From assembly GCA_018304425.1 (NCBI GenBank), contig JAGVWE010000002.1:248001-312000 (forward strand): DNA of 64,000 nucleotides, in the 5' to 3' direction. The first letter of the stretch is position 1; each line of letters begins with the position of its first letter. The notes under the pieces are model-generated. The model had not been told where the DNA came from and did not search any database. It worked only from the letters and a program-made list of their open reading frames with translations. The stretch comes from Candidatus Iainarchaeum sp. GTDB taxonomy: Archaea; Iainarchaeota; Iainarchaeia; Iainarchaeales; UBA10219. Positions 1-64,000 of this stretch are shown here, piece after piece. A program made the position numbers and the translations under genes.

Positions 1-1116
1 TCCTTTCTGCTGCTCGGCTTCGCCGCCAACACGGGTCAACCCGACAAATGGGCCTATGTCGTCGTGGGCATGAACATCGTGCAGGCCTTCGTGGACTTCA
101 TCCCCAACATCTTCCTGGGACTGCCGGACAGCGAAGCCTTTGCCTCCCTCCTCCCGGGGCACCGGTTTCTCGCAAAGGGCAAGGGCTTGTACGCGGTGAG
201 GCTGGGCATTATCGGCGCGCTGAGTGGAAGCCTCCTCGCAGCCCTGCTGTTCCCCTTGTTCGCTGGTTTCCTTGCGAAAGCCCTTGACTTCGTGGAAGCC
301 ATCATCCCCTTGGCGCTTGGACTCGTGCTGGTATCCCTGGTGGCAGGGGAAAGGGATTGGAAGAAACGAGGACAGGCCGTGGCCGTGATTGCCTTGGCCG
401 GCGGGTTCGGGTTACTGACACTGCCCTCCAGCGCGTTCGCGGACCCCTTGTTTCCCGCCATCACCGGGTTATTCGGGGTGGCAGGGCTCCTGAACGGCTT
501 GCGAGGGGAAAACCGGGTGCCCGAACAACTTGACGGCATAAGCCCCCTCAAGCCCAAAAACCTCTTGGAGGGCGGCGTGCTCGGCTCCCTCGCGGCAGGC
601 ATCGTTGCCCTGTTGCCGGCCATCGGACCCGGAGAAGCCTCCTACCTGCTCATGAAGTTGTTCAAGAAAACGAGTGCCAGCCTCTACTTGATCATCGTCG
701 GCTGCATCAACGCCGCGAACCTCTTGTTCAGCTTCCTCTTCCTCTACTTGCTGGGGAAGACGAGGACCGGCGCCGCAGCCGCCCTGGAAAGGCTTGGCCT
801 GCTGGACGCGCCCACCCTGGTTGCCGTCACGGGCGCAAGCCTGGTGAGCGCGGCGGCGGGTGCCTGGCTGTGCCTGTGGCTGGCCAAGGCAGCCGCCAAA
901 AAAATAAGCCAAGTCAACTACCGGTCGCTGAACGCGGGCGTGATTTGCTTCCTGGGAGCCATTGTTTTTCTCCTGCAAGGCCTGCCCGGCCTGCTGGTGC
1001 TCGTCGTAGGCACCGCGATCGGGCTGGTCCCGCTGGCGTTCGGGGTGCGGCGCGCGCACGCCATGAGCTACTTGATGGTGCCCACGCTGGCCTACTACCT
1101 TGGCTTCCCAGGATAA
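1..1116 (+). CDS. TctA-like permease family membrane protein (5' end outside window)
   Basis: The reading frame is open from the first base, so the N-terminus lies outside the window. The visible 371 residues are very hydrophobic with about eight or nine membrane segments. The motifs LGLPDSE followed by LLPGH near the visible start, and GGVLGSLAAG with LPAIGPGEASYL in the middle, match the archaeal TctA-like family (COG1784, DUF112), whose relatives are the large membrane subunit of tripartite tricarboxylate transporters. No substrate-binding or small-subunit gene is visible next to it, so transport of carboxylates is only an analogy. A TATA-like sequence overlaps its end and serves the next gene. 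Confidence 0.75.
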   Translation, partial: SFLLLGFAANTGQPDKWAYVVVGMNIVQAFVDFIPNIFLGLPDSEAFASLLPGHRFLAKGKGLYAVRLGIIGALSGSLLAALLFPLFAGFLAKALDFVEAIIPLALGLVLVSLVAGERDWKKRGQAVAVIALAGGFGLLTLPSSAFADPLFPAITGLFGVAGLLNGLRGENRVPEQLDGISPLKPKNLLEGGVLGSLAAGIVALLPAIGPGEASYLLMKLFKKTSASLYLIIVGCINAANLLFSFLFLYLLGKTRTGAAAALERLGLLDAPTLVAVTGASLVSAAAGAWLCLWLAKAAAKKISQVNYRSLNAGVICFLGAIVFLLQGLPGLLVLVVGTAIGLVPLAFGVRRAHAMSYLMVPTLAYYLGFPG

Positions 1117-1147
1117 GCATTTATGCGCGTGCGTGCAAATAGGGTGC

Positions 1148-1513
1148 ATGTGGAAGATAAAACTGGCCACCCTTGAATCCATCCTCTTGGCGGCGCGGAA
1201 CACGTACCCAAATGAATTCATGAGCCTCCTAGGCGGAAGCAGGCAAGCGAAAAACATTGACGAATTGGTCGTCGTTCCGGCGGTGTTCGGGGAAACCTTT
1301 ACCCTCGTGCAGACGCATTTGATTCCCTTCGACCAACGCATCGTGGGCTCGGTGCACTCCCATCCCTCCGGACGGGCATCGCCTTCGGCAGAGGACTTGA
1401 ACGCGTTCAGCGCCTTTGGAGACATCCACTTGATTGTCGGGGAACCCTTTGCCTTGGACTCCGTCCGGGCCTACACCGTGGCCGGAAAGGCCGTGCGCTT
1501 GCAAGTCGTTTGA
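1148..1513 (+). CDS. JAMM/MPN-domain metalloprotease, Mov34 family
   Basis: About 121 residues form a single MPN domain. The JAMM zinc signature is complete: an upstream Glu in PNEFMSLLGG, then HSHPSG with the spaced Ser and Asp in SAED, fitting H-x-H-x7-S-x2-D. Archaeal members are thought to cleave isopeptide bonds to ubiquitin-like SAMP modifiers or act in sulfur carrier processing; which applies here is unknown. I chose the ATG that begins MWKIKLATLES because homologues start near this beta strand and a TATA-like GCATTTATGC lies about 15 bp upstream, which suggests a leaderless mRNA. Confidence 0.82.
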   Translation: MWKIKLATLESILLAARNTYPNEFMSLLGGSRQAKNIDELVVVPAVFGETFTLVQTHLIPFDQRIVGSVHSHPSGRASPSAEDLNAFSAFGDIHLIVGEPFALDSVRAYTVAGKAVRLQVV

Positions 1514-1553
1514 GCCCTCAAGCCATTTAAAGAGATGCGGGAATAATTCTCAC

Positions 1554-2780
1554 ATGAACGCTTCCAAGGCATTGCTGGTTTCCCTGGACGGGTTGGGGGA
1601 TAGGCTCATCCCTGAATTGAAGGGAAAAACGCCGCTGGAGGCCGCCAAAAAACCGAACCTGGACCGGCTCGCGCGCGAGGGCATCACGGGCTTGATGAAC
1701 ACGGTCGCGGTCGGGGTGCGACCGGGCTCTGACACCAGCCACTTGTGCATGCTTGGCTATGACCCCAAAGAATATTACACGGGCCGCGGGCCCATCGAGG
1801 CAGCAGGGGTTGGAATTTTCACCCAGGCCGGGGACGTCGCCTTGCGCGGCAACTTCGGAACCGTCGACGAAAAGTGGATAATCAAAGACCGGCGGGCGGG
1901 ACGGATTTTGGACGTCAGTGAACTGTGCAAGGCCCTGGACGGGCTTGAAATCAACGGGGTTACGTTCAATGTCAAGGCCGGAACCGGACACCGCGCCGCG
2001 GTGGTGATGCGGGGCAAGGGTTTGAGCAGCCAGGTCTCAGAGGCAGACCCCCATGTGGCGGACGCGAAGGTGGCTGCCGTGAAGGCCTTGGATGGGAGTA
2101 GGGAAGCCGCGTTCACGGCCCAGGTACTGAACGCGTTCATGGAGAAAAGCCACGCGGTGTTGAAAGCACACCCGCTGAACCTCGAGCGCGTGAAGGGCAG
2201 AAAATTGCCGGCCAACTTTTTGCTGTTGCGGGGCGCGGGCATGGTGCCCAGGCTGCCCAGCTTCCAGGAGAAATGGGGCTTGAAGGGGGCTGGCATCGCG
2301 GGCGGGGGCCTGTACAAGGGGATTATTCGCTTGCTGGACATGGAATTGATTGCGGTGAAGGGAGCCACCGGGTTGCCGGATACCGATGTCAAGGCCAAGT
2401 TCGCGGCCGCGCGCGAGGCGCTGAAAACCCATGACTTCGTGTTCGTGCACGTGAAAGCAACGGATATCTTCGGCGAGGACGGGAACTGGAAGGCCAAAAA
2501 GGAGTTCATCGAAAAGGTGGACAAGGGCTTGGCCGAGGTCATGGGCTTGAAGGAGGTTTTCATCGCGATAACTGCTGACCACTCGACGGCCTGCTGTTTC
2601 AAGGCGCACACCGCGGACCCGGTGCCGCTCGTGATAAGAGGAAACGGGGTGCGCGTGGACGACGTGAAAAGCTATGGGGAACGCGCGTGCGCCAAGGGCG
2701 GCCTCGGCAGGATAACGGGATTGCAGTTGCTGCCCCTCCTGGTCGACTTGATGGGAAGGGCACGGCTTTACGGGGCATAA
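1554..2780 (+). CDS. apgM: 2,3-bisphosphoglycerate-independent phosphoglycerate mutase, archaeal type
   Basis: This 408-residue protein interconverts 3- and 2-phosphoglycerate in glycolysis and gluconeogenesis. Length and sequence fit the archaeal aPGM family (COG3635) of the alkaline phosphatase superfamily. The N-terminal LVSLDGLGDR supplies the metal-binding Asp, the PGSDTSHLCMLGYDP segment carries the catalytic Ser, and ITADHSTACCFKAHTADPVP near the C-terminus gives the second metal site. The start follows a TTTAAA box by about 25 bp. The frame is open upstream by 40 codons, but that part is not family-like. Confidence 0.93.
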   Translation: MNASKALLVSLDGLGDRLIPELKGKTPLEAAKKPNLDRLAREGITGLMNTVAVGVRPGSDTSHLCMLGYDPKEYYTGRGPIEAAGVGIFTQAGDVALRGNFGTVDEKWIIKDRRAGRILDVSELCKALDGLEINGVTFNVKAGTGHRAAVVMRGKGLSSQVSEADPHVADAKVAAVKALDGSREAAFTAQVLNAFMEKSHAVLKAHPLNLERVKGRKLPANFLLLRGAGMVPRLPSFQEKWGLKGAGIAGGGLYKGIIRLLDMELIAVKGATGLPDTDVKAKFAAAREALKTHDFVFVHVKATDIFGEDGNWKAKKEFIEKVDKGLAEVMGLKEVFIAITADHSTACCFKAHTADPVPLVIRGNGVRVDDVKSYGERACAKGGLGRITGLQLLPLLVDLMGRARLYGA

Positions 2781-2819
2781 GCCGATTAGCCTTTTAATCC
2801 CTTCAACGCTTTATTGGGC

Positions 2820-3209
2820 ATGCGTGGCCAGATTAGTTTGGACCTGGTTTTGACGGTGCTCGTGTTGGGCGCGTTCCTACAGATTCTCATGGGGCTGGGT
2901 GCTGATTTGGTGCAGGGACAGGCCAGCGCTTCCCTAAACCACCAGGCGCGGGCCTTGCTGGGGGACGTGGAAGGCCGACTAATGGCCGGGCAAGGGGTTG
3001 GTCCGAGCCTCTCCCTGGAAGGAACGCTGCCCAGGCTCCGCGACCCGGAAACGGGAAAGGAACTGGCCTGCGAAGTCAAGGCCAAGGGAACCCGGCTAGA
3101 GTTGTGGGCGGAAGGAAAAACACGGGCAGAGCAAACGCTGGCCCTGCCAGTCGAAGAAGGCGCATGGAAGTGCGGCGAAAAAATGGGGCTGGGTGCGGGA
3201 AATGCGTGA
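2820..3209 (+). CDS. Pilin-like protein with class III signal peptide (first of four)
   Basis: A small protein of about 129 residues. The N-terminus MRGQISLDLVLTVLVLGAFL has the short basic leader, Gln, Ser and Asp/Glu followed by a hydrophobic helix that are typical of archaeal class III signal peptides cut by A24-type prepilin peptidases. The rest is a soluble domain with two Cys residues that may form a disulfide. It is the first gene of a four-gene set with overlapping ends, led by a CTTTTAATC box A. A TTG codon two codons upstream is an alternative start. The exact structure it builds (pilus or pseudopilus) is unknown. Confidence 0.72.
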   Translation: MRGQISLDLVLTVLVLGAFLQILMGLGADLVQGQASASLNHQARALLGDVEGRLMAGQGVGPSLSLEGTLPRLRDPETGKELACEVKAKGTRLELWAEGKTRAEQTLALPVEEGAWKCGEKMGLGAGNA

Positions 3210-3687
3210 ACGGGGGCAGATTTTTTCCGTGGACTTCATGATATCGGTTTCCGTGGTGGTGCTGGCCCTGGCCGTCCTCGTGCAAGCCATTGAGTTAAGC
3301 AACCACGCGGGCCAGGATGCCTTCAACCAAGGCGAGTTATACGGGAAAGCCGTGCAGGCCACGCAGTTGCTGGTGAGCAATGAGGCCTGGACCTGCCGGT
3401 TGGGACTGGGCGCAGCGGGAATGGGGTTGGACAATTGCCTGGATGCGGGAAAGGCCGTGGACAAGCAGGGGCTCGGGTTGGGCGAAGAGTTCGGGTGCCA
3501 AGCGGTTGGTGTGAAGGTAGCAGGGTGCGACGAGGAGCCGGGAAAAGCAGGCAACGTCGTTGGATTGAAGCGCGTCGTGGTGATGGGCTCGGGTCTGGGC
3601 TTGGAAGAATTCCGGGCCTGCCGGACGGGAAGGGCGTGCAGCTTGTCCGCGCCCAAGGAAGTCGAGTTACGGGTGTGGCGGAAATGA
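3202..3687 (+). CDS. Pilin-like protein with class III-like signal peptide (second of four)
   Basis: About 161 residues, beginning MRERGQIFSVDFMISVSVVV: a charged leader, the GQ-x-S-x-D-like junction and one long hydrophobic helix. The downstream domain has several Cys residues (for example TCRLG, LDNCLDAG, FGCQAV, AGCDEE and CRTGRACS) that could form disulfides outside the cell. The start overlaps the end of the previous gene by 8 bases, which implies translational coupling. A GTG codon 9 bases upstream is an alternative start. Presumed minor pilin or pseudopilin. Confidence 0.68.
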   Translation: MRERGQIFSVDFMISVSVVVLALAVLVQAIELSNHAGQDAFNQGELYGKAVQATQLLVSNEAWTCRLGLGAAGMGLDNCLDAGKAVDKQGLGLGEEFGCQAVGVKVAGCDEEPGKAGNVVGLKRVVVMGSGLGLEEFRACRTGRACSLSAPKEVELRVWRK

Positions 3688-3965
3688 GGCGGGGATTTAT
3701 TTTCACGGTGGACGCGGTGTATGCCCTAGTGCTGGCACTCCTACTGGTTAACATCTACATAATTAACTCGGCGGCGACCCCTCCCGCCAAGACCGGCATA
3801 GACCACGAGTTATTGGCCAAAGACAAGGCTTTGACGGCGTTTTACCGGGGGGCCGAATTGGGGGGAATGCGGGAGGGGCTGGCTGGGGACTATTATTGTT
3901 ACCCGGTGGTGCGGGAAAAAACTGGGAAGCGGGTAGCCGAAAAACAATGTGAGGGTCGTCCATGA
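3684..3965 (+). CDS. Short pilin-like protein (third of four)
   Basis: About 93 residues. The ATG forms an ATGA overlap with the stop of the previous gene and gives MRRGFIFTVDAVYALVLALL, again a short basic leader, an Asp near position 10 and a hydrophobic helix, with the F-I-F-T-V-D segment similar to its neighbour's IFSVD. The remaining domain is short and includes two Cys near the C-terminus (DYYCYP and EKQCEG). The open frame extends far upstream, but only this start keeps the signal-like N-terminus. Probably a minor pilin. Confidence 0.62.
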   Translation: MRRGFIFTVDAVYALVLALLLVNIYIINSAATPPAKTGIDHELLAKDKALTAFYRGAELGGMREGLAGDYYCYPVVREKTGKRVAEKQCEGRP

Positions 3966-4354
3966 ACGAGCGCGGCGCCTATAGTGCGGTCATGGCCGTG
4001 CTGGCCGTGGCCTTGCTGGGCCTCACCCTGTTGTCGGTGAAGGTGGAAAGCGAGCAGGCAGCGAACCTGGGTGTGGCGTATGACGCACGCCCGGTGTGGG
4101 TGAATGCCTTGGCGTTGGCGCAGGACAAAATCCAGCAAAGCGCGTGCGCTGATGGGGGAAGAACGAGCCTGGAACCGGAATTCGGGTTGCTCGAAGAGGA
4201 AACCGGTTTCCGGTGCACGAGCACGCCGGCGGAAATCACGGTAAAGGATGGGGTGGCAGCGTTTGAGTTGGCGTGCGAGAAAACGGCTGGCGAGTTAACG
4301 GCGCGGTATGCGCGAAGGGCCGAGCTTCTCGTAAGCGGTTGTCAGGCCCGGTAG
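3962..4354 (+). CDS. Pilin-like protein (fourth of four)
   Basis: A 130-residue protein starting MNERGAYSAVMAVLAVALLG: a charged leader, Gly, then a single hydrophobic helix and a soluble domain with Cys residues (QQSACADG, GFRCTS, ELACEK, VSGCQAR). It is joined to the previous gene by an ATGA overlap, so all four are likely made from one mRNA. Its last 13 bases overlap the 3' end of the convergent asnB gene. Processing would need the A24 peptidase found near the other end of the window. Confidence 0.6.
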   Translation: MNERGAYSAVMAVLAVALLGLTLLSVKVESEQAANLGVAYDARPVWVNALALAQDKIQQSACADGGRTSLEPEFGLLEEETGFRCTSTPAEITVKDGVAAFELACEKTAGELTARYARRAELLVSGCQAR

Positions 4355-5784
4355 AGGCGACCGACTTCCTTGCCAAGGCCCGAACCATACTGCAAGGCCT
4401 TCTTCGGCCGCTTCCACACGTACTCGGGCAAGCCAAACTCCCTGGCCAGCGCGCGCACGGGGTGCTTGCGGATGGAATCGGTTGAGTCCGCGATTTTCTC
4501 GGAAGCGGGAAAGGCCATGGCTTGTCGGAGGAACTCCGTGTCCAGGAAGGGCACGCGGAGCTCCAGGGAATGACGGGCAGTAAGCGCGTCATCGCGGTAG
4601 AGGTTCCGGTTCCAGAGGTTGGAGAGCGTGGCCCAGATTTCCTCTTCGACTGCGGGAAAACCGGACTTTGCCAGGATGTCCTTATAAGCCGAATAACCGG
4701 CGAATACCTCGTCGCTGCCTTGGCCGGAGAAGACCACTTTGCAGTTGGCTTGCCTGGCGGCTTCGGCTGCCAGGTAGGTGGGAACGCCGATTTGGAGTTG
4801 GAGTTCGTCGAAGAACATCAGGGCTTTGAGCGTGGCGAGTACATAGCCATTCAATTCCCGGGGCTGGACTTCGCGCACCACCAGGTCAAAGCCCTCGTCC
4901 CTGGCGAGGCGCCGCGCGAACCCAAGGTCTTCCGCGCCCTTCAAGCCCACCGTGAACAAGAGGGTCTGGTTCACGTGCTGGTTGACGGCCTTCGCAATCA
5001 ACGAGGAGTCAACGCCACCGGAAAAAAAGACGCCCGCCTTTTTCAGGGCACGCGTGCGCAGGGCAATGGAGTCGTCGAAGGAGGCGCGGAGCGCGGCAAG
5101 CGAGTGGGTGCCTGGGACGAGCCGGCGGAAATCGTCGAGGGTGAAAACCGGTTGCGAGGAAAAACCGTCCGGGGAAAACGAGAGCAGGTGCCCGGGAAGC
5201 AGCGGCTGTGGGAACGTGATGTCAAGCCGCTTGAGCGCGATGGGCTCGGAGGCCAGGGCGTGGAACTTCGCGTTGGAGCCGAACCACAGGGGCTTGACGC
5301 CGAGGCAGTCGCGGAAGGCGTGGAGCACGCCCTTGTACGTGAAGGCGACTGCGTAATCGCCGCGCGCGACCTGCATGAAGGAGCGCACGGCCTGGAGGGG
5401 GGACTGCGTGCGAAGGGCTTCTTCGAGGAAGTGGGCCAGGGTCTCCGAGTCCGAGGTGGAAAGGAACTGGTGGCGGGAGAGGCCCTGGTTGAGGGCCTCG
5501 AAGTTGTAGAGTTCCCCGTTGTGGGCCACGGACAAGCCGGAGTCACAGCCCTTAATGGGTTGGAAGCCGTGCCCGGTGATGCCCAGGCGGGAGTGGGCCA
5601 GGCCCAGGCAGCCTTCCAGGGAACGCGCTTGCAGGGGCTTCAACTGGCTGGCGGAAACGGTTTGCCCGTCCACGGATACCCCGAAGCCGTCGCGGCCGCG
5701 GTGGGCCGTGGCATACAACATGTCCACCAGGAAAGGGTGGACGTCCTGGCCTTGGCGCGAGCAAAGGCCCAAAACCGAGCACAT
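4342..5784 (-). CDS. asnB: Asparagine synthetase, glutamine-hydrolysing
   Basis: A 480-residue enzyme that makes asparagine from aspartate, ATP and glutamine. The N-terminal class II glutamine amidotransferase domain begins MCSVLG, so Cys2 is the nucleophile once Met1 is removed; this fixes the start, although the frame is open 23 codons further. HRGRDGFG is the next conserved motif. The C-terminal synthetase domain has the PP-loop FSGGVDSSLIA and VVFSGQGSDEVFAGY. A TTTAAAAA box lies just upstream of the start. The gene converges with the pilin-like cassette. Confidence 0.93.
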   Translation of the reverse strand: MCSVLGLCSRQGQDVHPFLVDMLYATAHRGRDGFGVSVDGQTVSASQLKPLQARSLEGCLGLAHSRLGITGHGFQPIKGCDSGLSVAHNGELYNFEALNQGLSRHQFLSTSDSETLAHFLEEALRTQSPLQAVRSFMQVARGDYAVAFTYKGVLHAFRDCLGVKPLWFGSNAKFHALASEPIALKRLDITFPQPLLPGHLLSFSPDGFSSQPVFTLDDFRRLVPGTHSLAALRASFDDSIALRTRALKKAGVFFSGGVDSSLIAKAVNQHVNQTLLFTVGLKGAEDLGFARRLARDEGFDLVVREVQPRELNGYVLATLKALMFFDELQLQIGVPTYLAAEAARQANCKVVFSGQGSDEVFAGYSAYKDILAKSGFPAVEEEIWATLSNLWNRNLYRDDALTARHSLELRVPFLDTEFLRQAMAFPASEKIADSTDSIRKHPVRALAREFGLPEYVWKRPKKALQYGSGLGKEVGRLYRA

Positions 5785-5902
5785 AAGGGAGACTCCCCCT
5801 AAAGGGTTTTTAAACGGTTTCAGGGGGAATAGGTTAGGCGTTTCCCTAACCAAATGAAAAGGGATTAATTAGGCGGGGAGCGTAATAGGTGTGGTGATGT
5901 TC

Positions 5903-7414
5903 ATGGCGAATGACAACAAGCTTATTTTTGTGGGCGTGCTGGCGGTGGTGCTGGTCGGGATACTGGCGGTGAACGGCTTTTTCGTGCCCGCTGACCGGTC
6001 GGTTACCGTGCCAAAGTACAACGTCAACGAATTCAGTTACACGGTTTCGGCGGAAAAGCCTTCCGCGGTCATCGCCAACTTCGCTGAAAGCGAGGCCAGC
6101 GGGGAAAAGACGGCCACCGAGTTAACGGTGTACAACCAGGACCTCGCCCTGATAAAGGAGCGGAGGACCCTGGACCTGAAAGCGGGCTTGAACCTCGTCA
6201 AGTACGAGGACGTCGCGAAACTGATTGACCCGTCCAGCGTCTTGTTCCGGGACCTGACATCCAACAGCACCTTCATCGCGGAACAGAACTACCAGTTCGA
6301 TACCGCGAACACCGCCAAGCTGCTGGAGAAGTACGTGGGAAAAGAGATAACGGTCAATGTGGCGAGGGGCGATGCCTCGGAAGAAGTCCGTGGAACCCTC
6401 ATCAGCCGGGAGGGAAACCTCATGCTGCAGACCCTGGAAGGCATTGAGAGCCTCAACAACGTGGAAAGCATGGTGTTCCCCTCGCTCCCCGAGGGCCTGC
6501 TCTCCAAGCCGACCCTCGTGTGGAAGGTTTACGCCAACGGCGCGGGTTCCAGGGAAACCGAGACGAGCTATTTGAGCCAGGGCTTCAACTGGAAAGCCGA
6601 TTACGTGGCCGAAGTCAACGAAGGCGAGACCCAGATGAACCTCAAGGGCTGGGCCACGGTAACCAATGCATCGGGCTCGAGTTACCCCAACGCGAAACTC
6701 AAACTGGTGGCCGGGGAAATCCACCGGGTCACGCCGCCCACCTATTACGGCGGCTATGAACGGGATTACGCGGCCAAGGGCATGGCCATGGAAGCCGCTG
6801 TTGCGCCCTCTCCCCAGGGGTTCGACCAGCGGGCGGTCTCCGAGTACTACGCCTACGGGTTGCGCGAGCCCACCAACGTGCTGGACAACGAGACCAAGCA
6901 GATTTCGTTGCTGGCAGCCGACCAAGTCAAGGTCCAAAAGGAGCTCGTGTACGACGGCCAATACAACGGGGAAAAAGTGCAGGCCAAGCTGAACTTCACC
7001 AACAAGAAGGAAGACGGCCTTGGCATGCCCCTACCCGCCGGAAAAGTGCGCGTCTACAAGCATGACTCGGACGGGCAAATGGTGTTCCTCGGTGAGGACT
7101 CCATCGACCACACCCCGGAAAACGTGGAACGGAAACTGTTCGTGGGCAGCGCCTTCGACGTCACCGGCGAACGCAAGCAAACCAACTACGAGGACCTGGG
7201 CAGGCGGAACCGGCAAACCTACGAGATAACCCTGAAGAACGCCAAAGACCAGGAAGCCGAGGTAGTCATCCTCGAGCACGCCTGGGGCGAGTGGAAACTG
7301 GTCTCGAACTCGGACCCCTACGAGAAAAAAGACAATAGCCAGTTCGAGTTCAAGGTCAGGGTGCCAGCCAAAGGCGAGAAGACGGTAACGTACACGATTG
7401 AATACAGCTACTGA
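5903..7414 (+). CDS. DUF4139 domain membrane-anchored surface protein
   Basis: About 503 residues. One N-terminal membrane helix (KLIFVGVLAVVLVGILAVNGFF) anchors a large extracytoplasmic beta-rich region. The segment ELTVYNQDLALIKERRTLDL followed by LIDPSSVLF, and the C-terminal YEITLKNAKDQEAEVVILEH, are characteristic of DUF4139 proteins, whose function is unknown. I prefer the ATG lying 6 bases after a GGTGA ribosome binding site over two in-frame starts slightly upstream. It has no Cys outside the membrane region that I can see. A hairpin and T-rich terminator follow. Confidence 0.8.
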   Translation: MANDNKLIFVGVLAVVLVGILAVNGFFVPADRSVTVPKYNVNEFSYTVSAEKPSAVIANFAESEASGEKTATELTVYNQDLALIKERRTLDLKAGLNLVKYEDVAKLIDPSSVLFRDLTSNSTFIAEQNYQFDTANTAKLLEKYVGKEITVNVARGDASEEVRGTLISREGNLMLQTLEGIESLNNVESMVFPSLPEGLLSKPTLVWKVYANGAGSRETETSYLSQGFNWKADYVAEVNEGETQMNLKGWATVTNASGSSYPNAKLKLVAGEIHRVTPPTYYGGYERDYAAKGMAMEAAVAPSPQGFDQRAVSEYYAYGLREPTNVLDNETKQISLLAADQVKVQKELVYDGQYNGEKVQAKLNFTNKKEDGLGMPLPAGKVRVYKHDSDGQMVFLGEDSIDHTPENVERKLFVGSAFDVTGERKQTNYEDLGRRNRQTYEITLKNAKDQEAEVVILEHAWGEWKLVSNSDPYEKKDNSQFEFKVRVPAKGEKTVTYTIEYSY

Positions 7415-7446
7415 CGGCGAAAGCCGCCAGCCTCTTTCTTTTTTTT
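7413..7446 (+). terminator. Rho-independent-like terminator after the DUF4139 gene
   Basis: A GGC-GAAA-GCC stem directly at the stop codon is followed by CAGCCTCTTTC and eight T residues. The 3' part GCCGCCAGCCT-CTTTCTTT is nearly repeated in the terminator at 33472-33500, which suggests a shared terminator style. The T-run borders the convergent rli1 stop codon. Confidence 0.6.
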
Positions 7447-9260
7447 CAAACCGACGCGTAGTAGTAGTCGCCGCTGGCCTTTTGCTCGCGGTCCTTGACC
7501 GAGTCGGGTTTGTTGGCCCGCGGGCGACCGGTTACCTCGTCCCGGCGGTAGGTGATGCCGAGGTTCTTGAGGAACAAGTTCATGCCCTCCCGCATCGACG
7601 AAGGCTTCAAGGCATGGCCGTGCACGGCGGACTCGCCCTCGAAGACAATCAAGCGGTCGGAAACATAGTCCTGGAACAGGATGTCGTGGTCAACCACCAA
7701 CGCGACCTTCTTCTTCTTGTCGACCACGGAACGGATGCAGTCGGCCACGGCCAAACGGTCTTCGACGTCGATGAAGGCCGAGGGCTCGTCCAAGAGGAAG
7801 ACATCGGCTTCCTGGCAGAGCGACAAGGCAACCGAAACCTTTTGGAGTTCGCCGCCCGAAAGCGATTCAACCGCATGGTCCATCACGTCAACGATGCGGA
7901 GCTTCTTGTCGACTTCCGCGCCAAACAATTCCAGGTCAATGGGATACTTGTCGAAGAGCTCGCGCACGGTGAGCCCGGCCTCGGGGACGAGGTACTGGGG
8001 CTTGTAGGAAACCCTCAACTTCAAGTCGTGCACGCCCTCGTCAGGCTTCTCGAGGCCCGCCAAGAGCTTGACAAAGGTTGTTTTTCCGATGCCGTTGGGG
8101 CCGAGGACGCCGATGACCTCGCCCTCGCGGAGGTCGCCGCCCTCCGTGGAGAGCTTGAAGCCCTTGAACGACTTGTGCAGGGCCGGGAACTCGGCAATGA
8201 GCCGCCTCTTCTGCGTGTCATGGGGGGGCCGGACCTCGAACCGCAGTTCCCGGGCGCGGAACCGCAGGTTCTCGTCGGGAATGAAGCCCTGCAGGAACTC
8301 GTTGATGCCGTTCTTGCAGGTCTTGGGGTTTGAGACCACGCCATAGGTGCCCTTCTTGCCGAACAAGATGTGCACGTAGTCGGAGAGATAGTCCAGCACC
8401 GCGAGGTCGTGTTCGATGACCAGAACGGATTTGTTGTTGGCGGTAAGGCCCTTCAAGACCCGGGCCATCCGCAGGCGCTCCGAAACATCGAGGTAAGAGG
8501 AGGGCTCGTCAAAGGCGTAGAGGTCCGCGTCCTTCAACGCGGAAGCCGCGATGGCCACGCGCTGGAGTTCGCCGCCGCTCAACTGGCGGAGCTCGCGGTC
8601 CAGCACCTTGGATAGGTTCAGGCTCTCCACGACCGCCTCAAACTGCTTGCGCTCGTCAACTTTTCGGAGGAGGGCTTCGACCTTGCCCTTGACTACTTTT
8701 GGCAGGTCGTCCATGTTCTGTGGCTTGTAGGAAAACTTCAGGCCCCGGTCCCTGGCCTGCTTGAAGAATTCCTGGATTTCCTTGCCCCGGAAGTGCTCGA
8801 CGAGCTGGTCATAGGAAGCAGGCTTTGAGTAGTCCCCTAGGTTGGGCACCAGCTGGCCGGCCAACGCCCTGAGCACCGTGGTTTTGCCGATGCCGTTCAC
8901 GCCGATGAGCCCGACCACGGAACCCGGGCGCGGATAGGGCAGGCGGTAGACGCGAAAGGAGTTCACCCCATACTGGTGGATGGGTTCGTCGAGTTTCGCG
9001 GTCAGGGAAACGATGCTGATGGCGTGGAAGGGGCACTTGATCACGCACAACTGGCAGTCGATGCACAGCGCCTCGGAGATGACGGGTTTTTGCTCGGGCT
9101 CGTGGGCAATGCATTTCTTGTCCATGCGGTTCACGGGGCAAACCCGCTCGCACAGGTAGCCCCCGCAGCCCACGGGATTGCACAAGTCGTAGTCGATGAC
9201 GGCAATGCGAATCTGCTGTTGCTCGGCGCGTTTGGCGGCGGCAAGCGGTTTCTCGGCCAT
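7446..9260 (-). CDS. rli1: Ribosome recycling ATPase ABCE1/Rli1
   Basis: A 604-residue twin-ATPase iron-sulfur protein that splits ribosomes after termination or rescue and takes part in initiation. The N-terminal ferredoxin-like domain has two 4Fe-4S sites (cysteines in CNPVGCGGYLCERVCPV, then CIDCQLCVIKCP). The first nucleotide-binding domain has GVNGIGKTT and LSGGELQR, the second GPNGIGKTT and LSGGELQK, with Walker B/Glu in DEPSS and DEPSA. Length is normal. It diverges from the next gene across a short promoter. aPelota, its partner in rescue, lies close by. Confidence 0.97.
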   Translation of the reverse strand: MAEKPLAAAKRAEQQQIRIAVIDYDLCNPVGCGGYLCERVCPVNRMDKKCIAHEPEQKPVISEALCIDCQLCVIKCPFHAISIVSLTAKLDEPIHQYGVNSFRVYRLPYPRPGSVVGLIGVNGIGKTTVLRALAGQLVPNLGDYSKPASYDQLVEHFRGKEIQEFFKQARDRGLKFSYKPQNMDDLPKVVKGKVEALLRKVDERKQFEAVVESLNLSKVLDRELRQLSGGELQRVAIAASALKDADLYAFDEPSSYLDVSERLRMARVLKGLTANNKSVLVIEHDLAVLDYLSDYVHILFGKKGTYGVVSNPKTCKNGINEFLQGFIPDENLRFRARELRFEVRPPHDTQKRRLIAEFPALHKSFKGFKLSTEGGDLREGEVIGVLGPNGIGKTTFVKLLAGLEKPDEGVHDLKLRVSYKPQYLVPEAGLTVRELFDKYPIDLELFGAEVDKKLRIVDVMDHAVESLSGGELQKVSVALSLCQEADVFLLDEPSAFIDVEDRLAVADCIRSVVDKKKKVALVVDHDILFQDYVSDRLIVFEGESAVHGHALKPSSMREGMNLFLKNLGITYRRDEVTGRPRANKPDSVKDREQKASGDYYYASV

Positions 9261-9280
9261 ACGCAGTTTGTGCGGCGCAA

Positions 9281-9292
9281 CGCTTTTATAGG
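9281..9292. promoter_or_regulatory. Shared TATA region between rli1 and a small membrane protein gene
   Basis: The only TATA-like sequence in the 47-bp gap reads CGCTTTTATAGG on the plus strand and CCTATAAAAGCG on the minus strand. It sits about 20 bp before the plus-strand ATG and about 25 bp before the rli1 ATG, so one box A could serve both directions with very short leaders. Confidence 0.5.
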
Positions 9293-9307
9293 AGTTCGCG
9301 CTTAAGT

Positions 9308-9700
9308 ATGCCCGACACGGACCTTAAAATGTCGACGGACGCAAAACTGGTTTCACTGGCCGGAGTCATCTTGTTCGCGGTCGGAAGCATCCTTCCCTGG
9401 GCGAGCATGGGCGCTGGAAAAAACCTGGCGGGTTTCAGCACGCCCGTTTTTCCCCTCGCGGCCCTGTTGACCGCGGCGGCCGTGGCCGGCGTGAACACGG
9501 AGTTCAAGTTCAGCGGCGGCATCTCCTTGGCTGCCTCCGTGCTTTCCCTGGCCGTGGTGTTGTACACGTTTTTCACGGCCAGCAACCTCGTGCAGGCAGC
9601 CAATGGGGTGACGACCAGCACGGAGTACGGGTTGATGATTTCCTTGCTGGGCAGCATCGCGGTCTGCATTTCCGCGGTCATGGGCAAGGACCGCTATTAG
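9308..9700 (+). CDS. Small four-helix membrane protein, unknown function
   Basis: A 130-residue protein with four predicted membrane segments (around LAGVILFAVGSILPW, VFPLAALLTAAAVAG, ISLAASVLSLAVVLYTFF and LMISLLGSIAVCISAVM) and a short charged tail MGKDRY. I do not recognise the family. It is transcribed away from rli1 and precedes pelA, which has its own TTTAAA box. No enzymatic motif is visible. Confidence 0.6.
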   Translation: MPDTDLKMSTDAKLVSLAGVILFAVGSILPWASMGAGKNLAGFSTPVFPLAALLTAAAVAGVNTEFKFSGGISLAASVLSLAVVLYTFFTASNLVQAANGVTTSTEYGLMISLLGSIAVCISAVMGKDRY

Positions 9701-9736
9701 CAGCCTTTAAATACTTCTTGGCCAATAAAGCGGTAT

Positions 9737-10777
9737 ATGCGCATCCTCAAGGTGGACCAGCGGAACCACTATTTCGAGGTCATCCCCGAGAACACGGAGG
9801 ACCTGTGGCACCTCGAAAAGGTCATCGAAAAGGGAGACGTCGTCAGCGGCAGCTCCACGCGCAAAATCAAGGGCAAAAGCGAGGGCGAGAAGGCCGAACG
9901 CTTGAACGTCTTCGTCGAGGTGCAGGCCGAGAACGTGGAGTTCCACGAGTTTTCCGGGCAGCTCCGCGTGAACGGCCTGGTCGTGAGCGGCAAGCCCGAG
10001 GAATACGTGGAATTGAAGAGCTTTCACGCCCTGGAAGTGGAGCCAGGCAAGAAAATCGGCGTCAAAAAGCAGGCCCTCAAGCACTGGCAGATTGAAAGAT
10101 TGGAGCAGGCCAAGAAGTCGAGTGCCCGCGAAAAACTGTTGGCGATAGTCCTCGACGACGAGGCCGCGGAGCTGGCCCTGGTCAAGGAAACCGGGTTCGA
10201 CGTGAAAGCCAAGGTCTTCTCCGGAAAGGAAGGAAAGCAGTTCGGCGGTGGAGGCGACCCCAAAAAGTACTTTGAGGAAATCGCGAGGAAGGCGCTGGAC
10301 CTGAAGCCCGAGAAGGTGCTGGTGGCCGGACCCGGCTTCACGAAGGAAGCGTTCAAGAAGTTCCTGGCCGAGAAGCGGTTGAAGCTCGAAGCGGTTTACG
10401 AGTCCACGAACTCCGTGGGGGAAACGGGTTTGAACGAGCTGCTCCGCGAAGGCAAACTCGAAAAAGTCGCCCAAGAAATAGGCTTGACCCGGGAAACAAA
10501 GGCAGTGGAAGAGTTCTTGATGCACGTGGGCAAGAATGATGGCCTCGCCGAATACGGGTTGAAAGAGGTTGGGGCGGCGCTCCAAGCGGGAGCCGTTGAA
10601 CGGCTGCTGGTCGCCGAGGAAACGCTGTTCGGGAACCGCGCCGCCGTCGAGGCCTTGATGGACGCGGCCGACCGCCAACGGGTGGAAGTCAAGGTCATTG
10701 GCTCCCAACACGAGGCCGGACGCAAGCTACAAGGCCTCGGAGGGGTGGCGGCGGTGCTCCGGTACAAGAGGAGATGA
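9737..10777 (+). CDS. pelA: mRNA surveillance protein pelota
   Basis: A 346-residue eRF1-like protein that binds stalled archaeal ribosomes and recruits Rli1 to split them. The N-terminal Sm-like domain starts MRILKVDQRNHYFEVIPE, typical of aPelota, followed by central and C-terminal eRF1-type domains (VLVAGPGFTKEAFKKFL; LGGVAAVLRYK at the end). The GGQ motif of eRF1 is absent, as expected for pelota. A CCTTTAAATACTT box lies about 25 bp before the ATG, so the mRNA is nearly leaderless. Rli1, its functional partner, is two genes away. Confidence 0.95.
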   Translation: MRILKVDQRNHYFEVIPENTEDLWHLEKVIEKGDVVSGSSTRKIKGKSEGEKAERLNVFVEVQAENVEFHEFSGQLRVNGLVVSGKPEEYVELKSFHALEVEPGKKIGVKKQALKHWQIERLEQAKKSSAREKLLAIVLDDEAAELALVKETGFDVKAKVFSGKEGKQFGGGGDPKKYFEEIARKALDLKPEKVLVAGPGFTKEAFKKFLAEKRLKLEAVYESTNSVGETGLNELLREGKLEKVAQEIGLTRETKAVEEFLMHVGKNDGLAEYGLKEVGAALQAGAVERLLVAEETLFGNRAAVEALMDAADRQRVEVKVIGSQHEAGRKLQGLGGVAAVLRYKRR

Positions 10778-10783
10778 GCCGCC

Positions 10784-11458
10784 ATGAGGCTTCGCAGTCT
10801 GCCGAACTGCATCCCCGAGCACGGGCTCGCGCTGCACGGCACCCTTTATAAGAAAGCGCAAAGAATTCGAAAAACAGGCCTGCAGGGCTTGGGCTATATC
10901 TGCCCGCTCCCCCCTTGGCAGGCGCAGGTCTTCGAGGGCATCGGGCAACGAGAAGCGATCTCCCGGATTATCGGCAGCGTCCTTTTTGCTCAAAAATTTG
11001 GGTCAGGCGAGGAATTGGGGCGACGCAACCTTTCGAGAGGAAATCTCCCCGCGGTCGTCATATTCAGAGGTGCGAAGCCACTTGGTCTCGTCGGCACCGC
11101 GCCCTTGAGCGATTTCCAGCGGCATGCAGTCAGATTCGGTGGCAAGGGATACGACGATGATATGGTCCAACGGAGAAGGAAGCCGCCCTTCAAGAGCTAT
11201 ATCTCCTTCGGCAAGACCCCAGTCGGCTACATCTCGGCCGAACAGGTCGCTGCCATCGCACGTGTCACACCGGCCGAATATCTCCAGCTCAGGCGCAAGG
11301 TCATCAACCGGATACGCCGGATGGGGGTGGCGATGACGCGGCCGCTCCTCCATAACCACCTGGAGTCGGAGGTCCACAGCCTCCTCACGCGCAAGACGCT
11401 GAAGCTCCTCCATGAAGAGAGCCAAAAAGGCGAGGCTAGGCCTAAACCGCTCACTTAA
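10784..11458 (+). CDS. Orphan basic protein, unknown
   Basis: A 224-codon frame I do not recognise. The C-terminal two thirds look protein-like (KPPFKSYISFGKTPVGYI, then an Arg-rich helical region around LRRKVINRIRRMG and LLTRKTLKLLHEES). Codon choice is less GC-biased than in the neighbours. The first 30 codons are doubtful, because a TTTATAAG box lies inside them and a later TTG could be the real start. The complementary strand also has fairly long frames, but they are broken by a stop. It starts 6 bp after pelA ends and overlaps the next convergent gene by 8 bp. Confidence 0.45.
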   Translation: MRLRSLPNCIPEHGLALHGTLYKKAQRIRKTGLQGLGYICPLPPWQAQVFEGIGQREAISRIIGSVLFAQKFGSGEELGRRNLSRGNLPAVVIFRGAKPLGLVGTAPLSDFQRHAVRFGGKGYDDDMVQRRRKPPFKSYISFGKTPVGYISAEQVAAIARVTPAEYLQLRRKVINRIRRMGVAMTRPLLHNHLESEVHSLLTRKTLKLLHEESQKGEARPKPLT

Positions 11459-11741
11459 TCCGGTATTCGAGCCAGTCCACGGCCTTGGCCTCGACCAATT
11501 CCTTGACGCGTTTCTGTTTGTCGGAGAGCTGGGAGGAAGCGGCCTTGAACTCGCAGAACACGATTTTGTCGTCCGCGAAGACCAGGCCGTCGATGGGCGT
11601 GCCGATGAAACGGAACTGCTCTGGCGAATAGGGAAAGTCCTTGGTGAAGGGAATCCATTGCTCGGTCAGCTTCCCGTACTTCACGGACTGGCTGGACTTG
11701 CTGAAAGACAACTCGGCGAGCTCGGACTGCGTGAAATCCAT
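11451..11741 (-). CDS. Small PD-(D/E)XK nuclease-like protein
   Basis: A 96-residue protein. The core FIGTPIDGLVFADDKIVFCEFKAASS gives a Gly-x-Pro-x-Asp strand followed by a strand with Glu-x-Lys, the PD-(D/E)XK arrangement seen in COG4741, proteins distantly related to Holliday junction resolvases. The segment after it, SQLSDKQKRVKELVEAK, matches the helix with a conserved Gln in that family. It is separated from the next upstream gene by 19 bp, so the two may be co-transcribed. Substrate unknown. A resolvase of the usual type (hjc) is encoded elsewhere in the window. Confidence 0.65.
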   Translation of the reverse strand: MDFTQSELAELSFSKSSQSVKYGKLTEQWIPFTKDFPYSPEQFRFIGTPIDGLVFADDKIVFCEFKAASSQLSDKQKRVKELVEAKAVDWLEYRIK

Positions 11742-11760
11742 TCAAGCCACTTAACCGGAC

Positions 11761-12108
11761 TTAGAAATACTTGGTTCCGTCGCCGGTTAGGACGACGAAC
11801 TCGTACTTGGAGGCCTTTTCCTTGAGCGCGGCAATCAACGCCATGTGCTCCTTGCCCGAACCCGAAATCAGGGAAACCGCTATCTCGCCCTCGGGCAGCT
11901 TTTCCTTGATGGTGTCCTTGAGGATTTCAAAGCCCGCCCGGTTGTTGATCAAAATCCACTCGGCTTCCTTGGAGGGCGCGAAGTTCTGCTGGCCCCACTC
12001 GTTGGAAATCAAGAGAATCTTGTCCCACTCGGTTTCCGCAATCAACCGCGCCACGTGGCCCCAGGTGCCCTTGCCGATGCCGAGCACCGCCATCAACGAT
12101 TTACCCAT
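11761..12108 (-). CDS. Small Rossmann-like protein, possibly CARF-like
   Basis: A 115-residue alpha/beta protein. The pattern of strand-turn-helix at MAVLGIGKGTWGHVARLI, a second strand in DKILLISNEWG, and a Gly-rich turn SLISGSGKEHMALIAAL before a final strand EFVVLTGDG recalls CARF domains, which sense cyclic oligoadenylates, and related Rossmann-like proteins. The resemblance is by pattern only; no CRISPR array or cas gene is in the window. A 16-bp inverted repeat lies 4 bp before the ATG. It could form a unit with the nuclease-like gene downstream. Confidence 0.5.
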   Translation of the reverse strand: MGKSLMAVLGIGKGTWGHVARLIAETEWDKILLISNEWGQQNFAPSKEAEWILINNRAGFEILKDTIKEKLPEGEIAVSLISGSGKEHMALIAALKEKASKYEFVVLTGDGTKYF

Positions 12109-12112
12109 ATTT

Positions 12113-12128
12113 TATACTATTCAGTATA
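12113..12128. promoter_or_regulatory. Inverted repeat next to a start codon
   Basis: TATACT and AGTATA flank a 4-base centre (ATTC). The repeat lies immediately before the ATG of the minus-strand gene, where bound protein would block transcription or leader function. It may be an operator or simply an AT-rich box A region; a TTTATTAAG sequence slightly upstream could be the real TATA box. Confidence 0.4.
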
Positions 12129-12208
12129 ATACTTAATAAAACGAATCCAAGGACCCCGGTAAACGCTCTCGAAGCCGCACCCCCAAGGCCTCGCCTATAA
12201 GGCCTCGC

Positions 12209-13789
12209 CTACAAGGCTCGGGAGACATAGGGGCCCTCGTTGTGGTAGCCGAGTTGCTTGCGGTAGTAAGCGCGGACGCCGAGACCGGCAAGGACCCCCA
12301 GCTTTTCCATGCCCTGCTCGCGTGCCAGGTCAGCGGCCTTCTCCATGAGGGTGCGACCAAAACCCCGGTGCTGGAACTCGAAGTCGGCCGGCTGGTCCTC
12401 CAAGGGAACGACGTGCGAGTAGACATGGAGTTCGCGCACGAGCCCCGTGGATTTCGAGACTTCCTTTCGGAATGGCCTGAATGGAATGCGGAGGCGCACG
12501 AAACCATAGAGCGCGTCAGTGGCGGGGTCGATGAGGGAAATGAAGTGTTCGCGGCCGCCGCTCGCCTCATAGGCGTGGGTCTCGAAGACCGCCTTCGCTG
12601 GGTTGAGGCGCACCCCTTTCTTGTGCGCGAACAAGCCAGCCTCCCGGCAGCGAATGCACTGGCAGCGGATGCCCTTCGCCCGGCACTCGGCTTCGACGAG
12701 CTGCCGCAGGTTGGTGTTCGAGACCCCCCCCGCAACCAACGTGGAAGGGATATCGCGGTTGACGCGCATGACGCGCACGTATTTGGGGATGAACCGCTTC
12801 ATTTCCGCGATTTCCTCGGCGGCCTGCTCGCTGGACAGGGGCTGGAACTTCCCCTGCTTCCATTGGCGATAGAGCGGGGTGCCGGGAATCACGAGACAGG
12901 GATAGAATTTCAGCATGTCCGGGCGAAAAGAGGAGTCATCGAACAAGCGCTGGAAGTCGGCAAGGTCGCCTTCCCGCGTGGAACCGGGTTGGCCCGGCAT
13001 CCAATGGTAGACCATCTTGAAACAGGTGTCACGCAGCCTTTGCGTGGCCAGGGCCACGTCCTGCACGGAGTGGCCGCGCGCGGTCTTCCGGTAAATGGAT
13101 TCGTCCAGGGTCTGCACGCCGAGCTCCACGCGCGTGGCCCCAAGAGAGAGGAGGCGGTTGATTTCCGTTGACCCACACCAGTCCGGCCGGGTTTCAATCG
13201 TCAAGCCAACGACGCGGTGCCTGGCGGTCTCGCACGCCTTCTTGGCGCGGGCCAGGGAGGGAAGGGTTTTGCCACAGACGCCGTCCAGCATGCGTTTCAC
13301 GGAATACTTTTGCTGGGGCCAGGGCAGCGAGGGAAACGTGCCTCCCTGCACGATGAGCTCGATTTTGTCCGCGTTGTGCCCGATGGCCTCGAATTGGTGG
13401 ATGCGGTTTTCGACGATGGCGTAGGGGTTGTAGTGGAGGCGAATGGCCCGCATCGTGGAAGGCTCGTGGCCCGTGTAACTCTTCGGGGTTTCCACGCCGA
13501 TGCCGCTCGGGCAATAGGTGCAATGGGCAGGGCAGGGCGCGGGCTTGGACATCACCGCGACGACCGCGACGCCCGAGAGGTTGCGCACAGGCTTGATGGA
13601 GAGGAGCCGGCGGACGCGCTCGGAAGGGTGTTTTGCGAACGCCAGCAGGTCGGGGTCGGTGGGAAAGGACTCCAGCTTGAGTTCCGTGCAGAGCCGGGCC
13701 TTGAGGCTGCTCAACTCGTCCTTGGAGTTGACTTCGCCGGAGTCGATGGCCGCGATGACCTTTTGCGCGTAGACTTGCAGGGACGCCAT
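12209..13789 (-). CDS. elp3: tRNA uridine(34) acetyltransferase Elp3, archaeal
   Basis: A 526-residue enzyme that builds the carboxymethyl-type modification on wobble uridine of tRNA. The radical SAM centre is visible in PAPCPAHCTYCPSG near residue 85, TIETRPDWC marks the core, and the C-terminal GNAT acetyltransferase domain has FQHRGFGRTLMEKA and ends LGVRAYYRKQLGYHNEGPYV. Cys residues in RCQCIRCRE form the zinc site. The length fits archaeal Elp3. The promoter has a near-palindromic GGCTTTTAAAGCC. No other elongator subunit is present, as is usual in archaea. Confidence 0.96.
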   Translation of the reverse strand: MASLQVYAQKVIAAIDSGEVNSKDELSSLKARLCTELKLESFPTDPDLLAFAKHPSERVRRLLSIKPVRNLSGVAVVAVMSKPAPCPAHCTYCPSGIGVETPKSYTGHEPSTMRAIRLHYNPYAIVENRIHQFEAIGHNADKIELIVQGGTFPSLPWPQQKYSVKRMLDGVCGKTLPSLARAKKACETARHRVVGLTIETRPDWCGSTEINRLLSLGATRVELGVQTLDESIYRKTARGHSVQDVALATQRLRDTCFKMVYHWMPGQPGSTREGDLADFQRLFDDSSFRPDMLKFYPCLVIPGTPLYRQWKQGKFQPLSSEQAAEEIAEMKRFIPKYVRVMRVNRDIPSTLVAGGVSNTNLRQLVEAECRAKGIRCQCIRCREAGLFAHKKGVRLNPAKAVFETHAYEASGGREHFISLIDPATDALYGFVRLRIPFRPFRKEVSKSTGLVRELHVYSHVVPLEDQPADFEFQHRGFGRTLMEKAADLAREQGMEKLGVLAGLGVRAYYRKQLGYHNEGPYVSRAL

Positions 13790-13832
13790 GAAAGGAAAGG
13801 GCCTGGGATGGCTTTTAAAGCCTCTGTTGGGC

Positions 13833-14633
13833 TTATGGCAGGAACGGGGCCAGCAACGCGTTCAAGAAGTAGAAAGGCGCCAGGGAATAGGTGTAGAAGG
13901 GGAAGCCATAGCTCGCGGCTTCTAGTTTTCCTTGGAGGGTGGGCCGGACTTCGAGGACGGCGTCAAAGCGGTTGACGGGCTGGCTGGAGACCAGGGAGCG
14001 GACGGAAAACGAGAAGGGCGCGCGGGAGGCAACAACGGGATGCACTGTCAACGTGTAGTCCAGGGTCGAGCGGGGCTTGAGCGAGAGCTGCACGGGCTTG
14101 AACCAGTTCAAGCCCAGGGTGGACTCGACGGAAACCGAGTGCACGGCAATCGAGTCGTTGAGGAGCGAGAGCTTGAAGGAAACCGGCTGGTCTTGGGCGG
14201 TCAAGCGCTTGAGGTTCGCGATGTTGGCCTTCACCAAACCCCTTTCCACTTGGATGAGGGCGTCGAAGACCTCGTTGGAATAGTCTTCGCTGCCGCTCAA
14301 GAGCTTGACGCGGAACGAGTACTCGCCCGGCAAAGCCGTCAAGGGAACGAATATTTTTACCAAAAAGTTTTTGCCAACCAAGCCGGAGTCCTCGGCGCGC
14401 CAGCCGACGGGAAGGAACCTGGGTTCGACGATGGCCTGCTTCCAGGGAACGGATTCCGGGCCCGTGGAACGGGAGACAATGAGTTCCAGGGTTTCCCCGG
14501 CCTGGAGGCTGCCCAGGGCCACGGTTTCCTGGTGCGAGGCCTTGTACTCGACGGGGCTGACCAAGCCGATTTCAGCGGAAACCAGGGCGGACAAGAGGAT
14601 AAACGTGAGCGGAAAAACAAGCTTTTTAAGCAT
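13833..14633 (-). CDS. Secreted beta-rich protein, unknown
   Basis: A 266-residue protein with a signal peptide (MLKKLVFPLTFILLSALVSA, likely cut before EIGLV) and a hydrophobic C-terminus (FYTYSLAPFYFLNALLAPFLP) that may be a membrane anchor. The middle is rich in beta-like strands and resembles NEW3/CARDB-type or arrestin-like surface domains in composition, but I cannot name a family. No Cys in the mature part. It diverges from the next gene across a TTATATA box. Confidence 0.58.
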   Translation of the reverse strand: MLKKLVFPLTFILLSALVSAEIGLVSPVEYKASHQETVALGSLQAGETLELIVSRSTGPESVPWKQAIVEPRFLPVGWRAEDSGLVGKNFLVKIFVPLTALPGEYSFRVKLLSGSEDYSNEVFDALIQVERGLVKANIANLKRLTAQDQPVSFKLSLLNDSIAVHSVSVESTLGLNWFKPVQLSLKPRSTLDYTLTVHPVVASRAPFSFSVRSLVSSQPVNRFDAVLEVRPTLQGKLEAASYGFPFYTYSLAPFYFLNALLAPFLP

Positions 14634-14682
14634 GGCTTGAACCCATTATATACGCACTAAAGTGGATTAAAAGGTGATGGTT

Positions 14683-15099
14683 ATGCCGACGCGAACCCCG
14701 AGACCGGAGCGGTTTCCCGTCCATCGCGGCAAAGCGATTCCAGGGTGGGGGCCGAAAAAGATTCTGGGCCTGCTAGGGGCACGGGAAAAACCCCACAGGC
14801 TGGTTTTTTCCGGAAACGGGTTCACGTGGGAGGGCAGGGGCTCGCTGGCCCGGCCAACCATTGAACCCTTGTCTTTTTGGGTGGAAGACGGGCGAGGCCG
14901 GACCCACCTTTGCAGCGTGCAGCCGCGCTTCCCAACCGAAGAAGAAGCCAGGCAGGGAAGGAAGGAAGTGATTGGAGGGCAAACATTTTTTGTTTACCCC
15001 TGCAATTTAGCCGTTTCCACGATGATGGGCAAGAGGGAGCGAAGGATTGGATTAGTCCGGTTTGAGGTTGCGACCCCAATGCCAATCCAAGAGGGGTAG
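14683..15099 (+). CDS. Hypothetical basic protein
   Basis: About 138 residues that I do not recognise. The N-terminal third is rich in Arg, Pro and Lys (PTRTPRPERFPVHRGK), the rest has mixed strands and two Cys (HLCSVQ and VYPCNL). I chose the ATG 6 bases after a GGTGA ribosome binding site, the same spacing as in the DUF4139 gene; two starts slightly upstream overlap that site. A TTATATA box precedes it. It sits before taw3 with a 21-bp gap and may be co-transcribed. Confidence 0.5.
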   Translation: MPTRTPRPERFPVHRGKAIPGWGPKKILGLLGAREKPHRLVFSGNGFTWEGRGSLARPTIEPLSFWVEDGRGRTHLCSVQPRFPTEEEARQGRKEVIGGQTFFVYPCNLAVSTMMGKRERRIGLVRFEVATPMPIQEG

Positions 15100-15120
15100 C
15101 CCTGCAGTGAAGGTGAATGC

Positions 15121-15729
15121 ATGCACGCCGACGAAAATGATTTCAAGGGCGAGCGCTTCCACATGATTAAAGAACGCCATAAGGGCACTTTCGAGAAGGC
15201 GCTGGGCGAGGGCAAGGTGGATCCCCAGATGAAGAGCCTCTGCCGGTTCGTTGCAGGCACCATGGACTACTTCACGTCCAGTTGTTGTTCGGGGAGAATC
15301 ATGCTCATCGACTTGCCCAAGGGCGAGGACAAGCTGGGCAGCCGGTTCCACCGGAAATGGCACCGCACTGTGGCCTTCAATGAGTTGTGGGTGGGCTTGA
15401 ACGACGAGAGCCAGGGCGAGGTCTGGTTCAAGCAGGAGCCCTTCATCCTCCACATTGGCTGCCCTGACCTGGAACGCGCGCAAAAGGTCTTGCAAGCCAT
15501 GAAGAAGACCGGCCTCAAGCGGGGCGGCATCATGTTTGCGGCCGAAGGCAAGTGGATGCTCGAGTTGATGGGCACGCAGAACCTGGCCGTGCCGGTCAAG
15601 AAGGGGGCGAAGGTCTTGATTGAGCGGGACTACTTGAAGCACCTCCTCCAGCGCGCCAACGAGAAGCTCAAGAAGAACTACGCCTTGCTGAAAAAGTTCG
15701 AGAAAAACTGTAGGAGGCTCCTCGAGTGA
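15121..15729 (+). CDS. taw3: tRNA wybutosine-pathway methyltransferase Taw3
   Basis: A 202-residue TYW3-family enzyme, which N-methylates the wyosine precursor at G37 of tRNA-Phe. The family signature TSSCCSGRI lies near residues 52-60, and FHRKWHRTV and FILHIGCPDLERA follow. The start has an AGGTGA site 5 bases upstream. It overlaps thpR by 4 bases (GTGA), so the two are translated together, which fits their shared role in RNA metabolism. The C-terminal 25 residues are Lys-rich. Confidence 0.9.
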   Translation: MHADENDFKGERFHMIKERHKGTFEKALGEGKVDPQMKSLCRFVAGTMDYFTSSCCSGRIMLIDLPKGEDKLGSRFHRKWHRTVAFNELWVGLNDESQGEVWFKQEPFILHIGCPDLERAQKVLQAMKKTGLKRGGIMFAAEGKWMLELMGTQNLAVPVKKGAKVLIERDYLKHLLQRANEKLKKNYALLKKFEKNCRRLLE

Positions 15730-16262
15730 GCGACGTGAAACGCATGTTCGTCGCCGTCAACCTGCCGGCGGAAATCAAGAAAGGCATTCACGAAAAACTG
15801 GTGCAGGCCATCCCGGCCGGCAAGGCCAGGCCAGTGGAAACGGAGAACCTGCATGTGACGCTCAAGTTCCTTGGCTATTTGCACCCCGAGAAACTGGCCG
15901 AAGTCAGGGAAAAGCTGCAGGCGCTGGCGGCCGTGAAAAAGTTCGAAGTCGGACTCGCGGGCATTGGGGAGTTCGGGGGCCGCGTGGTCTGGCTGGGCGT
16001 CTCCAAGGGAGGCGAGGAAATGAAGGCCTTGAGCGACAAACTCGACGAACTCCTGCAGGTGAAGGACGACCGCTTCCACGCCCACGTTACCCTGGCGCGC
16101 AACAAGGAACTGAAGGCACCGGAAGTCAGGGAACTGCTGGCAGCCCTCGAAAAAGAGGGTTGCAGCTGGTCGTTCAAGGCCGAAAGCGTGGACGTCATGG
16201 AATCCGTGCTGTCGGCCAAGGGCCCGAAGTACGCGCTGCAGTTCCGGCAACCGCTTGAATGA
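15726..16262 (+). CDS. thpR: RNA 2',3'-cyclic phosphodiesterase (2'-5' RNA ligase family)
   Basis: A 178-residue 2H phosphoesterase. The two catalytic HxTx motifs are HVTLKF near residue 43 and HVTLAR near residue 119. Family members hydrolyse 2',3'-cyclic phosphates on RNA ends and can join tRNA halves through 2'-5' bonds in vitro. The GTG start overlaps the stop of taw3. An RNA cyclase (rtcA) elsewhere in the window acts on the same kind of RNA end. Confidence 0.92.
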   Translation: MSDVKRMFVAVNLPAEIKKGIHEKLVQAIPAGKARPVETENLHVTLKFLGYLHPEKLAEVREKLQALAAVKKFEVGLAGIGEFGGRVVWLGVSKGGEEMKALSDKLDELLQVKDDRFHAHVTLARNKELKAPEVRELLAALEKEGCSWSFKAESVDVMESVLSAKGPKYALQFRQPLE

Positions 16263-16275
16263 GAAACGTTTATAT

Positions 16276-16289
16276 ATGTGATATCACAT
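16276..16289. promoter_or_regulatory. Perfect 14-bp palindrome, putative antitoxin operator
   Basis: ATGTGATATCACAT is a perfect palindrome that overlaps the end of a TTTATATATG box A and lies upstream of a ribbon-helix-helix antitoxin gene. Such antitoxins commonly bind palindromes in their own promoter, so autoregulation is likely. Confidence 0.6.
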
Positions 16290-16309
16290 AGTTATGTGGG
16301 TGATAGCTT

Positions 16310-16531
16310 TTGAGTAACATCACGTTATCGGTTCCAAACGAAATCCACAAGGAAATGAAGCAGTACTCTGAAGTCCGCTGGAGCGAGGTGGCCCGGAAGG
16401 CCATTACAGAAAAGCTGGACGCGCTGCGACTGGCCGACAGGCTCGCCAAAAAAAGCAAGTTGTCCCAGGAAGACGTCGAGGAGTTCAGCAGGAAAATAAA
16501 GGCATTGGCAACCAAGAGGCTCAGGGAATGA
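16310..16531 (+). CDS. Ribbon-helix-helix antitoxin, VapB-like
   Basis: A 73-residue protein. MSNITLSVPNEIHKEMKQYS is a typical ribbon-helix-helix start (a beta strand ITLSVP, then a helix), followed by EVRWSEVARKAI and a Lys-rich C-terminal helix that would embrace the toxin. The start codon is TTG, supported by a GGGTGAT ribosome binding site 6 bases upstream. The stop overlaps the toxin ATG by 4 bases. Confidence 0.82.
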   Translation: MSNITLSVPNEIHKEMKQYSEVRWSEVARKAITEKLDALRLADRLAKKSKLSQEDVEEFSRKIKALATKRLRE

Positions 16532-16944
16532 ACATTGTCATCGACTCGAATGTTCTCTTCGCCGCCCTTATAAAGGATTCAACCACGCGCAGGCTCATCC
16601 TTGAATTTGACGGCTTCTTCCTCTTCCCCTCCTATATCTTCGACGAAATGGAGAAACACAGAAGCGAGCTCCTGCAAAAGTCCGGGATGACGGCAAAAGA
16701 GTTCGAAACGCTCCTCCAACTCATACTCGCTAAAGTCCTCATCGTGCCAGCCGAGGCGTTCAAGCCCCACGCCAAGGAAGCCCTTAAAATAGTTGGCTCC
16801 ATCGACCCTGACGATTCCGCCTTCTTTGCCTGCGCGCTGGCCTATCCGGGCAGCGTCATTTGGTCGGACGACAAGCGATTGAAAAAGCAGTCCAAAATAG
16901 GTGTCCTCCACACAGTCGAAATTGTCGACCTAATGAGGCGCTGA
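16528..16944 (+). CDS. PIN-domain toxin, VapC-like
   Basis: A 138-residue PIN-domain protein, expected to cut RNA. The first catalytic Asp is in MNIVIDSNVLFAAL, acidic residues follow in YIFDEMEKHRSEL and SIDPDDSAFFACAL, and the last is in VIWSDDKRLKKQ. It is translationally coupled to the upstream antitoxin by an ATGA overlap, a standard VapBC layout. PIN families of this subtype are also called PIN_3 or PRORP-like by some databases; toxin activity is inferred from the context. Confidence 0.85.
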   Translation: MNIVIDSNVLFAALIKDSTTRRLILEFDGFFLFPSYIFDEMEKHRSELLQKSGMTAKEFETLLQLILAKVLIVPAEAFKPHAKEALKIVGSIDPDDSAFFACALAYPGSVIWSDDKRLKKQSKIGVLHTVEIVDLMRR

Positions 16945-16980
16945 AGCAGGTTAAATTAATATTTGGCAAAGACCTAGGTT

Positions 16981-18369
16981 ATGGCTATGAACCTGGCCAC
17001 GCTCAAGAAAGCCGTGCTCAAGAAAGTCAAGCCCTCGGCCGAGGAAGTCGCGGCCGAGCGGAGGATGGCCCATGCCTTGATGGAGGAAATCCGCGGACTA
17101 GAGGGCTCGCACGTGGAAGTCATGCTCTGTGGTTCCCTGGCCCGGGAGACCCACCTCAAGGGAGACCGGGACTTGGACCTCTTCGTGTTGTTCCCGGAAA
17201 GCGTGCCCCGCGAGCGTTTCGTGGAAGAAGGGCTGCGCATCGGGAAAACGATTTTCAGGGGGCATCCGTGGGAGGAAGCCTACTCCGAGCACCCCTACAT
17301 CCGGGGGGAAATCCGGGGCTTCGAAGTCGAGGTCGTGCCCGGCTACAAGGTGAAGAGCGCCGAAAAAATCCAGTCAGCCGTGGATAGAAGCCCCTTCCAC
17401 CAGCGATACCTGGAGAAGCGGTTGACGGGCAGGCTGCGGGACGAGGTGCGGCTGGTGCGGCAGTTCCTCAAAGGCATCAAATGCTATGGCGCGGAATTGA
17501 GGTATGCCAGCGTGCCAGGCTATGTCACGGAACTGCTCGTGCTCAAATACGGGTCGTTCGAGGCCACGGTAAAGGCGATGGCTGCCTGGAGGAAAGGCGA
17601 AGTCATTGACCTCGAAAACCACCGCCCCGCCGAAGACGCGCGGAAAAAGTTCGACGCGCCCTTCATCGTGGTCGACCCCGTGGACCGGGAGCGGAATGTC
17701 GCGGCCGCGCTCTCGCTCAACCAGTTCACGCGCATGATTGCCGCGGCGCGCGCGTTCACGCAGAAGCCGCGGTTGAGCTTCTTCTTTGGGAAGAAGGAAA
17801 AAACCTGGCCGCTCGCGAAAGTCAAGGCCATGCTCCAGAAAACCGAGCTGGCCGGGGTGGAGACCGGCTACCCGAAGGCGGTTTCAGATGTGGTGTGGGG
17901 CCAGTTGCGCAGGTTCGGGAAGAAGCTGGCGAACGAGCTGGGCGAGCTGGACTTCAAGGTTTTACGGCATGACGAGTGGACGGACGAGAAGAAACGCATG
18001 TGCTGTTTGTATGAGCTGGAAGCCGCCACCCTGCAAAAGGCGATGACCCGCACCGGGCCGCCTGTCACCGACCAGGCCAACAGCGCGGCCTTCCTGGCGA
18101 AGCACCAGAAACCCTTGTCCGGGCCCCGCATCGAGGAGGGCAGATGGGTGGTCGAGGTCGAGCGGAAGCACACGCAGGCGAAGACGGCGCTAAAGGAACT
18201 GCTGCAAAAGACCAAGGCGAGCGAGCGGGAGGGCCTGCGGCAGGCGCTGGCGAAGAAGACCCGCGTGCTGGATGAGAAAGCGCTTGTTGAATGGTATACA
18301 AAGGATAAGGAATTCGCCGAGTTCCTGACGGAATTCCTCAAAGGCGAAGAAGACTTTTTGGATTATTGA
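16981..18369 (+). CDS. cca: CCA tRNA nucleotidyltransferase, archaeal class I
   Basis: A 462-residue enzyme that adds CCA to tRNA 3' ends. The nucleotidyltransferase signature is LCGSLARETHLKGDRDLDLF near residues 50-68, and the third carboxylate is in GFEVEVVPGY. Length and order match archaeal class I enzymes. A TTAAATTAATATT box precedes a leaderless ATG. The tRNA-Arg gene directly downstream on the other strand, like the other tRNAs here, lacks an encoded CCA, so this activity is needed. Confidence 0.95.
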   Translation: MAMNLATLKKAVLKKVKPSAEEVAAERRMAHALMEEIRGLEGSHVEVMLCGSLARETHLKGDRDLDLFVLFPESVPRERFVEEGLRIGKTIFRGHPWEEAYSEHPYIRGEIRGFEVEVVPGYKVKSAEKIQSAVDRSPFHQRYLEKRLTGRLRDEVRLVRQFLKGIKCYGAELRYASVPGYVTELLVLKYGSFEATVKAMAAWRKGEVIDLENHRPAEDARKKFDAPFIVVDPVDRERNVAAALSLNQFTRMIAAARAFTQKPRLSFFFGKKEKTWPLAKVKAMLQKTELAGVETGYPKAVSDVVWGQLRRFGKKLANELGELDFKVLRHDEWTDEKKRMCCLYELEAATLQKAMTRTGPPVTDQANSAAFLAKHQKPLSGPRIEEGRWVVEVERKHTQAKTALKELLQKTKASEREGLRQALAKKTRVLDEKALVEWYTKDKEFAEFLTEFLKGEEDFLDY

Positions 18370-18376
18370 GGAGAAG

Positions 18377-18451
18377 CGGGCCCGGAGGGATTTGAACCCC
18401 CGTCCTCTCGGTCCGAAGCCGAGCGCCATATCCTGACTAGACCACGGGCCC
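18377..18451 (-). tRNA. tRNA-Arg(UCG)
   Basis: A 75-nt cloverleaf: acceptor GGGCCCG pairs with CGGGCCC, discriminator G73, U8, A14 and G18-G19 present, anticodon stem CUCGG/CCGAG around loop CUUCGGA, giving anticodon UCG (CGA codon), and a T arm GGGGG-UUCAAAU-CCCUC. No intron and no encoded CCA. The first base overlaps the last base of the stop codon of the upstream homing endonuclease gene, and the 3' end lies 7 bp from the end of cca. Confidence 0.93.
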
Positions 18452-19200
18452 TAATATAATGACTCCACGTCCAAAGCCTTATCTAGGATTTGTTTACGCT
18501 GCGCATAGGTCGTATAAGGCGGACAGTGCCCATATTCGCTCCAAATGAGGAATCTACTCAGTTTAGAGGGGTTGGCAAATCCGATGTCTTTAATCCAGTG
18601 CAGTAGGTTCTCAGTCCCAGACATGAGAATACGGTGGTCGGCACCCCAATTTGTGTTTCGGCGTGGAAAAATGTATGCCTGATAGTTAAAGTTCAAAGCA
18701 CTAAGTAATTTTTGAACTCCCTCAAATAGTGGCTTGGAGATAACACTTAGGCCGAGAACGGGATAGCAGTTGTGAGTTTTCCTATATTCCGAATAGCTTT
18801 CTCCTTTTTGACGTTTGAAATGAATGAAACCGTCTGTGTCAAATAACCCCCGCAAAAAACGTTTATAGAATTCTGGGTCGTGCGAATCGAAAATGAACTT
18901 AGGAATCTCGACTATTGCTGATTTGGCGCCAAAAGGGAATCCAAGCGAATGCATGAATGAACATATTTTCTTTCCGCAAATTGAGCATCCGTACGTATTC
19001 CTGGAAGGAAAATACTTAGCGCGGATTTCTTTTTCGAAGACTCGCTGAAACAGGAGGACAATGTGTTCATCGTAATAGGGTCTTTCTTCCACGTGTCCGC
19101 TAATGTCGAGTTCGTAATGGCCGCCACGTCCACGCATATACCCATCCCCCGCATGGATGCCGCAGATTTCGGCCAAGTCCGCGCTCAACTCGAAGCCCAT
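18451..19200 (-). CDS. LAGLIDADG homing endonuclease
   Basis: A 249-residue protein with two LAGLIDADG helices: LAEICGIHAGDGY near residues 8-20 and FLRGLFDTDGFIH about 110 residues later, so it is a monomeric two-repeat enzyme. A CSICGKKIC zinc-like knuckle lies between them. Base composition is clearly more AT-rich than all neighbours, a sign of horizontal arrival. A CTTAAAGG box 22 bp before the chosen ATG supports this start; an upstream ATG would lie outside the promoter. It reads straight into tRNA-Arg and is not inside an intron that I can define. Confidence 0.88.
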   Translation of the reverse strand: MGFELSADLAEICGIHAGDGYMRGRGGHYELDISGHVEERPYYDEHIVLLFQRVFEKEIRAKYFPSRNTYGCSICGKKICSFMHSLGFPFGAKSAIVEIPKFIFDSHDPEFYKRFLRGLFDTDGFIHFKRQKGESYSEYRKTHNCYPVLGLSVISKPLFEGVQKLLSALNFNYQAYIFPRRNTNWGADHRILMSGTENLLHWIKDIGFANPSKLSRFLIWSEYGHCPPYTTYAQRKQILDKALDVESLY

Positions 19201-19246
19201 GGAATTATCTGCGTTTGACCCGTTCTTAAAGGCCGGTCGAACGGGT

Positions 19247-19261
19247 GATTTCCGGTGCGAA
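19247..19261 (-). promoter_or_regulatory. Upstream promoter element, copy 1
   Basis: On the minus strand this reads TTCGCACCGGAAATC and ends 14 bp before the TATA box of the homing endonuclease gene. Near-identical sequences precede the TATA boxes of two other minus-strand genes (27765-27780 and 30773-30788). It is likely a transcription factor site or extended upstream element. Confidence 0.5.
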
Positions 19262-19345
19262 AGAGGAGTCATAAGGACCCCTCCTTCTTCGTGCAGAGCA
19301 GGTCTGCGAAAGACAAGCCGTCCGAAAAGGGGTTTCCACGGTTGG

Positions 19346-19536
19346 AGACCTTTGACTCAACGTGATAAAGGTTCAAGCGAACCACCTCCGAAGACGGCTT
19401 GCGGCTTTTGGAGGCATTAAACCCTTTCCACCAACAGGCCGCGTTCGGAGGTGGAAAGGTTTAAGCCGAGAAAAGCCGAGTCGAAGGAGGTAGTGAGCGA
19501 CCTTTATCGCCAGGAGACCAAAATAGTTAAAGGTTT
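19346..19536. ncRNA. Rod-like structured RNA candidate
   Basis: The gap between the homing endonuclease promoter and the HEAT-like gene holds five nested helices: 19346-19357 with 19525-19536 (12 pairs, two G-U); 19362-19373 with 19499-19510 (12 pairs, two G-U); 19384-19389 with 19486-19491 (6); 19402-19409 with 19471-19478 (8); and 19417-19432 with 19450-19464 (15, one bulge). Together they make a long unbranched rod. I do not recognise it as SRP RNA, RNase P RNA or a guide RNA, and no clear TATA box points to a strand. It could instead be a large imperfect palindrome of a mobile element. Confidence 0.5.
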
Positions 19537-19547
19537 GGGGCTCCGGC

Positions 19548-20018
19548 TCACGGAGGAGTCAATCGGGCCAGGGCAACCTTGGCAGCCACTGCCACCTGCG
19601 GGTGCTCAGAATTAGATGCCCGGTCGAGAATCTGACGCATGCGGGCAAGAATACTTTCCTCAGCAGGTTTGCCCAACTGCGCCAACCCCCAGGCGGCTGT
19701 GAACTGGACCGGCAGATGGCCGTTACTCAACCCCTCGATCAACTGTTCACGACCCGCAGCGTTACCGAAATGGGCGAGGACGGCAGCAAGATGCACGCGC
19801 CTAGCAGGATCCCTTACATAACGTTTGCGTTGCAAGGCATCAAAAACTAGTTTCTCGGCCCTTTCACGACCAGCTGCGATCAAGGCAGCTGTCGCAGTTG
19901 CCCTCGTTGCTGGACTCAATTGCCCCAAATTATGGATTTCCGACATTAGTGGATGGCTCTCGTGGGGCCAAGGGGGAGCAGCGGCACCGGGTCTAGCAGG
20001 CCTGCGTTCGGGCGACAT
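19548..20018 (-). CDS. HEAT-repeat-like protein
   Basis: A 156-codon frame. After a Pro/Arg-rich N-terminus the protein is alpha-helical with repeats of about 30 residues (ATATAALIAAGRERAEKL; RVHLAAVLAHFGNAAG; PVQFTAAWGLAQLGKP; QVAVAAKVALARL), the pattern of HEAT/PBS lyase-like repeats used for protein interaction. A CTATTTATT box 25 bp upstream supports the first ATG; a second ATG at residue 25 is possible. Codon usage differs a little from the neighbours. Specific role unknown. Confidence 0.6.
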   Translation of the reverse strand: MSPERRPARPGAAAPPWPHESHPLMSEIHNLGQLSPATRATATAALIAAGRERAEKLVFDALQRKRYVRDPARRVHLAAVLAHFGNAAGREQLIEGLSNGHLPVQFTAAWGLAQLGKPAEESILARMRQILDRASNSEHPQVAVAAKVALARLTPP

Positions 20019-20060
20019 ATACTATCTGGAGTGGACGTGGAATAAATAGGTTTGCCCGGC

Positions 20061-21248
20061 TTATAAAACCTTGAGCCGCTTCCCGACCTTTTCGAAGACG
20101 GCCAGGGCTTGGTTCAAGTCCTTCTGCGTGAAGGCCGCGTTCATCTGCGTCCGGATGCGTGCCTTGTCCTTGGCCACCATGGGGAAAACGATGGGAACCC
20201 CGAAGACGCCTTCCTTGAACAACTCGCGCGAGAACTCCTGCGCGCGGTTGCTGTCGCCCAACATCACGGGAATAATTGGTGTTTGGCTCTTGCCCGTGTC
20301 AAAGCCCAGTTGCTGGAGGCCCTTGCGAAAGAACTCGGTGTTCTTCCAGAGCCGGGGCACGATTTTCTTGTCCCTCTCAAGGACTTGCAAGGCAGCCGTG
20401 CAGGCCGCGACCGTGGCAGGGGGCGCGGAACCACTCAACAGCCAGCTGCGCGACTTGTTGTACGCGTACTCGCAGACCGCTTGAGAGCCACAAGCATAGC
20501 CGCCCATGACGCCAAAGGCCTTGGAGAAGGTGCCGACTTCGACGTCGATTTTGCCGGTCAAGCCAAAGTGATGGGTTACGCCGCGGCCCTGCGGGCCGAG
20601 GACTCCGTCGCCATGCGCGTCATCCACATAGGTAATGCAATTGAATTGCTCCGCGAGCTTCACGATGCCGGGCAAGGGCGCGATGTCGCCATCCATGGAG
20701 AAAACCCCGTCCGTGACTATGAACGTGCGCTTGAAGTTCTTGGACGCGTTCTCCTTCAGGACGCGTTCCAGGTCGGCCACGTCATTGTGCTGGTAAACGG
20801 CTTTCTCGGCCTTTGACAAGCGGATGCCATCGATGATGCTGCCATGGTTGAGCTGGTCGCTGATGACCAAATCCCCTTCGGCGAGGATGGCCGGGAGCAG
20901 GCCCGCGTTGGCGGCGAACCCGGTCTGGAAGTAAATGGCTGAATTCGTGTGCTTGAATTTCGCGATTTGCCGGTCGAGCTTGATGTGCAAGTCCATGGTG
21001 CCCGCAATGGCGGGAACCGAACCCGAGCCCGCCCCATATTTCTTCACGGCTGCTACCGCGGCTGCCTTGACCTTGGGGTGGTTGCTCAAGCCCAAGTAAT
21101 TGTTGGCTGCCAAGAGGAGGACCTGCTTGCCGTCCACCCGGGCGCGGGGCTGGGAAGGGCCCTGGAGCTGCCTACGCGTCCAATAGAGGCCGGAAGCCTT
21201 CAAATCAGCCACTTGCTGGGCCAAAAAGCCTTCGAATGCCGCGTTCAT
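20061..21248 (-). CDS. kbl: 2-amino-3-ketobutyrate CoA ligase (glycine C-acetyltransferase)
   Basis: A 395-residue PLP enzyme of the alpha-oxoamine synthase family. It splits 2-amino-3-ketobutyrate with CoA into glycine and acetyl-CoA. The substrate region LLLAANNYLGLSNHPKVK, the YVDDAHGDGVLGPQGRG segment with the PLP-binding Asp-x-x-His, and the Schiff-base Lys in GTFSKAFGVMGGY are all present. It lies 16 bp downstream of tdh on the same strand, and the pair makes the two-step route from threonine to glycine and acetyl-CoA. Confidence 0.94.
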   Translation of the reverse strand: MNAAFEGFLAQQVADLKASGLYWTRRQLQGPSQPRARVDGKQVLLLAANNYLGLSNHPKVKAAAVAAVKKYGAGSGSVPAIAGTMDLHIKLDRQIAKFKHTNSAIYFQTGFAANAGLLPAILAEGDLVISDQLNHGSIIDGIRLSKAEKAVYQHNDVADLERVLKENASKNFKRTFIVTDGVFSMDGDIAPLPGIVKLAEQFNCITYVDDAHGDGVLGPQGRGVTHHFGLTGKIDVEVGTFSKAFGVMGGYACGSQAVCEYAYNKSRSWLLSGSAPPATVAACTAALQVLERDKKIVPRLWKNTEFFRKGLQQLGFDTGKSQTPIIPVMLGDSNRAQEFSRELFKEGVFGVPIVFPMVAKDKARIRTQMNAAFTQKDLNQALAVFEKVGKRLKVL

Positions 21249-21264
21249 CGAACCCCTCCCGGTC

Positions 21265-22302
21265 TCACTTGCCGTCCACGTGCATGATGATTTTGCCGGA
21301 GTTGCCGGAATTCATCAAGTCAAAGCCCTTCCGCCAGTCGCTGAACTGGATGCGGTGGGTGATGATGTTGGAAACATCGAGTGCCCCTCCCTTGATGAGG
21401 CCCGCCATCTTGTACCAGGTCTCGTACATGCGTCTCCCGGTGATGCCCAAAACCGTTGCCCCCTTGAAGATGATGTCGTTGGGCAGGTCCAGGGCAACCG
21501 GCTCCGAGGGCAAGCCGAACAAGGAGATTCTGCCAGCATCCCGCAGGGCCTTGAAAGCGGATTTGACGGCCGACGGGTTGCCGGAGTTTTCCAACACGAC
21601 TTCGGCGCCCAAGCCATTGGTCTGGTCCTTGATTTCCTTGGCCACGTCGGTTTCCTTTGGGTTGAAGACGTGCTTGGCCCCGATTTTCTTGGCGAGCTTC
21701 AAGCGGTAATCGGAGACGTCGCTGGCAAAGATTTCGGCGGCGCCGGCGGCTTTCGCGACTGCGATGGCCATCAAGCCTGCGGGCCCGCAGCCGAACACGG
21801 CCACGGTTTTCCCCGCGACCTCGGTTTGGAGGGTGGTGTGCACCGCGTTGCCGAGGGGCTCCATGATGCAACCGGCTTCCCAGGAAATGTGTTTGCCGTG
21901 CTTCCAGACGCAGATGTCCGGGACGCTCACGTATTCGGCGAAGCCCCCGTTGGTGTCAACGCCCAAGATTTTCACGTTGCTGCAGACGTGCGCGTTGCCG
22001 GTGCGGCATTGGTAGCAGGCCTTGCAGATGATGTGGCTTTCCGCGGAGACGTGGTCGCCTTCCCGGATGTAAACGACTTCTTCGCCGACTTTCTCGACCA
22101 CGCCCGTGAACTCGTGGCCCATGATGAGGGGTGGCTTGATACGGTTCTGGCTCCACTTGTCCCAGTTGAAGATGTGCAGGTCGGTGCCGCAAATCGAGGC
22201 ATACTTGACTTTGATGAGGACGTCTCTCGGCCCCACGGCCGGCATGTCCACCCGACGCAGGTCGAAGCCGGGAGAGGCATTGGGTTTGACGATTGCTTGC
22301 AT
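21265..22302 (-). CDS. tdh: L-threonine 3-dehydrogenase
   Basis: A 345-residue zinc-dependent medium-chain dehydrogenase that oxidises threonine with NAD+. The catalytic zinc ligands are in ASICGTDLHI and IMGHEF, the structural zinc cysteines in ICKACYQCRTGNAHVC, and the NAD-binding fold in AVFGCGPAGLMAIAVAK. I chose the second ATG (MQAIVKPN) because homologues begin there; an ATG eight codons upstream is open but has its own GGAGG inside the coding region. It is co-directional with kbl. Confidence 0.93.
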   Translation of the reverse strand: MQAIVKPNASPGFDLRRVDMPAVGPRDVLIKVKYASICGTDLHIFNWDKWSQNRIKPPLIMGHEFTGVVEKVGEEVVYIREGDHVSAESHIICKACYQCRTGNAHVCSNVKILGVDTNGGFAEYVSVPDICVWKHGKHISWEAGCIMEPLGNAVHTTLQTEVAGKTVAVFGCGPAGLMAIAVAKAAGAAEIFASDVSDYRLKLAKKIGAKHVFNPKETDVAKEIKDQTNGLGAEVVLENSGNPSAVKSAFKALRDAGRISLFGLPSEPVALDLPNDIIFKGATVLGITGRRMYETWYKMAGLIKGGALDVSNIITHRIQFSDWRKGFDLMNSGNSGKIIMHVDGK

Positions 22303-22499
22303 CTTGTGAATGAAGGATCCCTCCAAAAGGAAAACGAAAAAAAAGTGGTGGTTCTGACTAATCTCGGAGGGCTAAGCTTAAAAACGAAACGGCGGTTGCC
22401 TGAATTAATTCTGTCAATTGACGTGAAAACGAGTGAGTGTGGTTTTTTAAAGCTAATCCTGGAAGAAATAGGTATTTCCTGTTTTTTGGAGGAACGCGA

Positions 22500-22655
22500 A
22501 TGAAGGCCTGCATGAGCTGCAATAAAGAGGTTTCAGGGGACTACCTGGAGTTCAAGTGCCCGAAGTGCTTGAAGTCGACCATGGTCCGATGCGATCACTG
22601 CCGGGTTACGTCCAAGGAATACAAGTGCGTTAACTGCGGGTTTGAAGGCCCTTAA
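22500..22655 (+). CDS. HVO_2753-type zinc-ribbon protein
   Basis: A 51-residue protein with four CxxC-like pairs (MSCNKE, KCPKCLK, RCDHCRV, CVNCGFEGP). The C-terminal Cys-x-x-Cys-Gly-Phe-Glu-Gly-Pro ending is typical of COG2888, predicted RNA-binding zinc ribbons linked to translation. A GGAGGA site 7 bases upstream fixes the ATG, and a TTTTTTAAAG box lies about 50 bp upstream. It is followed 15 bp later by aEF1B, a pairing often seen in archaea. Confidence 0.87.
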   Translation: MKACMSCNKEVSGDYLEFKCPKCLKSTMVRCDHCRVTSKEYKCVNCGFEGP

Positions 22656-22669
22656 ACGGGTGCAAGGCC

Positions 22670-22933
22670 ATGGGTTCCAAGATTCTGGTTGTTTTCAAGG
22701 TCTTTCCGGAGGGCCCGGACGAAGTGGCTTCCGTCAAGGAAGGCGTGAAAGGGGTCAAGGCAGGGGAATTCAAGGACCTCAAAGCCGAGCCCCTGGCCTT
22801 CGGCCTCGAAGTCATCAAGGTGGCCTATGTCATCCCCGACAAAACCGATGGCGCCATGGAAGCCCTGGAAACCGCGGTCAAAGGCGTCAAAGGCGTGAAC
22901 CAGGTAGAGGTTGAAGCCGTCACCCTCCTGTGA
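22670..22933 (+). CDS. ef1b: Elongation factor 1-beta (aEF1B)
   Basis: An 87-residue protein, the small archaeal guanine nucleotide exchange factor for EF-1alpha. MGSKILVVFKVFPEGPDE at the start and EPLAFGLEVIKVAYVIPD in the middle match the family, as does the C-terminal VEVEAVTLL. Size is normal for archaea (about 90). Co-transcribed with the zinc-ribbon gene. Confidence 0.92.
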   Translation: MGSKILVVFKVFPEGPDEVASVKEGVKGVKAGEFKDLKAEPLAFGLEVIKVAYVIPDKTDGAMEALETAVKGVKGVNQVEVEAVTLL

Positions 22934-22972
22934 AGCGGTTTAAATTAGGTTTCGCGGACTAATTCTCTTGAC

Positions 22973-25042
22973 ATGATCAAGCGCGTGCAGTTGCAGAACT
23001 GGCGGACCCACAAGGACTCGGAGTTCGAGTTCAGCCGGGGGACGAATGTCCTGGTCGGCCCGATGGGCGCGGGCAAAAGCTCCGTCATGAGCGGCATCTG
23101 CTTCGCCTTGTTTGGCACCTTTCCTGAAGTCGTGGCCCGAGACCTCAAACTAGAGGAAGTCATTACGTCCAAGCCCCATCCCGCGGAGTACGCGCGCGTG
23201 AAAGTCGAGTTCGATTACGGCGGGGAAGAGTACGCGGTGGAGCGCACGATTCACCGCAAGGGCACCAACGAGGGAAAGCTCTACCGCGCCGGCAAACTGA
23301 TTGCCGGGCCCAAGACCACGGAGGCTACGAAGCGGCTCGAGGAAATCCTGGAAATGGATTACGACCTGTTCTCGCGCGCGGTTTACTCGGAGCAAAACCA
23401 GTTGGACTACTTCCTGCGGTTGAGCGCCTCGCAACGCAAGGAGAAATTCGACGAGCTGCTAGAAATCAACAAGTACGAGCGCGTGCGCGGCAACGCCGTA
23501 AGTGTCGGGAACCGGGTCCGGAGGCTCGCGGAGGACCGGAAGGAGTTCCTGCGGCGGCTGCGCGAGCGCCTCCCCCAAGGGGGCGAGCACGGGCTCCTGG
23601 AAACCAAGAAGAACCTGGAGCAAAAGGAAAGGCAGGCGGCCGAGCAGGCCGGGAAACTGGAGGCCGAGAAAAAGAACGTGCTGGGGTTGGAGAAGAGCGT
23701 GGCTGCGCTCGCCGAGCGGGAGCGGGCCTTCAAGGCGTTGAAGGAAAAGGCCGTCAAGGAACGGGCGCGCGCCACCGAGGCGGCGCGGAACCTGCGGGAA
23801 GTCGAGCGGGAAGCCAGGGGCGTTTCCCTGGAGGCCAGCAAGCAGCGGTTGAAGGAATTGGAGGCGGAGGTCCGACAAGCGCGGGAAAAAGCAGCGGCCC
23901 ACGAAAAGGAGGCAGAGGCCAGGGAGGCGGAGCGCACGGCCCTGTTGCAGGTAGCGGCAGGCAACCAGCGGGAAATCGAGCGGCTGGAGAAGGCCGGCAA
24001 GGCGTTGCGGGAGGCCAAAGCCAACTGCCCGGTGTGCAAGGCCGGCCTCGAAGCCCACGCCAAGCATGCGTTGCTCAAGGAATACGAGGCCGAGGCCCTG
24101 GAATTGGAGCGCAAGAACACTGGATTGAACGAGCACGGCCGGAAGATGGAGCAGGAAAAGCAGCGACTCCGCGGCGAGGCCAAGGAGTGCCTGCGCCGGG
24201 CCGACAGGTGCCTGGAAGAAAAAGGAAGTGTGGAGCGGCAGCTTGTTTCAGTTGAGCGGCTGGAGAAGGCGCGCGCGGAAGGGGTTGAACTCGAAAGAGA
24301 GGCCGCAAGGGCCGAACGGGAACTGGCGGCCATGAAGTTCGACGAGGAAAGGCTGGGAGACGAGCGCGAAAAACTGGCCACGGCGCGGGAGAAAGTGCTT
24401 TCCCTGGAACAGGGGCTGCGTTCGGTCAAGGAACTCGCGCGCGAAATCGGTTTGAGGGTCAAGGAATTCGAGGAACAGAAGAAGCAGGCCGGCGAACTCG
24501 AGGCAGAGGTGACGGCGCTGGAGGCGGTGGCTGGAAAGCTTGCGGTGTTCACGAACGCCTTGAAGGCCACGCAGGCCGAGCTCAGGGAGAGCCTCATCAA
24601 CACCGTCAACGAGGCCATGGCCGACGTCTGGGAAAAGATTTACCCGTACGGGGATTACCGGAGTTGCCGCATTGAAATCCAGGAAGGCAGCTACGAAGTC
24701 ATGGTGCAGGAGCGCGGCGGAAAATGGGTGCGGGTCGAAGGCATCCTGTCGGGAGGCGAGCGGAGCGCCGTGGCGATTACCCTGCGGGTGGCTGTTTCCC
24801 TCGTGCTGGCGCAGAACCTTTCATGGCTCATCCTGGACGAGCCCACCCACAACCTGGACGCGAATACCGTGGAACGGTTCAGCGAGATGATGAAAACGCA
24901 TCTGCCGAGCCTGGTGGACCAGGTGTTTGTCATCACGCATGACAAGCAGATGGAGAAAGCCGCGTCCGCCAGCCTCTACGTGCTGGAACGGGAAAAAGAA
25001 ACCGATGGCGCGACCAAACCCATGCTGGCGCACGCGGAATGA
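22973..25042 (+). CDS. rad50: DNA double-strand break repair ATPase Rad50
   Basis: A 689-residue SMC-like ATPase. The N-terminal half-domain has GPMGAGKSSVM (Walker A) and a Q-loop region YSEQNQLDYF; long coiled coils flank the zinc hook CPVC near residue 353; the C-terminal half has LSGGERSAVAITL and LILDEPTHNLD (Walker B). At 689 residues it is shorter than the roughly 850-900 usual in archaea, mainly through shorter coils. The mre11 gene that commonly precedes rad50 is absent here. A TTTAAATTAGG box gives a short leader. Confidence 0.93.
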   Translation: MIKRVQLQNWRTHKDSEFEFSRGTNVLVGPMGAGKSSVMSGICFALFGTFPEVVARDLKLEEVITSKPHPAEYARVKVEFDYGGEEYAVERTIHRKGTNEGKLYRAGKLIAGPKTTEATKRLEEILEMDYDLFSRAVYSEQNQLDYFLRLSASQRKEKFDELLEINKYERVRGNAVSVGNRVRRLAEDRKEFLRRLRERLPQGGEHGLLETKKNLEQKERQAAEQAGKLEAEKKNVLGLEKSVAALAERERAFKALKEKAVKERARATEAARNLREVEREARGVSLEASKQRLKELEAEVRQAREKAAAHEKEAEAREAERTALLQVAAGNQREIERLEKAGKALREAKANCPVCKAGLEAHAKHALLKEYEAEALELERKNTGLNEHGRKMEQEKQRLRGEAKECLRRADRCLEEKGSVERQLVSVERLEKARAEGVELEREAARAERELAAMKFDEERLGDEREKLATAREKVLSLEQGLRSVKELAREIGLRVKEFEEQKKQAGELEAEVTALEAVAGKLAVFTNALKATQAELRESLINTVNEAMADVWEKIYPYGDYRSCRIEIQEGSYEVMVQERGGKWVRVEGILSGGERSAVAITLRVAVSLVLAQNLSWLILDEPTHNLDANTVERFSEMMKTHLPSLVDQVFVITHDKQMEKAASASLYVLEREKETDGATKPMLAHAE

Positions 25043-25075
25043 GCTGGCGGCATGTTTAAATATATGTAGCTACAC

Positions 25076-25085
25076 CGTATATACG
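25076..25085. promoter_or_regulatory. Palindrome in the promoter of a toxin-antitoxin pair
   Basis: CGTATATACG is a perfect 10-bp palindrome between a TTTAAATATATG box A and the GTG start of the toxin-like gene. It may be an operator for the AbrB-type antitoxin encoded second in the pair. A very similar CGTATATACT lies before the nucleotidyltransferase gene at 51312. Confidence 0.4.
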
Positions 25086-25092
25086 TGGTCGC

Positions 25093-25320
25093 GTGTATTA
25101 CGAGCGCATCGTGTTGACGTCCCACGCACGGAAGCGATTGCACCGCATCGGGTTCGCCAACGTCTTTGAGCTCGTAAAGCATGGGAAAATCATTAGGAGA
25201 CCGAAAAAAGATGGGGAACCCGGCACCCTGCAAGTAAGCGGCTCCAAACGCACGGTTCTAATGGAATTCGTGCTGTGGAAAAACGAGTTAATCATCAAAA
25301 CGGTCAAGACGAAGGGATAA
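25093..25320 (+). CDS. DUF4258-like small toxin candidate
   Basis: A 75-residue basic protein starting with GTG. LTSHARKRLHRIGFANVFELVKHGKII followed by a strand-rich half (TLQVSGSKRTVLMEFVLWKNELIIKTV) resembles DUF4258, a fold related to RelE-like and MqsR-like toxins. The next gene, 3 bp on, is an YgiT-type zinc finger plus AbrB protein, the usual antitoxin partner. Function is inferred from this pairing. Confidence 0.65.
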   Translation: MYYERIVLTSHARKRLHRIGFANVFELVKHGKIIRRPKKDGEPGTLQVSGSKRTVLMEFVLWKNELIIKTVKTKG

Positions 25321-25323
25321 ACC

Positions 25324-25653
25324 ATGAAAAGATACTGTGTGAACTGTGAAAGTGAAACCGAGATGAGGGAACGACTAGAAGACCTGGACGCGGACACGGG
25401 CGTGTTCGTGCGGGCCAGCGTATGCACCCGGTGCGGGGAAAGCTACACGGACGCCCACGAATTCGAGCGCGCGGAAAAAGAATTCAAGGCGAAAAACGTG
25501 TTGGTGTTCGAGAAGAAAATCGTGAAACTCGGCAACTCGCTCGGCCTGTGGCTGCCAAAGGAAATCTCTAAAGCCGCGCGCGTTGGCGAAAACAAGGCAG
25601 TCAGGGTATATGTTGACAACCAACGCAGAATCATTGTGGAAGCGGCGCGATAG
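25324..25653 (+). CDS. YgiT-type zinc finger and AbrB-fold antitoxin candidate
   Basis: A 109-residue protein with two domains. The N-terminal zinc finger has CVNCESET and CTRCGESY, as in MqsA/YgiT antitoxins. After a linker rich in Lys and Glu, KKIVKLGNSLGLWLPKEISKAARV is a swapped-hairpin AbrB/MazE DNA-binding domain. It most likely binds the upstream toxin and represses the promoter that contains the CGTATATACG palindrome. Confidence 0.75.
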   Translation: MKRYCVNCESETEMRERLEDLDADTGVFVRASVCTRCGESYTDAHEFERAEKEFKAKNVLVFEKKIVKLGNSLGLWLPKEISKAARVGENKAVRVYVDNQRRIIVEAAR

Positions 25654-25655
25654 AA

Positions 25656-25856
25656 CTAGTTCGCGGCTTTCTTGGCTTGCTTGAATTTCCTGGTCATGAA
25701 GCCCGCGATGAGGTTGCGGTTGGTTTTGGGGAGCGGCAAGCCCAGGGAGTTGAGCAGGGCCTTGTTTTGGTCGAAGCTGTCCGTGACCTTGTCCGGAAAG
25801 TATTTCTGGATTTCCTCTGCCTTTGCCTTGATTCCCTTTGGAACGGCTTTACCCAT
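25656..25856 (-). CDS. rps17e: Ribosomal protein eS17
   Basis: A 66-residue small-subunit protein. MGKAVPKGIKAKAEEIQKYF and FDQNKALLNSLG followed by RNLIAGFMTRKFK match archaeal eS17. I start at the second ATG because the family begins with Met-Gly; an ATG two codons earlier is in frame. It follows rpoK on the same strand with a gap of 10 bp. Confidence 0.85.
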   Translation of the reverse strand: MGKAVPKGIKAKAEEIQKYFPDKVTDSFDQNKALLNSLGLPLPKTNRNLIAGFMTRKFKQAKKAAN

Positions 25857-25866
25857 ATGCATTCCC

Positions 25867-26073
25867 TCAGAATACTTCTATACGCGTAATCAAGCCGTCC
25901 GGGAATTCCCGCAAAACGGCGAGCGGCAGCACCTGTTCCTGGAGTTCAAGCCGGGCAATGTCCAAGGCCGTTGAATATTTGGGGGCCTTGACCAGTACCG
26001 GCGCGCCCAAAGACAATTGGAGGGCACGCGCGGAAATCAACCGGGTGCGTTCGAATCGCGTGAGTGCTTCCAT
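25867..26073 (-). CDS. rpoK: DNA-directed RNA polymerase subunit K (Rpo6)
   Basis: A 68-residue subunit, counterpart of bacterial omega and eukaryotic Rpb6. LTRFERTRLISARALQLSLG and APVLV are the diagnostic segment, and the C-terminus REFPDGLITRIEV fits. I start at the ATG giving MEALTRFER; an ATG three codons earlier is in frame. A GGGGG stretch lies upstream and a TTATTAAAC box about 60 bp before the start. Confidence 0.87.
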   Translation of the reverse strand: MEALTRFERTRLISARALQLSLGAPVLVKAPKYSTALDIARLELQEQVLPLAVLREFPDGLITRIEVF

Positions 26074-26174
26074 GCCAACCACGAAAAAGGAGACCCCCTA
26101 ATGGAGGCTCTAATTACTTGCCACCGCAAACGTTTAATAAGGTATTGCCGGGCGGGCCAGGGTGGGGCCTGGCT

Positions 26175-27719
26175 TCAGGGCCGGGAGACCCCGAACCCGT
26201 GGTTTAACTCCAGGGCCGGGAGGGGCAAGCGGTGTTGCAGGGAGAAGTCTTTGACCAAGGCCCAGGGGCTTTCATGGCAGAAGAAGGCCCTCGAATGCCG
26301 GGAACCCAGCCATTTGCCGCCGCGGGCCAACGCAAATTCCTTGAACTGGTTAATGGCAAGGGCTTGAATGGCTTCCAGGGAAGCGGCCAGGGCCTCGAAG
26401 TAGAAGGCCGAGCGCTTGTCCGTTAACTGCCGGGGGATGCCGGCCAAGAGGTCGGACAGGCAGCTCCTTGCCTGGCTCAAGTAATAGTAGTCGGGTTTGG
26501 CGGCCAAAGCGGTTTGCGCGGCCAGCTTGTTCTCGGAGAGCGTTTTTTGCTCGAGCCCGGAAAGGGCCTGGGCAAGCGAGGCCTCTAAGCGGGAGAGCCG
26601 CGCGAGTTCCTGGGCGAGGCCGGAAGGGGCACGCGTGCAATGCCATTTCAGGGAAGCCTCTTTTTCGGCCAACATGGCTTTGCCGTGCCGGACGAGTTCG
26701 AAGGCGTCGGGCAGGGGAACGGCGTCCACCTGGTTCCTGGAAAAGGGGCCGATGGGCAGGGTGTGGAGGGAGGACTCGAGCTTGAAGCGCAACCGGTTTT
26801 CCTTGCCAGGCCTGGCGGCATGGAACCGGTTGGCGAAGGCCTCGCTGACGGACTGGAAGTAAAAAAAGTCCGCCTGGAACCGCACGAAGACCAGGGAATC
26901 CGGCAAGAGGTTTTTGGCTGCAATGTTCTCCGGCATGCAGCACGGGCATTGAAGGGTGTCCGGGCCCAGGTTGTAGTGGGCAGGCAACAGGAGTTTGGCC
27001 AGGGTGTTCGAGAAATTGAGCCCACTGGATTCCTCCAGGGAAGACGACCAGGGCCAGGCCTTTTTTTCGGCGGAAAAATCGGGGCCCCGGTTCCTGGTTG
27101 GAAGCCCGGCCCGGAAGAAAGCGTTTTGGAGGAACAGTTCCGCGGCCTGACTGGCGGAGTCCGGTGCCTCGGTTGGGGGAATTGCCAGCAGGTTCGCGTA
27201 CGCGATTTTTTTGGCGAACCCGGCAGCGGTTTCGGTGTGGGCTGCGCTTCGGAGGAGTTCCGAGAGTTCCACGGAAACGGGGCTGGAAAGGAAGTCCAGG
27301 CGCGCGCTCGACAGGCCAGGGGCGGGAATTTTTTCGGGCGCGTCCCGGTCGAGGGCGAACGCGTCAAAGTAACTCCAGTCGCTGGAGAGCAGGAACTGCC
27401 TTTCCGGTTCCAGGGGTTTTGCGTCGTACTGGAACATGGAGTCCAGGAGCCTGGAGAGCTTGACCAGGTCCGAGTGCGTGGACGCCTTCACCTCGGCGGC
27501 GAAGCGGTTCACGGTCTTGAATGAAAACTTGGTGGGGCCATACAAGTCCAGGGCCTGCTGCAAGTGATCGGCAGGCAGTTGCTGGCGGTCCACGTAGAGG
27601 CGGGGGAAGAAGGGAAAGGATTTTGCGGACTGTTGTGCGTCATTCGAGAAGAACACGCGCACCGCACGCCGCTTTTCGTCGTATTTTGCCGAAGCTAGGG
27701 CAAGGGCATTGGGAGCCAT
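26175..27719 (-). CDS. 514-residue protein with PolB N-terminal-like domain and CPCC knuckle
   Basis: I do not recognise a named family. Residues 1-125 resemble the N-terminal domain of archaeal family B DNA polymerases in pattern: a strand RRAVRVFFSN, then FPFFPRLYV, then FKTVNRFAAEVKASTHSDLVK, then SMFQYDAKPLEPERQFLLSS, which parallels the polymerase stretch ending in an acidic YDIPF-x-x-RYL motif. The rest has CPCC (about residue 260) and helical regions, with no polymerase palm motifs. A TTTAAAAAG box and an upstream element shared with nurA-herA precede the ATG. A role in DNA repair or replication is inferred from that shared promoter. Confidence 0.55.
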   Translation of the reverse strand: MAPNALALASAKYDEKRRAVRVFFSNDAQQSAKSFPFFPRLYVDRQQLPADHLQQALDLYGPTKFSFKTVNRFAAEVKASTHSDLVKLSRLLDSMFQYDAKPLEPERQFLLSSDWSYFDAFALDRDAPEKIPAPGLSSARLDFLSSPVSVELSELLRSAAHTETAAGFAKKIAYANLLAIPPTEAPDSASQAAELFLQNAFFRAGLPTRNRGPDFSAEKKAWPWSSSLEESSGLNFSNTLAKLLLPAHYNLGPDTLQCPCCMPENIAAKNLLPDSLVFVRFQADFFYFQSVSEAFANRFHAARPGKENRLRFKLESSLHTLPIGPFSRNQVDAVPLPDAFELVRHGKAMLAEKEASLKWHCTRAPSGLAQELARLSRLEASLAQALSGLEQKTLSENKLAAQTALAAKPDYYYLSQARSCLSDLLAGIPRQLTDKRSAFYFEALAASLEAIQALAINQFKEFALARGGKWLGSRHSRAFFCHESPWALVKDFSLQHRLPLPALELNHGFGVSRP

Positions 27720-27764
27720 GCAAGAAACAGGTTTCCGGGCTTTTTAAAGGCCCTGGAACAGGGT

Positions 27765-27780
27765 GGATTTCCGGTGCCAA
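27765..27780 (-). promoter_or_regulatory. Upstream promoter element, copy 2
   Basis: On the minus strand this reads TTGGCACCGGAAATCC and lies 14 bp before the box CCTTTAAAAAGC of the 514-residue protein gene. It matches the element before nurA (30773-30788) at 14 of 16 positions and the one before the homing endonuclease gene over the core GCACCGGAAATC. Confidence 0.55.
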
Positions 27781-27940
27781 ACCGCGCACGCCGGAAAAGC
27801 CCCTGGGCAGGGTGGGAAGGGCGTATAACGAAAAAACGTTTCCGCAGCGGAAAAAAGTAGAACAAGCCCTGAAGAGAATCAGGGCCTGCGCAAATAGGTT
27901 GATGGAAAAAAATGCTGATGACTTTCATCCATGAATTCAG
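27781..27940. other. Intergenic region with small hairpins
   Basis: No gene is clear here. It holds the hairpins TTTCCG-CAG-CGGAAA-like (around 27840) and GCCCTGA/TCAGGGC (around 27866-27887). On the plus strand a 40-codon frame beginning with GTG at 27812 encodes a basic helical peptide (KKVEQALKRIRACANRLMEK), but I see neither a TATA box nor a strong ribosome binding site for it. It may be an untranslated or RNA-coding stretch. Confidence 0.25.
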
Positions 27941-27988
27941 TCAGCGCTTTCTCTTGGCTTTCTTCTTAGTAGTCTTTTTCTTTGCCAT
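27941..27988 (-). CDS. 15-residue lysine-rich micropeptide
   Basis: The frame reads MAKKKTTKKKAKRKR and stops. It has gene-like signals: an AAGGGGG ribosome binding site 7 bases before the ATG and a CTTAAATATAAG box about 45 bp upstream. The composition resembles tails of ribosomal or nucleoid proteins. It may be a real very small ribosome- or nucleic-acid-binding peptide; I cannot assign a family. Conservation in related genomes would decide. Confidence 0.45.
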   Translation of the reverse strand: MAKKKTTKKKAKRKR

Positions 27989-28092
27989 GTAAAACCCCCT
28001 TAGCGGTTTAACTACGTGCTATTAAGTGTGTTCTTATATTTAAGCGTTGGCTTTGACGGAAAAACAGCACAAAAAAAATTTTAGCGGAAAAA

Positions 28093-29640
28093 TTACAGGA
28101 ATTCCTCGGCCTCGTCGAGGCGCGCGTCCTTTTTTTCCTCGAAATCGAGCGCTGCCTTTTCGAGCGGCACCTCGTGCCTCGACTCCATGGAAACGCGTTT
28201 GCGCACGCGGAAAAAGACCGGGTAGTTGACGGCCTCGCCGATCATCAGGGCCTCGCCCACGCGAAGCGAGGTAATCATGTCAAGGCTGCGCCGGTCCAAG
28301 CCTTCGGCGGACTTGCCGATGTGGTCCAGGTCATAGGGGTTGGTGACGCGCAGGATGATTTGGGTACCGCACTGGGACAGGGTGGTCGTGTCCAACTGGA
28401 TGGGGCGCTGGCTGATGAGGACCAGGGAGGCCCCGAATTTCCTTCCCTCCCGGGCAATGGTGCGCATGATGCTCCGGGAAATCGCGCCCTCCCGGGAAAC
28501 CTTTTCCGGGATGAACTGGTGCGCTTCCTCGAGGACCAAGGCGAATGGGGGAATTTTCTTGGCGCGGCGGTCGGAAAACATCTTCTGCGCGAAATAAGCC
28601 ACGATGATCTGCTTCTTCCGCAAGTCAATGACCTCGCTCAAGTCGATGACGGTCAGGACTCCAGGTTCGACGATGTCGTAGAGCGAGGGGTTGTCCGTGC
28701 GGTCGAACAAGTGGAGTTCCTCGAGGCTCAGGATCCAGCTCATGAGGACCTTGCGCGTGGCCTCGTTGATTTCCTCGTCCTTCACGATTTCGGCCTGCAG
28801 GGTGGAGAGGTTGAAGGGCTCCATGCCGTTGCGGAGTTCGCGCCGCAACCGGTTCAGGACGCGTTCGAGGTCGCGTTTCTGGGGCGTGCTCAGGCCCGGA
28901 ATGATGTTGGCAATGAGGCCGATGTTGAGTTTCGGGACGCCGATGCGGACATCCCTTGCCTTGACGAGCTTCGTTTGCGTGGAATAATCGGTGAACTCCT
29001 TTTTCGTGGCCTGCTCCGCGAAACTCGTGTACTCGCCGTGCGCGTCCAAGACCACGACGGCCAGCCTGCCCTGTTCTTTCCTCCGGTTCAGGAGTTCCTC
29101 GAAGAGCACGGAGACCAGGTAACTCTTGCCCGCCCCGGACATGGCGAGGATGGCCAGGTGCTTCTGCAGGAGCCTGGAAAGCGGCAACCGGACCAGCAGG
29201 TCATGGAATTCCACGGAGCCCAGGAAGAGTCCGTCCTCGGCAAAGCCCAGGAAGCTCTTCAAGGTGTTGGCATTCGCTATCCGCACCTTGGTGCCGGGAC
29301 TCGGCGGAAAGGTCGGCCGCTTGAGTTGGCTGCCCGCGTAAACCCCCAGCGGCCGCGTCCGTGCAAGAAGATATTCCCATTCGCTGGTCGGGAACTGGTC
29401 GAAGAGCTTTTTGCCCGATGCCTCGAATTCCTTGACGGACTCCGCGCGCTCGAAGTAGCGGTTGGTTTTCACGACGTCGTTGACCAGGGCGACGAGCGTT
29501 CCCTCCGAGTAATCCATTTCCACGAACTGACCGCGGTGCACGACTCCCTCGTTGACGACGAAGTCAACCGAGGAAGGGCTGGGCCCCTCCGGAGTCGAAA
29601 CGATGGTGCCGATGTCTTCTTTGCCGAGGTCTTCTTTCAT
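28093..29640 (-). CDS. herA: Bipolar DNA helicase/translocase HerA
   Basis: A 515-residue FtsK-HerA hexameric ATPase that works with NurA to resect DNA ends. The N-terminal HAS-barrel region (VVNEGVVHRGQFVEMDYSEG) is followed by Walker A AMSGAGKSYLV near residue 170, VVVLDAHGEYTSFA (Walker B), and PFALVLEEAHQF and SLVLISQRP downstream. Length is normal. It follows nurA on the same strand with an 8-bp gap from the chosen ATG, and both depend on the nurA promoter. Confidence 0.95.
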   Translation of the reverse strand: MKEDLGKEDIGTIVSTPEGPSPSSVDFVVNEGVVHRGQFVEMDYSEGTLVALVNDVVKTNRYFERAESVKEFEASGKKLFDQFPTSEWEYLLARTRPLGVYAGSQLKRPTFPPSPGTKVRIANANTLKSFLGFAEDGLFLGSVEFHDLLVRLPLSRLLQKHLAILAMSGAGKSYLVSVLFEELLNRRKEQGRLAVVVLDAHGEYTSFAEQATKKEFTDYSTQTKLVKARDVRIGVPKLNIGLIANIIPGLSTPQKRDLERVLNRLRRELRNGMEPFNLSTLQAEIVKDEEINEATRKVLMSWILSLEELHLFDRTDNPSLYDIVEPGVLTVIDLSEVIDLRKKQIIVAYFAQKMFSDRRAKKIPPFALVLEEAHQFIPEKVSREGAISRSIMRTIAREGRKFGASLVLISQRPIQLDTTTLSQCGTQIILRVTNPYDLDHIGKSAEGLDRRSLDMITSLRVGEALMIGEAVNYPVFFRVRKRVSMESRHEVPLEKAALDFEEKKDARLDEAEEFL

Positions 29641-29648
29641 GTACATCC

Positions 29649-30728
29649 CTAGAATGGCCGGTTCTCACGGCGCATGCGGAGCTTGACGCTCTTGCCGAGC
29701 TTGTCAAAGATCTTGTTGTAAACAATATTTATTTCCTCGGGTTTGAGCCGGGCACGCAAATCCGCCTCGATGAGGACGCTCGGATAGGCGTACTCACGGT
29801 GCAGCGAGGAAAGCGAGTGGACTACCGACGCGATTTGGTCCACGTTCCGGGAAAGCGAGGGACCGCGGCGGATGAATTCCACGCGCAGGGGCCGGTCGTA
29901 GTCGGAGGGCTTCAAATAGAAGGCGTAAATGTTTTTGCTCCATTTTTCGTCGAAGTCCATGAGGATGGGGTGCTCGTCGATGCTCTTGGAGTAGGGGAAG
30001 GCGAGGCTGCGCTCGCCCCTGCGGAGGAGGTGCTCGAGCAGGCCCGAATCGTAGACGTTTTCGAGGCGCGCGGGGTCGAGGACGGGATGCTTGGGCAGCA
30101 CTTCTTCTTGGAGGATTTGCCTGAACCGGCTGCCCCTCGAGTCCTCAACCGTTGCCACCAGCGTGGAACCGCATTGTTCGGCGAGCGCGTAGAGGGACTG
30201 GAAGTGGTCGAGCAGGCCGTGGTAGAGTTCGTTGACCTTGGAGTCCTTGCGGGGCTTGTCCAGGTACTGGGGAATGATGGAACCGTCCAGGAAAAGGAAT
30301 GCGGGGCTGAATTGGGTGAGGAGCTGCTTGGCTGCATTGATTTCCTCGCGGAGGCGGAGCAGGCTCTTCGAGCAACTGAATTCGTCGAAGTCCAGGGCGT
30401 GGTTGGAGAGGTGGGGCAGGGGAAAGTGGTAATAACCCGGGTAATAGGCCGAGTCAACGACTTTGCCATCCGCGTACTCGAATATGACTCCCGCCGCGCG
30501 GATTAACACCAGGTCAATGGAGTGAATGCTTTTCTCGACGAAGCCCGAGTCCACGCCCCCAATTTTCCCGGTCAACAGGAACGGGGACACGGGGTAAACG
30601 AGCTGGTCTTCGTGGAGGCCCAGGCTTTTTCGGGCAAGCGGTTTCAAGGCAGCGGCAATGGATTTCCTGGTTTGCTCGTTGCCGTGGATGCAGGAAACGG
30701 CTTCGTTGATGGCTTCATGGATGAACAT
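29649..30728 (-). CDS. nurA: DNA end-processing nuclease NurA
   Basis: A 359-residue nuclease (5'-3' exonuclease and endonuclease) that forms a complex with HerA. The catalytic signature GGVDSGF lies near residue 57, FLFLDGSIIP gives the second acidic site and KWSKNIYAFY lies further on. It is the first gene of a nurA-herA unit. A CCTTAAAAAGC box lies about 20 bp before the ATG, preceded by the shared upstream element. Rad50 is in the window but not adjacent, unlike the herA-mre11-rad50-nurA cluster of many thermophiles. Confidence 0.9.
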   Translation of the reverse strand: MFIHEAINEAVSCIHGNEQTRKSIAAALKPLARKSLGLHEDQLVYPVSPFLLTGKIGGVDSGFVEKSIHSIDLVLIRAAGVIFEYADGKVVDSAYYPGYYHFPLPHLSNHALDFDEFSCSKSLLRLREEINAAKQLLTQFSPAFLFLDGSIIPQYLDKPRKDSKVNELYHGLLDHFQSLYALAEQCGSTLVATVEDSRGSRFRQILQEEVLPKHPVLDPARLENVYDSGLLEHLLRRGERSLAFPYSKSIDEHPILMDFDEKWSKNIYAFYLKPSDYDRPLRVEFIRRGPSLSRNVDQIASVVHSLSSLHREYAYPSVLIEADLRARLKPEEINIVYNKIFDKLGKSVKLRMRRENRPF

Positions 30729-30772
30729 CAGATGGAATGGGTTTCAAGGCTTTTTAAGGGTTTGGAGACCCC

Positions 30773-30788
30773 GGATTTCCGCTGCCAA
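30773..30788 (-). promoter_or_regulatory. Upstream promoter element, copy 3
   Basis: On the minus strand this reads TTGGCAGCGGAAATCC, 12 bp before the box CCCTTAAAAAGC of nurA. It differs from copy 2 at only one base within the 16. Confidence 0.55.
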
Positions 30789-30894
30789 CCGGAAAAAGCG
30801 CGGGCACCCAAAAACCAGGAATGCCTTGGAAGGCGCTAAAAGGGGGCAGCCAGGCATTTCTTTATAATTGTTTGTTCTTATTCTATAATAACGG

Positions 30895-30913
30895 ATTGCC
30901 TAAGCAAGGCAAT
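30895..30913 (+). promoter_or_regulatory. Inverted repeat in the leader of a secreted-protein gene
   Basis: ATTGCCT and AGGCAAT flank AAGCA just before the GGGAGGG ribosome binding site. With box A at TTTATAAT (about 30860), the repeat would lie in the mRNA leader and could form a 7-bp hairpin, or serve as an operator. Confidence 0.35.
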
Positions 30914-30929
30914 TAAAGGGAGGGTTTGA

Positions 30930-31847
30930 ATGAAGACGAATCTGGCGCAACTTGCGATAACCGCGTTGCTGCTTCTCAGCATTGCCAGCATGGCCTCGGC
31001 CAGGGAATTTGTCCAGACGGACAAGGACATCTGGGGCGGCTTCTGGGCGGTAGTCAACGAGAAACCATATTGTAGAATCTATCAATGGGTGTTCAAGCCA
31101 TACATGGAGGGAACGCTCGCATCGACCTCGATGAAAGCCTTCGGCGAAGAGAACGCCATCAGGTACCGGGGAATCGAGAGCTGCTTTGCCGGCTTGAAAG
31201 GCAACGTGACCACGGCAGAAGTCGTCCGCACCGAGCCAACCTTTGAAGGCGAGCGGAACGCCGAGGAACCGGCGGCGAAAAACTATGAGACCGCGCCCAA
31301 CCGGGAAGCCCGGATGCAGGAAGTCAAGGCCCGCTATTACGGCCGGAGAAACGAAGCCGGCGCGAGAGTGGCCATCCGCAGAGGCGAAATCAAGGGCGAA
31401 TTCATTGCCCCCAACTTCAACTCGCTGGATGATGTCTCCAACTACCGGGACCAGATCATCAACGGAACCTATGCGGCCAGGCCCTGGGTAAGATACTACG
31501 CGCAGAGCTGCAACAAGTATCCCCTGGAAGCCATGGTGGAAGTCGCGAAGACCGGCACCACCAGCTACATGTCCGTAACCGATACCCAGCGCAGCATCCA
31601 CGAGTTCACGACCTGTTTCAAGGAACTCATTGATGACGTGCTCGCTGCCACCGGGCAGACGCAGCTGGTCATCACGCGGGGCGTTACCTCGGGCGTGAAA
31701 GGCGAAGTCTCCATACCGGTTTCAGTGGCTGCAAAGGCAACCAACTATCCACCGGCGTGCACCAAGAAGTACATGATGCGCTGGATAGACCACTGCGTTG
31801 GCACGGGACAGTGCCCGACCGGCATGAAGCAGGCCTGCGGTCTGTGA
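30930..31847 (+). CDS. Secreted Cys-containing protein, paralogue A
   Basis: A 305-residue protein with a clear signal peptide (MKTNLAQLAITALLLLSIAS, cut near ASA-RE). Cys residues are spaced through the mature part (PYCRIY, ESCFAG, QSCNKYP, TTCFKEL, PACTKK, DHCVGTGQCP, QACGL), suggesting disulfides outside the cell. The C-terminal third (CFKELIDDVLAATGQ ... PACTKKYMMRWIDHC) parallels the protein at 32661 (CYKGVVDKVLAAMGG ... GVCAKYTRRQIADAC). Family unknown. A strong terminator follows. Confidence 0.65.
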   Translation: MKTNLAQLAITALLLLSIASMASAREFVQTDKDIWGGFWAVVNEKPYCRIYQWVFKPYMEGTLASTSMKAFGEENAIRYRGIESCFAGLKGNVTTAEVVRTEPTFEGERNAEEPAAKNYETAPNREARMQEVKARYYGRRNEAGARVAIRRGEIKGEFIAPNFNSLDDVSNYRDQIINGTYAARPWVRYYAQSCNKYPLEAMVEVAKTGTTSYMSVTDTQRSIHEFTTCFKELIDDVLAATGQTQLVITRGVTSGVKGEVSIPVSVAAKATNYPPACTKKYMMRWIDHCVGTGQCPTGMKQACGL

Positions 31848-31873
31848 ACGGCTAGGGGAGCAAACCCTCCCAT

Positions 31874-31908
31874 GCCCCCTTTTCCGGGGGGGCCTCTTTT
31901 TCTTTTTT
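31874..31908 (+). terminator. Terminator after secreted-protein gene
   Basis: GCCCCC and GGGGGGGC flank TTTTCC, followed by the run TCTTTTTCTTTTTT. This is a hairpin plus T-tract at the end of the upstream gene. Confidence 0.7.
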
Positions 31909-31945
31909 GAACGCGGCCAGCCGCCCGGCTAATGGCAAGCCTATG

Positions 31946-32058
31946 GCCCAGTCGAGCCCCAAAGGAGTCTACCGGCTGACTGGGCAAGGCCTACCGTCCC
32001 ACCGAGCCATCAGCGAGGTGGGACACGTCCACAGACGCCAGCCGGCTGTGGCGGCTGG
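31946..32058. ncRNA. Three-hairpin structured region
   Basis: Three perfect or near-perfect inverted repeats stand in a row: 31946-31985 (GCCCAGTC/GACTGGGC, extended inward by AGCC/GGCT), 31996-32024 (GTCCCACC/GGTGGGAC) and 32038-32058 (CCAGCCG/CGGCTGG with a 7-base loop). No reading frame of note fits here. It may be a small RNA or a palindromic repeat element; the strand is uncertain. The rest of the gap between the terminator and the next gene contains that gene's box A candidates (CCTTAATATG and CTTATTTAG). Confidence 0.45.
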
Positions 32059-32173
32059 TATGGAATCCGAAAAAATGGGCGCATAACCTTGGGAATTCAA
32101 ACCCGCAACCCTTAATATGCGGCCCCGCTTATTTAGTGTGCGCTCCCATGAGGGGCCATTCAGAGGGATAACC

Positions 32174-32551
32174 ATGAAGGCATTGTTTGAAGTCAAGGAA
32201 ATCGTGAACGACTGGGCGCCGCCCTTCCAGAAAAAGGTGTCGCTGGCCGAGTACGTGGTCAACGAGGCCGAGGGTTTCAGCCAATTCGATGGAACCAATG
32301 AAACCGTTTTCCGGCTCCTGACGGTGAGGAACGGCAACGCGTTGGTGGAATACAATAACGCGTTCACCTTGAAGGGACACGAGCACCCCCAGAACCACCA
32401 GGTGTGGGTTTCACGCAACCAACCCATCAGCTTCACGTTCTTGTGGGGCGAAAAGGGTGTGACTAAAACCCTGCTGTTGAAAGACGTCGGGGTCAGCGAA
32501 CAGGTTGCCCAGACAGCCGAGGAAACCGCCGCGGCAACCGGCCCCAACTGA
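32174..32551 (+). CDS. Hypothetical cytoplasmic protein
   Basis: A 125-residue protein without signal peptide or membrane helix. It begins MKALFEVKEIVNDWAPPF, has strand-rich segments (VFRLLTVRNGNALVEYNNAF, PISFTFLWGEKGVTKTLLL) and an Ala/Glu/Thr-rich tail ending TGPN. I do not recognise it. The ATG follows a GAGGG site by 6 bases; upstream codons are open but lack signals. Confidence 0.6.
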   Translation: MKALFEVKEIVNDWAPPFQKKVSLAEYVVNEAEGFSQFDGTNETVFRLLTVRNGNALVEYNNAFTLKGHEHPQNHQVWVSRNQPISFTFLWGEKGVTKTLLLKDVGVSEQVAQTAEETAAATGPN

Positions 32552-32660
32552 TTCTCTCCGCTTTGCTGGCTGCCGGGCACGGCACGACATAGATATATAT
32601 AAATAAGGGTGGGAAAAGAATTGGTTTAACGTCTCCTTAGCGGGGCGTGGGGGTAATGAG

Positions 32661-33464
32661 ATGAAGCTTGCACTGTTGTTGGTGGTTGGATTTTTGTTGC
32701 TGGCCTTGGCCGGACAAGCCCTGGCAAGGTCCTCGTTCGAAGAAAAGCAGGTTGTGAACGCCGAGACCTGGAAATACGTCAAGGACCGCATGCAGGCCAT
32801 GCCCAAATGCGCCCTCTGGAGTTCGTTGATCGAGGAAACCGTGGCCTCGGGCAAGGTGCCCAACCTCCGGGAATACCATGCCACGCGAAACTACACCTTT
32901 GAAAAGTGCTTCCCCGACGTGGCCATGAACCTTGGAATAGTGTCGGGCATGGAAGAAAAAGCCAAACCCATTTCCGAGAAAAAGTCTGCCGCCGTGGAAC
33001 GCGACAAGAAAACCCTGGAACGCGTCAACGTGCCCAAGCGGGTGCCGGCCGGCCAGTACGCGGAAGGCCTCACCGAAGCCGAACTGGTCGCGGCCAGGGA
33101 AGCCATTGCGCATGACAACATCAGGGGAGAAAAGTGCAAGCGCATCTCATTCGGTGACCTGGACCGGCTCGCGCGGGGCAACCTCGACGTCCTGATTCCG
33201 GGGCCGAGGTCGCTGAGACCCTTGTTCCTCTACTGCTACAAGGGCGTGGTCGACAAGGTGTTGGCGGCCATGGGCGGAAACGTCGAGGTCATGGCGGGAA
33301 CGACTTCGAGCACCATCCCCGAGATCGTGAAAAAGATCAGCGTTGAAGCCCCAACCATGGCTCCAACGGCAACCGGGGTCTGCGCGAAGTACACGCGCCG
33401 CCAGATAGCGGACGCCTGCAAGTTCAAGCGGGGCGACAAGCGCATCCTGGTAAACTGCTGCTAA
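32661..33464 (+). CDS. Secreted Cys-containing protein, paralogue B
   Basis: A 267-residue protein with a signal peptide (MKLALLLVVGFLLLALAGQA, cut near ALA-RS). Cys residues in PKCALW, EKCFPD, EKCKRI, LYCYKG, GVCAKY, DACKFK and VNCC suggest disulfides. It aligns loosely with the protein at 30930 at the C-terminus, and around YTFEKCFPDV against YRGIESCFAG. A TATATATAAATAAG box precedes it, and a terminator follows. Role unknown, probably at the cell surface. Confidence 0.65.
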   Translation: MKLALLLVVGFLLLALAGQALARSSFEEKQVVNAETWKYVKDRMQAMPKCALWSSLIEETVASGKVPNLREYHATRNYTFEKCFPDVAMNLGIVSGMEEKAKPISEKKSAAVERDKKTLERVNVPKRVPAGQYAEGLTEAELVAAREAIAHDNIRGEKCKRISFGDLDRLARGNLDVLIPGPRSLRPLFLYCYKGVVDKVLAAMGGNVEVMAGTTSSTIPEIVKKISVEAPTMAPTATGVCAKYTRRQIADACKFKRGDKRILVNCC

Positions 33465-33471
33465 GGCCTTT

Positions 33472-33500
33472 TGGCGGCGTTTGCCGCCAGCCTTCTTTCT
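33472..33500 (+). terminator. Terminator after secreted-protein gene B
   Basis: TGGCGGC and GCCGCCA flank GTTT, followed by the pyrimidine run GCCTTCTTTCTTTC. The 3' half resembles the terminator at 7413-7446. Confidence 0.65.
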
Positions 33501-33528
33501 TTCGGATTTTGAGTTGGGGGAAACGGGT

Positions 33529-33879
33529 ATGGAGTACAAGCAGGTCATCGTCGTGCGGGCAGACCTCAAACTGGGCAAGGGCAAGCTCGCGGCACAGGCC
33601 GCGCACGCTTCCCTGGAAGCCTACCGGAAGGCAGAGCAACGGGAAGGGGAAGCCGTGCGGGCCTGGCTGGCCGGCGGCGCCCAGAAAGTCGTGGTGAAAG
33701 TGGGTTCGGAAAAGGAGTTGCTGGAATTGTTTGAAAGCGTGCGGAAACGGTTTCCCGCGGCCCTGATTGTGGACGCGGGGCACACCCAGGTGGAGCCGGG
33801 CACGAAAACCTGCGTGGGCATCGGGCCGGCCGAGGAACGGGAACTCGACAAGTTCACGGCACAGTTGAAGTTATTGTAA
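33529..33879 (+). CDS. pth2: Peptidyl-tRNA hydrolase 2
   Basis: A 116-residue enzyme that frees tRNA from peptidyl-tRNA lost by ribosomes. YKQVIVVRADLKLGKGKLAAQAAHASLEAY is the diagnostic N-terminal segment, with the catalytic Lys and Asp, and VDAGHTQVEPGTKTCVGIGP follows. I start at the ATG giving MEYKQVIVVR; open codons upstream overlap the preceding terminator. The circularly permuted GTPase follows 13 bp later. Confidence 0.94.
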   Translation: MEYKQVIVVRADLKLGKGKLAAQAAHASLEAYRKAEQREGEAVRAWLAGGAQKVVVKVGSEKELLELFESVRKRFPAALIVDAGHTQVEPGTKTCVGIGPAEERELDKFTAQLKLL

Positions 33880-33892
33880 GGGGTTGACGGAC

Positions 33893-34660
33893 ATGACGGA
33901 AAAAAGTGGGCACTGGTCAAGGGTAGTCAAGGTGGTGGAGCAGGCCGATGTGGTCATGGAAGTGCTGGACGCGCGGTTCCCCGAGCGGACGCGGCACGCC
34001 GGGCTCGAGAGCCTGGCCCGGGAGAAGGGGAAAAAGGTCTTGCTGGTGATGAACAAAGCCGACCTGGTGAAAAAAGAGAAACTCGAAGAGTCCCGGAACA
34101 AGTTGTTGAAGAACTGGCCCTGCCTCTGCGTCTCGGCCAAACAGCATGAGGGCTCGAACGCCTTGTGGGCCGAAATCTCTAGGCTCACCGGTGACCAGGA
34201 GTGCAAGGTCGGCGTATGCGGGTACCCCAACACCGGGAAGAGCTCCATCATCAATTACATGAAGGGCCGGAAGGTGGCCCAGACCTCCATCAAGGCGGGC
34301 TTTACCAAGGGCGAAAAACTGGTGAAGGTCAGCGAAAAAGTGTACTTGATCGACAGCCCGGGAATCATCCCCTACGAGGAACGCGACCAAAACGAGTTGG
34401 TGCTGGTGGGGGCCAAGAACCCCGAACAGGTGTCCGACCCCTTGGGGGCAGCCGAGTACCTGATGGAATTCATCGCCCAGGAAAACCCCAAGGCCTTCGA
34501 GGAATTCTATGGCGTGGGCATCGAAGGCAAGGACTTTGAACGCATCCTCGAAGAAATCGCTTACCGGAAGCGGCGGCTCCGCGTGGGCGGCAACCCGGAC
34601 CTGGACGTCATCAGCCGGATGCTGATCATGGACTGGCAGAAGGGAAGGCTCAAGCTCTAG
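33893..34660 (+). CDS. Circularly permuted GTPase, YlqF/NOG2-like
   Basis: A 255-residue GTPase with the G motifs in permuted order: NKADLV (G4) near residue 50, VSAK (G5), then GYPNTGKSSI (G1) near residue 110 and DSPGII (G3). This is COG1161, whose members assist assembly of the large ribosomal subunit. A C-terminal helical region (LDVISRMLIMDWQKGRL) is typical. A TTG codon three codons upstream is an alternative start. It is likely co-transcribed with pth2. Confidence 0.9.
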   Translation: MTEKSGHWSRVVKVVEQADVVMEVLDARFPERTRHAGLESLAREKGKKVLLVMNKADLVKKEKLEESRNKLLKNWPCLCVSAKQHEGSNALWAEISRLTGDQECKVGVCGYPNTGKSSIINYMKGRKVAQTSIKAGFTKGEKLVKVSEKVYLIDSPGIIPYEERDQNELVLVGAKNPEQVSDPLGAAEYLMEFIAQENPKAFEEFYGVGIEGKDFERILEEIAYRKRRLRVGGNPDLDVISRMLIMDWQKGRLKL

Positions 34661-34698
34661 CCCAATATCCTTAAATATTTCCTCAACGTAGTCCTTGT

Positions 34699-35070
34699 AT
34701 GGGCTTGATTGGAACCGCGAGGCGGAAGCTCGGTAATCAATTGGAGCGATTGAGCGAGCGGCGCATGGCGAGACTCGGCAACCGACGCGACAAAAGAATG
34801 GGCACACGAAACCGAACCGGGGGCGAGTTGACGAAAGCGCTTCACGATTTGGCGGCAGCCCGCGGCTGGCGCGAAGGACGTGGCAGGCAGCAGACCGACT
34901 ATGGAATGGCCCGCGAGACCGCGGCTGCGGCCGGCAAAGTGCGAAAGGCCGCCAAAGCCCATGCACGCGCCATTCGCCGCGACGACCGGGATGTGCACAG
35001 GTACCGGCGCATCCGAAAAAGACATGCCAGCGGCTGGATTGGCCAGAGCATCCGGTGGCTGCAGAAATGA
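34699..35070 (+). CDS. Arg-rich orphan protein
   Basis: A 123-residue, strongly basic protein (many Arg and Lys: RRKLGNQLERLSERRMARLGNRR; RRDDRDVHRYRRIRKRH) with alpha-helical character. Unknown family. A CCTTAAATATTT box about 25 bp before the ATG supports a leaderless gene. Codon choice is less GC-biased at third positions than in its neighbours. It could bind nucleic acid. Confidence 0.5.
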   Translation: MGLIGTARRKLGNQLERLSERRMARLGNRRDKRMGTRNRTGGELTKALHDLAAARGWREGRGRQQTDYGMARETAAAAGKVRKAAKAHARAIRRDDRDVHRYRRIRKRHASGWIGQSIRWLQK

Positions 35071-35134
35071 GCCCAGCCAAGCCCCTGGCCTAGTCAGAGG
35101 CGGGGCTACTTTTAAATACCTCTAATCCCTACTA

Positions 35135-36124
35135 ATGGACATGGCGGCCCCGGAAAAGAAGAAGGCGATGAGCGCCGACGAAGAACGGCTGGCCGGCATG
35201 AGCCTGGACGAGGCCCTGCCATCCAGGGAAGAACGGCAGCGCAAGGCCGGCTTCGAGGAACCGGCGGCCTTCGGGGCCTTTGAAGCCCCGCAAGCCGTGG
35301 GCGGAGAAGAGTTCCGCATCGAGTTAGGGGAACGGCCCCGGATACGCGAGCGGATTGTGGACAGCTGGGCCGAGCCCCTCGACTACGAGCGCGGCGGCGA
35401 AGCCGAAGAAGACGCTTTCACGGGGTTGTTGAACCGCTTGCTTCCACGGCTGAGCCTCACCGAGCACAAGCGCGCCATTCTCGCGGGGTTTGCCGTCATC
35501 TACTTGGTCTTCGTCGGCATGCTGACTTACCTGTTCTTCTTCAACTCGGGGCTGGCCTTCGAGAAAGGAGGGGGAGAAGGACCAAGCGCCTTGCTGCTGA
35601 AAAACGTTTCCCAGCACGTGGCCAACGACGTGGTGGTCAGCTTCCAGGCCGAGAGCGGTGAAACCGTGAAGGTCGGGGAGTGGAAGCAACTCCTGCCAGG
35701 CGAAGGGCAACCCATTGAAGTCGCCAAGCTGCCGCGCCAGAAAAGCATTGAATTGATGGCCACTGCACGCTATCACCAGGGCGTGAACGCGCGCCTCTCC
35801 CTGGAAAAGCTTGAACGCGAGACCAAACTCCGAAGCAGCTTCCGCGCGCCCACCGTGGCGTTCGTGGACGAATCCTTTGAAATCAAGGCCGAGGTCTGCA
35901 ATGAGGCCTTGGACGAGGAAGTCATCAACGTACGGGAATCGCATGACGCCCGCGTGTTCAAAGAAGAGGCGCGGGGCTACGCCCTGGAACTGGCCGGCCA
36001 GCAATGCGCGGAAATCGTGGTGCCGTTCACGCCCAAGGCCGCGGCAAAAACCACCATCCTTTTTAACCTCATTAGCAGAGATAATAGCGAAAAGCAGCAG
36101 ATACGGCTGGAGGTAAGAGAGTAA
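35135..36124 (+). CDS. Single-pass membrane protein with large outer domain
   Basis: A 329-residue protein: a charged cytoplasmic region (about 110 residues, rich in Glu and Arg), one membrane helix (AGFAVIYLVFVGMLTYLFFF near residues 112-131) and an outer domain with strand-rich repeats resembling surface Ig-like folds. Family unknown. A TTTTAAATACC box precedes a leaderless ATG. The stop overlaps the next ATG (TAATG), so the two membrane proteins are coupled. Confidence 0.6.
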   Translation: MDMAAPEKKKAMSADEERLAGMSLDEALPSREERQRKAGFEEPAAFGAFEAPQAVGGEEFRIELGERPRIRERIVDSWAEPLDYERGGEAEEDAFTGLLNRLLPRLSLTEHKRAILAGFAVIYLVFVGMLTYLFFFNSGLAFEKGGGEGPSALLLKNVSQHVANDVVVSFQAESGETVKVGEWKQLLPGEGQPIEVAKLPRQKSIELMATARYHQGVNARLSLEKLERETKLRSSFRAPTVAFVDESFEIKAEVCNEALDEEVINVRESHDARVFKEEARGYALELAGQQCAEIVVPFTPKAAAKTTILFNLISRDNSEKQQIRLEVRE

Positions 36125-36783
36125 TGCCTGAACCCAAGACCGAGGCCAGCATCATTGACGTCATCCGGCAGATGGTGGCGGCCGGGGAAAGCGAGGAAAA
36201 AATCCTGCAAACCCTGAAAGACCTGGGAGTCGAACCCGCGAAAGCCCAGCGGCTGCTGTTATTGGGGCAGGCGGACACGTTCACCCTGTTGCGGGGCGAG
36301 ATAAACAAGATCGTGACCGAGTACGTGGAAAAGGAAAAGCCGCGCATGGTGGGCTTCATCGAAGAAGAAGCCGTGAAGGCCGGCGAAAAAGCCAGGAGAG
36401 AGGTCACGAAAGCCGCGAAAGAAGACTTGGACCGGTACGAGAAAGACATCACCGGGCAAAGCAAGACCTTCCAAGAACAAATCAATGAAACGGTTGCCAG
36501 CATGGCGGAATTGAACACGCGGGTGCGCGAAAAACTCAACGAACTCGGCGAACAACTCCGGCAAGCCCAACTCGACCTAGAAGAAATGAAGTTGCGCGGC
36601 GTGGGCGGCAGGAACCGAATCATTTCCCTGGGCCTCGTACTGGTGGGGCTGGCGTTCTTCGCCTACGACTTCTACTTGTTTTCCACGCAGTTCGGCGCGG
36701 TTTTGACCATTGACTCCATGATCGTGGCCATCGTCGTCGGCCTCATCGGGATAACCTGCTTGTTCGTGGCCACGCTGGTGTAA
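36124..36783 (+). CDS. Coiled-coil membrane protein
   Basis: A 219-residue protein. Residues 1-50 look like a small helical domain (IIDVIRQMVAAGESEEKILQTLKDLG, a UBA-like or wHTH-like pattern), then a long coiled coil rich in Glu, Lys and Gln (EEEAVKAGEKARREVTKAAKED ... LNELGEQLRQAQLDLEEMK), then two C-terminal membrane helices. Coupled to the previous gene by a TAATG overlap. Likely a pair of interacting membrane proteins of unknown role. Confidence 0.58.
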   Translation: MPEPKTEASIIDVIRQMVAAGESEEKILQTLKDLGVEPAKAQRLLLLGQADTFTLLRGEINKIVTEYVEKEKPRMVGFIEEEAVKAGEKARREVTKAAKEDLDRYEKDITGQSKTFQEQINETVASMAELNTRVREKLNELGEQLRQAQLDLEEMKLRGVGGRNRIISLGLVLVGLAFFAYDFYLFSTQFGAVLTIDSMIVAIVVGLIGITCLFVATLV

Positions 36784-36788
36784 GCCCG

Positions 36789-37493
36789 TTACCTGCGCCG
36801 GTCTATCTTGCCGACGAGGTCGTCGAAGAATTCCTGGTGCTTGGAGGCGGATTCCGCGACCGCGTCCTTGATGCCGAGGCCGAAGCCCAAACCGAAGGCC
36901 AGGGCCACCGCGACGATGGCCGTGGTCAACAGCAACTCGATGAGGCGCTGCAAGACGTTTATCTGGGGCTGCAGGCCGGGAAGGATGAGGGGCAAGGCCA
37001 GCACGGCCGCAATGTAAATGAACAAGGCGTGAATGCCCAGGGCCACGGGCTTGGCTAACATGATGCGCCGGTTGTCCCGAATGGTCTTGGTCACGTACGC
37101 AGCAACGAACAGCATGCCCACCAAGACGATGAGGCCCTGGGCGAGGTTCGGGAGGTAGCCGAGCAGGCCCCAGATGAGGTCCGTGAAAAACGAGATGCCC
37201 GCGATGTACGCGGCCTGGCCAAGGAATGCCAAGACGATGTAGACTTTCAGGAACACCGTGGCGATCTGGGTCACCGTAAAGCCGCCCAAGGCGCCGGAGA
37301 AGCTGCGCTTCGCGATTTCTTCTTCGAGGCGAATCCGCTTCAAGCCGGTGCGCAGCAGCTTGTTGACGAAGTCCGCGACCAGCAACCCCAAGGCCAGGAA
37401 CACCAGGAGGACCAGGGCGGAATACACCCAGGCCATGAAGTCCGAAATGAACGCGTTGACGAAGCCGCTGAAATCCAATCCATTGAACGCCAC
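36789..37493 (-). CDS. MscS-related membrane protein with conserved TM-helix repeats
   Basis: A 234-residue protein with about five membrane helices. The first part matches the conserved TM-helix repeat family (PF05552-like) often attached to mechanosensitive channels, and ALAFGLGFGLGIKDAVAESA resembles the pore-lining end of MscS-type helix 3. The soluble beta domain of MscS is missing. The start is GTG after a GGGGG-rich site; box A CTTAAATACT lies upstream. Possibly an accessory or minimal osmotic channel. Confidence 0.65.
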   Translation of the reverse strand: MAFNGLDFSGFVNAFISDFMAWVYSALVLLVFLALGLLVADFVNKLLRTGLKRIRLEEEIAKRSFSGALGGFTVTQIATVFLKVYIVLAFLGQAAYIAGISFFTDLIWGLLGYLPNLAQGLIVLVGMLFVAAYVTKTIRDNRRIMLAKPVALGIHALFIYIAAVLALPLILPGLQPQINVLQRLIELLLTTAIVAVALAFGLGFGLGIKDAVAESASKHQEFFDDLVGKIDRRR

Positions 37494-37556
37494 AATCCCA
37501 TCCCCCGTTCATGACAAGAATTTAGCAATATAACGGCGAAGTAGTATTTAAGCCTT

Positions 37557-37691
37557 TCAGGGAACGACTTTGAGGCGCTGGAACTCCTTGATGGCGTCCA
37601 TGGCATGCTCCAACTGGATTTTGGCGCGGATGCTCTTCTCCTTGTCCAGCAGCTTCTTCAAGTCGGAGAGCATGAGTTCGAGTTCAAGCAT
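37557..37691 (-). CDS. Small helical protein, 44 residues
   Basis: The frame begins MLELELMLSDLKKLLDKEKS and ends KEFQRLKVVP. It is almost wholly helical with a heptad-like pattern of Leu and charged residues, so it may be a coiled-coil partner protein. A CTTTTTTAACC box lies about 45 bp upstream. It is too short for most gene finders, but composition and codon use are like the neighbours. Confidence 0.5.
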   Translation of the reverse strand: MLELELMLSDLKKLLDKEKSIRAKIQLEHAMDAIKEFQRLKVVP

Positions 37692-37726
37692 GAAATAAGG
37701 GTGCAGGGCAAGGTTAAAAAAGCCCA

Positions 37727-38134
37727 TCAATGGGGTAAAACCGCCATCCGGCCGGTCAAAACCTCCAAGTCAATGGCTTTGGCGACGGCGTGGCGCAGGG
37801 AAATGGAGTAGTTTTTCTCGGCCTTCGAGAAGTGCTCGGGTTTCAAGAAAAACCAGCCCCGACGGGGGTACTTCCAGGCAATGAAGACCTCGGCGCCCGC
37901 GCGCTCGCACCAGGACAAGAGTTCCTGCATCTGGGAGACCGGCAAGTGGATGGAATCAGAGGCCCAGGCCTTGCATTCAAAGGCCAGGATTCGGCTCTTG
38001 TGCAAGGCAAGGAGGTCGGGGGCGGGAAGCGCGGTTTTCCCCGAACCCGCCACGCGCACCACGGAAAAGCCCTTGTCGAACAGGAGGTGGATTAGCTCGC
38101 GCTCGGCATCCGCTCCCTTCTTGTAATGGGCCAT
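37727..38134 (-). CDS. hjc: Holliday junction resolvase Hjc
   Basis: A 135-residue archaeal resolvase. MAHYKKGADAERELIHLLFD starts the family pattern with the conserved Glu, VVRVAGSGKTALPAPDLLAL has the active-site Ser-Gly and Asp, and ILAFECKAWA supplies Glu-x-Lys of the PD-(D/E)XK fold. It cuts four-way junctions in recombination. I start at the ATG giving MAHYKKG; the frame is open six codons further. Confidence 0.92.
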   Translation of the reverse strand: MAHYKKGADAERELIHLLFDKGFSVVRVAGSGKTALPAPDLLALHKSRILAFECKAWASDSIHLPVSQMQELLSWCERAGAEVFIAWKYPRRGWFFLKPEHFSKAEKNYSISLRHAVAKAIDLEVLTGRMAVLPH

Positions 38135-38296
38135 GACAGGGAAAAGCAGCAAAGGAATTAATTAATGAGCGGCAAAACCTGAATTGGTGGGGTTTTAGGG
38201 TTTTCGGGGCATGGCTTTAAAAAGGCCTTGCCCAAGAAGGTATGTGTTAGGGTCCCGATAGGGGACGCTTAAGGCAGTAAATTTTTGTTTAAGCTT

Positions 38297-38584
38297 ATGA
38301 GCCCGGAACCGGTTCAAGGAATCACCCTGAACGTCAAGGTCTTCCCGGGCAGCAAAGAATTCGCATTCGAATTCGATGAAGCTGAAAACCTGTTGAAAGT
38401 CAGGTTAAAAGAAAAAGCAATCAAGGGCAAAGCCAACCAAGCGTTGCTGAAAGCCCTCAAGAAAGCGTTGAAGGCGCCCGTTGCGATTGTCGCAGGGCCT
38501 TTGTCAAGGGACAAAAGAGTTTTCGTGGAAAACCACACGAAAGAAAACGCTTTGAAATTGCTTCTTCGAAAATTCGCGCCTTAA
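38297..38584 (+). CDS. DUF167 (YggU) family protein
   Basis: A 95-residue protein. ITLNVKVFPGSKEFAFEF, then LLKVRLKEKAIKGKANQALLKALKKALK and IVAGPLSRDKRVFVEN are the typical strand-helix-strand pattern of DUF167. Function unknown, possibly nucleic acid related. It is upstream of dnaG by 67 bp. A CTTTAAAAAGG box lies about 75 bp upstream. A TTG codon four codons earlier is open. Confidence 0.85.
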   Translation: MSPEPVQGITLNVKVFPGSKEFAFEFDEAENLLKVRLKEKAIKGKANQALLKALKKALKAPVAIVAGPLSRDKRVFVENHTKENALKLLLRKFAP

Positions 38585-38651
38585 GCTCTTTCTCCGGGAA
38601 ACACCCTAAACACAGCGTGCGCTCAGTCACACGCAATGGAAGTGAAAACAA

Positions 38652-40346
38652 ATGGCGAAAACATACGTGAATACTGTCAAGTACATGATTCACATCAAGT
38701 TCGAGGTAAAGGGAATCGTTGACAAGCCAGACATCGTTGGCGCGATTTTCGGCCAAAGCGAGGGCCTGCTCGGCGACGAAATGGACCTCAAGGAACTACA
38801 GAAGAACGGCAAAGTCGGGAGAATCGAAATCGAGCACAAGTCAGCCTTGGGCAAGACCAAGGGCATGATTTACGTGCCGAGCTCCATGGACATGGTGGAG
38901 ACCAGCATCCTGGCCGCGGCGGTTGAGTCCGTTGACAAGGTCGGGCCCTGCGAGGCCAAGTTCGAGGTCGCCAAAATCGAGGACACGCGCGGCAACAAGC
39001 GCGAAGAAATCAAGAACCGGGCCAAGGAACTCTTGAAGAACCTCATGGACACGCAGGCGCCTGAGACCACGGAAATCAAGACGGAAGTCCAGGAACAAGC
39101 CCGGGCAGCGGACATCGAGACCTATGGCGGGGACAAGTTGCCCTGCGGCCCCGACGCCAAGACCGACCCCGAAATAGTCGTGGTGGAAGGCCGCGCGGAC
39201 GTCGTGAACCTCTTGAAGAACAACATCAAGAACGTGGTCGGCATGGAGGGCAGCAAGATCAGCCAAGACATCGTCGACCTGTGCCGCGACAAGCAGGTCA
39301 CGGTCTTCGTTGACGGCGACCGCGGCGGGGACTTGATTGCCAGGAAGCTCATGCAGTTGGCGAAAGTCGACTTCGTGGCAAAGGCTCCTGACGGCAAGGA
39401 AGTCGAGGAACTCCAGCGCAAGGAAATAATCATGGCCTTGCGGAAACGCATGACCCTGGAAGAGTTCGACAACGCCCAGGCATTCCGGCCCCGCGAGGAA
39501 AGGCCCTTCAACCGCCCCGAAGGCGAACGCCGGGAATTCGGCGGCCACGGCGAAAGAACGGGCTTTGACCGCGGGTTTGGACGCGGACGCGGCTTCGGCG
39601 AACGAAGCGAGGGCTTCGGCGGCCGAGGCCAGGGCTTTGCACGCGGACCGCCAGGCGGCGAACGCGGTTATGGCCCCAGACCGGGATTCCGCGAACGCAG
39701 TCCCAGGGGCCGGTTTGAACGCGGCCAGTTCGAAGGCAACCAAAGCGCTGGCAGCCCCTCCGAAGGAGGGGAAGGCGAAGGCCAGGGCTTTGAGACCAGG
39801 GAAGGACGCGGTCAAGGCTTCGGCGAGCGAAGGCAGAGCGGCTTCGGACGCGGGCGCGGACGCTTTGAAAGAGGCGGCCCCCGGAGAGGAGGAAGCGGAC
39901 GCATGGGCTTCCACGGCAGAGACCGACCCGGTTACGGCGAAGAACCCGCGTTCCAGGAGGGAACCGGCGGACCCGCTCCCCTCGGAGAGCGAAAGCCGTT
40001 CTCGTCCTTTGAGGCCCCGGCTTTCGCCGGCGAAGAAGCAAAGACCGAGCCCACGGTAGTGGCAAGCGCCGAGGAACGCGCCTTGTTCGAGCCCATCCTG
40101 AAGGAACTCAGGGGCACGCTGAAGGCACGGTTGCTCGACGACGGCATGAACGTGTTGAGCGAAGTCGAAGTCAAGGACCTCGTACAAGCCATTGGCTGCG
40201 CGGGCAACGCGAAAACCGTTGTCTTCGACGGCATCATCACCAAGCGCTTGGCCGATGAAGCCGACAAGGCCGGCGTGCAGACGCTGGTCGGCGTGAGAAA
40301 AGGAAAATTAGGCGAAGGACTCAAGGTGAAAGCGCTCGCATTGTGA
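38652..40346 (+). CDS. dnaG: DnaG-type primase / exosome subunit with RGG/FG-rich insert
   Basis: A 564-residue protein. Archaeal DnaG associates with the RNA exosome and has primase activity in vitro. The N-terminal part (KYMIHIKFEVKGIVDKPDIVGAIFGQSEGLLG) is typical, and the TOPRIM domain has EIVVVEGRADVVNLLK, near residue 180, and TVFVDGDRGGDLIA. Between residues about 277 and 456 lies an unusual stretch rich in Arg, Gly, Phe and Glu (RGFGRGRGFGERSEGFGGRG is typical). The C-terminal domain (ERALFEPILKELRGTLKARL) then resumes the family pattern. Family members usually have about 400 residues. Confidence 0.95.
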   Translation: MAKTYVNTVKYMIHIKFEVKGIVDKPDIVGAIFGQSEGLLGDEMDLKELQKNGKVGRIEIEHKSALGKTKGMIYVPSSMDMVETSILAAAVESVDKVGPCEAKFEVAKIEDTRGNKREEIKNRAKELLKNLMDTQAPETTEIKTEVQEQARAADIETYGGDKLPCGPDAKTDPEIVVVEGRADVVNLLKNNIKNVVGMEGSKISQDIVDLCRDKQVTVFVDGDRGGDLIARKLMQLAKVDFVAKAPDGKEVEELQRKEIIMALRKRMTLEEFDNAQAFRPREERPFNRPEGERREFGGHGERTGFDRGFGRGRGFGERSEGFGGRGQGFARGPPGGERGYGPRPGFRERSPRGRFERGQFEGNQSAGSPSEGGEGEGQGFETREGRGQGFGERRQSGFGRGRGRFERGGPRRGGSGRMGFHGRDRPGYGEEPAFQEGTGGPAPLGERKPFSSFEAPAFAGEEAKTEPTVVASAEERALFEPILKELRGTLKARLLDDGMNVLSEVEVKDLVQAIGCAGNAKTVVFDGIITKRLADEADKAGVQTLVGVRKGKLGEGLKVKALAL

Positions 40347-40373
40347 GCGCTTCAACCTTTTTCCTTTCTTTTT

Positions 40374-40814
40374 TTATTTTTTGGACGCAAAGCGGCCGGC
40401 CTTCTTGGGCCTGGGCGCGGAAACGTCGCGGATGGTTTCCTCGATGGGCACGACCAACTCGCCGGACTTGTAGAAGAGGTAGCCCACGAACAACGCGGCG
40501 AGCCAGAACAGGATGGCCGCGATGGGGCCCAGCAACGCGCTCCAAAACTGCCGGTTGGTTAACGTGGTTTGCCCGGGCCGCACGAAGACATCCAAGGCGC
40601 CCTTCGCCAGACCCTGGCAAGTCGAGAAAAACGGTTCCTCGCCTTCCGCACGCGAAAGGCAGTCGTTGACGGCCTTGAGGTTGTCCCAGGAATCGAACAT
40701 GGTGGCCGAGGCCTTGATGAACATCAACAACGCGGCAAACAAGACGAAAGCCCCGATGAGTTTCGGCAAGTGGACTTCCTTGCCCGCGACCCGGAAGTAA
40801 AGGATTCTACGCAA
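40374..40814 (-). CDS. Two-helix membrane protein, unknown
   Basis: A 146-residue protein with two membrane helices (LPKLIGAFVLFAALLMFIKA and SALLGPIAAILFWLAALFVGYLF), an outer loop with two Cys (NDCLSR and STCQGL, a likely disulfide) and a basic C-terminal tail PRPKKAGRFASKK. The start codon is TTG, 6 bases after GGTGA, with a CTTTTTATAC box upstream. It converges with dnaG. Confidence 0.6.
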   Translation of the reverse strand: MRRILYFRVAGKEVHLPKLIGAFVLFAALLMFIKASATMFDSWDNLKAVNDCLSRAEGEEPFFSTCQGLAKGALDVFVRPGQTTLTNRQFWSALLGPIAAILFWLAALFVGYLFYKSGELVVPIEETIRDVSAPRPKKAGRFASKK

Positions 40815-40876
40815 TGGACATCACCAACAAGGAATACGCGGAACGAGTATAAAAAGGTTTACGGCCTGAGCTGCGT

Positions 40877-41368
40877 TTAATCGGTCTTTTTGGGGCGTTT
40901 GCCGCCGCCCAGCAAACGGCGCAGGCGGCCGGGGCGCTTGCGGCGGGCTTCGATGTAGCCCTTGAGACCCAAGATGAGGTCGGCGATTTTGAAATGTATG
41001 TTCGGGATTTGCTCGGCAAGGGCGATTGACATGATCGCATCCACTTGCTGCGGATTCGATTGCAAAACGGCGTCGCGCAGCTTGTGGCCGGAGCGAAGCG
41101 ACACGGGTTTTTGGATTCCTCCAAGACCCCCAACGACCATCCCTGCAAGAGTCGGGTTGCTCGTCACGGTCATCGCCCACACGAACCGGGCCAAGGTGGC
41201 ACGGTTGTTGTAGAGCGTGCGCTGCGCCGTCCTGTTGAGGTTCGAGATCATGTCGATGGTGAGCCGGGCGTGCATCTTCTTAGACCGCCGGTCGGCAAGG
41301 GCCACCCGCGCCTCGACTGCCTTGTCCCCAGCCAACACGCGGGCCATTGTCATCGGGTCTCTCAGCAC
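40877..41368 (-). CDS. Orphan basic helical protein (5' end uncertain)
   Basis: A 163-residue frame from a GTG. It is helical, with repeated Arg and a strongly basic tail (RKRPGRLRRLLGGGKRPKKTD). The reading frame continues upstream for about 40 codons with protein-like sequence (around LPKRFPPRKPRDPDLYFNRHLGNYAKDQ when split) to near 41500, but without ATG, GTG or TTG; a CTATTAATAAG box lies just there. So initiation at CTG or a damaged 5' end is possible. Its tail resembles that of the protein at 52723. Confidence 0.5.
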   Translation of the reverse strand: MLRDPMTMARVLAGDKAVEARVALADRRSKKMHARLTIDMISNLNRTAQRTLYNNRATLARFVWAMTVTSNPTLAGMVVGGLGGIQKPVSLRSGHKLRDAVLQSNPQQVDAIMSIALAEQIPNIHFKIADLILGLKGYIEARRKRPGRLRRLLGGGKRPKKTD

Positions 41369-41528
41369 CCGCTGATCTTTCGCGTAGTTGCCCAGGTGCC
41401 TATTGAAGTAAAGGTCCGGATCCCGTGGCTTGCGGGGCGGGAAACGCTTGGGCAGCTTGGGCAGGTTAAACCTGGTGCGGGGGAACTTATTAATAGTTAC
41501 GGCGGATAGATGGGATAGGTAATCGGCT

Positions 41529-41625
41529 GTCCCATGCGAAGCATGGGACGTTTTCCCAGGGCTTCGTTGTCCACTTCGTGGACGACGCCACCAAAAGCGA
41601 AGCTTTTGATGGTTGTAAAAAGGCC
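41529..41625 (+). repeat. Three-hairpin element, copy A, upstream of tRNA-Val
   Basis: Three hairpins in a row: 41529-41549 (9-bp perfect stem, loop GAA), 41565-41587 (10-bp stem with one G-U, loop TTC) and 41588-41612 (11-bp stem with one mismatch, loop GAA), then TTGTAAAAAGGCC. The element ends 2 bp before the tRNA. Apart from hairpin 1 and one other base it is identical to copy B at 44485-44581. A TTATTAATAG box about 35 bp upstream would start transcription close to hairpin 1, making this a structured 5' leader. Confidence 0.85.
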
Positions 41626-41627
41626 TT

Positions 41628-41699
41628 GGGCCTGCAGTCTGATGGCGGGACGCGACGTTTACACCGTCGAGGTAGTCGGTTCGATTCCGGCCAGGCCCA
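41628..41699 (+). tRNA. tRNA-Val(UAC) with C8 and G14
   Basis: A 72-nt cloverleaf: acceptor GGGCCUG/CAGGCCC, discriminator A73, anticodon stem CGACG/CGUCG around loop UUUACAC (anticodon UAC), T arm GUCGG-UUCGAUU-CCGGC, and D stem GUCU/GGAC. All stems pair, but position 8 is C and position 14 is G instead of the near-universal U8 and A14, and position 21 is G instead of A. The D loop is short (GAUGGCG). No CCA is encoded. It directly follows a three-hairpin element. Confidence 0.82.
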
Positions 41700-41711
41700 T
41701 GGGATAGCAGC

Positions 41712-42578
41712 TCATTTTTTTTCGTTCACGGTTTTGGTTCGGGCCAAGGCATTGAAGTAGGCGTAGACCAGGACTGCTTCGAGTGCCGCGACGAGGATGC
41801 CGGTGCCGGTCTTGTAGAAGACGGTGGCAAGGAAGGGCGCCACGAAGGATAGGAAGGCGAGCAGCTTCCAGAGGCCGAGGAAGCGGCTGTCAAAGAAGTA
41901 CGCGCTCGCGTTGCCGTTGAGGGTCAACGCCGTCAACCCGGCGAGGATGACCACGACGATGAAGGTAATCCAGTTGTAGTCCTCCATGGCGTAGTTGTAG
42001 ACCACGTACTGGTCCGCGCTGAAGAAGGGAACGTCGAGGAAACCGTCATAGCTGTGGAAGACCGTGGCGGCCATGGCGTCTCCTTTCCGGGCTTCCAAGG
42101 CGTACTCGCCGCGGAGGGTGACGGGGAACAAGGCGAAGCCCGTGGCATCGGTTTTGAGGGTCCGCGTTTCGTCGTTGGGTAGCCGGATTTTGACTTCGGC
42201 GTCCTGGAGGGGCGTGCCATCGGCTGCCACGACGCGGGGGTCGGCGGTGTCGCCCAGGAACTGGACGGGCCGGATTTCGACGAGGATCAGCGAAGCGACC
42301 GGGCCCTCCACCAACTCGTGGAAGGAGTCGAGGAACGAGCGCGGCCGGCAGCCGGCCAGGCCGTCAAAGACCTTTCCGGGCGGGCAGATGGGGTGGCGCA
42401 GGGTCAAGTCGCATTCGAAGCCGGGTTTCATGGTGGACTTGATTTGCTGACAGAACTCGGCGGCAGTCAAGGCGTTGACGTCCAGCAAGGGCGGGCTGGA
42501 AGTGGACTGGGCCCACGCGGGAAAGGCAAGCCCCAACAAGGCAACGACGAGCAAGAGGGTGCGAAGCGTTGGTTGCAT
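41712..42578 (-). CDS. Secreted/membrane protein with C-terminal membrane helices
   Basis: A 288-residue protein: signal peptide (MQPTLRTLLLVVALLGLAFPAWA), an outer domain with Cys in EFCQQI, FECDLT, PICPPG and AGCRPR, a beta-rich carboxypeptidase-regulatory-like segment (ADGTPLQDAEVKIRLPNDE ... ATGFALFPV) and three C-terminal membrane helices. Unknown family. It converges with tRNA-Val across a T-rich stretch. Confidence 0.6.
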   Translation of the reverse strand: MQPTLRTLLLVVALLGLAFPAWAQSTSSPPLLDVNALTAAEFCQQIKSTMKPGFECDLTLRHPICPPGKVFDGLAGCRPRSFLDSFHELVEGPVASLILVEIRPVQFLGDTADPRVVAADGTPLQDAEVKIRLPNDETRTLKTDATGFALFPVTLRGEYALEARKGDAMAATVFHSYDGFLDVPFFSADQYVVYNYAMEDYNWITFIVVVILAGLTALTLNGNASAYFFDSRFLGLWKLLAFLSFVAPFLATVFYKTGTGILVAALEAVLVYAYFNALARTKTVNEKK

Positions 42579-42653
42579 GGCAAAACCATTGGAAAGGCTT
42601 TACCCTAATTAAAGCGGTTATCCATAAAAACACTTGGTTGGGCATTGCATGGT

Positions 42654-44453
42654 ATGCGCGTCCAAGCCCTGGCCCTGTGCCTGGTAGTCCTGCTTTTTTT
42701 GCTGGGCCCGGCGGCCGCCCTTACATTCCGGCCTGCGACCGTGCAGTCCATGGACTTGACGGTTAACTTGAAGGCCGAGGGCGCGTTCTCGGGAACCGTG
42801 TACGAAGGCGACCGCCTGGAAATAAAGTTTTTGACGCTGAACAACTCGAACACCCAGCAAATCCAGGAAATGGACGAGAAACTGATTATCGGGGGAAGGG
42901 AGTTCAGGCCCACCTACAAGCTGGAGGGCAGCAACAAGTACGCGGTTTACACCCTGGACGAACTCATGGACTATGCCGCTACTCCCAAGTTCACGATTGT
43001 CTCGAAGGCGCGGGTGAAGACCCTGGCCCGCATGGATTCCCTGGTGGACTATGACCTGGGCAAGCCCATGAAGGGCCTGGTCGAGGAATTCCTCCGGCCC
43101 TCGGCTTACATCGAAGCCGATGACCCTGAACTGGTGTCAAAGGCCCGGCTCGAGTTTTCCTCCACTTCCTCCGAGCTCGAGACCATCCGGCAAATCACGG
43201 AATGGGTCAACAAGAACGTTACGTACGACTTTGAAAACTATTACAATGGGGTCTGGGGGGCCAAGGACACGTATGCCTCGAGGCGGGGGGTGTGCGACGA
43301 GTTCTCGAACCTGGCTGCCGCCTTCCTGCGGGCAAAGGGAATTCCAACGATGTATGTTTCGGGAGTGAGCTTTGACGGGGAACGCTTTGGAAACCATGGC
43401 TGGCTGGAAGTCTACTTGGGCGGCAAGGGCTGGATTGGGGTTGACCCCACCTATGGGGAAGCCGGTTACCTGGATGCCGCGCACCTGGTCCTGGGCAAGG
43501 GCTTGGACGCGAACCTGTTGTCGAATTTTTCGGCCACCACGCTGAGCCGGAAATCCATCCAAGTCAAGGCCGTCTTGCACGACCCGGTCATCGAAATCAA
43601 CGACATCCAGTTCTTCGAGGACATCGTGGACGTGCAGGTGGAAAAGCCGGAGAAACTGGGCTTGAACCAGGAATTCGAGGTCAGGGTGCGCTTGAAAAGC
43701 CGGCAGGACAGCACCACCATCATCCCCGTGGAACTGGTGTTGCACGAGGAGTTCAAGCAAGAGGACCGGGGACGGCTGGTGATGCTGAAACCCTTCGAAG
43801 AAAAGTGGTTGACGTGGAAAGCGGTTTCCCCCGTGGAAGGCCTGGAAGGACAGTATGCACGGTATGGCATGGTGTTTTTGGCGCCCGACCAGAACGTCGA
43901 GGACACTCTGGTCGTCTACCCCACGCGGAGCCTCGAAAAAGGCGGACCCCAGATAGAGGCAATCGACGTCAGCCCCTTCATCTCCGAGGAAGGCGTGAAA
44001 CTCGAGTTGGTGCTGGAAAACAGGGGCCTCGGCGTGGGAGACGTGGAAATTACCTTCAAGTACTATGGCGTGGAACAAAAAGCCCGGGACACGCTTGAAC
44101 CCGGCGACCAAAAGCGTTTCGCGTTTGAAGCCAACTTTGCGAAGCCCGGCACGATGTCCCTGGAAATCAACGATGGACTGGCCGTGAAAGCCATTGAAAT
44201 CGAGGTGCCCCAGCAGGCAGTGGAAGCAGCCAGGGACGGGGAAAGGGTCCGCATCGAGGAACGAAAAACCCGGGAAAGCCCGTTGCCCACGCCCCCCGAA
44301 AGCGAGGCGGAACGGGCCTGGAAAGCCCTTGAACGGGAAGCCGGCGCCTTGGTTGAAGCGGTGTTGGCCAATGAAGGAACGCTTTACGCCTTGGTTGGCG
44401 GACTGGCCCTGCTGCTCATCCTCTTGGTTTTAAAGTCTTTGGTAAGGAGATGA
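42654..44453 (+). CDS. Membrane-anchored transglutaminase-like protein
   Basis: About 599 residues. A signal peptide (ALALCLVVLLFLLGPAAA) leads to an outer region with a transglutaminase-like cysteine protease fold: catalytic Cys in RRGVCDEFSNLAAAFL, His in FGNHGWLEVYLG and Asp in WIGVDPTYGEAG. CARDB-like strands follow, and one C-terminal membrane helix (LVGGLALLLILLVLKSLV) anchors it facing outward. Archaeal relatives probably process or crosslink surface proteins. I prefer the ATG giving MRVQALAL; a TTG three codons earlier is open. Confidence 0.85.
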   Translation: MRVQALALCLVVLLFLLGPAAALTFRPATVQSMDLTVNLKAEGAFSGTVYEGDRLEIKFLTLNNSNTQQIQEMDEKLIIGGREFRPTYKLEGSNKYAVYTLDELMDYAATPKFTIVSKARVKTLARMDSLVDYDLGKPMKGLVEEFLRPSAYIEADDPELVSKARLEFSSTSSELETIRQITEWVNKNVTYDFENYYNGVWGAKDTYASRRGVCDEFSNLAAAFLRAKGIPTMYVSGVSFDGERFGNHGWLEVYLGGKGWIGVDPTYGEAGYLDAAHLVLGKGLDANLLSNFSATTLSRKSIQVKAVLHDPVIEINDIQFFEDIVDVQVEKPEKLGLNQEFEVRVRLKSRQDSTTIIPVELVLHEEFKQEDRGRLVMLKPFEEKWLTWKAVSPVEGLEGQYARYGMVFLAPDQNVEDTLVVYPTRSLEKGGPQIEAIDVSPFISEEGVKLELVLENRGLGVGDVEITFKYYGVEQKARDTLEPGDQKRFAFEANFAKPGTMSLEINDGLAVKAIEIEVPQQAVEAARDGERVRIEERKTRESPLPTPPESEAERAWKALEREAGALVEAVLANEGTLYALVGGLALLLILLVLKSLVRR

Positions 44454-44484
44454 ATTAAGCGTGCGAGGCCGAGAGGCCGAGCCA

Positions 44485-44581
44485 GTCCCCTGCCGCGCAG
44501 GGGACGTTTTCCCCGGGCTTCGTTGTCCACTTCGTGGACGACGCCACCAAAAGCGAAGCTTTTGATGGTTGTAAAAAGGCC
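44485..44581 (+). repeat. Three-hairpin element, copy B, upstream of tRNA-Gly(GCC)
   Basis: Three hairpins: 44485-44505 (9-bp perfect stem, loop CGC), 44521-44543 (loop TTC) and 44544-44568 (loop GAA), then TTGTAAAAAGGCC, ending exactly at the first base before the tRNA. Against copy A, 91 of 97 bases agree. Hairpin 1 differs by an A-T to C-G pair swap plus three loop bases, so its pairing is kept. The nearest box A candidates are AATTAA (44453) and TTTTAAAG (44428). Confidence 0.85.
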
Positions 44582-44653
44582 GCGACCGTAGTCTAGTGGT
44601 TAGGATTCGACCTTGCCAAGGTCGAGACTCGGGTTCGACCCCCGACGGTCGCA
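44582..44653 (+). tRNA. tRNA-Gly(GCC)
   Basis: A 72-nt cloverleaf: acceptor GCGACCG/CGGUCGC, A73, U8 and A14 present, D arm with GUCU/GGAU, anticodon stem CGACC/GGUCG around UUGCCAA (anticodon GCC), T arm UCGGG-UUCGACC-CCCGA. No intron and no encoded CCA. The 5' end abuts the three-hairpin element directly. Confidence 0.94.
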
Positions 44654-44721
44654 CTTCCACTTTCCCTGGCTTGCAGCCGTTCACGGATTAGCTATATATA
44701 CCCTTTGCGGCTAATTAGGGC

Positions 44722-46680
44722 GTGAAAGTACCGGTCGCCGGCCTGCTCGTCTTCGCCCTTGTTTTCCTCGGCATCTTTTCCTACGCCCAAAACCCAGACC
44801 AAGGGGAAGGAAATGAATTCGACCATGGCTTCGAGAACGATTTCTCCGAAGGCCTCCCGCAAGCCAGCGCGGCCGACCAAGACTATGTGGCGCGGGCGAG
44901 CCTCACTTCCGCCATGGCCAGCGCGTACACGTGGATTGGCGACAATGCAACTGAATTTGTCGCGGGCTGCAGGGGAGAAAGGCAGTCGCTGGTTTCCCGG
45001 CTCGCCGGCGTGATAAAGCAATCGGGTGAGGCGTCCACCGCATGCGCGTTGCTCAAGTCAGAGGCAGACGCCTGCACGCCTTCAACCTATTGCCCGGCCC
45101 TGGGCAAGGGAAAAATGCCTTTCCCATCCCACATGAAGTCGCAGTTTGAGAAGGCCGGCATCAATGTTTCCGAGCTTTCACTGGACCAAATCAATGCCGC
45201 GATGATGGAAAAAGTCTGCGCCGCCCGGTTCAAGTCCGAAATCGACAAACAGAAAGAGAAGCAGGAAGAGATGAGGCAGAAGGTAAAGGAAAAGCTCTCC
45301 GAGTTCCGGCAAAAATGCGAGGGATTCAAGAAGCGGCGGGCAGAACAGGAAAACCGTGGGTTTGAGGATTTCCGTTTCCCTGAGTTGCCTGACTTCGGGC
45401 CCCCGGGGCAAGGCCAACCCCATAGGGACGGGTGTTCTTCGCCTCCCCCTCGGTGCCCCGGCGACGCGCGCTCCTGGTGCAAGAATGACCGATGGGAGTG
45501 CGAGCCCGCTCCACCACAGCATCCACAAGAACAACAGGCTTGGCAGCAGCCGCGGCCACCCATGGAGCCCCAGCCGCGGAGGGAACCCGTGCCACCCCAG
45601 GAGACCCATGAGCCTTCGGAGCCGGAGGAAGCGGATGCTGAACCACAGGAAACAGAGGATGAGCCAAGCCCGGAGCCCGCCGAAGAGCCGGAGCCAACCG
45701 AGCCGGCGGAGGCCGCGGCCCAGCGTGTGCTGGCTGGCGTTTTCCCGATTACCGGGTTTGTCACCGGGGTTGAAGAACCCCCACAGCCCTACCCACAAGA
45801 ACAGGCAAGCGGCACTGCTCCTTACCCACCCAACCCGCCCTACGGGCAATATGAGGGCGGCCAACCCGGCCAAGGCTATGGCAGCCAACCATATCCTCAA
45901 CCTCAACCGCCTTACCGGCCTGAAAACCGGCCAGGCGGGGGCGGTGGAGGCTATAGACAAGAAGGGCAACCCTCCCAACAAGGCCCCCCATATGGGGGCA
46001 GCAACCAGGGCGGGCAAGGCTATGGCTCTCCCGGGCCAGGACCCTCGCCAGAGCAATTGTGTGACATGAGCGACGACGAAATCCTGGACGCCATGATGTC
46101 GCAGACGCCCTTTGACGGGATGGAACAGCAGGGCAGCCGGTGCAAGGAAGAAGCCACCAGAATCGTGCAAGACCTGGCCAGCGTCAAACTCCGGCTTGCG
46201 GAATGCAAGGCCCGGGCCGCCGTCATGTGCGCAGCCAAAAAGGAGGCGGCCAGCGAGTGCCAGTCCAGCGTGCAGGACCCGGAAAAAATTGCTTCAAGAA
46301 TCATTTCCCAAATGTGCCAGAAATCCGGCGTGCTGCGGGCCGAAAAAGTTGCCACCCCGGCGTTCCAGGACGTGGTCACCCAGTTCTATGACCGCGACCC
46401 GGCGCTTGCCAACCAACTAGGGGACGCAGTTGAGGAGACGCAAAGCGACCAGCAGCGCCTCGGCATCCTCAGCAAGCTCTTCGGCGACGGGGACTACGCC
46501 CAAAGAATCCGGGGCCGCGCTGAAAGCCTGGCCGCCATCCGGGCGAAGCTCGCAGCCGACGAAAACATCGACCCCAAAATCCTTGACGCCCTGGACGAGC
46601 AAGTCAAGCAACTCAACGGCGAGGCCGACCAGTTCGCCAACATCCTGAACATGGCAAGGCTCGGAAAACTTTTCGGGTAA
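44722..46680 (+). CDS. Large secreted protein with Pro/Gln/Gly-rich linker
   Basis: A 652-residue protein starting with GTG. A signal peptide (MKVPVAGLLVFALVFLGIFS) is followed by a helical, Cys-containing domain (AGCRGE, TACALL, DACTPSTYCP, KVCAAR), a long low-complexity linker rich in Pro, Gln, Glu and Gly (residues about 260-440), and a C-terminal helical domain with more Cys (EQLCDM, SRCKEE, AECKAR, VMCAAK, SECQSS, QMCQKS). I do not recognise the family. A CTATATATACCC box precedes it. Likely a surface or extracellular scaffold. Confidence 0.6.
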   Translation: MKVPVAGLLVFALVFLGIFSYAQNPDQGEGNEFDHGFENDFSEGLPQASAADQDYVARASLTSAMASAYTWIGDNATEFVAGCRGERQSLVSRLAGVIKQSGEASTACALLKSEADACTPSTYCPALGKGKMPFPSHMKSQFEKAGINVSELSLDQINAAMMEKVCAARFKSEIDKQKEKQEEMRQKVKEKLSEFRQKCEGFKKRRAEQENRGFEDFRFPELPDFGPPGQGQPHRDGCSSPPPRCPGDARSWCKNDRWECEPAPPQHPQEQQAWQQPRPPMEPQPRREPVPPQETHEPSEPEEADAEPQETEDEPSPEPAEEPEPTEPAEAAAQRVLAGVFPITGFVTGVEEPPQPYPQEQASGTAPYPPNPPYGQYEGGQPGQGYGSQPYPQPQPPYRPENRPGGGGGGYRQEGQPSQQGPPYGGSNQGGQGYGSPGPGPSPEQLCDMSDDEILDAMMSQTPFDGMEQQGSRCKEEATRIVQDLASVKLRLAECKARAAVMCAAKKEAASECQSSVQDPEKIASRIISQMCQKSGVLRAEKVATPAFQDVVTQFYDRDPALANQLGDAVEETQSDQQRLGILSKLFGDGDYAQRIRGRAESLAAIRAKLAADENIDPKILDALDEQVKQLNGEADQFANILNMARLGKLFG

Positions 46681-46722
46681 AACCGCGCGCCGTTTAAAAG
46701 CCTTTAGGCGTTTGGTGCGTGT

Positions 46723-47007
46723 ATGCCCGGCCGTTGGACCCTGCCCGAAATCAGTGCCTTGTTGCGGCGCAAGAAGCAGGTCGCGGAAATGGGTTCCAGC
46801 GAAGTCAACCGCGAACTCTTGAACGCGGGGTACTCGAATGCGCCCATGCGGGAGCGGCTTTCCACGATTGAACGCAAGCGCGTGCTCTTGGCGAAGACCG
46901 TGCTGGCCCCAGCCGAGTTCACGGAATTGGTGAACGCGTTAAGCGATGAAAGGACGTTCTCCGTGGCCCGCAAGAAACTAGGCGAAGACTTTGCCGAACA
47001 ATGCTAG
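46723..47007 (+). CDS. Small helical protein, unknown
   Basis: A 94-residue protein, mainly helical (TLPEISALLRRKKQVAEMG; RERLSTIERKRVLLAKTVL; LVNALSDERTFSVARKKLG). It has the general look of a small DNA- or protein-binding domain, without a clear motif. A GTTTAAAAGCC box lies about 25 bp before the ATG. Its stop overlaps the convergent tmk end by 4 bp. Confidence 0.5.
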   Translation: MPGRWTLPEISALLRRKKQVAEMGSSEVNRELLNAGYSNAPMRERLSTIERKRVLLAKTVLAPAEFTELVNALSDERTFSVARKKLGEDFAEQC

Positions 47008-47636
47008 GGAAGGAACGCGTCCAAGAGCTTTTTTACGTCCGGCATGATTTCCCGGAGCGGGCGGCAGGCGTCAAGGACCTGGATGTTCTCGCCGGGAAAG
47101 AATCCAGGCATGCGCTGGAAGACTCCCCGGATTTCTTCCTGGAAGTCCACGCGCTCGAATTTCTCCAGGTAGGCGCGGCGCTTGTCGGCCTGCATGCGCT
47201 CCAAGGCAATGGAGGCCGGGACGTCCAGGATAAGGGCGAGGCCTGGCACCGGGAGGCCCTTGTGCAGGTCCACGATTTCCTGCACGGGAATGCCTTGCGC
47301 GGACTGGTAAGCAAGGGTAGCATACTTGTAGCGGTCGCATACCACGATTTTTCCGGCGACGAGGGCAGGCAACAACTCCTTTTTGACGTGCTCCCGGCGG
47401 TCCCTCACGTACAAGTCCAAGAACTTGCGGGCATTCGCTTTGGGATCGGTTTCCGCCTTCAAGAGTTCCCGGATTTCGTGGCCGAACAAGCCATCGGTTG
47501 GCTCGGCGGTCAACAGCAACCGGTTCTTGTCAAGGCCCTTTTCTAACAGGTAGTCCGCGATGTGAAACAAGAGGCTCGACTTGCCGCTGCCATCGATGCC
47601 GTCGACGACGATGAACTTTCCCTTCGGCGAAAGCAT
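47004..47636 (-). CDS. tmk: Thymidylate kinase
   Basis: A 210-residue kinase that phosphorylates dTMP. KFIVVDGIDGSGKSSLLFHIA is the P-loop, TAEPTDGLFG and VVCDRYKYATLAYQSAQG contain the DRY-like motif, and LILDVPASIALERM follows. I start at the ATG giving MLSPKGKF; a start six codons upstream is open. The lid region RRAYLEKFER is Arg-rich. Confidence 0.92.
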   Translation of the reverse strand: MLSPKGKFIVVDGIDGSGKSSLLFHIADYLLEKGLDKNRLLLTAEPTDGLFGHEIRELLKAETDPKANARKFLDLYVRDRREHVKKELLPALVAGKIVVCDRYKYATLAYQSAQGIPVQEIVDLHKGLPVPGLALILDVPASIALERMQADKRRAYLEKFERVDFQEEIRGVFQRMPGFFPGENIQVLDACRPLREIMPDVKKLLDAFLP

Positions 47637-47681
47637 GACGAAAGCATGGGACAAAAGGAATTTAAGCCCAAGGCCAGGGGA

Positions 47682-48803
47682 CTACTTTTCCTCGTCGGCT
47701 TCGTCGTCCAGGCCCGCGAAGTCGAGTTCCTCGACGTCAATGGGCTCGGATTCTTCTTCCCTGGCTTCCACAGCCGGTTTTTTCCTGGGCTTGGCTTCCA
47801 AGGACGGGTCTTCCTCCTCTTCGGCCAAGTCACGGAGGCTGCTGGCGCCTTTGGCTGGCTTTGGCCCTGGCTTGTAAGACTGCCACGCCGGCTGGGCGGC
47901 CGCGGCCTCGAGCTGGCTAAACGAAGCAACCCGGTCACCGGCTCCACCGGACAGGTTGGCGTAGAGCCTCACGAAACCAAACGAGAACAAGACCGTGGCC
48001 AGCGGCGAAAACAAGAACAAGAACAAGGAAAAGGCGATGAAAAACGAGAGCATGGCGCCGACGAAGGGCAGGACGGAAAGCAATTGCACGGGCAAGCCCA
48101 TGGAAGCCGCTGCCGCGTCCAGGCTGCCGGAAAACATGCTGCCAGCCGCCACGCCGACGAGGAAGGCCAGGACCCCGCTGACCAAGAACAAGAACAGCAT
48201 CACCGCAACCAACAACACCAGGAAGTTGAAGAACACGCGCCAAAACTTTCCCATGGTAAGCCGCCAGGACTCCCGCGTGGAGTCAAACAAGCCCAGTCCC
48301 CTGGAAAGCAAGGCCATGGCCGAAAAAGACAACCGCAACATGTTGTAGAAGACCACCAAATAATAGAGCATCAAGAGGATGCCAACCCAGGAAAAGACCT
48401 CCATGAAGCCCAACGGGTTCTGGGCAGCGGAGACAAAGCCATAGCCGAGCTCCAGCACCAGGAAGAGAATGAAGAGGCCCAGCCACTTGAGGTTGTACCC
48501 GGAGAACAAGGCAATCAAGCCCGAAAGCAGGTACACCGCGAACAACTTGAAGACGCCCAGCAAACCAAAGGGCGGCGGAGAAAAGCCCACCCGGCGCAAG
48601 GCATGCAAGGCCAGCCGGGCAATCACGTAATACTGGACGAACCCCAAGAGCAGGGGCGCCACCAACAAGGCCACGGGACTGGAAGCCAACAAGAATGGCA
48701 CGACCATGCCCGCAAACGACAACCCCAAGAGCGCCAAGGCAAAGGCATACGCCTTCAAGTCCTTCAACGCGGAAAAAGCAAACGAAACCACTCCCTCGCC
48801 CAT
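47682..48803 (-). CDS. Multi-pass membrane protein with acidic tail
   Basis: About 373 residues with seven or so membrane helices, then a long C-terminal cytoplasmic tail rich in Glu, Asp, Lys and Ala (RDLAEEEEDPSLEAKPRKK ... EPIDVEELDFAGLDDEADEE). The membrane part resembles DUF4013-like archaeal proteins in arrangement, but I am not sure. The ATG giving MGEGVVSF lies two codons after a TTG. Box A GTATTTAAG upstream is shared with the tRNA-Gly region. Confidence 0.55.
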   Translation of the reverse strand: MGEGVVSFAFSALKDLKAYAFALALLGLSFAGMVVPFLLASSPVALLVAPLLLGFVQYYVIARLALHALRRVGFSPPPFGLLGVFKLFAVYLLSGLIALFSGYNLKWLGLFILFLVLELGYGFVSAAQNPLGFMEVFSWVGILLMLYYLVVFYNMLRLSFSAMALLSRGLGLFDSTRESWRLTMGKFWRVFFNFLVLLVAVMLFLFLVSGVLAFLVGVAAGSMFSGSLDAAAASMGLPVQLLSVLPFVGAMLSFFIAFSLFLFLFSPLATVLFSFGFVRLYANLSGGAGDRVASFSQLEAAAAQPAWQSYKPGPKPAKGASSLRDLAEEEEDPSLEAKPRKKPAVEAREEESEPIDVEELDFAGLDDEADEEK

Positions 48804-48868
48804 GGACAAACCAAGTAGAGTAGAGCAAACGGGTATTTAAGGAAAACGGGTGAAAAGGGTTTTAAACG

Positions 48869-49037
48869 GCAACCGTGGCGTATTGGTAGCGTTCGAGCCT
48901 TCCACAACCTTTTTACAAAAGGTTGGCGAAAAAGGCCTATACTTCGTATAGGCCATCCTTTTTGCTGACACAAAAAGGGGCCTTCTGGATTGGGTTGAAG
49001 CGAGCTCGAGGGCCGGGTTCGATTCCCGGCGGTTGCA
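48869..49037 (+). tRNA. tRNA-Gly(UCC), with a 98-nt intron
   Basis: Exons are 48869-48904 and 49003-49037. Acceptor GCAACCG/CGGUUGC, A73; D stem GCGU; anticodon stem CGAGC/GCUCG; loop CUUCCAA gives anticodon UCC; T arm CCGGG-UUCGAUU-CCCGG. The intron sits at the canonical position between bases 37 and 38. A full bulge-helix-bulge forms: CUUC pairs with GAAG (4 bp), 3-base bulges CAC and CGA, and AACC pairs with GGUU outside. A GTATTTAAGG box lies about 35 bp upstream. No CCA is encoded. Confidence 0.92.
48905..49002 (+). other. tRNA intron containing hairpin elements
   Basis: The intron holds two perfect hairpins: AACCTTTT/AAAAGGTT with loop TAC (48906-48924) and GGCCTATAC/GTATAGGCC with loop TTC (48934-48954), the latter flanked by AAAAA and TTTTT. 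The AACC of hairpin 1 is the same segment needed for the bulge-helix-bulge, so the two structures compete. Confidence 0.8.
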
Positions 49038-49040
49038 TTC

Positions 49041-49143
49041 AGCCTTTTTACAAAAGGCTGGCAAAAAGGTGTCCTGCTGTGCAGGACACTGCCGGTCGAA
49101 GGTGCCGGCTGCCCACCATACGTCGTCCCGTCTTCGACGGGAC
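49041..49143 (+). repeat. Hairpin cluster after tRNA-Gly(UCC)
   Basis: Four hairpins: AGCCTTTT/AAAAGGCT with loop TAC (49041-49059), GTGTCCTGC/GCAGGACAC with loop TGT (49069-49089), GCCGG/CCGGC (49091-49109), and GTCCCGTC/GACGGGAC with loop TTC (49125-49143). The first hairpin and the following TGGC-AAAAAGG linker repeat the intron's first hairpin and linker, with a T-A to C-G pair change that preserves the stem. The start of the downstream gene's box A (ATAAATA) touches the last hairpin. Confidence 0.75.
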
Positions 49144-49170
49144 ATAAATATTCAATGCGGGGAACCGGAT

Positions 49171-49506
49171 ATGGACACCATCGAATACGCGGATTTCAAG
49201 AAGCTGCAGATGCGCGTCGGCAAGGTGCTGGAAGTCGAGCGCGTGCCCAACACTGACAAGCTCTACAAGCTGCAGGTGGACGTCGGGTTCGAGAAGCCCC
49301 TGCAAATCGTTTCCAGCCTGGTGCCCTATTACTCGGCTGAGGAACTGATGGGGAAGCGCATTATCGTGCTCGTCAACCTCAAGCCCACCAAGTTCGCGGG
49401 CCAGGAAAGCAACGGCATGCTATTGTGCGCGGAGAGCGCGGACGCGAGCCAGTGCACGCTGTTGACGACGGAGAAGGAGATGGAGGCGGGTACGGAAGTA
49501 TGCTGA
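49171..49506 (+). CDS. Stand-alone tRNA-binding OB-fold protein (MetRS C-terminal domain type)
   Basis: A 111-residue protein of the EMAPII/Trbp111 type (COG0073). FKKLQMRVGKVLEVERVPNTDKLYKLQVDVG and IVSSLVPYYSAEELMGKRIIVLVNLKP followed by SNGMLLCAES are the family pattern. In archaea such domains serve as a separate beta subunit of methionyl-tRNA synthetase. An ACATAAATATTC box 20 bp upstream supports a leaderless ATG. The hairpin cluster after tRNA-Gly precedes it. Confidence 0.88.
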   Translation: MDTIEYADFKKLQMRVGKVLEVERVPNTDKLYKLQVDVGFEKPLQIVSSLVPYYSAEELMGKRIIVLVNLKPTKFAGQESNGMLLCAESADASQCTLLTTEKEMEAGTEVC

Positions 49507-49796
49507 ACTCGCGCGGCCAGGTGAAGGGCATGAAAGACCAGTGCCTTGTCACCGTGGCCTCGGTTTCCTGAACCCCTGACTCACGCGCTTTGGCTTTGAA
49601 TGTGGGAGCGGTTTTTCCCCCGCCAGATAATTTGCCACCCCATTCAAGGCGAATTGTGCCAAGACATCGAGGTCCCTTGAATTGAGGCCCTGCATGGAGA
49701 ACCTGGTGCAGACGACCAATAAATAGTTAACCCCCCTTCTCGGCCAAAAGGCTCATGGTCGCGTGCGAAGCCGGCACGCGTGTTGGCAGCGCGGGC
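49507..49796. other. Intergenic stretch with one long hairpin
   Basis: No convincing gene is visible. Bases 49593-49602 pair with 49641-49650 (10 bp with one G-U), extended by GGG/CCC after a 1-base bulge, and an inner GCGG/CCGC stem caps it, so a roughly 58-nt hairpin could form. It may be a small RNA or the end of the preceding transcript. The rest shows nothing I can name. Confidence 0.35.
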
Positions 49797-49851
49797 GTGG
49801 TATTCATTTCCATGTGGTACACACCTATTTTTAAACGTTTTTGAATACCAC
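49797..49851. promoter_or_regulatory. Inverted repeat flanking the fic promoter
   Basis: GTGGTATTCA (49797-49806) and TGAATACCAC (49842-49851) form a perfect 10-bp inverted repeat on both sides of the box CTATTTTTAAAC. A further GTGGTA lies between, and ACACCTATTT/ACCACCTATTT is a direct repeat next to the start. The arrangement suggests a repressor site that covers the box A. Confidence 0.6.
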
Positions 49852-49858
49852 CTATTTC

Positions 49859-50797
49859 ATGGTTTACCTGATTAAGGCGAATCGGGGCGCGAAGACCTAT
49901 TATTACCTGGCAGAAAACGCCCGGGTCGGCAGGGGCCGCCGAAAGCTGCTGAAGAAATACCTGGGCAGTGCCAAACCCGGCGCGAAACAACTGGCGGCGC
50001 TCACCGACCAGTTCCAAGCCGAAATCGAGGTTAAAAAGCACGCGCTGACCGGCTACCACTACCTGCTGCCCGACGAGATAAAGCACATCGACAAAACCAA
50101 CAACGGCTTCCTTGAACGATACCGGCAGCTCAACCCCACCGAACGCGAACAATTCGACCAGAACTTTGTCAACGTGTTCGTCTACAATTCGAATTCCATC
50201 GCAGGCAGCACCTTGACGGCCAGGGAAGTCAGGCTGCTGCTCGAAGAAAACATCGCGCCCAACAAGGACTTGGAAGACGTGTTGGAAGCCAGGAACGCGC
50301 AGAAGACGCTGGCCCTCGTCAAGGCGACGAAGACGCCATTTGACCTTGGCCTGCTCTGCCAGTTGCACGAAACGTACTTCAAGGACACGAAGCCCTTCAT
50401 TGCCGGCAAGCTCAAGACCAAAGACAACTTCGTGCGAGGCGCACGGTTCCAAACCACCAAACCGGCATACATCCTAACCGACCTCAAACTGTATTTCAGC
50501 GATTACGCGCGGCTGGCCAAGGAACTGCACCCCCTGGAGCTTGCGGCCTGGGCTCATTGGAAGTTCGAGAAAATCCATCCCTTCCAGGACGGCAATGGCC
50601 GAATTGGTCGGCTGGTCATGAACTACGTGCTGTTCAGGCACGGCTACCAGATGATTGACATCAAGACCAGGGAAAAACAGCGCTACTTCAAGGCGCTGGC
50701 GGCCTGCGACCGCAACAACGCCGGGGAACCCCTGGCCAGGCTGCTCGTCAAGCGGTTCACGGCCCAATACCTGCATGCATTGAAGGAAGGGAAATGA
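49859..50797 (+). CDS. Fic-domain protein (AMPylation/UMPylation type)
   Basis: A 312-residue Fic protein. The catalytic motif HPFQDGNGRIGRLVMNYVL near residue 240 is intact (His, Asp, Asn and Arg all present), so nucleotide transfer to a target hydroxyl is expected. An N-terminal region with basic and helical segments and a DNA-binding-like look precedes it. The inhibitory helix reads YNSNSIAGSTLTARE near residue 110; the usual Glu after Ile is Ala here. The ATG is about 25 bp after a TTTTTAAAC box; a TTG earlier is open. A large inverted repeat spans the promoter. Confidence 0.88.
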   Translation: MVYLIKANRGAKTYYYLAENARVGRGRRKLLKKYLGSAKPGAKQLAALTDQFQAEIEVKKHALTGYHYLLPDEIKHIDKTNNGFLERYRQLNPTEREQFDQNFVNVFVYNSNSIAGSTLTAREVRLLLEENIAPNKDLEDVLEARNAQKTLALVKATKTPFDLGLLCQLHETYFKDTKPFIAGKLKTKDNFVRGARFQTTKPAYILTDLKLYFSDYARLAKELHPLELAAWAHWKFEKIHPFQDGNGRIGRLVMNYVLFRHGYQMIDIKTREKQRYFKALAACDRNNAGEPLARLLVKRFTAQYLHALKEGK

Positions 50798-50798
50798 G

Positions 50799-51284
50799 AT
50801 GGGCGCACGCGAAGCCGAACAGGTGCAGGCCTACTTGAAGGGGCTGGGCATGGAGTTTCGGGTGGTGACGCACGAGGCGGTATACACCTCGGAGGCCGCG
50901 GCCAAGGCGCGGGGCCTGGAGTTGAAGCAAGGCGTCAAGGCCATGGTGTTGAAGGACGAGAATGGGAAAGTCGTGCTGGGCTTGATTGCCGCGGACAAAC
51001 GCATCGACTTGAAGAAACTGGCGGCCGTGGCCGGCACGGGAAGATTGAGTCTGGCGAAGCCGGATGAGGTGCTGAAGCACACCGGCTGCGAGGTCGGGAG
51101 CGTGCACCCCTTCGGCAACCTGCACAAGCTGCCGACCTACCTCGACGAGTCGGTCAAGGAAAACGAAACCGTTGACTTCAACATCGGCTTGCACACGCAC
51201 AGCGTCATCATGACGGCCAAGGACTTCGTGGACGCCGTGAAACCGGTGGAAGGAAGGTTTTCGGCTGGAGCAAGAAAGGCTTAA
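50799..51284 (+). CDS. YbaK/ProX-type aminoacyl-tRNA deacylase
   Basis: A 161-residue protein of the INS superfamily that removes wrongly attached amino acids from tRNA. VKAMVLKDENGKVVLGLIAADKRIDLKKLA contains the conserved Lys, and GCEVGSVHPFG and TYLDESV are family motifs. The start follows the fic stop within a few bases, so they are likely co-transcribed. Which amino acid it clears cannot be told from the sequence. Confidence 0.9.
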   Translation: MGAREAEQVQAYLKGLGMEFRVVTHEAVYTSEAAAKARGLELKQGVKAMVLKDENGKVVLGLIAADKRIDLKKLAAVAGTGRLSLAKPDEVLKHTGCEVGSVHPFGNLHKLPTYLDESVKENETVDFNIGLHTHSVIMTAKDFVDAVKPVEGRFSAGARKA

Positions 51285-51311
51285 ATATAAGTATAGACAC
51301 GTATATACTTT

Positions 51312-52118
51312 ATGCAGACCTTGCAGGCAGCTGAAATCCTGGAGAAAAAGGCGGTCGGGTTCGGCAATGGCGCCATTGTGTACGTGCCGAAGCGCTGGGC
51401 TGGTAAAACCGTGCTAGTGGCGGCACAGGAGCCTCCCCAGGCATTTGAACGGGAAGCATTGAAAATCCTGGAGCCATTCCTTGGAAGCGTGCAAGGCCTT
51501 TACTTGTTCGGCAGCCGCGCCCGTGGTGAGGCTCGAGCAGACTCTGATGCTGACTTCCTCGTCCTAACCGACAAACCCTTCAACCCAGGCAAACACGCTG
51601 GTTTCGAGTTCCTTGTCCTGAGCCCCGCACAAATCGAGCAAGAAATGGCGGGTGCACGCGGTGTGTTCCTCCGCCAGGCCCTGGACGAAGCCAAGCCCGG
51701 GCTCAATGCGCGCTTGCTTGAAGAGCTCAGGCGCGCGGCTGGAACGCCCGACTACCACGCCCTCCTGGATGACACGCTGGCCGCGTTCAAGCAGGTGAAG
51801 GAACTGCTGGACGCGGACCGAAGAAGGGGCGTGAAAGAAGTCCGGGGCGGGGCCTGCGTGTACTCGCTCGTGCTCAGGGCCAAGGCACTGTACGCGGCCC
51901 GCTGCCAGCTGCGGAAAAAGTCGTTCACGCTGCAGGGCCTGCGTCAGGACCTTTACGGCCAGGGCCTGGCCAGGGAAACCGTGGAGCGGCTGCTGGAAGC
52001 CCATCGCGCCGAACGCGACGAAAGGCGCGGCAAACCCAGTATACGGTTGGTGGAACTGAACGCGCTATTTGAAGCGGTGAAGGCAGCCTTCCTTGAAACC
52101 GAGGCGATGCTTGGGTGA
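51312..52118 (+). CDS. Nucleotidyltransferase with N-terminal AbrB-like and C-terminal HEPN-like regions
   Basis: A 268-residue protein. Residues 1-40 (AAEILEKKAVGFGNGAIVYVPKRWAGKTVLVA) resemble DUF2080/AbrB-like domains. Residues about 60-100 form a minimal nucleotidyltransferase (GLYLFGSRARGEARADSDADFLVL, with Gly-Ser and the Asp pair). The C-terminal helical half looks HEPN-like, but I do not see the Arg-x4-6-His motif. A TTAAATATAAG box precedes it, with a CGTATATAC repeat. It overlaps the next small gene by 4 bases (GTGA). Possibly a fused toxin-antitoxin-like enzyme. Confidence 0.72.
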   Translation: MQTLQAAEILEKKAVGFGNGAIVYVPKRWAGKTVLVAAQEPPQAFEREALKILEPFLGSVQGLYLFGSRARGEARADSDADFLVLTDKPFNPGKHAGFEFLVLSPAQIEQEMAGARGVFLRQALDEAKPGLNARLLEELRRAAGTPDYHALLDDTLAAFKQVKELLDADRRRGVKEVRGGACVYSLVLRAKALYAARCQLRKKSFTLQGLRQDLYGQGLARETVERLLEAHRAERDERRGKPSIRLVELNALFEAVKAAFLETEAMLG

Positions 52119-52282
52119 GCGACAAAAAGAAGTACCGGAAAGGCATCGCTTCCCTTGACCGCCGCATCGCCGAGCACCGCGAAAAACAGTGCACGACGCG
52201 CAACCCGAAACTGTTCCATTACTGGGAAAAGGAAATCGAGAAATTCAAGCGGGAGAAAAGGAAGAAGGCAAAGTGGCTGTAA
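52115..52282 (+). CDS. Small basic protein coupled to the nucleotidyltransferase gene
   Basis: A 55-residue protein beginning MSDKKKYRKGIASLDRRIAE and ending in a Lys/Arg-rich helix (EIEKFKREKRKKAKWL). The GTG start overlaps the stop of the upstream gene (GTGA), which argues for translational coupling. Too short for many gene finders. It may be a partner of the nucleotidyltransferase. Confidence 0.6.
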   Translation: MSDKKKYRKGIASLDRRIAEHREKQCTTRNPKLFHYWEKEIEKFKREKRKKAKWL

Positions 52283-52327
52283 AGCCGGACGGCAAAGGCT
52301 TAAATTCCGGCTGACCCTTATTCTGTA

Positions 52328-52417
52328 ATGCCAAAACCCAGCGGCCCGCGGTGGACCTTGCACAAGAGCAAGCGGGTGGAAGTAAGGCACCATGGGCACC
52401 TGGGCGGAGGGGACTAA
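52328..52417 (+). CDS. 29-residue peptide upstream of rnp4
   Basis: The frame begins MPKPSGPRWTLHKSKR and ends HLGGGD; it is rich in His, Lys, Arg and Gly. A GGCTTAAATTCC box lies about 25 bp before the ATG, so it would be the first, leaderless product of the rnp4 transcript. The GGAGGGG site for rnp4 lies inside its last codons. It could be a real microprotein or a leader peptide that controls rnp4. Confidence 0.45.
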   Translation: MPKPSGPRWTLHKSKRVEVRHHGHLGGGD

Positions 52418-52419
52418 GC

Positions 52420-52701
52420 TTGCGCGAACGCCAGAAGAACCGGGTCGAAGCCCTGGCCCTTGAACGGATTTACCGCTTGTTCGAGTTGGCCGAAGCCGAG
52501 GCGAAGCCGGAGCGCGCGAAACGGTATGTCGAGTTGGCGCGGAAGATAAGCGCGCGCAACAAGGCCCGCATCCCCCCCGAGCTGAAGAAACGGTTCTGCA
52601 AGAAGTGCAACTCAATGAACGTGCAGGTAGCTGCGACGAAGCTCGGCTGGCGCACGGTAAAATGCGGGGACTGTGGGGCGGAAAGGAAGGCGGGAAAGTA
52701 A
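52420..52701 (+). CDS. rnp4: RNase P protein component 4 (Rpp21 family)
   Basis: A 93-residue zinc-ribbon subunit of archaeal RNase P, which processes tRNA 5' ends. RVEALALERIYRLFELA and RYVELARKISARNKARIPPELK give the helical part, and the zinc ribbon has CKKCNSMN and CGDCGAER. The TTG start follows a GGAGGGG site with good spacing; the same frame is open further upstream but without signals. Confidence 0.85.
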   Translation: MRERQKNRVEALALERIYRLFELAEAEAKPERAKRYVELARKISARNKARIPPELKKRFCKKCNSMNVQVAATKLGWRTVKCGDCGAERKAGK

Positions 52702-52722
52702 AGGAGGCCGAAGGCATCATGG

Positions 52723-53208
52723 ATGACGAAGGCTGAACGCAAAGACTGGCACTCACTCAAGCGCTACATATGGTATGGTGCCCCAAGCAAAGAGGGCAAA
52801 GCGGCCCAGGCTTCCGCGGTGCGCAAGACCGTGGCAAAGCTGCCGCCGGATGAGTTGGCGGAGTTCGCGGAACTCGAAGCGCAGAAGGCCGATGCCTTTC
52901 TCCAAGAATGGACGCGGGTGTATGCCAACCCATTGAGAGGGCGCCGACATCAACCCCACCGGCCCATACAGGAATTCATCAGTGCCATGCGGCGTGTGGG
53001 GGCTTTGGCGGCACTGATAGGCAACCGGCATTCGCAAGCCCCTGGCATCAACACGCGGATGCAGAAGGTAGTGGCCAGGAGCAAGGAAGCCCGGCTGGCG
53101 CGGCCCCCGTTGCACATGGTGCGGATGGCCCGGGAACTGTTCGGTTTGCGGCGTGGTCTTGGCAGGATTATTCGAAAAGGGGTTCAACGGCTCCGGCGGA
53201 AGCCCTGA
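52723..53208 (+). CDS. Orphan basic helical protein
   Basis: A 161-residue protein, strongly basic at the C-terminus (MARELFGLRRGLGRIIRKG followed by VQRLRRKP). The N-terminal half has mixed helices (KTVAKLPPDELAEFAELEAQ). No family recognised. The tail resembles that of the protein at 40877, and its codons are less GC-biased than neighbouring housekeeping genes. It begins 21 bp after rnp4 and may be co-transcribed. Confidence 0.5.
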   Translation: MTKAERKDWHSLKRYIWYGAPSKEGKAAQASAVRKTVAKLPPDELAEFAELEAQKADAFLQEWTRVYANPLRGRRHQPHRPIQEFISAMRRVGALAALIGNRHSQAPGINTRMQKVVARSKEARLARPPLHMVRMARELFGLRRGLGRIIRKGVQRLRRKP

Positions 53209-53268
53209 ATTTTCCCGAGCCAGGCAAAACCATAAATAGGGGAAAACGCGCATTAGGTATGGAGTCAA

Positions 53269-53562
53269 ATGGGCAAGCAACCGGGTTGGGTAAGAACAGC
53301 ATTCAATGAATACGTCAATGCCTGGGCGAAACGGCAGGGCGGCTTTAAGCTGGGGGCCGACAAAGGCAAGCGCTTGGTGGTCCCGGATGCGGCCACCCGG
53401 GAACGGCTGTGGAATGATTTCAGGCAAACTATGCTGCCTTCCTTGCGACGCTTGCGGAAAACGGCTGGGCGGCGGGTGGCTGCGGGAAACCGGCCTGGAC
53501 GCGGGACGCCAGGTCGGCCGCTTGGGGTTCGGACCGGGCACCGGAACGTCCACGCGAAGTGA
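53269..53562 (+). CDS. Orphan Arg-rich protein
   Basis: A 97-residue, basic protein (RQTMLPSLRRLRKTAGRR; RPGRGTPGRPLGVRTGHR) with a helical first half (GWV RTAFNEYVNAWAKRQ). Unknown family. An ACCATAAATAGG box about 35 bp before the ATG supports it. The Arg/Gly/Pro-rich tail may bind RNA or DNA. Confidence 0.45.
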   Translation: MGKQPGWVRTAFNEYVNAWAKRQGGFKLGADKGKRLVVPDAATRERLWNDFRQTMLPSLRRLRKTAGRRVAAGNRPGRGTPGRPLGVRTGHRNVHAK

Positions 53563-53582
53563 AGTCCAGGCCACGGCAAACC

Positions 53583-53711
53583 TTTTTAAACCGTTGCCAA
53601 GGGAATTGGGTATAACCTGTTTCTTTGCTCCCCCGCAGGGGGGTTGAGCAGGGAAGGGCCCCGAGAGGGGACGAGAATTAGGGTTTAATCGGGATTTGAT
53701 GGTGACCATGG
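53583..53711 (+). promoter_or_regulatory. Promoter and structured leader of the rps19e operon
   Basis: A CCTTTTTAAACCG box (53581-53592) is followed by about 95 nt before the eS19 start. The leader holds CCCCC-GCA-GGGGG (extended by GCT/AGC) and CCCC-GAGA-GGGG hairpins, then a GGTGA ribosome binding site 6 bases before the ATG. Ribosomal protein operons often use such leaders for feedback control. Confidence 0.5.
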
Positions 53712-54320
53712 ATGGCAGTGTATGATGTGCCGGCGGCCGAGCTGATCCAGCGCGTGGCCGAGGACCTTCGAAAGGAATTGCAGCAGCCGGGTTTCACGCC
53801 CTACGTGAAGACCGGGGTGGGCCGGGAGCGGAGTCCCCAGAACAAGGACTGGTGGTTCGTGCGGTCGGCCAGCATTTTGTACCGCTTGTACAAGGATGGC
53901 CCGGCTGGCACCGAGGGGTTGCGCAGTTATTATGGGGGGAGAAAGAACCGGGGCCTGAAACCCGAACGGTTTCGCAAGGCCTCGGGGAAGGTCATCCGGA
54001 CGTGCCTGCAGGCCCTGGAAAAGAGCGGGTACATCAAGAAGGTCAAGAAGGGCCGCGTGGTTTCCCAGAAGGGCCAGGGCTACCTGGAGAAGAAGGCCGA
54101 GGAAATCAAGAAGCACCTGACGGAAATCCTCCAGCAGAAAGAGGAAGCCGAGTTGCGGGTTGAAAAAGAAAAACAGTTGTCCAAGGAAGAACTCGAGTTG
54201 AGGGAAACATTTAGGAAGCAAAAAGAAGAGGAAAAGCGGCACGAGGCCGAGAAGCACAAGAAGGAAGGCAAGCCCCAGCCGGCCAAGAAGCCGGAGGAAG
54301 GAAAGGCCGAGCAACAGTAG
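53712..54320 (+). CDS. rps19e: Ribosomal protein eS19 with charged C-terminal extension
   Basis: A 202-residue small-subunit protein. The first 150 residues match eS19 (VKTGVGRERSPQNKDWWFVRSASILYRLY; LRSYYGGRKNRGLKPERFRKASG; RTCLQALEKSGYIKK). The last 50 or so residues are an added Lys/Glu-rich helix (LSKEELELRETFRKQKEEEK ...), absent from standard archaeal eS19 of about 150 residues. First gene of a long translation and secretion operon. Confidence 0.95.
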   Translation: MAVYDVPAAELIQRVAEDLRKELQQPGFTPYVKTGVGRERSPQNKDWWFVRSASILYRLYKDGPAGTEGLRSYYGGRKNRGLKPERFRKASGKVIRTCLQALEKSGYIKKVKKGRVVSQKGQGYLEKKAEEIKKHLTEILQQKEEAELRVEKEKQLSKEELELRETFRKQKEEEKRHEAEKHKKEGKPQPAKKPEEGKAEQQ

Positions 54321-54334
54321 GCGGAGGCCAGGGG

Positions 54335-54664
54335 ATGCCGGAAACCGATGAATTGGAGGCGTTGAAGCAAAAAAAGCTGGCGGAACTGCGTGCACAGGCC
54401 GAGCAAAGGCAGGCCGTAGAGCAGCGCCAAACCGAGGCCGAATCCAAGTTGGAGTCGGTGGCCAAGGCGTTGCTGGAAGAGCCTGCCCGGACGAGGCTGT
54501 TCAACGTGAAGCTCGTCAACAAGGAGCTTTACCTGAAGGCCCTGCAGACCGTGGTCGTGCTCGCCCAGCAGGGAAGAATCCGGGAAAAGGTCTCGGAACA
54601 GGACCTGAAGTCGTTGTTGATGCAGTTGAATGACAAGAAAGAAATCAAGATCAAGCGGAAATGA
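54335..54664 (+). CDS. PDCD5-family DNA-binding protein
   Basis: A 109-residue protein of the PDCD5/TFAR19 family (DUF122). The N-terminal helix (ELEALKQKKLAELRAQAEQ), then ARTRLFNVKLVNKELYLKALQ and VVLAQQGRIREKVSEQDLKSLL match the three-helix core. The C-terminus KKEIKIKRK is basic. In archaea it commonly lies between rps19e and rpl39e, as here. Its stop overlaps a possible start of the next gene. Confidence 0.9.
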   Translation: MPETDELEALKQKKLAELRAQAEQRQAVEQRQTEAESKLESVAKALLEEPARTRLFNVKLVNKELYLKALQTVVVLAQQGRIREKVSEQDLKSLLMQLNDKKEIKIKRK

Positions 54665-54669
54665 CGTTT

Positions 54670-54879
54670 ATGGCAACCAACAAGTCGCAGGACAAGAAGG
54701 ATTTCCTGATCGGAATCCGGAAGAAGATTGGCGCAAGCGTCTCGGCTGCGCCCGTGTGGTTGATGCGGAAGGCCGGCAAGCGGTTGTACAACAAGCGGGG
54801 CAACCGGCACTGGAAGCAGACCCAGCTTGGCAAGTTGTTCAAGCGGAAGATGAAGGAGCAGGGCAAGAAAGCGGAGTAA
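54670..54879 (+). CDS. rpl39e: Ribosomal protein eL39 with extension
   Basis: A 69-residue protein. APVWLMRKAGKRLYNKRGNRHWKQTQL matches the eL39 pattern (P-x-W, basic, N-x-R-x-W-x-x-x-x-L), but the protein is longer than the usual 51 residues at both ends. I start at the ATG giving MATNKSQ; another ATG three codons upstream overlaps the PDCD5 stop. Confidence 0.85.
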   Translation: MATNKSQDKKDFLIGIRKKIGASVSAAPVWLMRKAGKRLYNKRGNRHWKQTQLGKLFKRKMKEQGKKAE

Positions 54880-54892
54880 AGGGTTGAAGGAC

Positions 54893-55360
54893 ATGAAAGG
54901 CAACGAAGCGGAGTACATGGTTCCCCTGAAGTGGTTGTTCACGCAGCCCAAGCCCAAGCGGACGAACAAAGCCATTGGCGTCATCAAGGCCTTCGTGAAA
55001 AAGCACACGCGCAAGACGGACGTCCTGATAAGCCCGGAACTCAACGAGTTCCTGTGGGAGCGGGCGAGGCACGTGCCCCGCCGCGTGGCCGTGGTGCTGA
55101 GGCTGGACGGGGAGAGGGTCACGGTTTACTTGAAGGACGGCAAGCAACTCGAATCCGACAAGAAGGCGAGGAAAGCCGTGGAAGACGCCAAGAAGAAAAA
55201 GGAACGGGAAGACCAGGAGAAGGCGGAAAAGGAAAAGGCAAAGACCGCGGAAGCCAAGAAAGCGGAAAAGGCCGCAGAAGCAGCGCAGCAGAAGAAGGCC
55301 GAGGAAAAAAGGGAACGGGAAGGGGCTGCGCGTGCCAGCGAAATGAAGCGCGGCCATTAA
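54893..55360 (+). CDS. rpl31e: Ribosomal protein eL31 with long charged tail
   Basis: A 155-residue protein. The first 85 residues match eL31 (EYMVPLKWLFTQPKPKRTNKAIGVIKAFVKKHTRK; RRVAVVLRLDGERVTVY). The remaining 70 are a very charged Lys/Glu/Ala helix not found in typical archaeal eL31 of about 90 residues. A TTG three codons upstream is open. It follows rpl39e closely. Confidence 0.93.
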   Translation: MKGNEAEYMVPLKWLFTQPKPKRTNKAIGVIKAFVKKHTRKTDVLISPELNEFLWERARHVPRRVAVVLRLDGERVTVYLKDGKQLESDKKARKAVEDAKKKKEREDQEKAEKEKAKTAEAKKAEKAAEAAQQKKAEEKREREGAARASEMKRGH

Positions 55361-55385
55361 GGCGAATGAGGGCAAGGGTTGTTGG

Positions 55386-56054
55386 GTGGAATTTCTTAAG
55401 AGCACCGTGAGGGGAAGCCCGTTCGTCGGCGTGTTCGCAGCCGTGACCGACGAAATCGCCTTGTTCCCGCATGCCTTGGACGAAAAGCGCACCCGCCAGT
55501 GGGAACAGGTTCTCGGAGTCAAGAGCATCCGGTGCACGATTGCCAACAGTTCCCTGATTGGCGTGTTCTGCAAGGCGCTTGGAAAAAAAATCGTGGTGCC
55601 GGAAAGCGTGGAAGCCACTGAAACCCGGTGGCTGGAACGGAATGGCTTGGAAGTCCTGGTGGCAAAGGATTATACGGCGTTGGGCAACTTGTTGGCGTTG
55701 AACAGCCAGGGGGGAATCGTCTCGCCCCTGGTCAAGGCAGGAACCGTCAAGGCCCTGGAAGGCTTTTTCGGGGTTCCCCTGAAGCACATGGCGGTGAGCG
55801 GAACGGAAGTGGTGGGGAGCGCGGCAACCGTAACAAATAAAGGGTTTATCGTGCACCCCAATATTGCGCCCAAGGAGTTTGAGGCCCTGAAAGGCATTTT
55901 CAGGGTGTACGGCACCACGGGAACCGCCAATTACGGCGACCCCTTCGTGTCCAACTCCCTGCTGGCAAACGGCCACGGCGTCATCGTGGGGGAACAGACC
56001 ACGGGATATGAACTGGCGAGAATCGATGAAGGCTTGAGGGGAGAACCACTATGA
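55386..56054 (+). CDS. eif6: Translation initiation factor aIF6
   Basis: A 222-residue protein that binds the large subunit and prevents joining of subunits. The pentein repeats are visible: GSPFVGVFAAVTDEIALFP, SSLIGVFCKALG, ALGNLLALNSQGGIVSP, GSAATVTNKGFIVHPN, NSLLANGHGVIVGEQTTG. Starts with GTG and overlaps the next gene by 4 bases. Between eL31 and eL20, as in many archaea. Confidence 0.95.
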   Translation: MEFLKSTVRGSPFVGVFAAVTDEIALFPHALDEKRTRQWEQVLGVKSIRCTIANSSLIGVFCKALGKKIVVPESVEATETRWLERNGLEVLVAKDYTALGNLLALNSQGGIVSPLVKAGTVKALEGFFGVPLKHMAVSGTEVVGSAATVTNKGFIVHPNIAPKEFEALKGIFRVYGTTGTANYGDPFVSNSLLANGHGVIVGEQTTGYELARIDEGLRGEPL

Positions 56055-56272
56055 CCAAAAAACAGGGCACCGAAAAGCGAAAGCAAGCGAAGAGCTTTTA
56101 CGCGGTCGGCAAAATGATTGAAGCCGGCAAACAAAAGAAGTTCACGCGCACCTTCATGGCCTACAACACGGGCCACGCCGCGCAAAAACTGCTGAGCCTG
56201 CTGGGCTCCAACCACGGCGTGCAGCGGAGGAACGTGGAAATCGAGGAGCTAAGGGAAGGAGAGGGCGCTTGA
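56051..56272 (+). CDS. rplX: Ribosomal protein eL20 (LX/L18ae)
   Basis: A 73-residue large-subunit protein. QAKSFYAVGKMIEAGKQKKFTRTFMAYN followed by AAQKLLSLLGSNHGVQRRNVEIEE matches archaeal LX. Coupled to eif6 by an ATGA overlap, and its stop shares a base with the pfdA start. Confidence 0.9.
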   Translation: MTKKQGTEKRKQAKSFYAVGKMIEAGKQKKFTRTFMAYNTGHAAQKLLSLLGSNHGVQRRNVEIEELREGEGA

Positions 56273-56757
56273 TGGCGGAAGCTAAAACCGCCAAAGGAAT
56301 AGCCCCTGACCGGGTCACGATTAGTTTCAACCAGTTGCTCCAGCAGTTCGAAGAAGAGCGGCATAAGCTCTCGGGCTACGACCAGCGGCGGGCCAATGTC
56401 CAGGGAGTCATCAACGAGGCGCAGGCCGCCTTGGCCGCCCTGGACGCCGTTGAAAAGGCGGGAAGAGGCGAGAAGATTCTCGTGCCGCTGGGAAGCGGGG
56501 TCTACGTGGACGCAATCGTCGACGACGTGAAGACCGTGAAGAGCGCGCTCACCGCGGACGTGATCACGGAAACCAGCCTTGCAGACGCCAAGAAAGCCCT
56601 GAACAAGCGCGTCGAAGAGTTCACGAAGTCGTTCAACAAACTGGTGGGCCACGAACAGCACACCCTCAAAAACCTGCAAAACATGGAGCAAGTCATCCGG
56701 CGCATCAGCCAGCGAAGGCAGGCCGGGGGCCAGGCACAGGCCAAGGGAACGGCGTAA
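56272..56757 (+). CDS. pfdA: Prefoldin alpha subunit
   Basis: A 161-residue co-chaperone subunit with two long coiled coils around a beta core: QLLQQFEEERHKLSGYDQRR, then KILVPLGSGVYVDAIVDD (the typical strand with Pro-Leu-Gly), then DAKKALNKRVEEFTKSFNKL. It forms a hexamer with prefoldin beta to pass unfolded proteins to the thermosome. I start at the ATG that overlaps the rplX stop; a TTG one codon earlier is possible. Confidence 0.92.
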   Translation: MAEAKTAKGIAPDRVTISFNQLLQQFEEERHKLSGYDQRRANVQGVINEAQAALAALDAVEKAGRGEKILVPLGSGVYVDAIVDDVKTVKSALTADVITETSLADAKKALNKRVEEFTKSFNKLVGHEQHTLKNLQNMEQVIRRISQRRQAGGQAQAKGTA

Positions 56758-56765
56758 CGGTTGCC

Positions 56766-57842
56766 ATGTTTGACTTGTTGAAGAACAAGCTGACTTCTTT
56801 CACCGAAAAACTCAGGCAAGGGCTGGAAGGCAAGGTCCGGCCAACGGCGGAAAAGCCAGTGGAAGAGCCGAACCGGGAAATAAACGTGCTGGGCGAGGAG
56901 CGGAAGCCCGAGGAAAAGCTCCAGGAATTGCGGCAAGCTGATCACCGCGAGTTGAAGGCCCGCGTCGGTATCGGGAAAGCGGTTGCCGGATTGTTCACGG
57001 GCGAAGTCAAAATCGAGGAAAAGGACTTGCGGGGGTTCCTCGAAGAACTCGAACTGGCCCTCCTGGAGGCGGACGTCGAACAGGAAACCGCGTTGCAGTT
57101 GGTGGAAGAAATCCAGAGGGAATTGAACGGCAAGAAGGCAAAGGCCAGCGACCTGAATGGGTTCCTCCGCCTGGAAATGAAGAAGGCCCTGCTGAAACTC
57201 GTTGAAACGAAGGCCTTGGACCTGCTGGGTGCCTGCGCGAAGAAGAAGCCCTTCGTGGTGCTGTTGCTGGGGCCGAATGGGGCCGGGAAGACGACGACGA
57301 TTGCGAAGCTGACTGCCTACTTGCAAAAGCACGGCAAGCGCGTGGTGTGGGCTGCTTCCGACACGTTCCGCGCCGCGAGCATCGAGCAACTGGAAGAGCA
57401 CGCAAAGCGGTTGGGCGTGCGGGTCGTGAAGCACACGTATGGCGCTGACCCGGCGGCCGTGGCGTTTGACGCCGTGAAGGCCGCGGAAGCCGGCCGCTTC
57501 GATGTGGTGTTGATTGATTCGGCGGGGAGGCAGGAAACCAACCGCAACCTCATGGAGGAATTGAAGAAGATAAACCGGGTGGTGAAGCCGGACTTGCGGG
57601 TGTACGTCGGCGAAGCCTATGCCGGCCAGGCCTTATTGGGGCAGGCCACGGAATTCGACCGGGAACTGGGGTTGGACGGCTTCGTGTTGACCAAGATTGA
57701 CGCGGACGCAAAGGGCGGCACCGCCCTCTCCCTCTTGCACCGGCTACGAAAGCCCATCCTGTTCGTGGGCACGGGCCAACGCTACGAGGACCTGGTGGAA
57801 TTCAAGCCGGAATTCATCGTGGAAAGAGTGATTGGGGGTTAG
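56766..57842 (+). CDS. ftsY: Signal recognition particle receptor FtsY
   Basis: A 358-residue SRP GTPase. A charged N-terminal A-like region and helical N domain lead to the G domain: GPNGAGKTTTIAKLTAYL near residue 167, ASDTFRAASIEQL, VVLIDSAGRQETN, TKIDADAKGG and VGTGQRYEDL. It docks ribosome-nascent chain complexes at the membrane. Located at the end of the translation operon and close to srp54. Confidence 0.96.
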   Translation: MFDLLKNKLTSFTEKLRQGLEGKVRPTAEKPVEEPNREINVLGEERKPEEKLQELRQADHRELKARVGIGKAVAGLFTGEVKIEEKDLRGFLEELELALLEADVEQETALQLVEEIQRELNGKKAKASDLNGFLRLEMKKALLKLVETKALDLLGACAKKKPFVVLLLGPNGAGKTTTIAKLTAYLQKHGKRVVWAASDTFRAASIEQLEEHAKRLGVRVVKHTYGADPAAVAFDAVKAAEAGRFDVVLIDSAGRQETNRNLMEELKKINRVVKPDLRVYVGEAYAGQALLGQATEFDRELGLDGFVLTKIDADAKGGTALSLLHRLRKPILFVGTGQRYEDLVEFKPEFIVERVIGG

Positions 57843-57957
57843 GCGGCCCCGCCAGATTCCGGAAGGCTGAACCCATTGGACAGGCAACCTGGAGTTGGCT
57901 GTTCTCCCTGAGCGCCTTGGACAGAAATGGGGGCGCTGCTGGAAGGAAGGGCGCCCG

Positions 57958-58106
57958 CGCAATATATTTATAAAGAGTTTAAGCCCTATAAGTATTGAAT
58001 TGATTTGCTGTTTCGACCTCTTTTTGCGTCAAGGACTTCACTGGCTTGGTGCAGTGGTTCCTGGGCCCGGGGTTGAAGGCAAACGAAATTAAATGGAGGA
58101 AATTGA
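57958..58106 (+). promoter_or_regulatory. Promoter and long leader of the TRAM protein gene
   Basis: ATATATTTATAAAGAG is a strong box A. It lies about 140 bp before the ATG, so the leader would be about 100 nt, rare in this window. It includes a CACTG/CAGTG hairpin and CCTGGGCCCGGG, and ends with TGGAGG 8 bases before the ATG. This may give temperature- or growth-dependent control. Confidence 0.45.
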
Positions 58107-58499
58107 ATGGCTTTTAGTAAATACAATACCAATCGGTTCAAGGCCGAACCCCCCGTCAAGGAAGGCGAGGTCTACGATGTCGAAATCCTTTCCATTGGGG
58201 AAAAGGGAGACGGCATCGCGAAGGTGCAGGGCTTTGTCATTGTCGTTCCAGGCACGAAGAAAGGCGACAAGGTCAAAGTCAAGGTCAACGCCGTGAGAGG
58301 CAAGGTCTCTTTCGGGGAAGTGGTTGGCGCATCCGAGGGACAACCAGCGGAAGCCGGAGAAGAAGCGGGTGCGGGCTCCCAAGAAGAGTCCGGTGACTTC
58401 GAAGCCGGGGAAGGCGCTGGAGGCGAGGACGAGGAAACAGAGGAAGAAGCCGATGCCGGTGAAGGAAACGACGAGTTCGAGGCAGAGGAAGGAAACTAG
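58107..58499 (+). CDS. TRAM-domain RNA-binding protein with acidic tail
   Basis: A 130-residue protein. Residues 1-70 are a TRAM domain (VKEGEVYDVEILSIGEKGDGIAKVQGFVIVVPG; GDKVKVKVNAVRGKVSFGEVV). Stand-alone archaeal TRAM proteins act as RNA chaperones, some induced by cold. The remaining 60 residues are very acidic (Glu, Gly, Ala), which is unusual and could modulate RNA binding. It has a strong GGAGG site and a long leader. Confidence 0.9.
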   Translation: MAFSKYNTNRFKAEPPVKEGEVYDVEILSIGEKGDGIAKVQGFVIVVPGTKKGDKVKVKVNAVRGKVSFGEVVGASEGQPAEAGEEAGAGSQEESGDFEAGEGAGGEDEETEEEADAGEGNDEFEAEEGN

Positions 58500-58518
58500 G
58501 CAATCAGGAGGACCCCAA

Positions 58519-58665
58519 ATGGAAGAACTGGAACTGAAACCCACGGAAGAGCTGAGACTCAAACTGTTGGAAGAAGAATTCAAGCTGCGGCAGAAACAGC
58601 CCCAGGCTTGGACCAAGACCAAGTACCGGCCCTACGCCAATTTCAGGCGGCCGAAAACCGAGTAA
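58519..58665 (+). CDS. Small hypothetical protein, 48 residues
   Basis: The frame MEELELKPTEELRLKLLEEE and ends YRPYANFRRPKTE. It has an acidic helical start and a basic, aromatic C-terminus. An AGGAGG site 8 bases before the ATG and the short gap to the TRAM gene argue that it is real and co-transcribed. Unknown family. Confidence 0.6.
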   Translation: MEELELKPTEELRLKLLEEEFKLRQKQPQAWTKTKYRPYANFRRPKTE

Positions 58666-58679
58666 GGAAACCAGGAAGT

Positions 58680-58715
58680 GCCCCCAACGGGGGGGCTCAT
58701 TCCACTCTTTTTTTT
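58680..58715 (+). terminator. Terminator after the TRAM operon
   Basis: GCCCCC and GGGGGGGC flank AAC, followed 11 bases later by eight T residues. Confidence 0.65.
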
Positions 58716-58743
58716 CGCTCCCACGCGGAAAATTCGCCAAAAA

Positions 58744-58823
58744 CCAGGCAAAAGCCTGGCTTTGGTCGAAAACCTTATTAACCCAAAAAACGATTATACG
58801 TAAAAATTCCCGGCAACGGGAAT
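58744..58823 (+). promoter_or_regulatory. Hairpins and promoter before a small membrane protein gene
   Basis: CCAGGC-AAAA-GCCTGG (58744-58759) lies upstream; then a CGATTATACG box, then ATTCCCG-GCAA-CGGGAAT (58806-58823), a perfect 7-bp stem with a GNRA tetraloop that would open the mRNA leader just before a GAGGAGG ribosome binding site. It could control translation or mRNA stability. Confidence 0.5.
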
Positions 58824-58838
58824 GCGAGGAGGGTTAAA

Positions 58839-59027
58839 ATGGGAGACTATCTACGAACAAAGCCGATGGCGGTCGCGGGAGCAATCATGGCCGTCGTCGC
58901 CTATGTCTGGAACATGTTTGTTGCAAGCATGCTGACCAGCCTGCCAGCCCCAGTTGGATCTATCGTCACCTGGGCCGTCTGGTTTGCCGTGTTCGCGCTC
59001 GTCTACAACCGAGTCCAGATGATATAA
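58839..59027 (+). CDS. Small two-helix membrane protein
   Basis: A 62-residue protein with two membrane helices (PMAVAGAIMAVVAYVWNMFVAS and VGSIVTWAVWFAVFALVYN). A GAGGAGGG site 7 bases before the ATG is very strong, so the protein is probably abundant. Unknown family. A terminator follows. Confidence 0.65.
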   Translation: MGDYLRTKPMAVAGAIMAVVAYVWNMFVASMLTSLPAPVGSIVTWAVWFAVFALVYNRVQMI

Positions 59028-59050
59028 ACTTGAAACCCGGATAGGGTTCG

Positions 59051-59113
59051 GTTGAAGAGCCAGGCATTGGACTCTTCAACGTCTTCCCCTTTTTCCGTGG
59101 CCTACTGCCACGG
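59051..59113 (+). terminator. Terminator hairpin plus second hairpin
   Basis: GTTGAAGAG and CTCTTCAAC form a 9-bp stem (59051-59080) followed by a pyrimidine-rich run with five T residues. A second perfect stem, CCGTGGC/GCCACGG with loop CTACT (59095-59113), lies right after it, before the srp54 box A (CTATTTAATT). Confidence 0.55.
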
Positions 59114-59170
59114 GTGGCAGAGCCAACCACGCCTATTTAATTGTTTTTACGCCTACTTTTTTGGGTTGAA

Positions 59171-60514
59171 ATGGACTTCGGGGAAAAGCTTCGGCGCGCC
59201 ATTGAACGGCTGAAAGCCGGCAGCGTTGACCAGGCCACGGTCAAGGAAGCCGTCAAGGAACTCCAGCGAGCGCTCATCTCCGCCGACGTCGACGTGGGCC
59301 TAGTCCTGGACCTCAGCAAGAAGCTGGAGGCGCGTGCGTTCGAGGAGCTCCCCAAGGGAGTCAACCGAAGAGAGCACGTCGTCAAGGTCACGTACGAATT
59401 GTTGTCCGCGTTGCTTGGCGGCGGAACCCACGCTGTGCCAGAGAAACCAAAACGCATTTTGCTGGTCGGGCTCTACGGCAACGGGAAAACCACATCCTGT
59501 TCCAAGCTCGCCAAGTGGTATGCCAAGCGCGGCCTGAAAGTCGGCTTGGTGTGCGCGGATGTGGCGCGGCCCGCGGCCTATGACCAGTTGAAGCAGTTGA
59601 GCGAGCGGATTGGCGTGCCGTTCTATGGCGACAAGGAAGAGAAACACGCCGAACGCATCGTTGAAGAGGGCCTCAAGCGGCACGCGAAAGCCGACCTGGT
59701 CCTCGTGGACTCGGCGGGAAGGAATGGCTTGGACGAGGAGCTGACCCGGGAAATCAAGGCCGTGAACCGCGTGTTCGAGCCCGAGCAGACCTGGCTGGTG
59801 CTGGGAGCCGATTTGGGGCAAGTGGCCAGAAAACAGGCGCAGGCCTTCCACGACAGCGTGGGAGTCAACGGGGTCATCCTCACGCGGATGGATGGCTCGG
59901 CCAAGGGCGGGGGCGCGTTGGCCGCGTGCGCGCTGACGAAGGCCCCGGTGTACTTCCTGGGCACGGGCGAGAAACTCGACGACTTCGAGGAATTCGAGGC
60001 CGAACGGTACCTGAGCCGGGTCATGGGCTATGGAGACCTGAAAGCGCTGTTGGAAAAAGTCAAGGAACTCGAGTTCGACGAGGAAAAAGCGAAAGCCGTC
60101 CTGGAAGGCGAGTTCAACTTGCAGATGTTCTACGACCAGCTGGCGGCCGCACGGTCCATGGGGCCGCTGGACAAGGTCATGGAAATGATGGGCGTGAAAT
60201 CCCAGCTGCCCCGCGAAGCCATTGACGTCAGCGAAAAAAAGCTGGAAACCTTCAAGGTGCTCATGGACTCCATGACGAAACAAGAGAAGAAGCAGCCCGA
60301 GCTGATGAGCCACGCGCGCCTGGAACGCATCTGCAAGGGCGCGGGAAGGAAAATCGAGGAAGCCCGGGAACTCATGGCCCACTACAAGAAGATGAAGAAG
60401 ATGTTCAAGCAGTTCTCAAAACTCGACAGCAAAGACATGGAACAAGGCAACATGCAGAAACTCTTTGCGAAGATGCAGGCCAAGAAAAAACAGAAAAAGC
60501 TGAGGCTGAAATGA
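59171..60514 (+). CDS. srp54: Signal recognition particle protein SRP54
   Basis: A 447-residue SRP GTPase. NG domain: LLVGLYGNGKTTSCSKLAKWY near residues 95-115, CADVARPAAYDQL, LVLVDSAGRNGLDEEL, TRMDGSAKGGGAL and GTGEKLDDFE. The C-terminal M domain is methionine-rich (MEMMGVKSQL; LMDSMTKQEKKQPELM) and binds SRP RNA and signal sequences. I start at the ATG giving MDFGEKL; open codons upstream overlap the promoter. No SRP RNA gene was recognised in the window. Confidence 0.96.
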   Translation: MDFGEKLRRAIERLKAGSVDQATVKEAVKELQRALISADVDVGLVLDLSKKLEARAFEELPKGVNRREHVVKVTYELLSALLGGGTHAVPEKPKRILLVGLYGNGKTTSCSKLAKWYAKRGLKVGLVCADVARPAAYDQLKQLSERIGVPFYGDKEEKHAERIVEEGLKRHAKADLVLVDSAGRNGLDEELTREIKAVNRVFEPEQTWLVLGADLGQVARKQAQAFHDSVGVNGVILTRMDGSAKGGGALAACALTKAPVYFLGTGEKLDDFEEFEAERYLSRVMGYGDLKALLEKVKELEFDEEKAKAVLEGEFNLQMFYDQLAAARSMGPLDKVMEMMGVKSQLPREAIDVSEKKLETFKVLMDSMTKQEKKQPELMSHARLERICKGAGRKIEEARELMAHYKKMKKMFKQFSKLDSKDMEQGNMQKLFAKMQAKKKQKKLRLK

Positions 60515-61341
60515 TGGAATACCTGGAAGCCGTGCGAGCAGGGCTGGCCGTGGCGGCCAGCGCGGTCGCCGCCTACACCGACTGGAAGACGGGCTTCATT
60601 TACGACAAGTTGACGTATCCCTTGATTGGGGTCGGGGTGCTGGCCAACCTGTGGCCGGCCTTCGAGCCCTGGAACTTCGCGCCGGCCCTGGTCGTGTTCG
60701 GGGCCGGCTATGCCTTGTACTACGCGGGCAAGGTGGGCGGGGGAGACGTGAAACTGTTCACGGGGTTGAGCTTGTTGGTGCCCTACCAGCAGGGCTTGCC
60801 CTTCGTCGTGCCCGTGCTGTTGTTGTCCACGGTGAGCGCGGTGGTCTGGATGGGCGCGAATTATTTGCCGCGGTATGCGCGGAAAGGCATTGACTGGAAG
60901 GAAAACCGGAAAGGCCTCCAAAAAGGCTTGTTGTTGGCCGCGGTGATAACTGCTTACTTTGGGTTCTTGTGGGGACTGGGGCGCTTTACCTGGGTGCAGG
61001 GACTCTGGCTCGGCGTGCCCCTGGCGTTGGCCGTGGCCTTCACCGCGCTCGAGAACGGCATCCGCCGGGAATTCTTTTTGACGCACGTGAAGGTGGCGGA
61101 GTTGGAGGAAGACGAGTTGCTGGCCGTGGAGTTCCTGCCGCCGGGCCTCGCGGAAAAGCTGGGCACGGGCTTCAAGGGCGTGATCGAAGAAAAAGACCAG
61201 GCGCGGTTCAAGGAAATGGGCATGGAAACGGTGCCGGTCTACCGGAACCTGCCAAGGTTCGGGCCCTTCATCTTCCTGGGTGTAGTACTGGCGCTGTACG
61301 TTCCCAAAGCCTTTGAGTGGTTGACGGGGTGGAGGCCTTGA
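60511..61341 (+). CDS. A24 family prepilin peptidase, archaeal
   Basis: A 276-residue membrane aspartic protease that removes class III signal peptides. The first catalytic Asp is in TDWKTGFIYDKLTYP and the second in the GxGD motif KVGGGDVKLFTGL. About six membrane helices and a soluble C-terminal domain (KVAELEEDELLAVEFLPPGL, Arc_PepC type) follow. It is coupled to srp54 by an ATGA overlap. Its substrates probably include the pilin-like cassette at 2820-4354. Confidence 0.9.
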   Translation: MMEYLEAVRAGLAVAASAVAAYTDWKTGFIYDKLTYPLIGVGVLANLWPAFEPWNFAPALVVFGAGYALYYAGKVGGGDVKLFTGLSLLVPYQQGLPFVVPVLLLSTVSAVVWMGANYLPRYARKGIDWKENRKGLQKGLLLAAVITAYFGFLWGLGRFTWVQGLWLGVPLALAVAFTALENGIRREFFLTHVKVAELEEDELLAVEFLPPGLAEKLGTGFKGVIEEKDQARFKEMGMETVPVYRNLPRFGPFIFLGVVLALYVPKAFEWLTGWRP

Positions 61342-62411
61342 ACGAAAAAAAGTTCATGGCGTTGGCCCTTGAACTGGCGGAAAAAGGCCGGGGCCTAGTG
61401 AGCCCGAACCCGATGGTGGGCGCGGTGATTGTCAAAGGCGGAAGGGTAGTTGGCAGGGGTTGGCATGCCCGGTACGGGGAAGCGCACGCCGAAGTCAATG
61501 CCCTGCGGAAGGCCGGAAAGCGGGTGCATGGGGCCACGGCGTACGTGTCCTTGGAGCCCTGCGGTCATTGGGGCAGGCAGCCGCCGTGCACGCAGGCCCT
61601 CCTCGATGCCGGCATTTCGAAAGTCGTGTATGCCTGCCGCGACCCCAGCCCCTGGGTGAACGGGCGCGGCCACCACGAGTTGGCGAAGGCCGGAATCAAG
61701 GTCAAGGGAGGCGTGCTGGAACGGGAGGCCCAGGAGTTGAACCGCGCCTACTTCAAGCGCGTGAAAACCGGGCTGTCCTGGGTGGTGTTAAAAGTAGCCA
61801 TGAGCGCGGACGGGAAAATCGCGGGTCAGAAGGGAAAGTGGATTACGGGAAAACGGGCGAGGAAGGAAGGGCAGCGGTTGCGGGTCGCCTCGGACGCCGT
61901 TTTGACGGGCATTGGCACGGTGTTGAAGGACGACCCGAGGCTCACGGTGCGGGGGAAGCGGGAGTGGCAGCCCCTGCGGTTGGTGGTGGACTCCAGGCTG
62001 AGAATGCCGTTGAATGCACGCATGCTGAGAGAAGAAGGCCGAACCGTGGTGTTCACGACGAAAAAGGCCGCGAAGAAGAAAATCAAGGCATTGGAGGGAA
62101 GGAAGGGCGTTGAAGTGGTTGTTGGAAAAGAAAAACACGGGGAAGTGGACTTGAAGTGGGTAATGAAGGAGCTGGGCGATGCGGACTTTAACCAGGTGCT
62201 GGTGGAAGCAGGCAGGGAGTTAAACACCGCCTTGTTGAAGGCAGGGTTGGTGGACGAGCTGGCGTTGTTCGTGGCCCCGAAAAGAATCGGAGCCAAGGGG
62301 TTGGACGTGTTTGACGCAACGGCATTGAAGGGCTGGAAAACCCGGTTAACGGGCTTGGCCGTGAAGCGGCTGGGAGTGGATTGGCTGTTGGCGGCCAGGC
62401 TCCGGCCTTAA
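61329..62411 (+). CDS. ribD: Bifunctional riboflavin enzyme RibD (deaminase and reductase)
   Basis: A 360-residue fusion. The N-terminal deaminase has HAEVNALRKAG and LEPCGHWGRQPPCTQALLDAG, the zinc-binding motifs; the C-terminal reductase has KVAMSADGKIAG, TGIGTVLKDDPRLTV and VDSRLRMPLNARML. It performs two middle steps of riboflavin synthesis. Archaea mostly use separate enzymes, so this bacterial-type fusion may be a transferred gene. The exact start is uncertain: GTG codons at 61317 and 61329 and a TTG at 61338 are all in frame and overlap the previous gene. Confidence 0.92.
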   Translation: MEALNEKKFMALALELAEKGRGLVSPNPMVGAVIVKGGRVVGRGWHARYGEAHAEVNALRKAGKRVHGATAYVSLEPCGHWGRQPPCTQALLDAGISKVVYACRDPSPWVNGRGHHELAKAGIKVKGGVLEREAQELNRAYFKRVKTGLSWVVLKVAMSADGKIAGQKGKWITGKRARKEGQRLRVASDAVLTGIGTVLKDDPRLTVRGKREWQPLRLVVDSRLRMPLNARMLREEGRTVVFTTKKAAKKKIKALEGRKGVEVVVGKEKHGEVDLKWVMKELGDADFNQVLVEAGRELNTALLKAGLVDELALFVAPKRIGAKGLDVFDATALKGWKTRLTGLAVKRLGVDWLLAARLRP

Positions 62412-63448
62412 GCGAACCCAACGCCTTTCACGGTCACGCGGCCGGGTTGGCCGAGGTCGCCCACGATGGAAATTTCGCAGTCCAGGAACTGCTTGGTCAC
62501 CGCGATGCTGGAAAGCAGGTGCTGGGAAACCTCCGCGCACTGGAAGAAGGAAGTGCCCTTCGCGAGGCCCATGAAGGGAATGAGTTGGTCCGCGAGGTGC
62601 ACGTCCACGGGGCGAAGGGAGCGAAGGGATTTCAGGAGGTGCACGGCCGCTTCCTCTCCCACGGTCACTGCGGGCTTGCCCTTCGCGCCCAAGGCGTTCG
62701 CGCCCAAGTGAGCTCCATTGTCAAAGCAGGCGAGCAAGTCAAGGCCGCTGCCAATCGTATCGGAATGCGGCGCGGCCTCAATGGATTCAATCCACTCGCA
62801 GTCGAATTCCTCGAGCTTCTTGTGCGCGGCCCTTGCCTGGTTGACGGCAACTTCCCGGGGAAGGGAAGCACAGTGGGAAACGCATTGAATGGACTGGAGT
62901 TGGCCGAGTTCCGTGAAGTCAACGGCCTTCAAGGGAAGCCGGCCTGGAACGGACTTGAAGGAAACGGCGCCATTACCCTTGGGATAGTAACCGCGCTTGT
63001 TCAACGAGAACTCGAAGTGCACGCCGAACGCCTTCAAGGCGGGCTGCAGGACCCCGGAAAAGTAGTTGGCTGGAGGAGCAAAGGGAACATCCGTTCCCCC
63101 CATCACGCGCAGCCGGACTTCCTCGCGCAGGGAAGGAGGCAAGAGGGCCTGCAACAACAGCGTCACGCTGCCCGCCGAACCGATGTTGACCTGGAGCGAG
63201 GAAGGCCGCACCTTCCCAGGCTTGAAGGTCAGCTGCCTGCTTTCCTTGACCGCGCCCTCGATTTCCGCGTGACAGGTTTCGGCAAGCGTTTTCACGGCCG
63301 TGAAGTGCTGGGGCTGGAGCCCCGGGTTGGGGCGGTTGGAGCGAATCGAGGAAATCGTGAACGGTTTGCCGGTAAGCGCTGACAAGGCCAGGCTCGTGCG
63401 CAGGACCTGGCCGCCGGCCGCGCCATCGACTGGAATGGGTTCAGGCAT
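62408..63448 (-). CDS. rtcA: RNA 3'-terminal phosphate cyclase
   Basis: A 346-residue enzyme that turns RNA 3' phosphates into 2',3'-cyclic phosphates with ATP. PVDGAAGGQVLRTSLALSALTG at the start and RSNRPNPGLQPQHFTAV follow the family, and LLQALLPP and GGTDVPFAPPANYFSGVL are also typical. The active-site His lies in the C-terminal part (VDVHLADQLIPFM). The ATG giving MPEPIPVDG is preferred over a start 15 codons upstream. Confidence 0.93.
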   Translation of the reverse strand: MPEPIPVDGAAGGQVLRTSLALSALTGKPFTISSIRSNRPNPGLQPQHFTAVKTLAETCHAEIEGAVKESRQLTFKPGKVRPSSLQVNIGSAGSVTLLLQALLPPSLREEVRLRVMGGTDVPFAPPANYFSGVLQPALKAFGVHFEFSLNKRGYYPKGNGAVSFKSVPGRLPLKAVDFTELGQLQSIQCVSHCASLPREVAVNQARAAHKKLEEFDCEWIESIEAAPHSDTIGSGLDLLACFDNGAHLGANALGAKGKPAVTVGEEAAVHLLKSLRSLRPVDVHLADQLIPFMGLAKGTSFFQCAEVSQHLLSSIAVTKQFLDCEISIVGDLGQPGRVTVKGVGFA

Positions 63449-63507
63449 ACGGAAAGGAGCTGGCAAAAAGTTAATAATGGGTTTCCAGGCCAATTACCTG
63501 GATTCGC

Positions 63508-64000
63508 ATGCGCATACTGGTAACGGGGGGAGACGGTTTCATTGGAAGCAAGCTCGTGGCCTTGCTGCGGAAGCGCGGCCACTATGTGCGGGAATTCAAG
63601 GGCGAAATCGCGGACAAAGCCAACGTCGAACGGCAGGTAAGGGGCTTTGACGCGGTCTGCCATTTGGCTGCTCTCATCGACGAAACGGCTGGCAGGCAGC
63701 GGCTGTTCGAAGTCAATGTGAACGGAACGAAGAACGTGTTGGAGGCCGCGGCCCAGGCACGCGTGCAACGGTTCCTCCACGTGAGCACGGTGGGCGTGCA
63801 CGGCGAAGCCAGGGAAAAAATTGACGAGAACGCGGCGTTCCACCCGGAAACGGGTTACGAGCAAAGCAAGGCCGAAGCCGAGAAACTCGTGCATGCTTAC
63901 CTGGAAGTGCTGCCCCTGACCATTGTCCGGCCCGCCCTGGTCTTGGGCGCCAACGAGTACTGGCGGAAAATAATCGACCAGGTCGCAAAGGGTTTCCCAT
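63508..64000 (+). CDS. NAD-dependent epimerase/dehydratase (3' end outside window)
   Basis: The first 164 residues of a short-chain dehydrogenase-type sugar epimerase. MRILVTGGDGFIGSKLVALL is the NAD-binding Gly-rich loop; VCHLAALID and NVNGTKNVLEAA follow, FLHVSTVGVHG carries the catalytic Ser/Thr, and GYEQSKAEAEKLV has Tyr-x3-Lys. It probably acts on nucleotide sugars; the specific substrate is unknown. The gene continues past the window end. Confidence 0.9.
   Translation, partial: MRILVTGGDGFIGSKLVALLRKRGHYVREFKGEIADKANVERQVRGFDAVCHLAALIDETAGRQRLFEVNVNGTKNVLEAAAQARVQRFLHVSTVGVHGEAREKIDENAAFHPETGYEQSKAEAEKLVHAYLEVLPLTIVRPALVLGANEYWRKIIDQVAKGFP

Follow-up and report, generated by a model that had tools for sequence, protein, structure and literature searches.

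Casposons are known to insert at the 3' ends of tRNA genes, where they duplicate about 14 nt of the target. The elements described here differ from them in having no coding content, and Cas1 is missing from the host and most of its relatives. MITEs and PATE-like palindromic elements come closer: like our elements they are short, non-coding, palindromic, present in many copies and presumably mobilised in trans. However, the elements studied here have no terminal inverted repeats with a short fixed target duplication; instead, they prefer precisely the ends and loops of tRNA genes, and their target copies are about 12–22 nt long and derived from the tRNA. With REP/RAYT they share imperfect intergenic hairpins in tandem and paired forms. 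Unlike in that system, Y1 transposase is missing in several element-rich genomes and placement is at tRNAs; no REP-like GTAG-type tetranucleotide was seen at the elements.

Archaeal tyrosine recombinases use sites in the 5' half, the anticodon loop, the T-loop and the 3' end of the tRNA (PMC8371274), and the site classes of our elements coincide with these. Classical integration leaves an intact tRNA and a displaced 3' fragment (PMC9897764). Elements of the SSV, pNOB8 and pTN3 types thus share with ours the sublocations in the tRNA as well as the intact tRNA plus fragment, whereas our elements span tens to hundreds of bp, are without integrase, and consist of one unit found at many tRNAs. In Caldiarchaeum, intron gain was linked to a mobile element at one tRNA locus (tRNA-Thr), where a 1.8-kb insert codes for a recombinase (PMC3293823). 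The canonical position, the bulge-helix-bulge (BHB) motif and the tie to a mobile element are shared with that model of archaeal introns; here, in contrast, several of the introns themselves contain the repeat unit, which is found at the edges of tRNAs too. Since one defining feature of each failed, we did not file the elements as REP/RAYT, casposon or integrase element. The open-licence papers searched contained no earlier account of palindromes that target tRNAs in DPANN archaea; work published elsewhere may have been missed.

Two Long Copies Adjoin Different tRNA Genes

The window, the whole stretch of 64 kb that was analysed (G000:C1:248001-312000), belongs to a genome of 1.48 Mb in 7 contigs, and the host order is one of Diapherotrites-like DPANN archaea. 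The preliminary description had reported two 97-bp three-hairpin elements abutting different tRNA genes, with a compensated base pair, and both are present just so (copies A and B, Table 1). They lie 2.96 kb apart and agree without gaps at 91 of 97 positions; of the six differences, two form a compensated pair in hairpin 1 (A-T in A, C-G in B), three fall in triloops and one in the linker. Two bases separate copy A from tRNA-Val(TAC), while copy B is flush with tRNA-Gly(GCC). Both fold much more strongly than shuffled sequences (z = -5.8 and -5.1, respectively). No target-site duplication was seen at copies A and B. In an Rfam search nothing at the elements reached the gathering score, and within the window only tRNAs were matched. 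Two further copies, both on the minus strand, lie downstream in the window.

Table 1. Positions of the elements, tRNA genes and TATA-like boxes, counted from the first letter of the window.
Feature	Position	Strand	Remarks
TATA-like box TATTAATA	41488..41495	+	41 nt upstream of copy A; consensus scan
Copy A, long form	41529..41625	+	HP2 end towards tRNA-Val
Copy A HP1	41529-41549	+	
Copy A linker GTTTTCCC	41550-41557	+	
Copy A middle hairpin	41566-41586	+	
Copy A third hairpin	41588-41612	+	
Copy A end TTGTAAAAAGGCC	41613-41625	+	
tRNA-Val(TAC)	41628..41699	+	start 41627/41628
TATA-like box GTTTTAAA	44427..44434	+	upstream of HP0 and copy B; consensus scan
HP0, optional 5' module	44463..44482	+	GCGA-GGCC-GAGA-GGCC-GAGC, GNRA-type loop; 5' of copy B
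Copy B, long form	44485..44581	+	adjoins tRNA-Gly(GCC)
Copy B HP1	44485-44505	+	
Copy B linker	44506-44513	+	
Copy B middle hairpin	44522-44542	+	
Copy B third hairpin	44544-44568	+	
Copy B end	44569-44581	+	
tRNA-Gly(GCC)	44582..44653	+	
tRNA-Gly(TCC)	48869..49037	+	98-nt intron (about 48905-49002); ARAGORN with introns; bulge-helix-bulge
Short-form unit in tRNA-Gly(TCC) intron	48905..48954	-	inverted, HP2 at 5' splice site; E 7.7e-15
Short-form unit behind tRNA-Gly(TCC)	49040..49089	-	2 nt past the 3' end; inverted, HP2 towards tRNA; E 8.3e-15

The Basic Unit and Its Covariation

Both A and B are extended versions (long forms) of a palindromic unit of about 50 bp, which consists of HP1, a T-rich linker ([GCT]TTT[TC][CG]C) and HP2. 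HP1 is a 9-bp stem with a triloop (GTSCCATRC-NNN-GYATGGSAC), and HP2 has 9 bp closed by the triloop GTA (NNNSCTTTT-GTA-AAAAGSNNN); in the long forms two extra hairpins are situated within HP2. A third module, HP0 (GCGA-GGCC-GAAA-GGCC-GAGC), is frequently found 5' of HP1.

Across 15 short copies, 98.9% of the cells were paired, and 11 of the 18 stem pairs were altered on both sides. The covariation score was 0.451, compared to 0.133 for shuffled sequences and less than 0.1 for slid structures. This covariation shows that the palindromes of the unit are maintained. The stem had been supposed to be under selection or to spread as a palindrome; its maintenance is borne out, and covariation fits several kinds of upkeep alike. 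Selection could act on the RNA or on the DNA; alternatively, quasi-palindromes could be corrected by template switching, which could create covariation even in the absence of selection.

Placement of the Unit in the Host Genome

A search of the host genome with the covariance model R1 yielded 32 places (E < 1e-3). Within 300 nt of a tRNA gene lay 24 of these (expected 2.2%), and 16 were no more than 10 nt away (expected 0.5%; p ~3e-29), while 8 of the 32 were situated away from tRNAs. A model-free search gave a similar picture, as 12 of the 14 exact sites of the 15-mer CCTTTTGTAAAAAGG were at tRNAs.

Orientations were read from the sequence stretches around tRNAs and from the model matches. 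Eight units abut the 5' end of a tRNA (Val-TAC, Gly-GCC, Val-GAC, Val-CAC, His, Ser-GCT, Ala-CGC, and Pro-TGG), and about six lie inverted just behind a 3' end (Arg-CCT, Arg-CCG, Lys-CTT, Gly-CCC, Gly-TCC, and, as a variant, Gln-CTG). One unit was found near a 23S rRNA gene, beyond the 23S rRNA. In every case read HP2 was directed at the RNA gene, and the placement is mirror-symmetric. The RNAs from the two orientations would be complementary to each other, which makes a shared function as RNA unlikely and an event at the DNA level the simpler explanation. The suggestions that the elements are processed small RNAs, RNase P elements or transcription control elements gained no support, and the mirrored orientation at 3' ends fits them poorly.

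In a consensus scan, the TATA-like box of element-free tRNAs had a median position of -42, but the best one in carriers lay upstream of the element, at -140 for Val-TAC, -155 for Gly-GCC and -107 for Val-GAC. As the unit sits between promoter and tRNA, the tRNA would first be transcribed with a structured leader. For pre-tRNA-Val(TAC) and pre-tRNA-Gly(GCC) its predicted length is about 100 nt, as had been proposed; the TATA-like boxes upstream of both copies speak for such a leader, and we consider this prediction likely.

Units Inside tRNA Introns

The default tRNA family search overlooked tRNA-Gly(TCC) and tRNA-Asp(GTC) (L049), both of which are interrupted by a unit. When introns were allowed, ARAGORN identified both, with introns of 98 and 83 nt at the canonical site, as well as a tRNA-Ser(GGA) with a 95-nt intron containing a unit. 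All three introns (3/3) have a complete BHB, in tRNA-Gly(TCC) of the form CGAGC-CTTC-CAC-AACC..GGTT-GAAG-CGA-GCTCG. In the Gly and Asp genes, the first arm of the inverted HP2 provides AACC, the intron arm of this motif. The host also has two tRNA-Pro(TGG) genes with identical exons (73/73), one of them without an intron and the other with a 50-nt intron that resembles a degenerate HP2 plus linker; the intron-bearing gene has two units at its 5' end.

In G019 and G029, two genomes of the same order that represent one genus, the tRNAs for Gly(TCC), Asp, Ser(GGA) and Pro(TGG) are of intronless length. The four introns were therefore likely gained in the host lineage, as judged from these counterparts; loss elsewhere is a possible alternative. 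In another family the intron of a tRNA-Asp also holds an element (L068), and units were observed within other interrupted tRNAs (L053, L125, and L147).

Distribution in Other Organisms

The comparison set comprised 35 genomes of the same order, the host included and the others from other families. Model matches at E up to 0.01 occurred in 22 of the 35, again including the host. The covariance-model search of genome and relatives that had been proposed as a check thus gave about 32 places in the host, covarying stems and a spread through the order. The best loci from 20 other genomes were mostly at or in tRNA genes, with one beside a 16S rRNA gene. In two genomes the association with tRNAs was weaker and most copies were dispersed; 3 of 24 units in G013 and 5 of 35 in G025 lay within 100 nt of a tRNA (expected 0.8 and 0.7%, respectively). 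Exact core matches were also present in Woesearchaeota, Pacearchaeota, Micrarchaeota and Altiarchaeota.

The host-specific pattern had no match among viral contigs, and a viral vector for the elements was rejected on this ground. The loose core TTTTCGC-CCTTTT..AAAAGG matched three viral stretches only, at least one of them on a contig of a tailed phage (tape-measure-like protein), and is therefore not diagnostic by itself. Homology to a look-alike motif in Oscillospiraceae was also rejected, as that motif lies away from tRNAs and has different flanks.

Filled and Empty Sites

In the genus of G019 and G029, the last 16 nt of a tRNA were repeated 46–273 nt downstream of that tRNA, past at least one hairpin, at nine tRNAs of G019 and eight of G029 (17 in total vs. 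0 in the shuffled control). The repeats usually begin in the T-loop, directly behind HP2. Three tRNAs of G029 showed the mirror image, a 5' fragment ending around the D-loop. The same fragment arrangement was found in the host at tRNA-Leu(CAG) and tRNA-Leu(TAG), with fragments of 20 and 12 nt, respectively.

At tRNA-Asn and tRNA-Arg(GCG), G019 has a filled site and G029 an empty one, and the neighbouring genes on either side are orthologous. The reverse is true of tRNA-Gln(CTG), where the filled site is that of G029 and the empty one that of G019; here synteny was shown on the upstream side alone. The elements of this genus, where filled and empty sites are clearest, match the model weakly (E 1e-6 to 1e-2). 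Taken together, filled and empty sites and displaced fragments provide the strongest evidence for an arrival of the elements by insertion.

Candidate Enzymes

Four enzyme families were surveyed in the same-order genomes, and no autonomous partner with the same ends was found there. Y1 transposase was present in 12 of 35 genomes, with one in the host and none in G013, G025, G029, G010 or G011. Cas1 occurred in 4 of 35 and reverse transcriptase in 2 of 35, neither of them in the host. These three were rejected as resident movers, as they are missing from several element-rich genomes. Tyrosine recombinases were detected in 33 of 35 genomes; the presence of an XerA-like tyrosine recombinase is not discriminating, since nearly all genomes have one.

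Discussion

A and B are probably members of a family of MITE-like palindromes, short and non-autonomous, that are moved in trans and prefer the palindromic architecture of tRNA genes. The earlier idea of REP/MITE-like palindromes targeting tRNA 5' ends finds support for the most part, in the many copies, the strong covariation and the close association with tRNAs; it was too narrow with regard to 3' ends, introns and duplicated tRNA fragments, where the elements occur as well. A recombinase or transposase acting in trans would be drawn to the palindromic arms of the tRNA. The unit it would move is the two triloop hairpins with their T-rich linker, sometimes enlarged by added hairpins. As the sequences show, HP2 joins the tRNA gene at the 5' end, at the 3' end in opposite orientation, or just after the anticodon, within introns. 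In relatives, the far side bears a duplicate of part of the tRNA, either of its 3' end starting at the T-loop or of its 5' end as far as the D-loop, which leaves one tRNA intact. Such insertions may be tolerated because RNase P would trim the leader, RNase Z the trailer, and EndA would excise the intron. A and B would part the promoter from the tRNA, giving a longer leader of about 100 nt, and elements near the anticodon would supply one arm of the BHB and so give rise to introns.

A bolder version, which we put forward tentatively and hold to be somewhat less than an even bet, is that DPANN archaea harbour a new class of mobile palindromes, which recognise the symmetry of the cloverleaf and insert at 5' and 3' ends and in D-, anticodon- and T-loops, with insertion in the anticodon loop directly creating spliceable BHB introns.

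Of the rival explanations, remnants of larger plasmids or viruses integrated in tRNAs fare best, and we still regard them as unlikely. A tyrosine integrase would have crossed over in the tRNA loops, the cargo would have been lost, and hairpins near the att site would be left. The site classes match those of archaeal integrases (PMC8371274), classical integration likewise yields an intact tRNA together with a displaced 3' fragment (PMC9897764), tyrosine recombinases are nearly ubiquitous in the order, and the displaced fragments start at the T-loop or stop in the D-loop, as expected for tyrosine-integrase elements. However, an integrase element must carry its own tRNA target copy, whereas here one hairpin unit lies at many tRNAs; neither an integrase gene nor such a target copy is contained in the units (tens to about 150 bp), nothing of an integrase was seen beside them, and introns and perfectly abutting 5' copies are left unexplained.

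It is quite improbable that the elements are functional RNA, that is, structured leaders, trailers and introns which guide processing or regulate tRNA genes and are under selection for RNA structure. Strong covariation and folding, and a promoter position that places the element in the transcript, would suit this explanation, but copies at 3' ends and in introns are inverted, so that their RNA is the complement, many tRNAs have no element, and sites are filled or empty within one genus.

The elements could also be bidirectional terminators or insulators that selection has kept around the genes of stable RNAs, with tRNA transcripts ending at the T-run of HP2. This would account for a run of five T a few nt behind tRNAs with an inverted unit and for the copy beyond the 23S rRNA. 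The same T-run nevertheless occurs on the transcribed strand in introns and leaders, and the duplicated tRNA fragments are not explained, which makes this explanation very improbable. That one leader was simply duplicated locally between the two tRNAs, the fallback had further copies been absent, agrees with the short distance and 94% identity of A and B and can be dismissed, as the genome search gave about 30 more copies on several contigs.

The origin of introns and split forms in archaeal tRNA genes is a long-standing question, and earlier evidence came mostly from single loci such as tRNA-Thr of Caldiarchaeum (PMC3293823). With one repeat family at 5' ends, at 3' ends and in introns of a single genome, and with the filled and empty sites and tRNA fragments of its relatives, the gain of introns and leaders can be followed in many natural replicates, and the unit is a defined DNA substrate for finding the enzyme. 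If the proposed recognition of tRNA symmetry is true, archaeal tRNA introns and tRNA fragments would have a general source in these palindromes. Hairpin insertion at tRNA genes offers a concrete, testable route to the birth of archaeal tRNA leaders and introns.

Hairpin units and similar repeats

In G012, a genome compared with the host, four hairpin units (TTTTTCGCAAACCTTTTTGGAAAAGGTTTC) were found in tandem (stretch L070, from position 1501), all of which appear to lie within a single interrupted tRNA gene. Tandem or nested insertions were also observed in G029 (L206, L216, and L222), where an element was followed by a tRNA 3' fragment and a further element. As many tRNA matches in the one-contig genome G013 were 90-164 nt long, tRNA introns are probably common there.

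Around the match in L062 and in L128, the hairpin unit was placed mid-way within a conserved stretch, TATTGGGAGTTAAGGAGGnnAGTnAnACTGC...CCCTGGCTTnCCTCT; this stretch, present as well in the host genome (contig C4, 152190-152290), resembles a small RNA gene that has not been annotated.

Another family of hairpins (ATATTTATGTCCC..hairpin..GGGACGACGTATGCGGTGYCARCTGACG..CGTCAGYT) is also located at tRNAs in the host genome; its end directly adjoins tRNA-Leu and tRNA-Ser genes, and inverted copies lie 3' of other tRNA genes.

Copies of the second hairpin family
Placement	Location
Window	49093-49155
Upstream flank	C3:228920
Upstream flank	C4:149961
Upstream flank	C4:166044
Upstream flank	C3:91824
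Downstream	C4:155168

An abundant repeat in Oscillospiraceae genomes, AAAG-TTTTCGCC-hairpin-CGGGG (L084-L161, clostridial records), has an exact core identical to that of the archaeal unit but is located away from tRNAs. In Neglectibacter timonensis this core occurred four times in series, spaced about 80-160 nt (L088, 4582-4931). The common core may reflect convergence or a distant relation.
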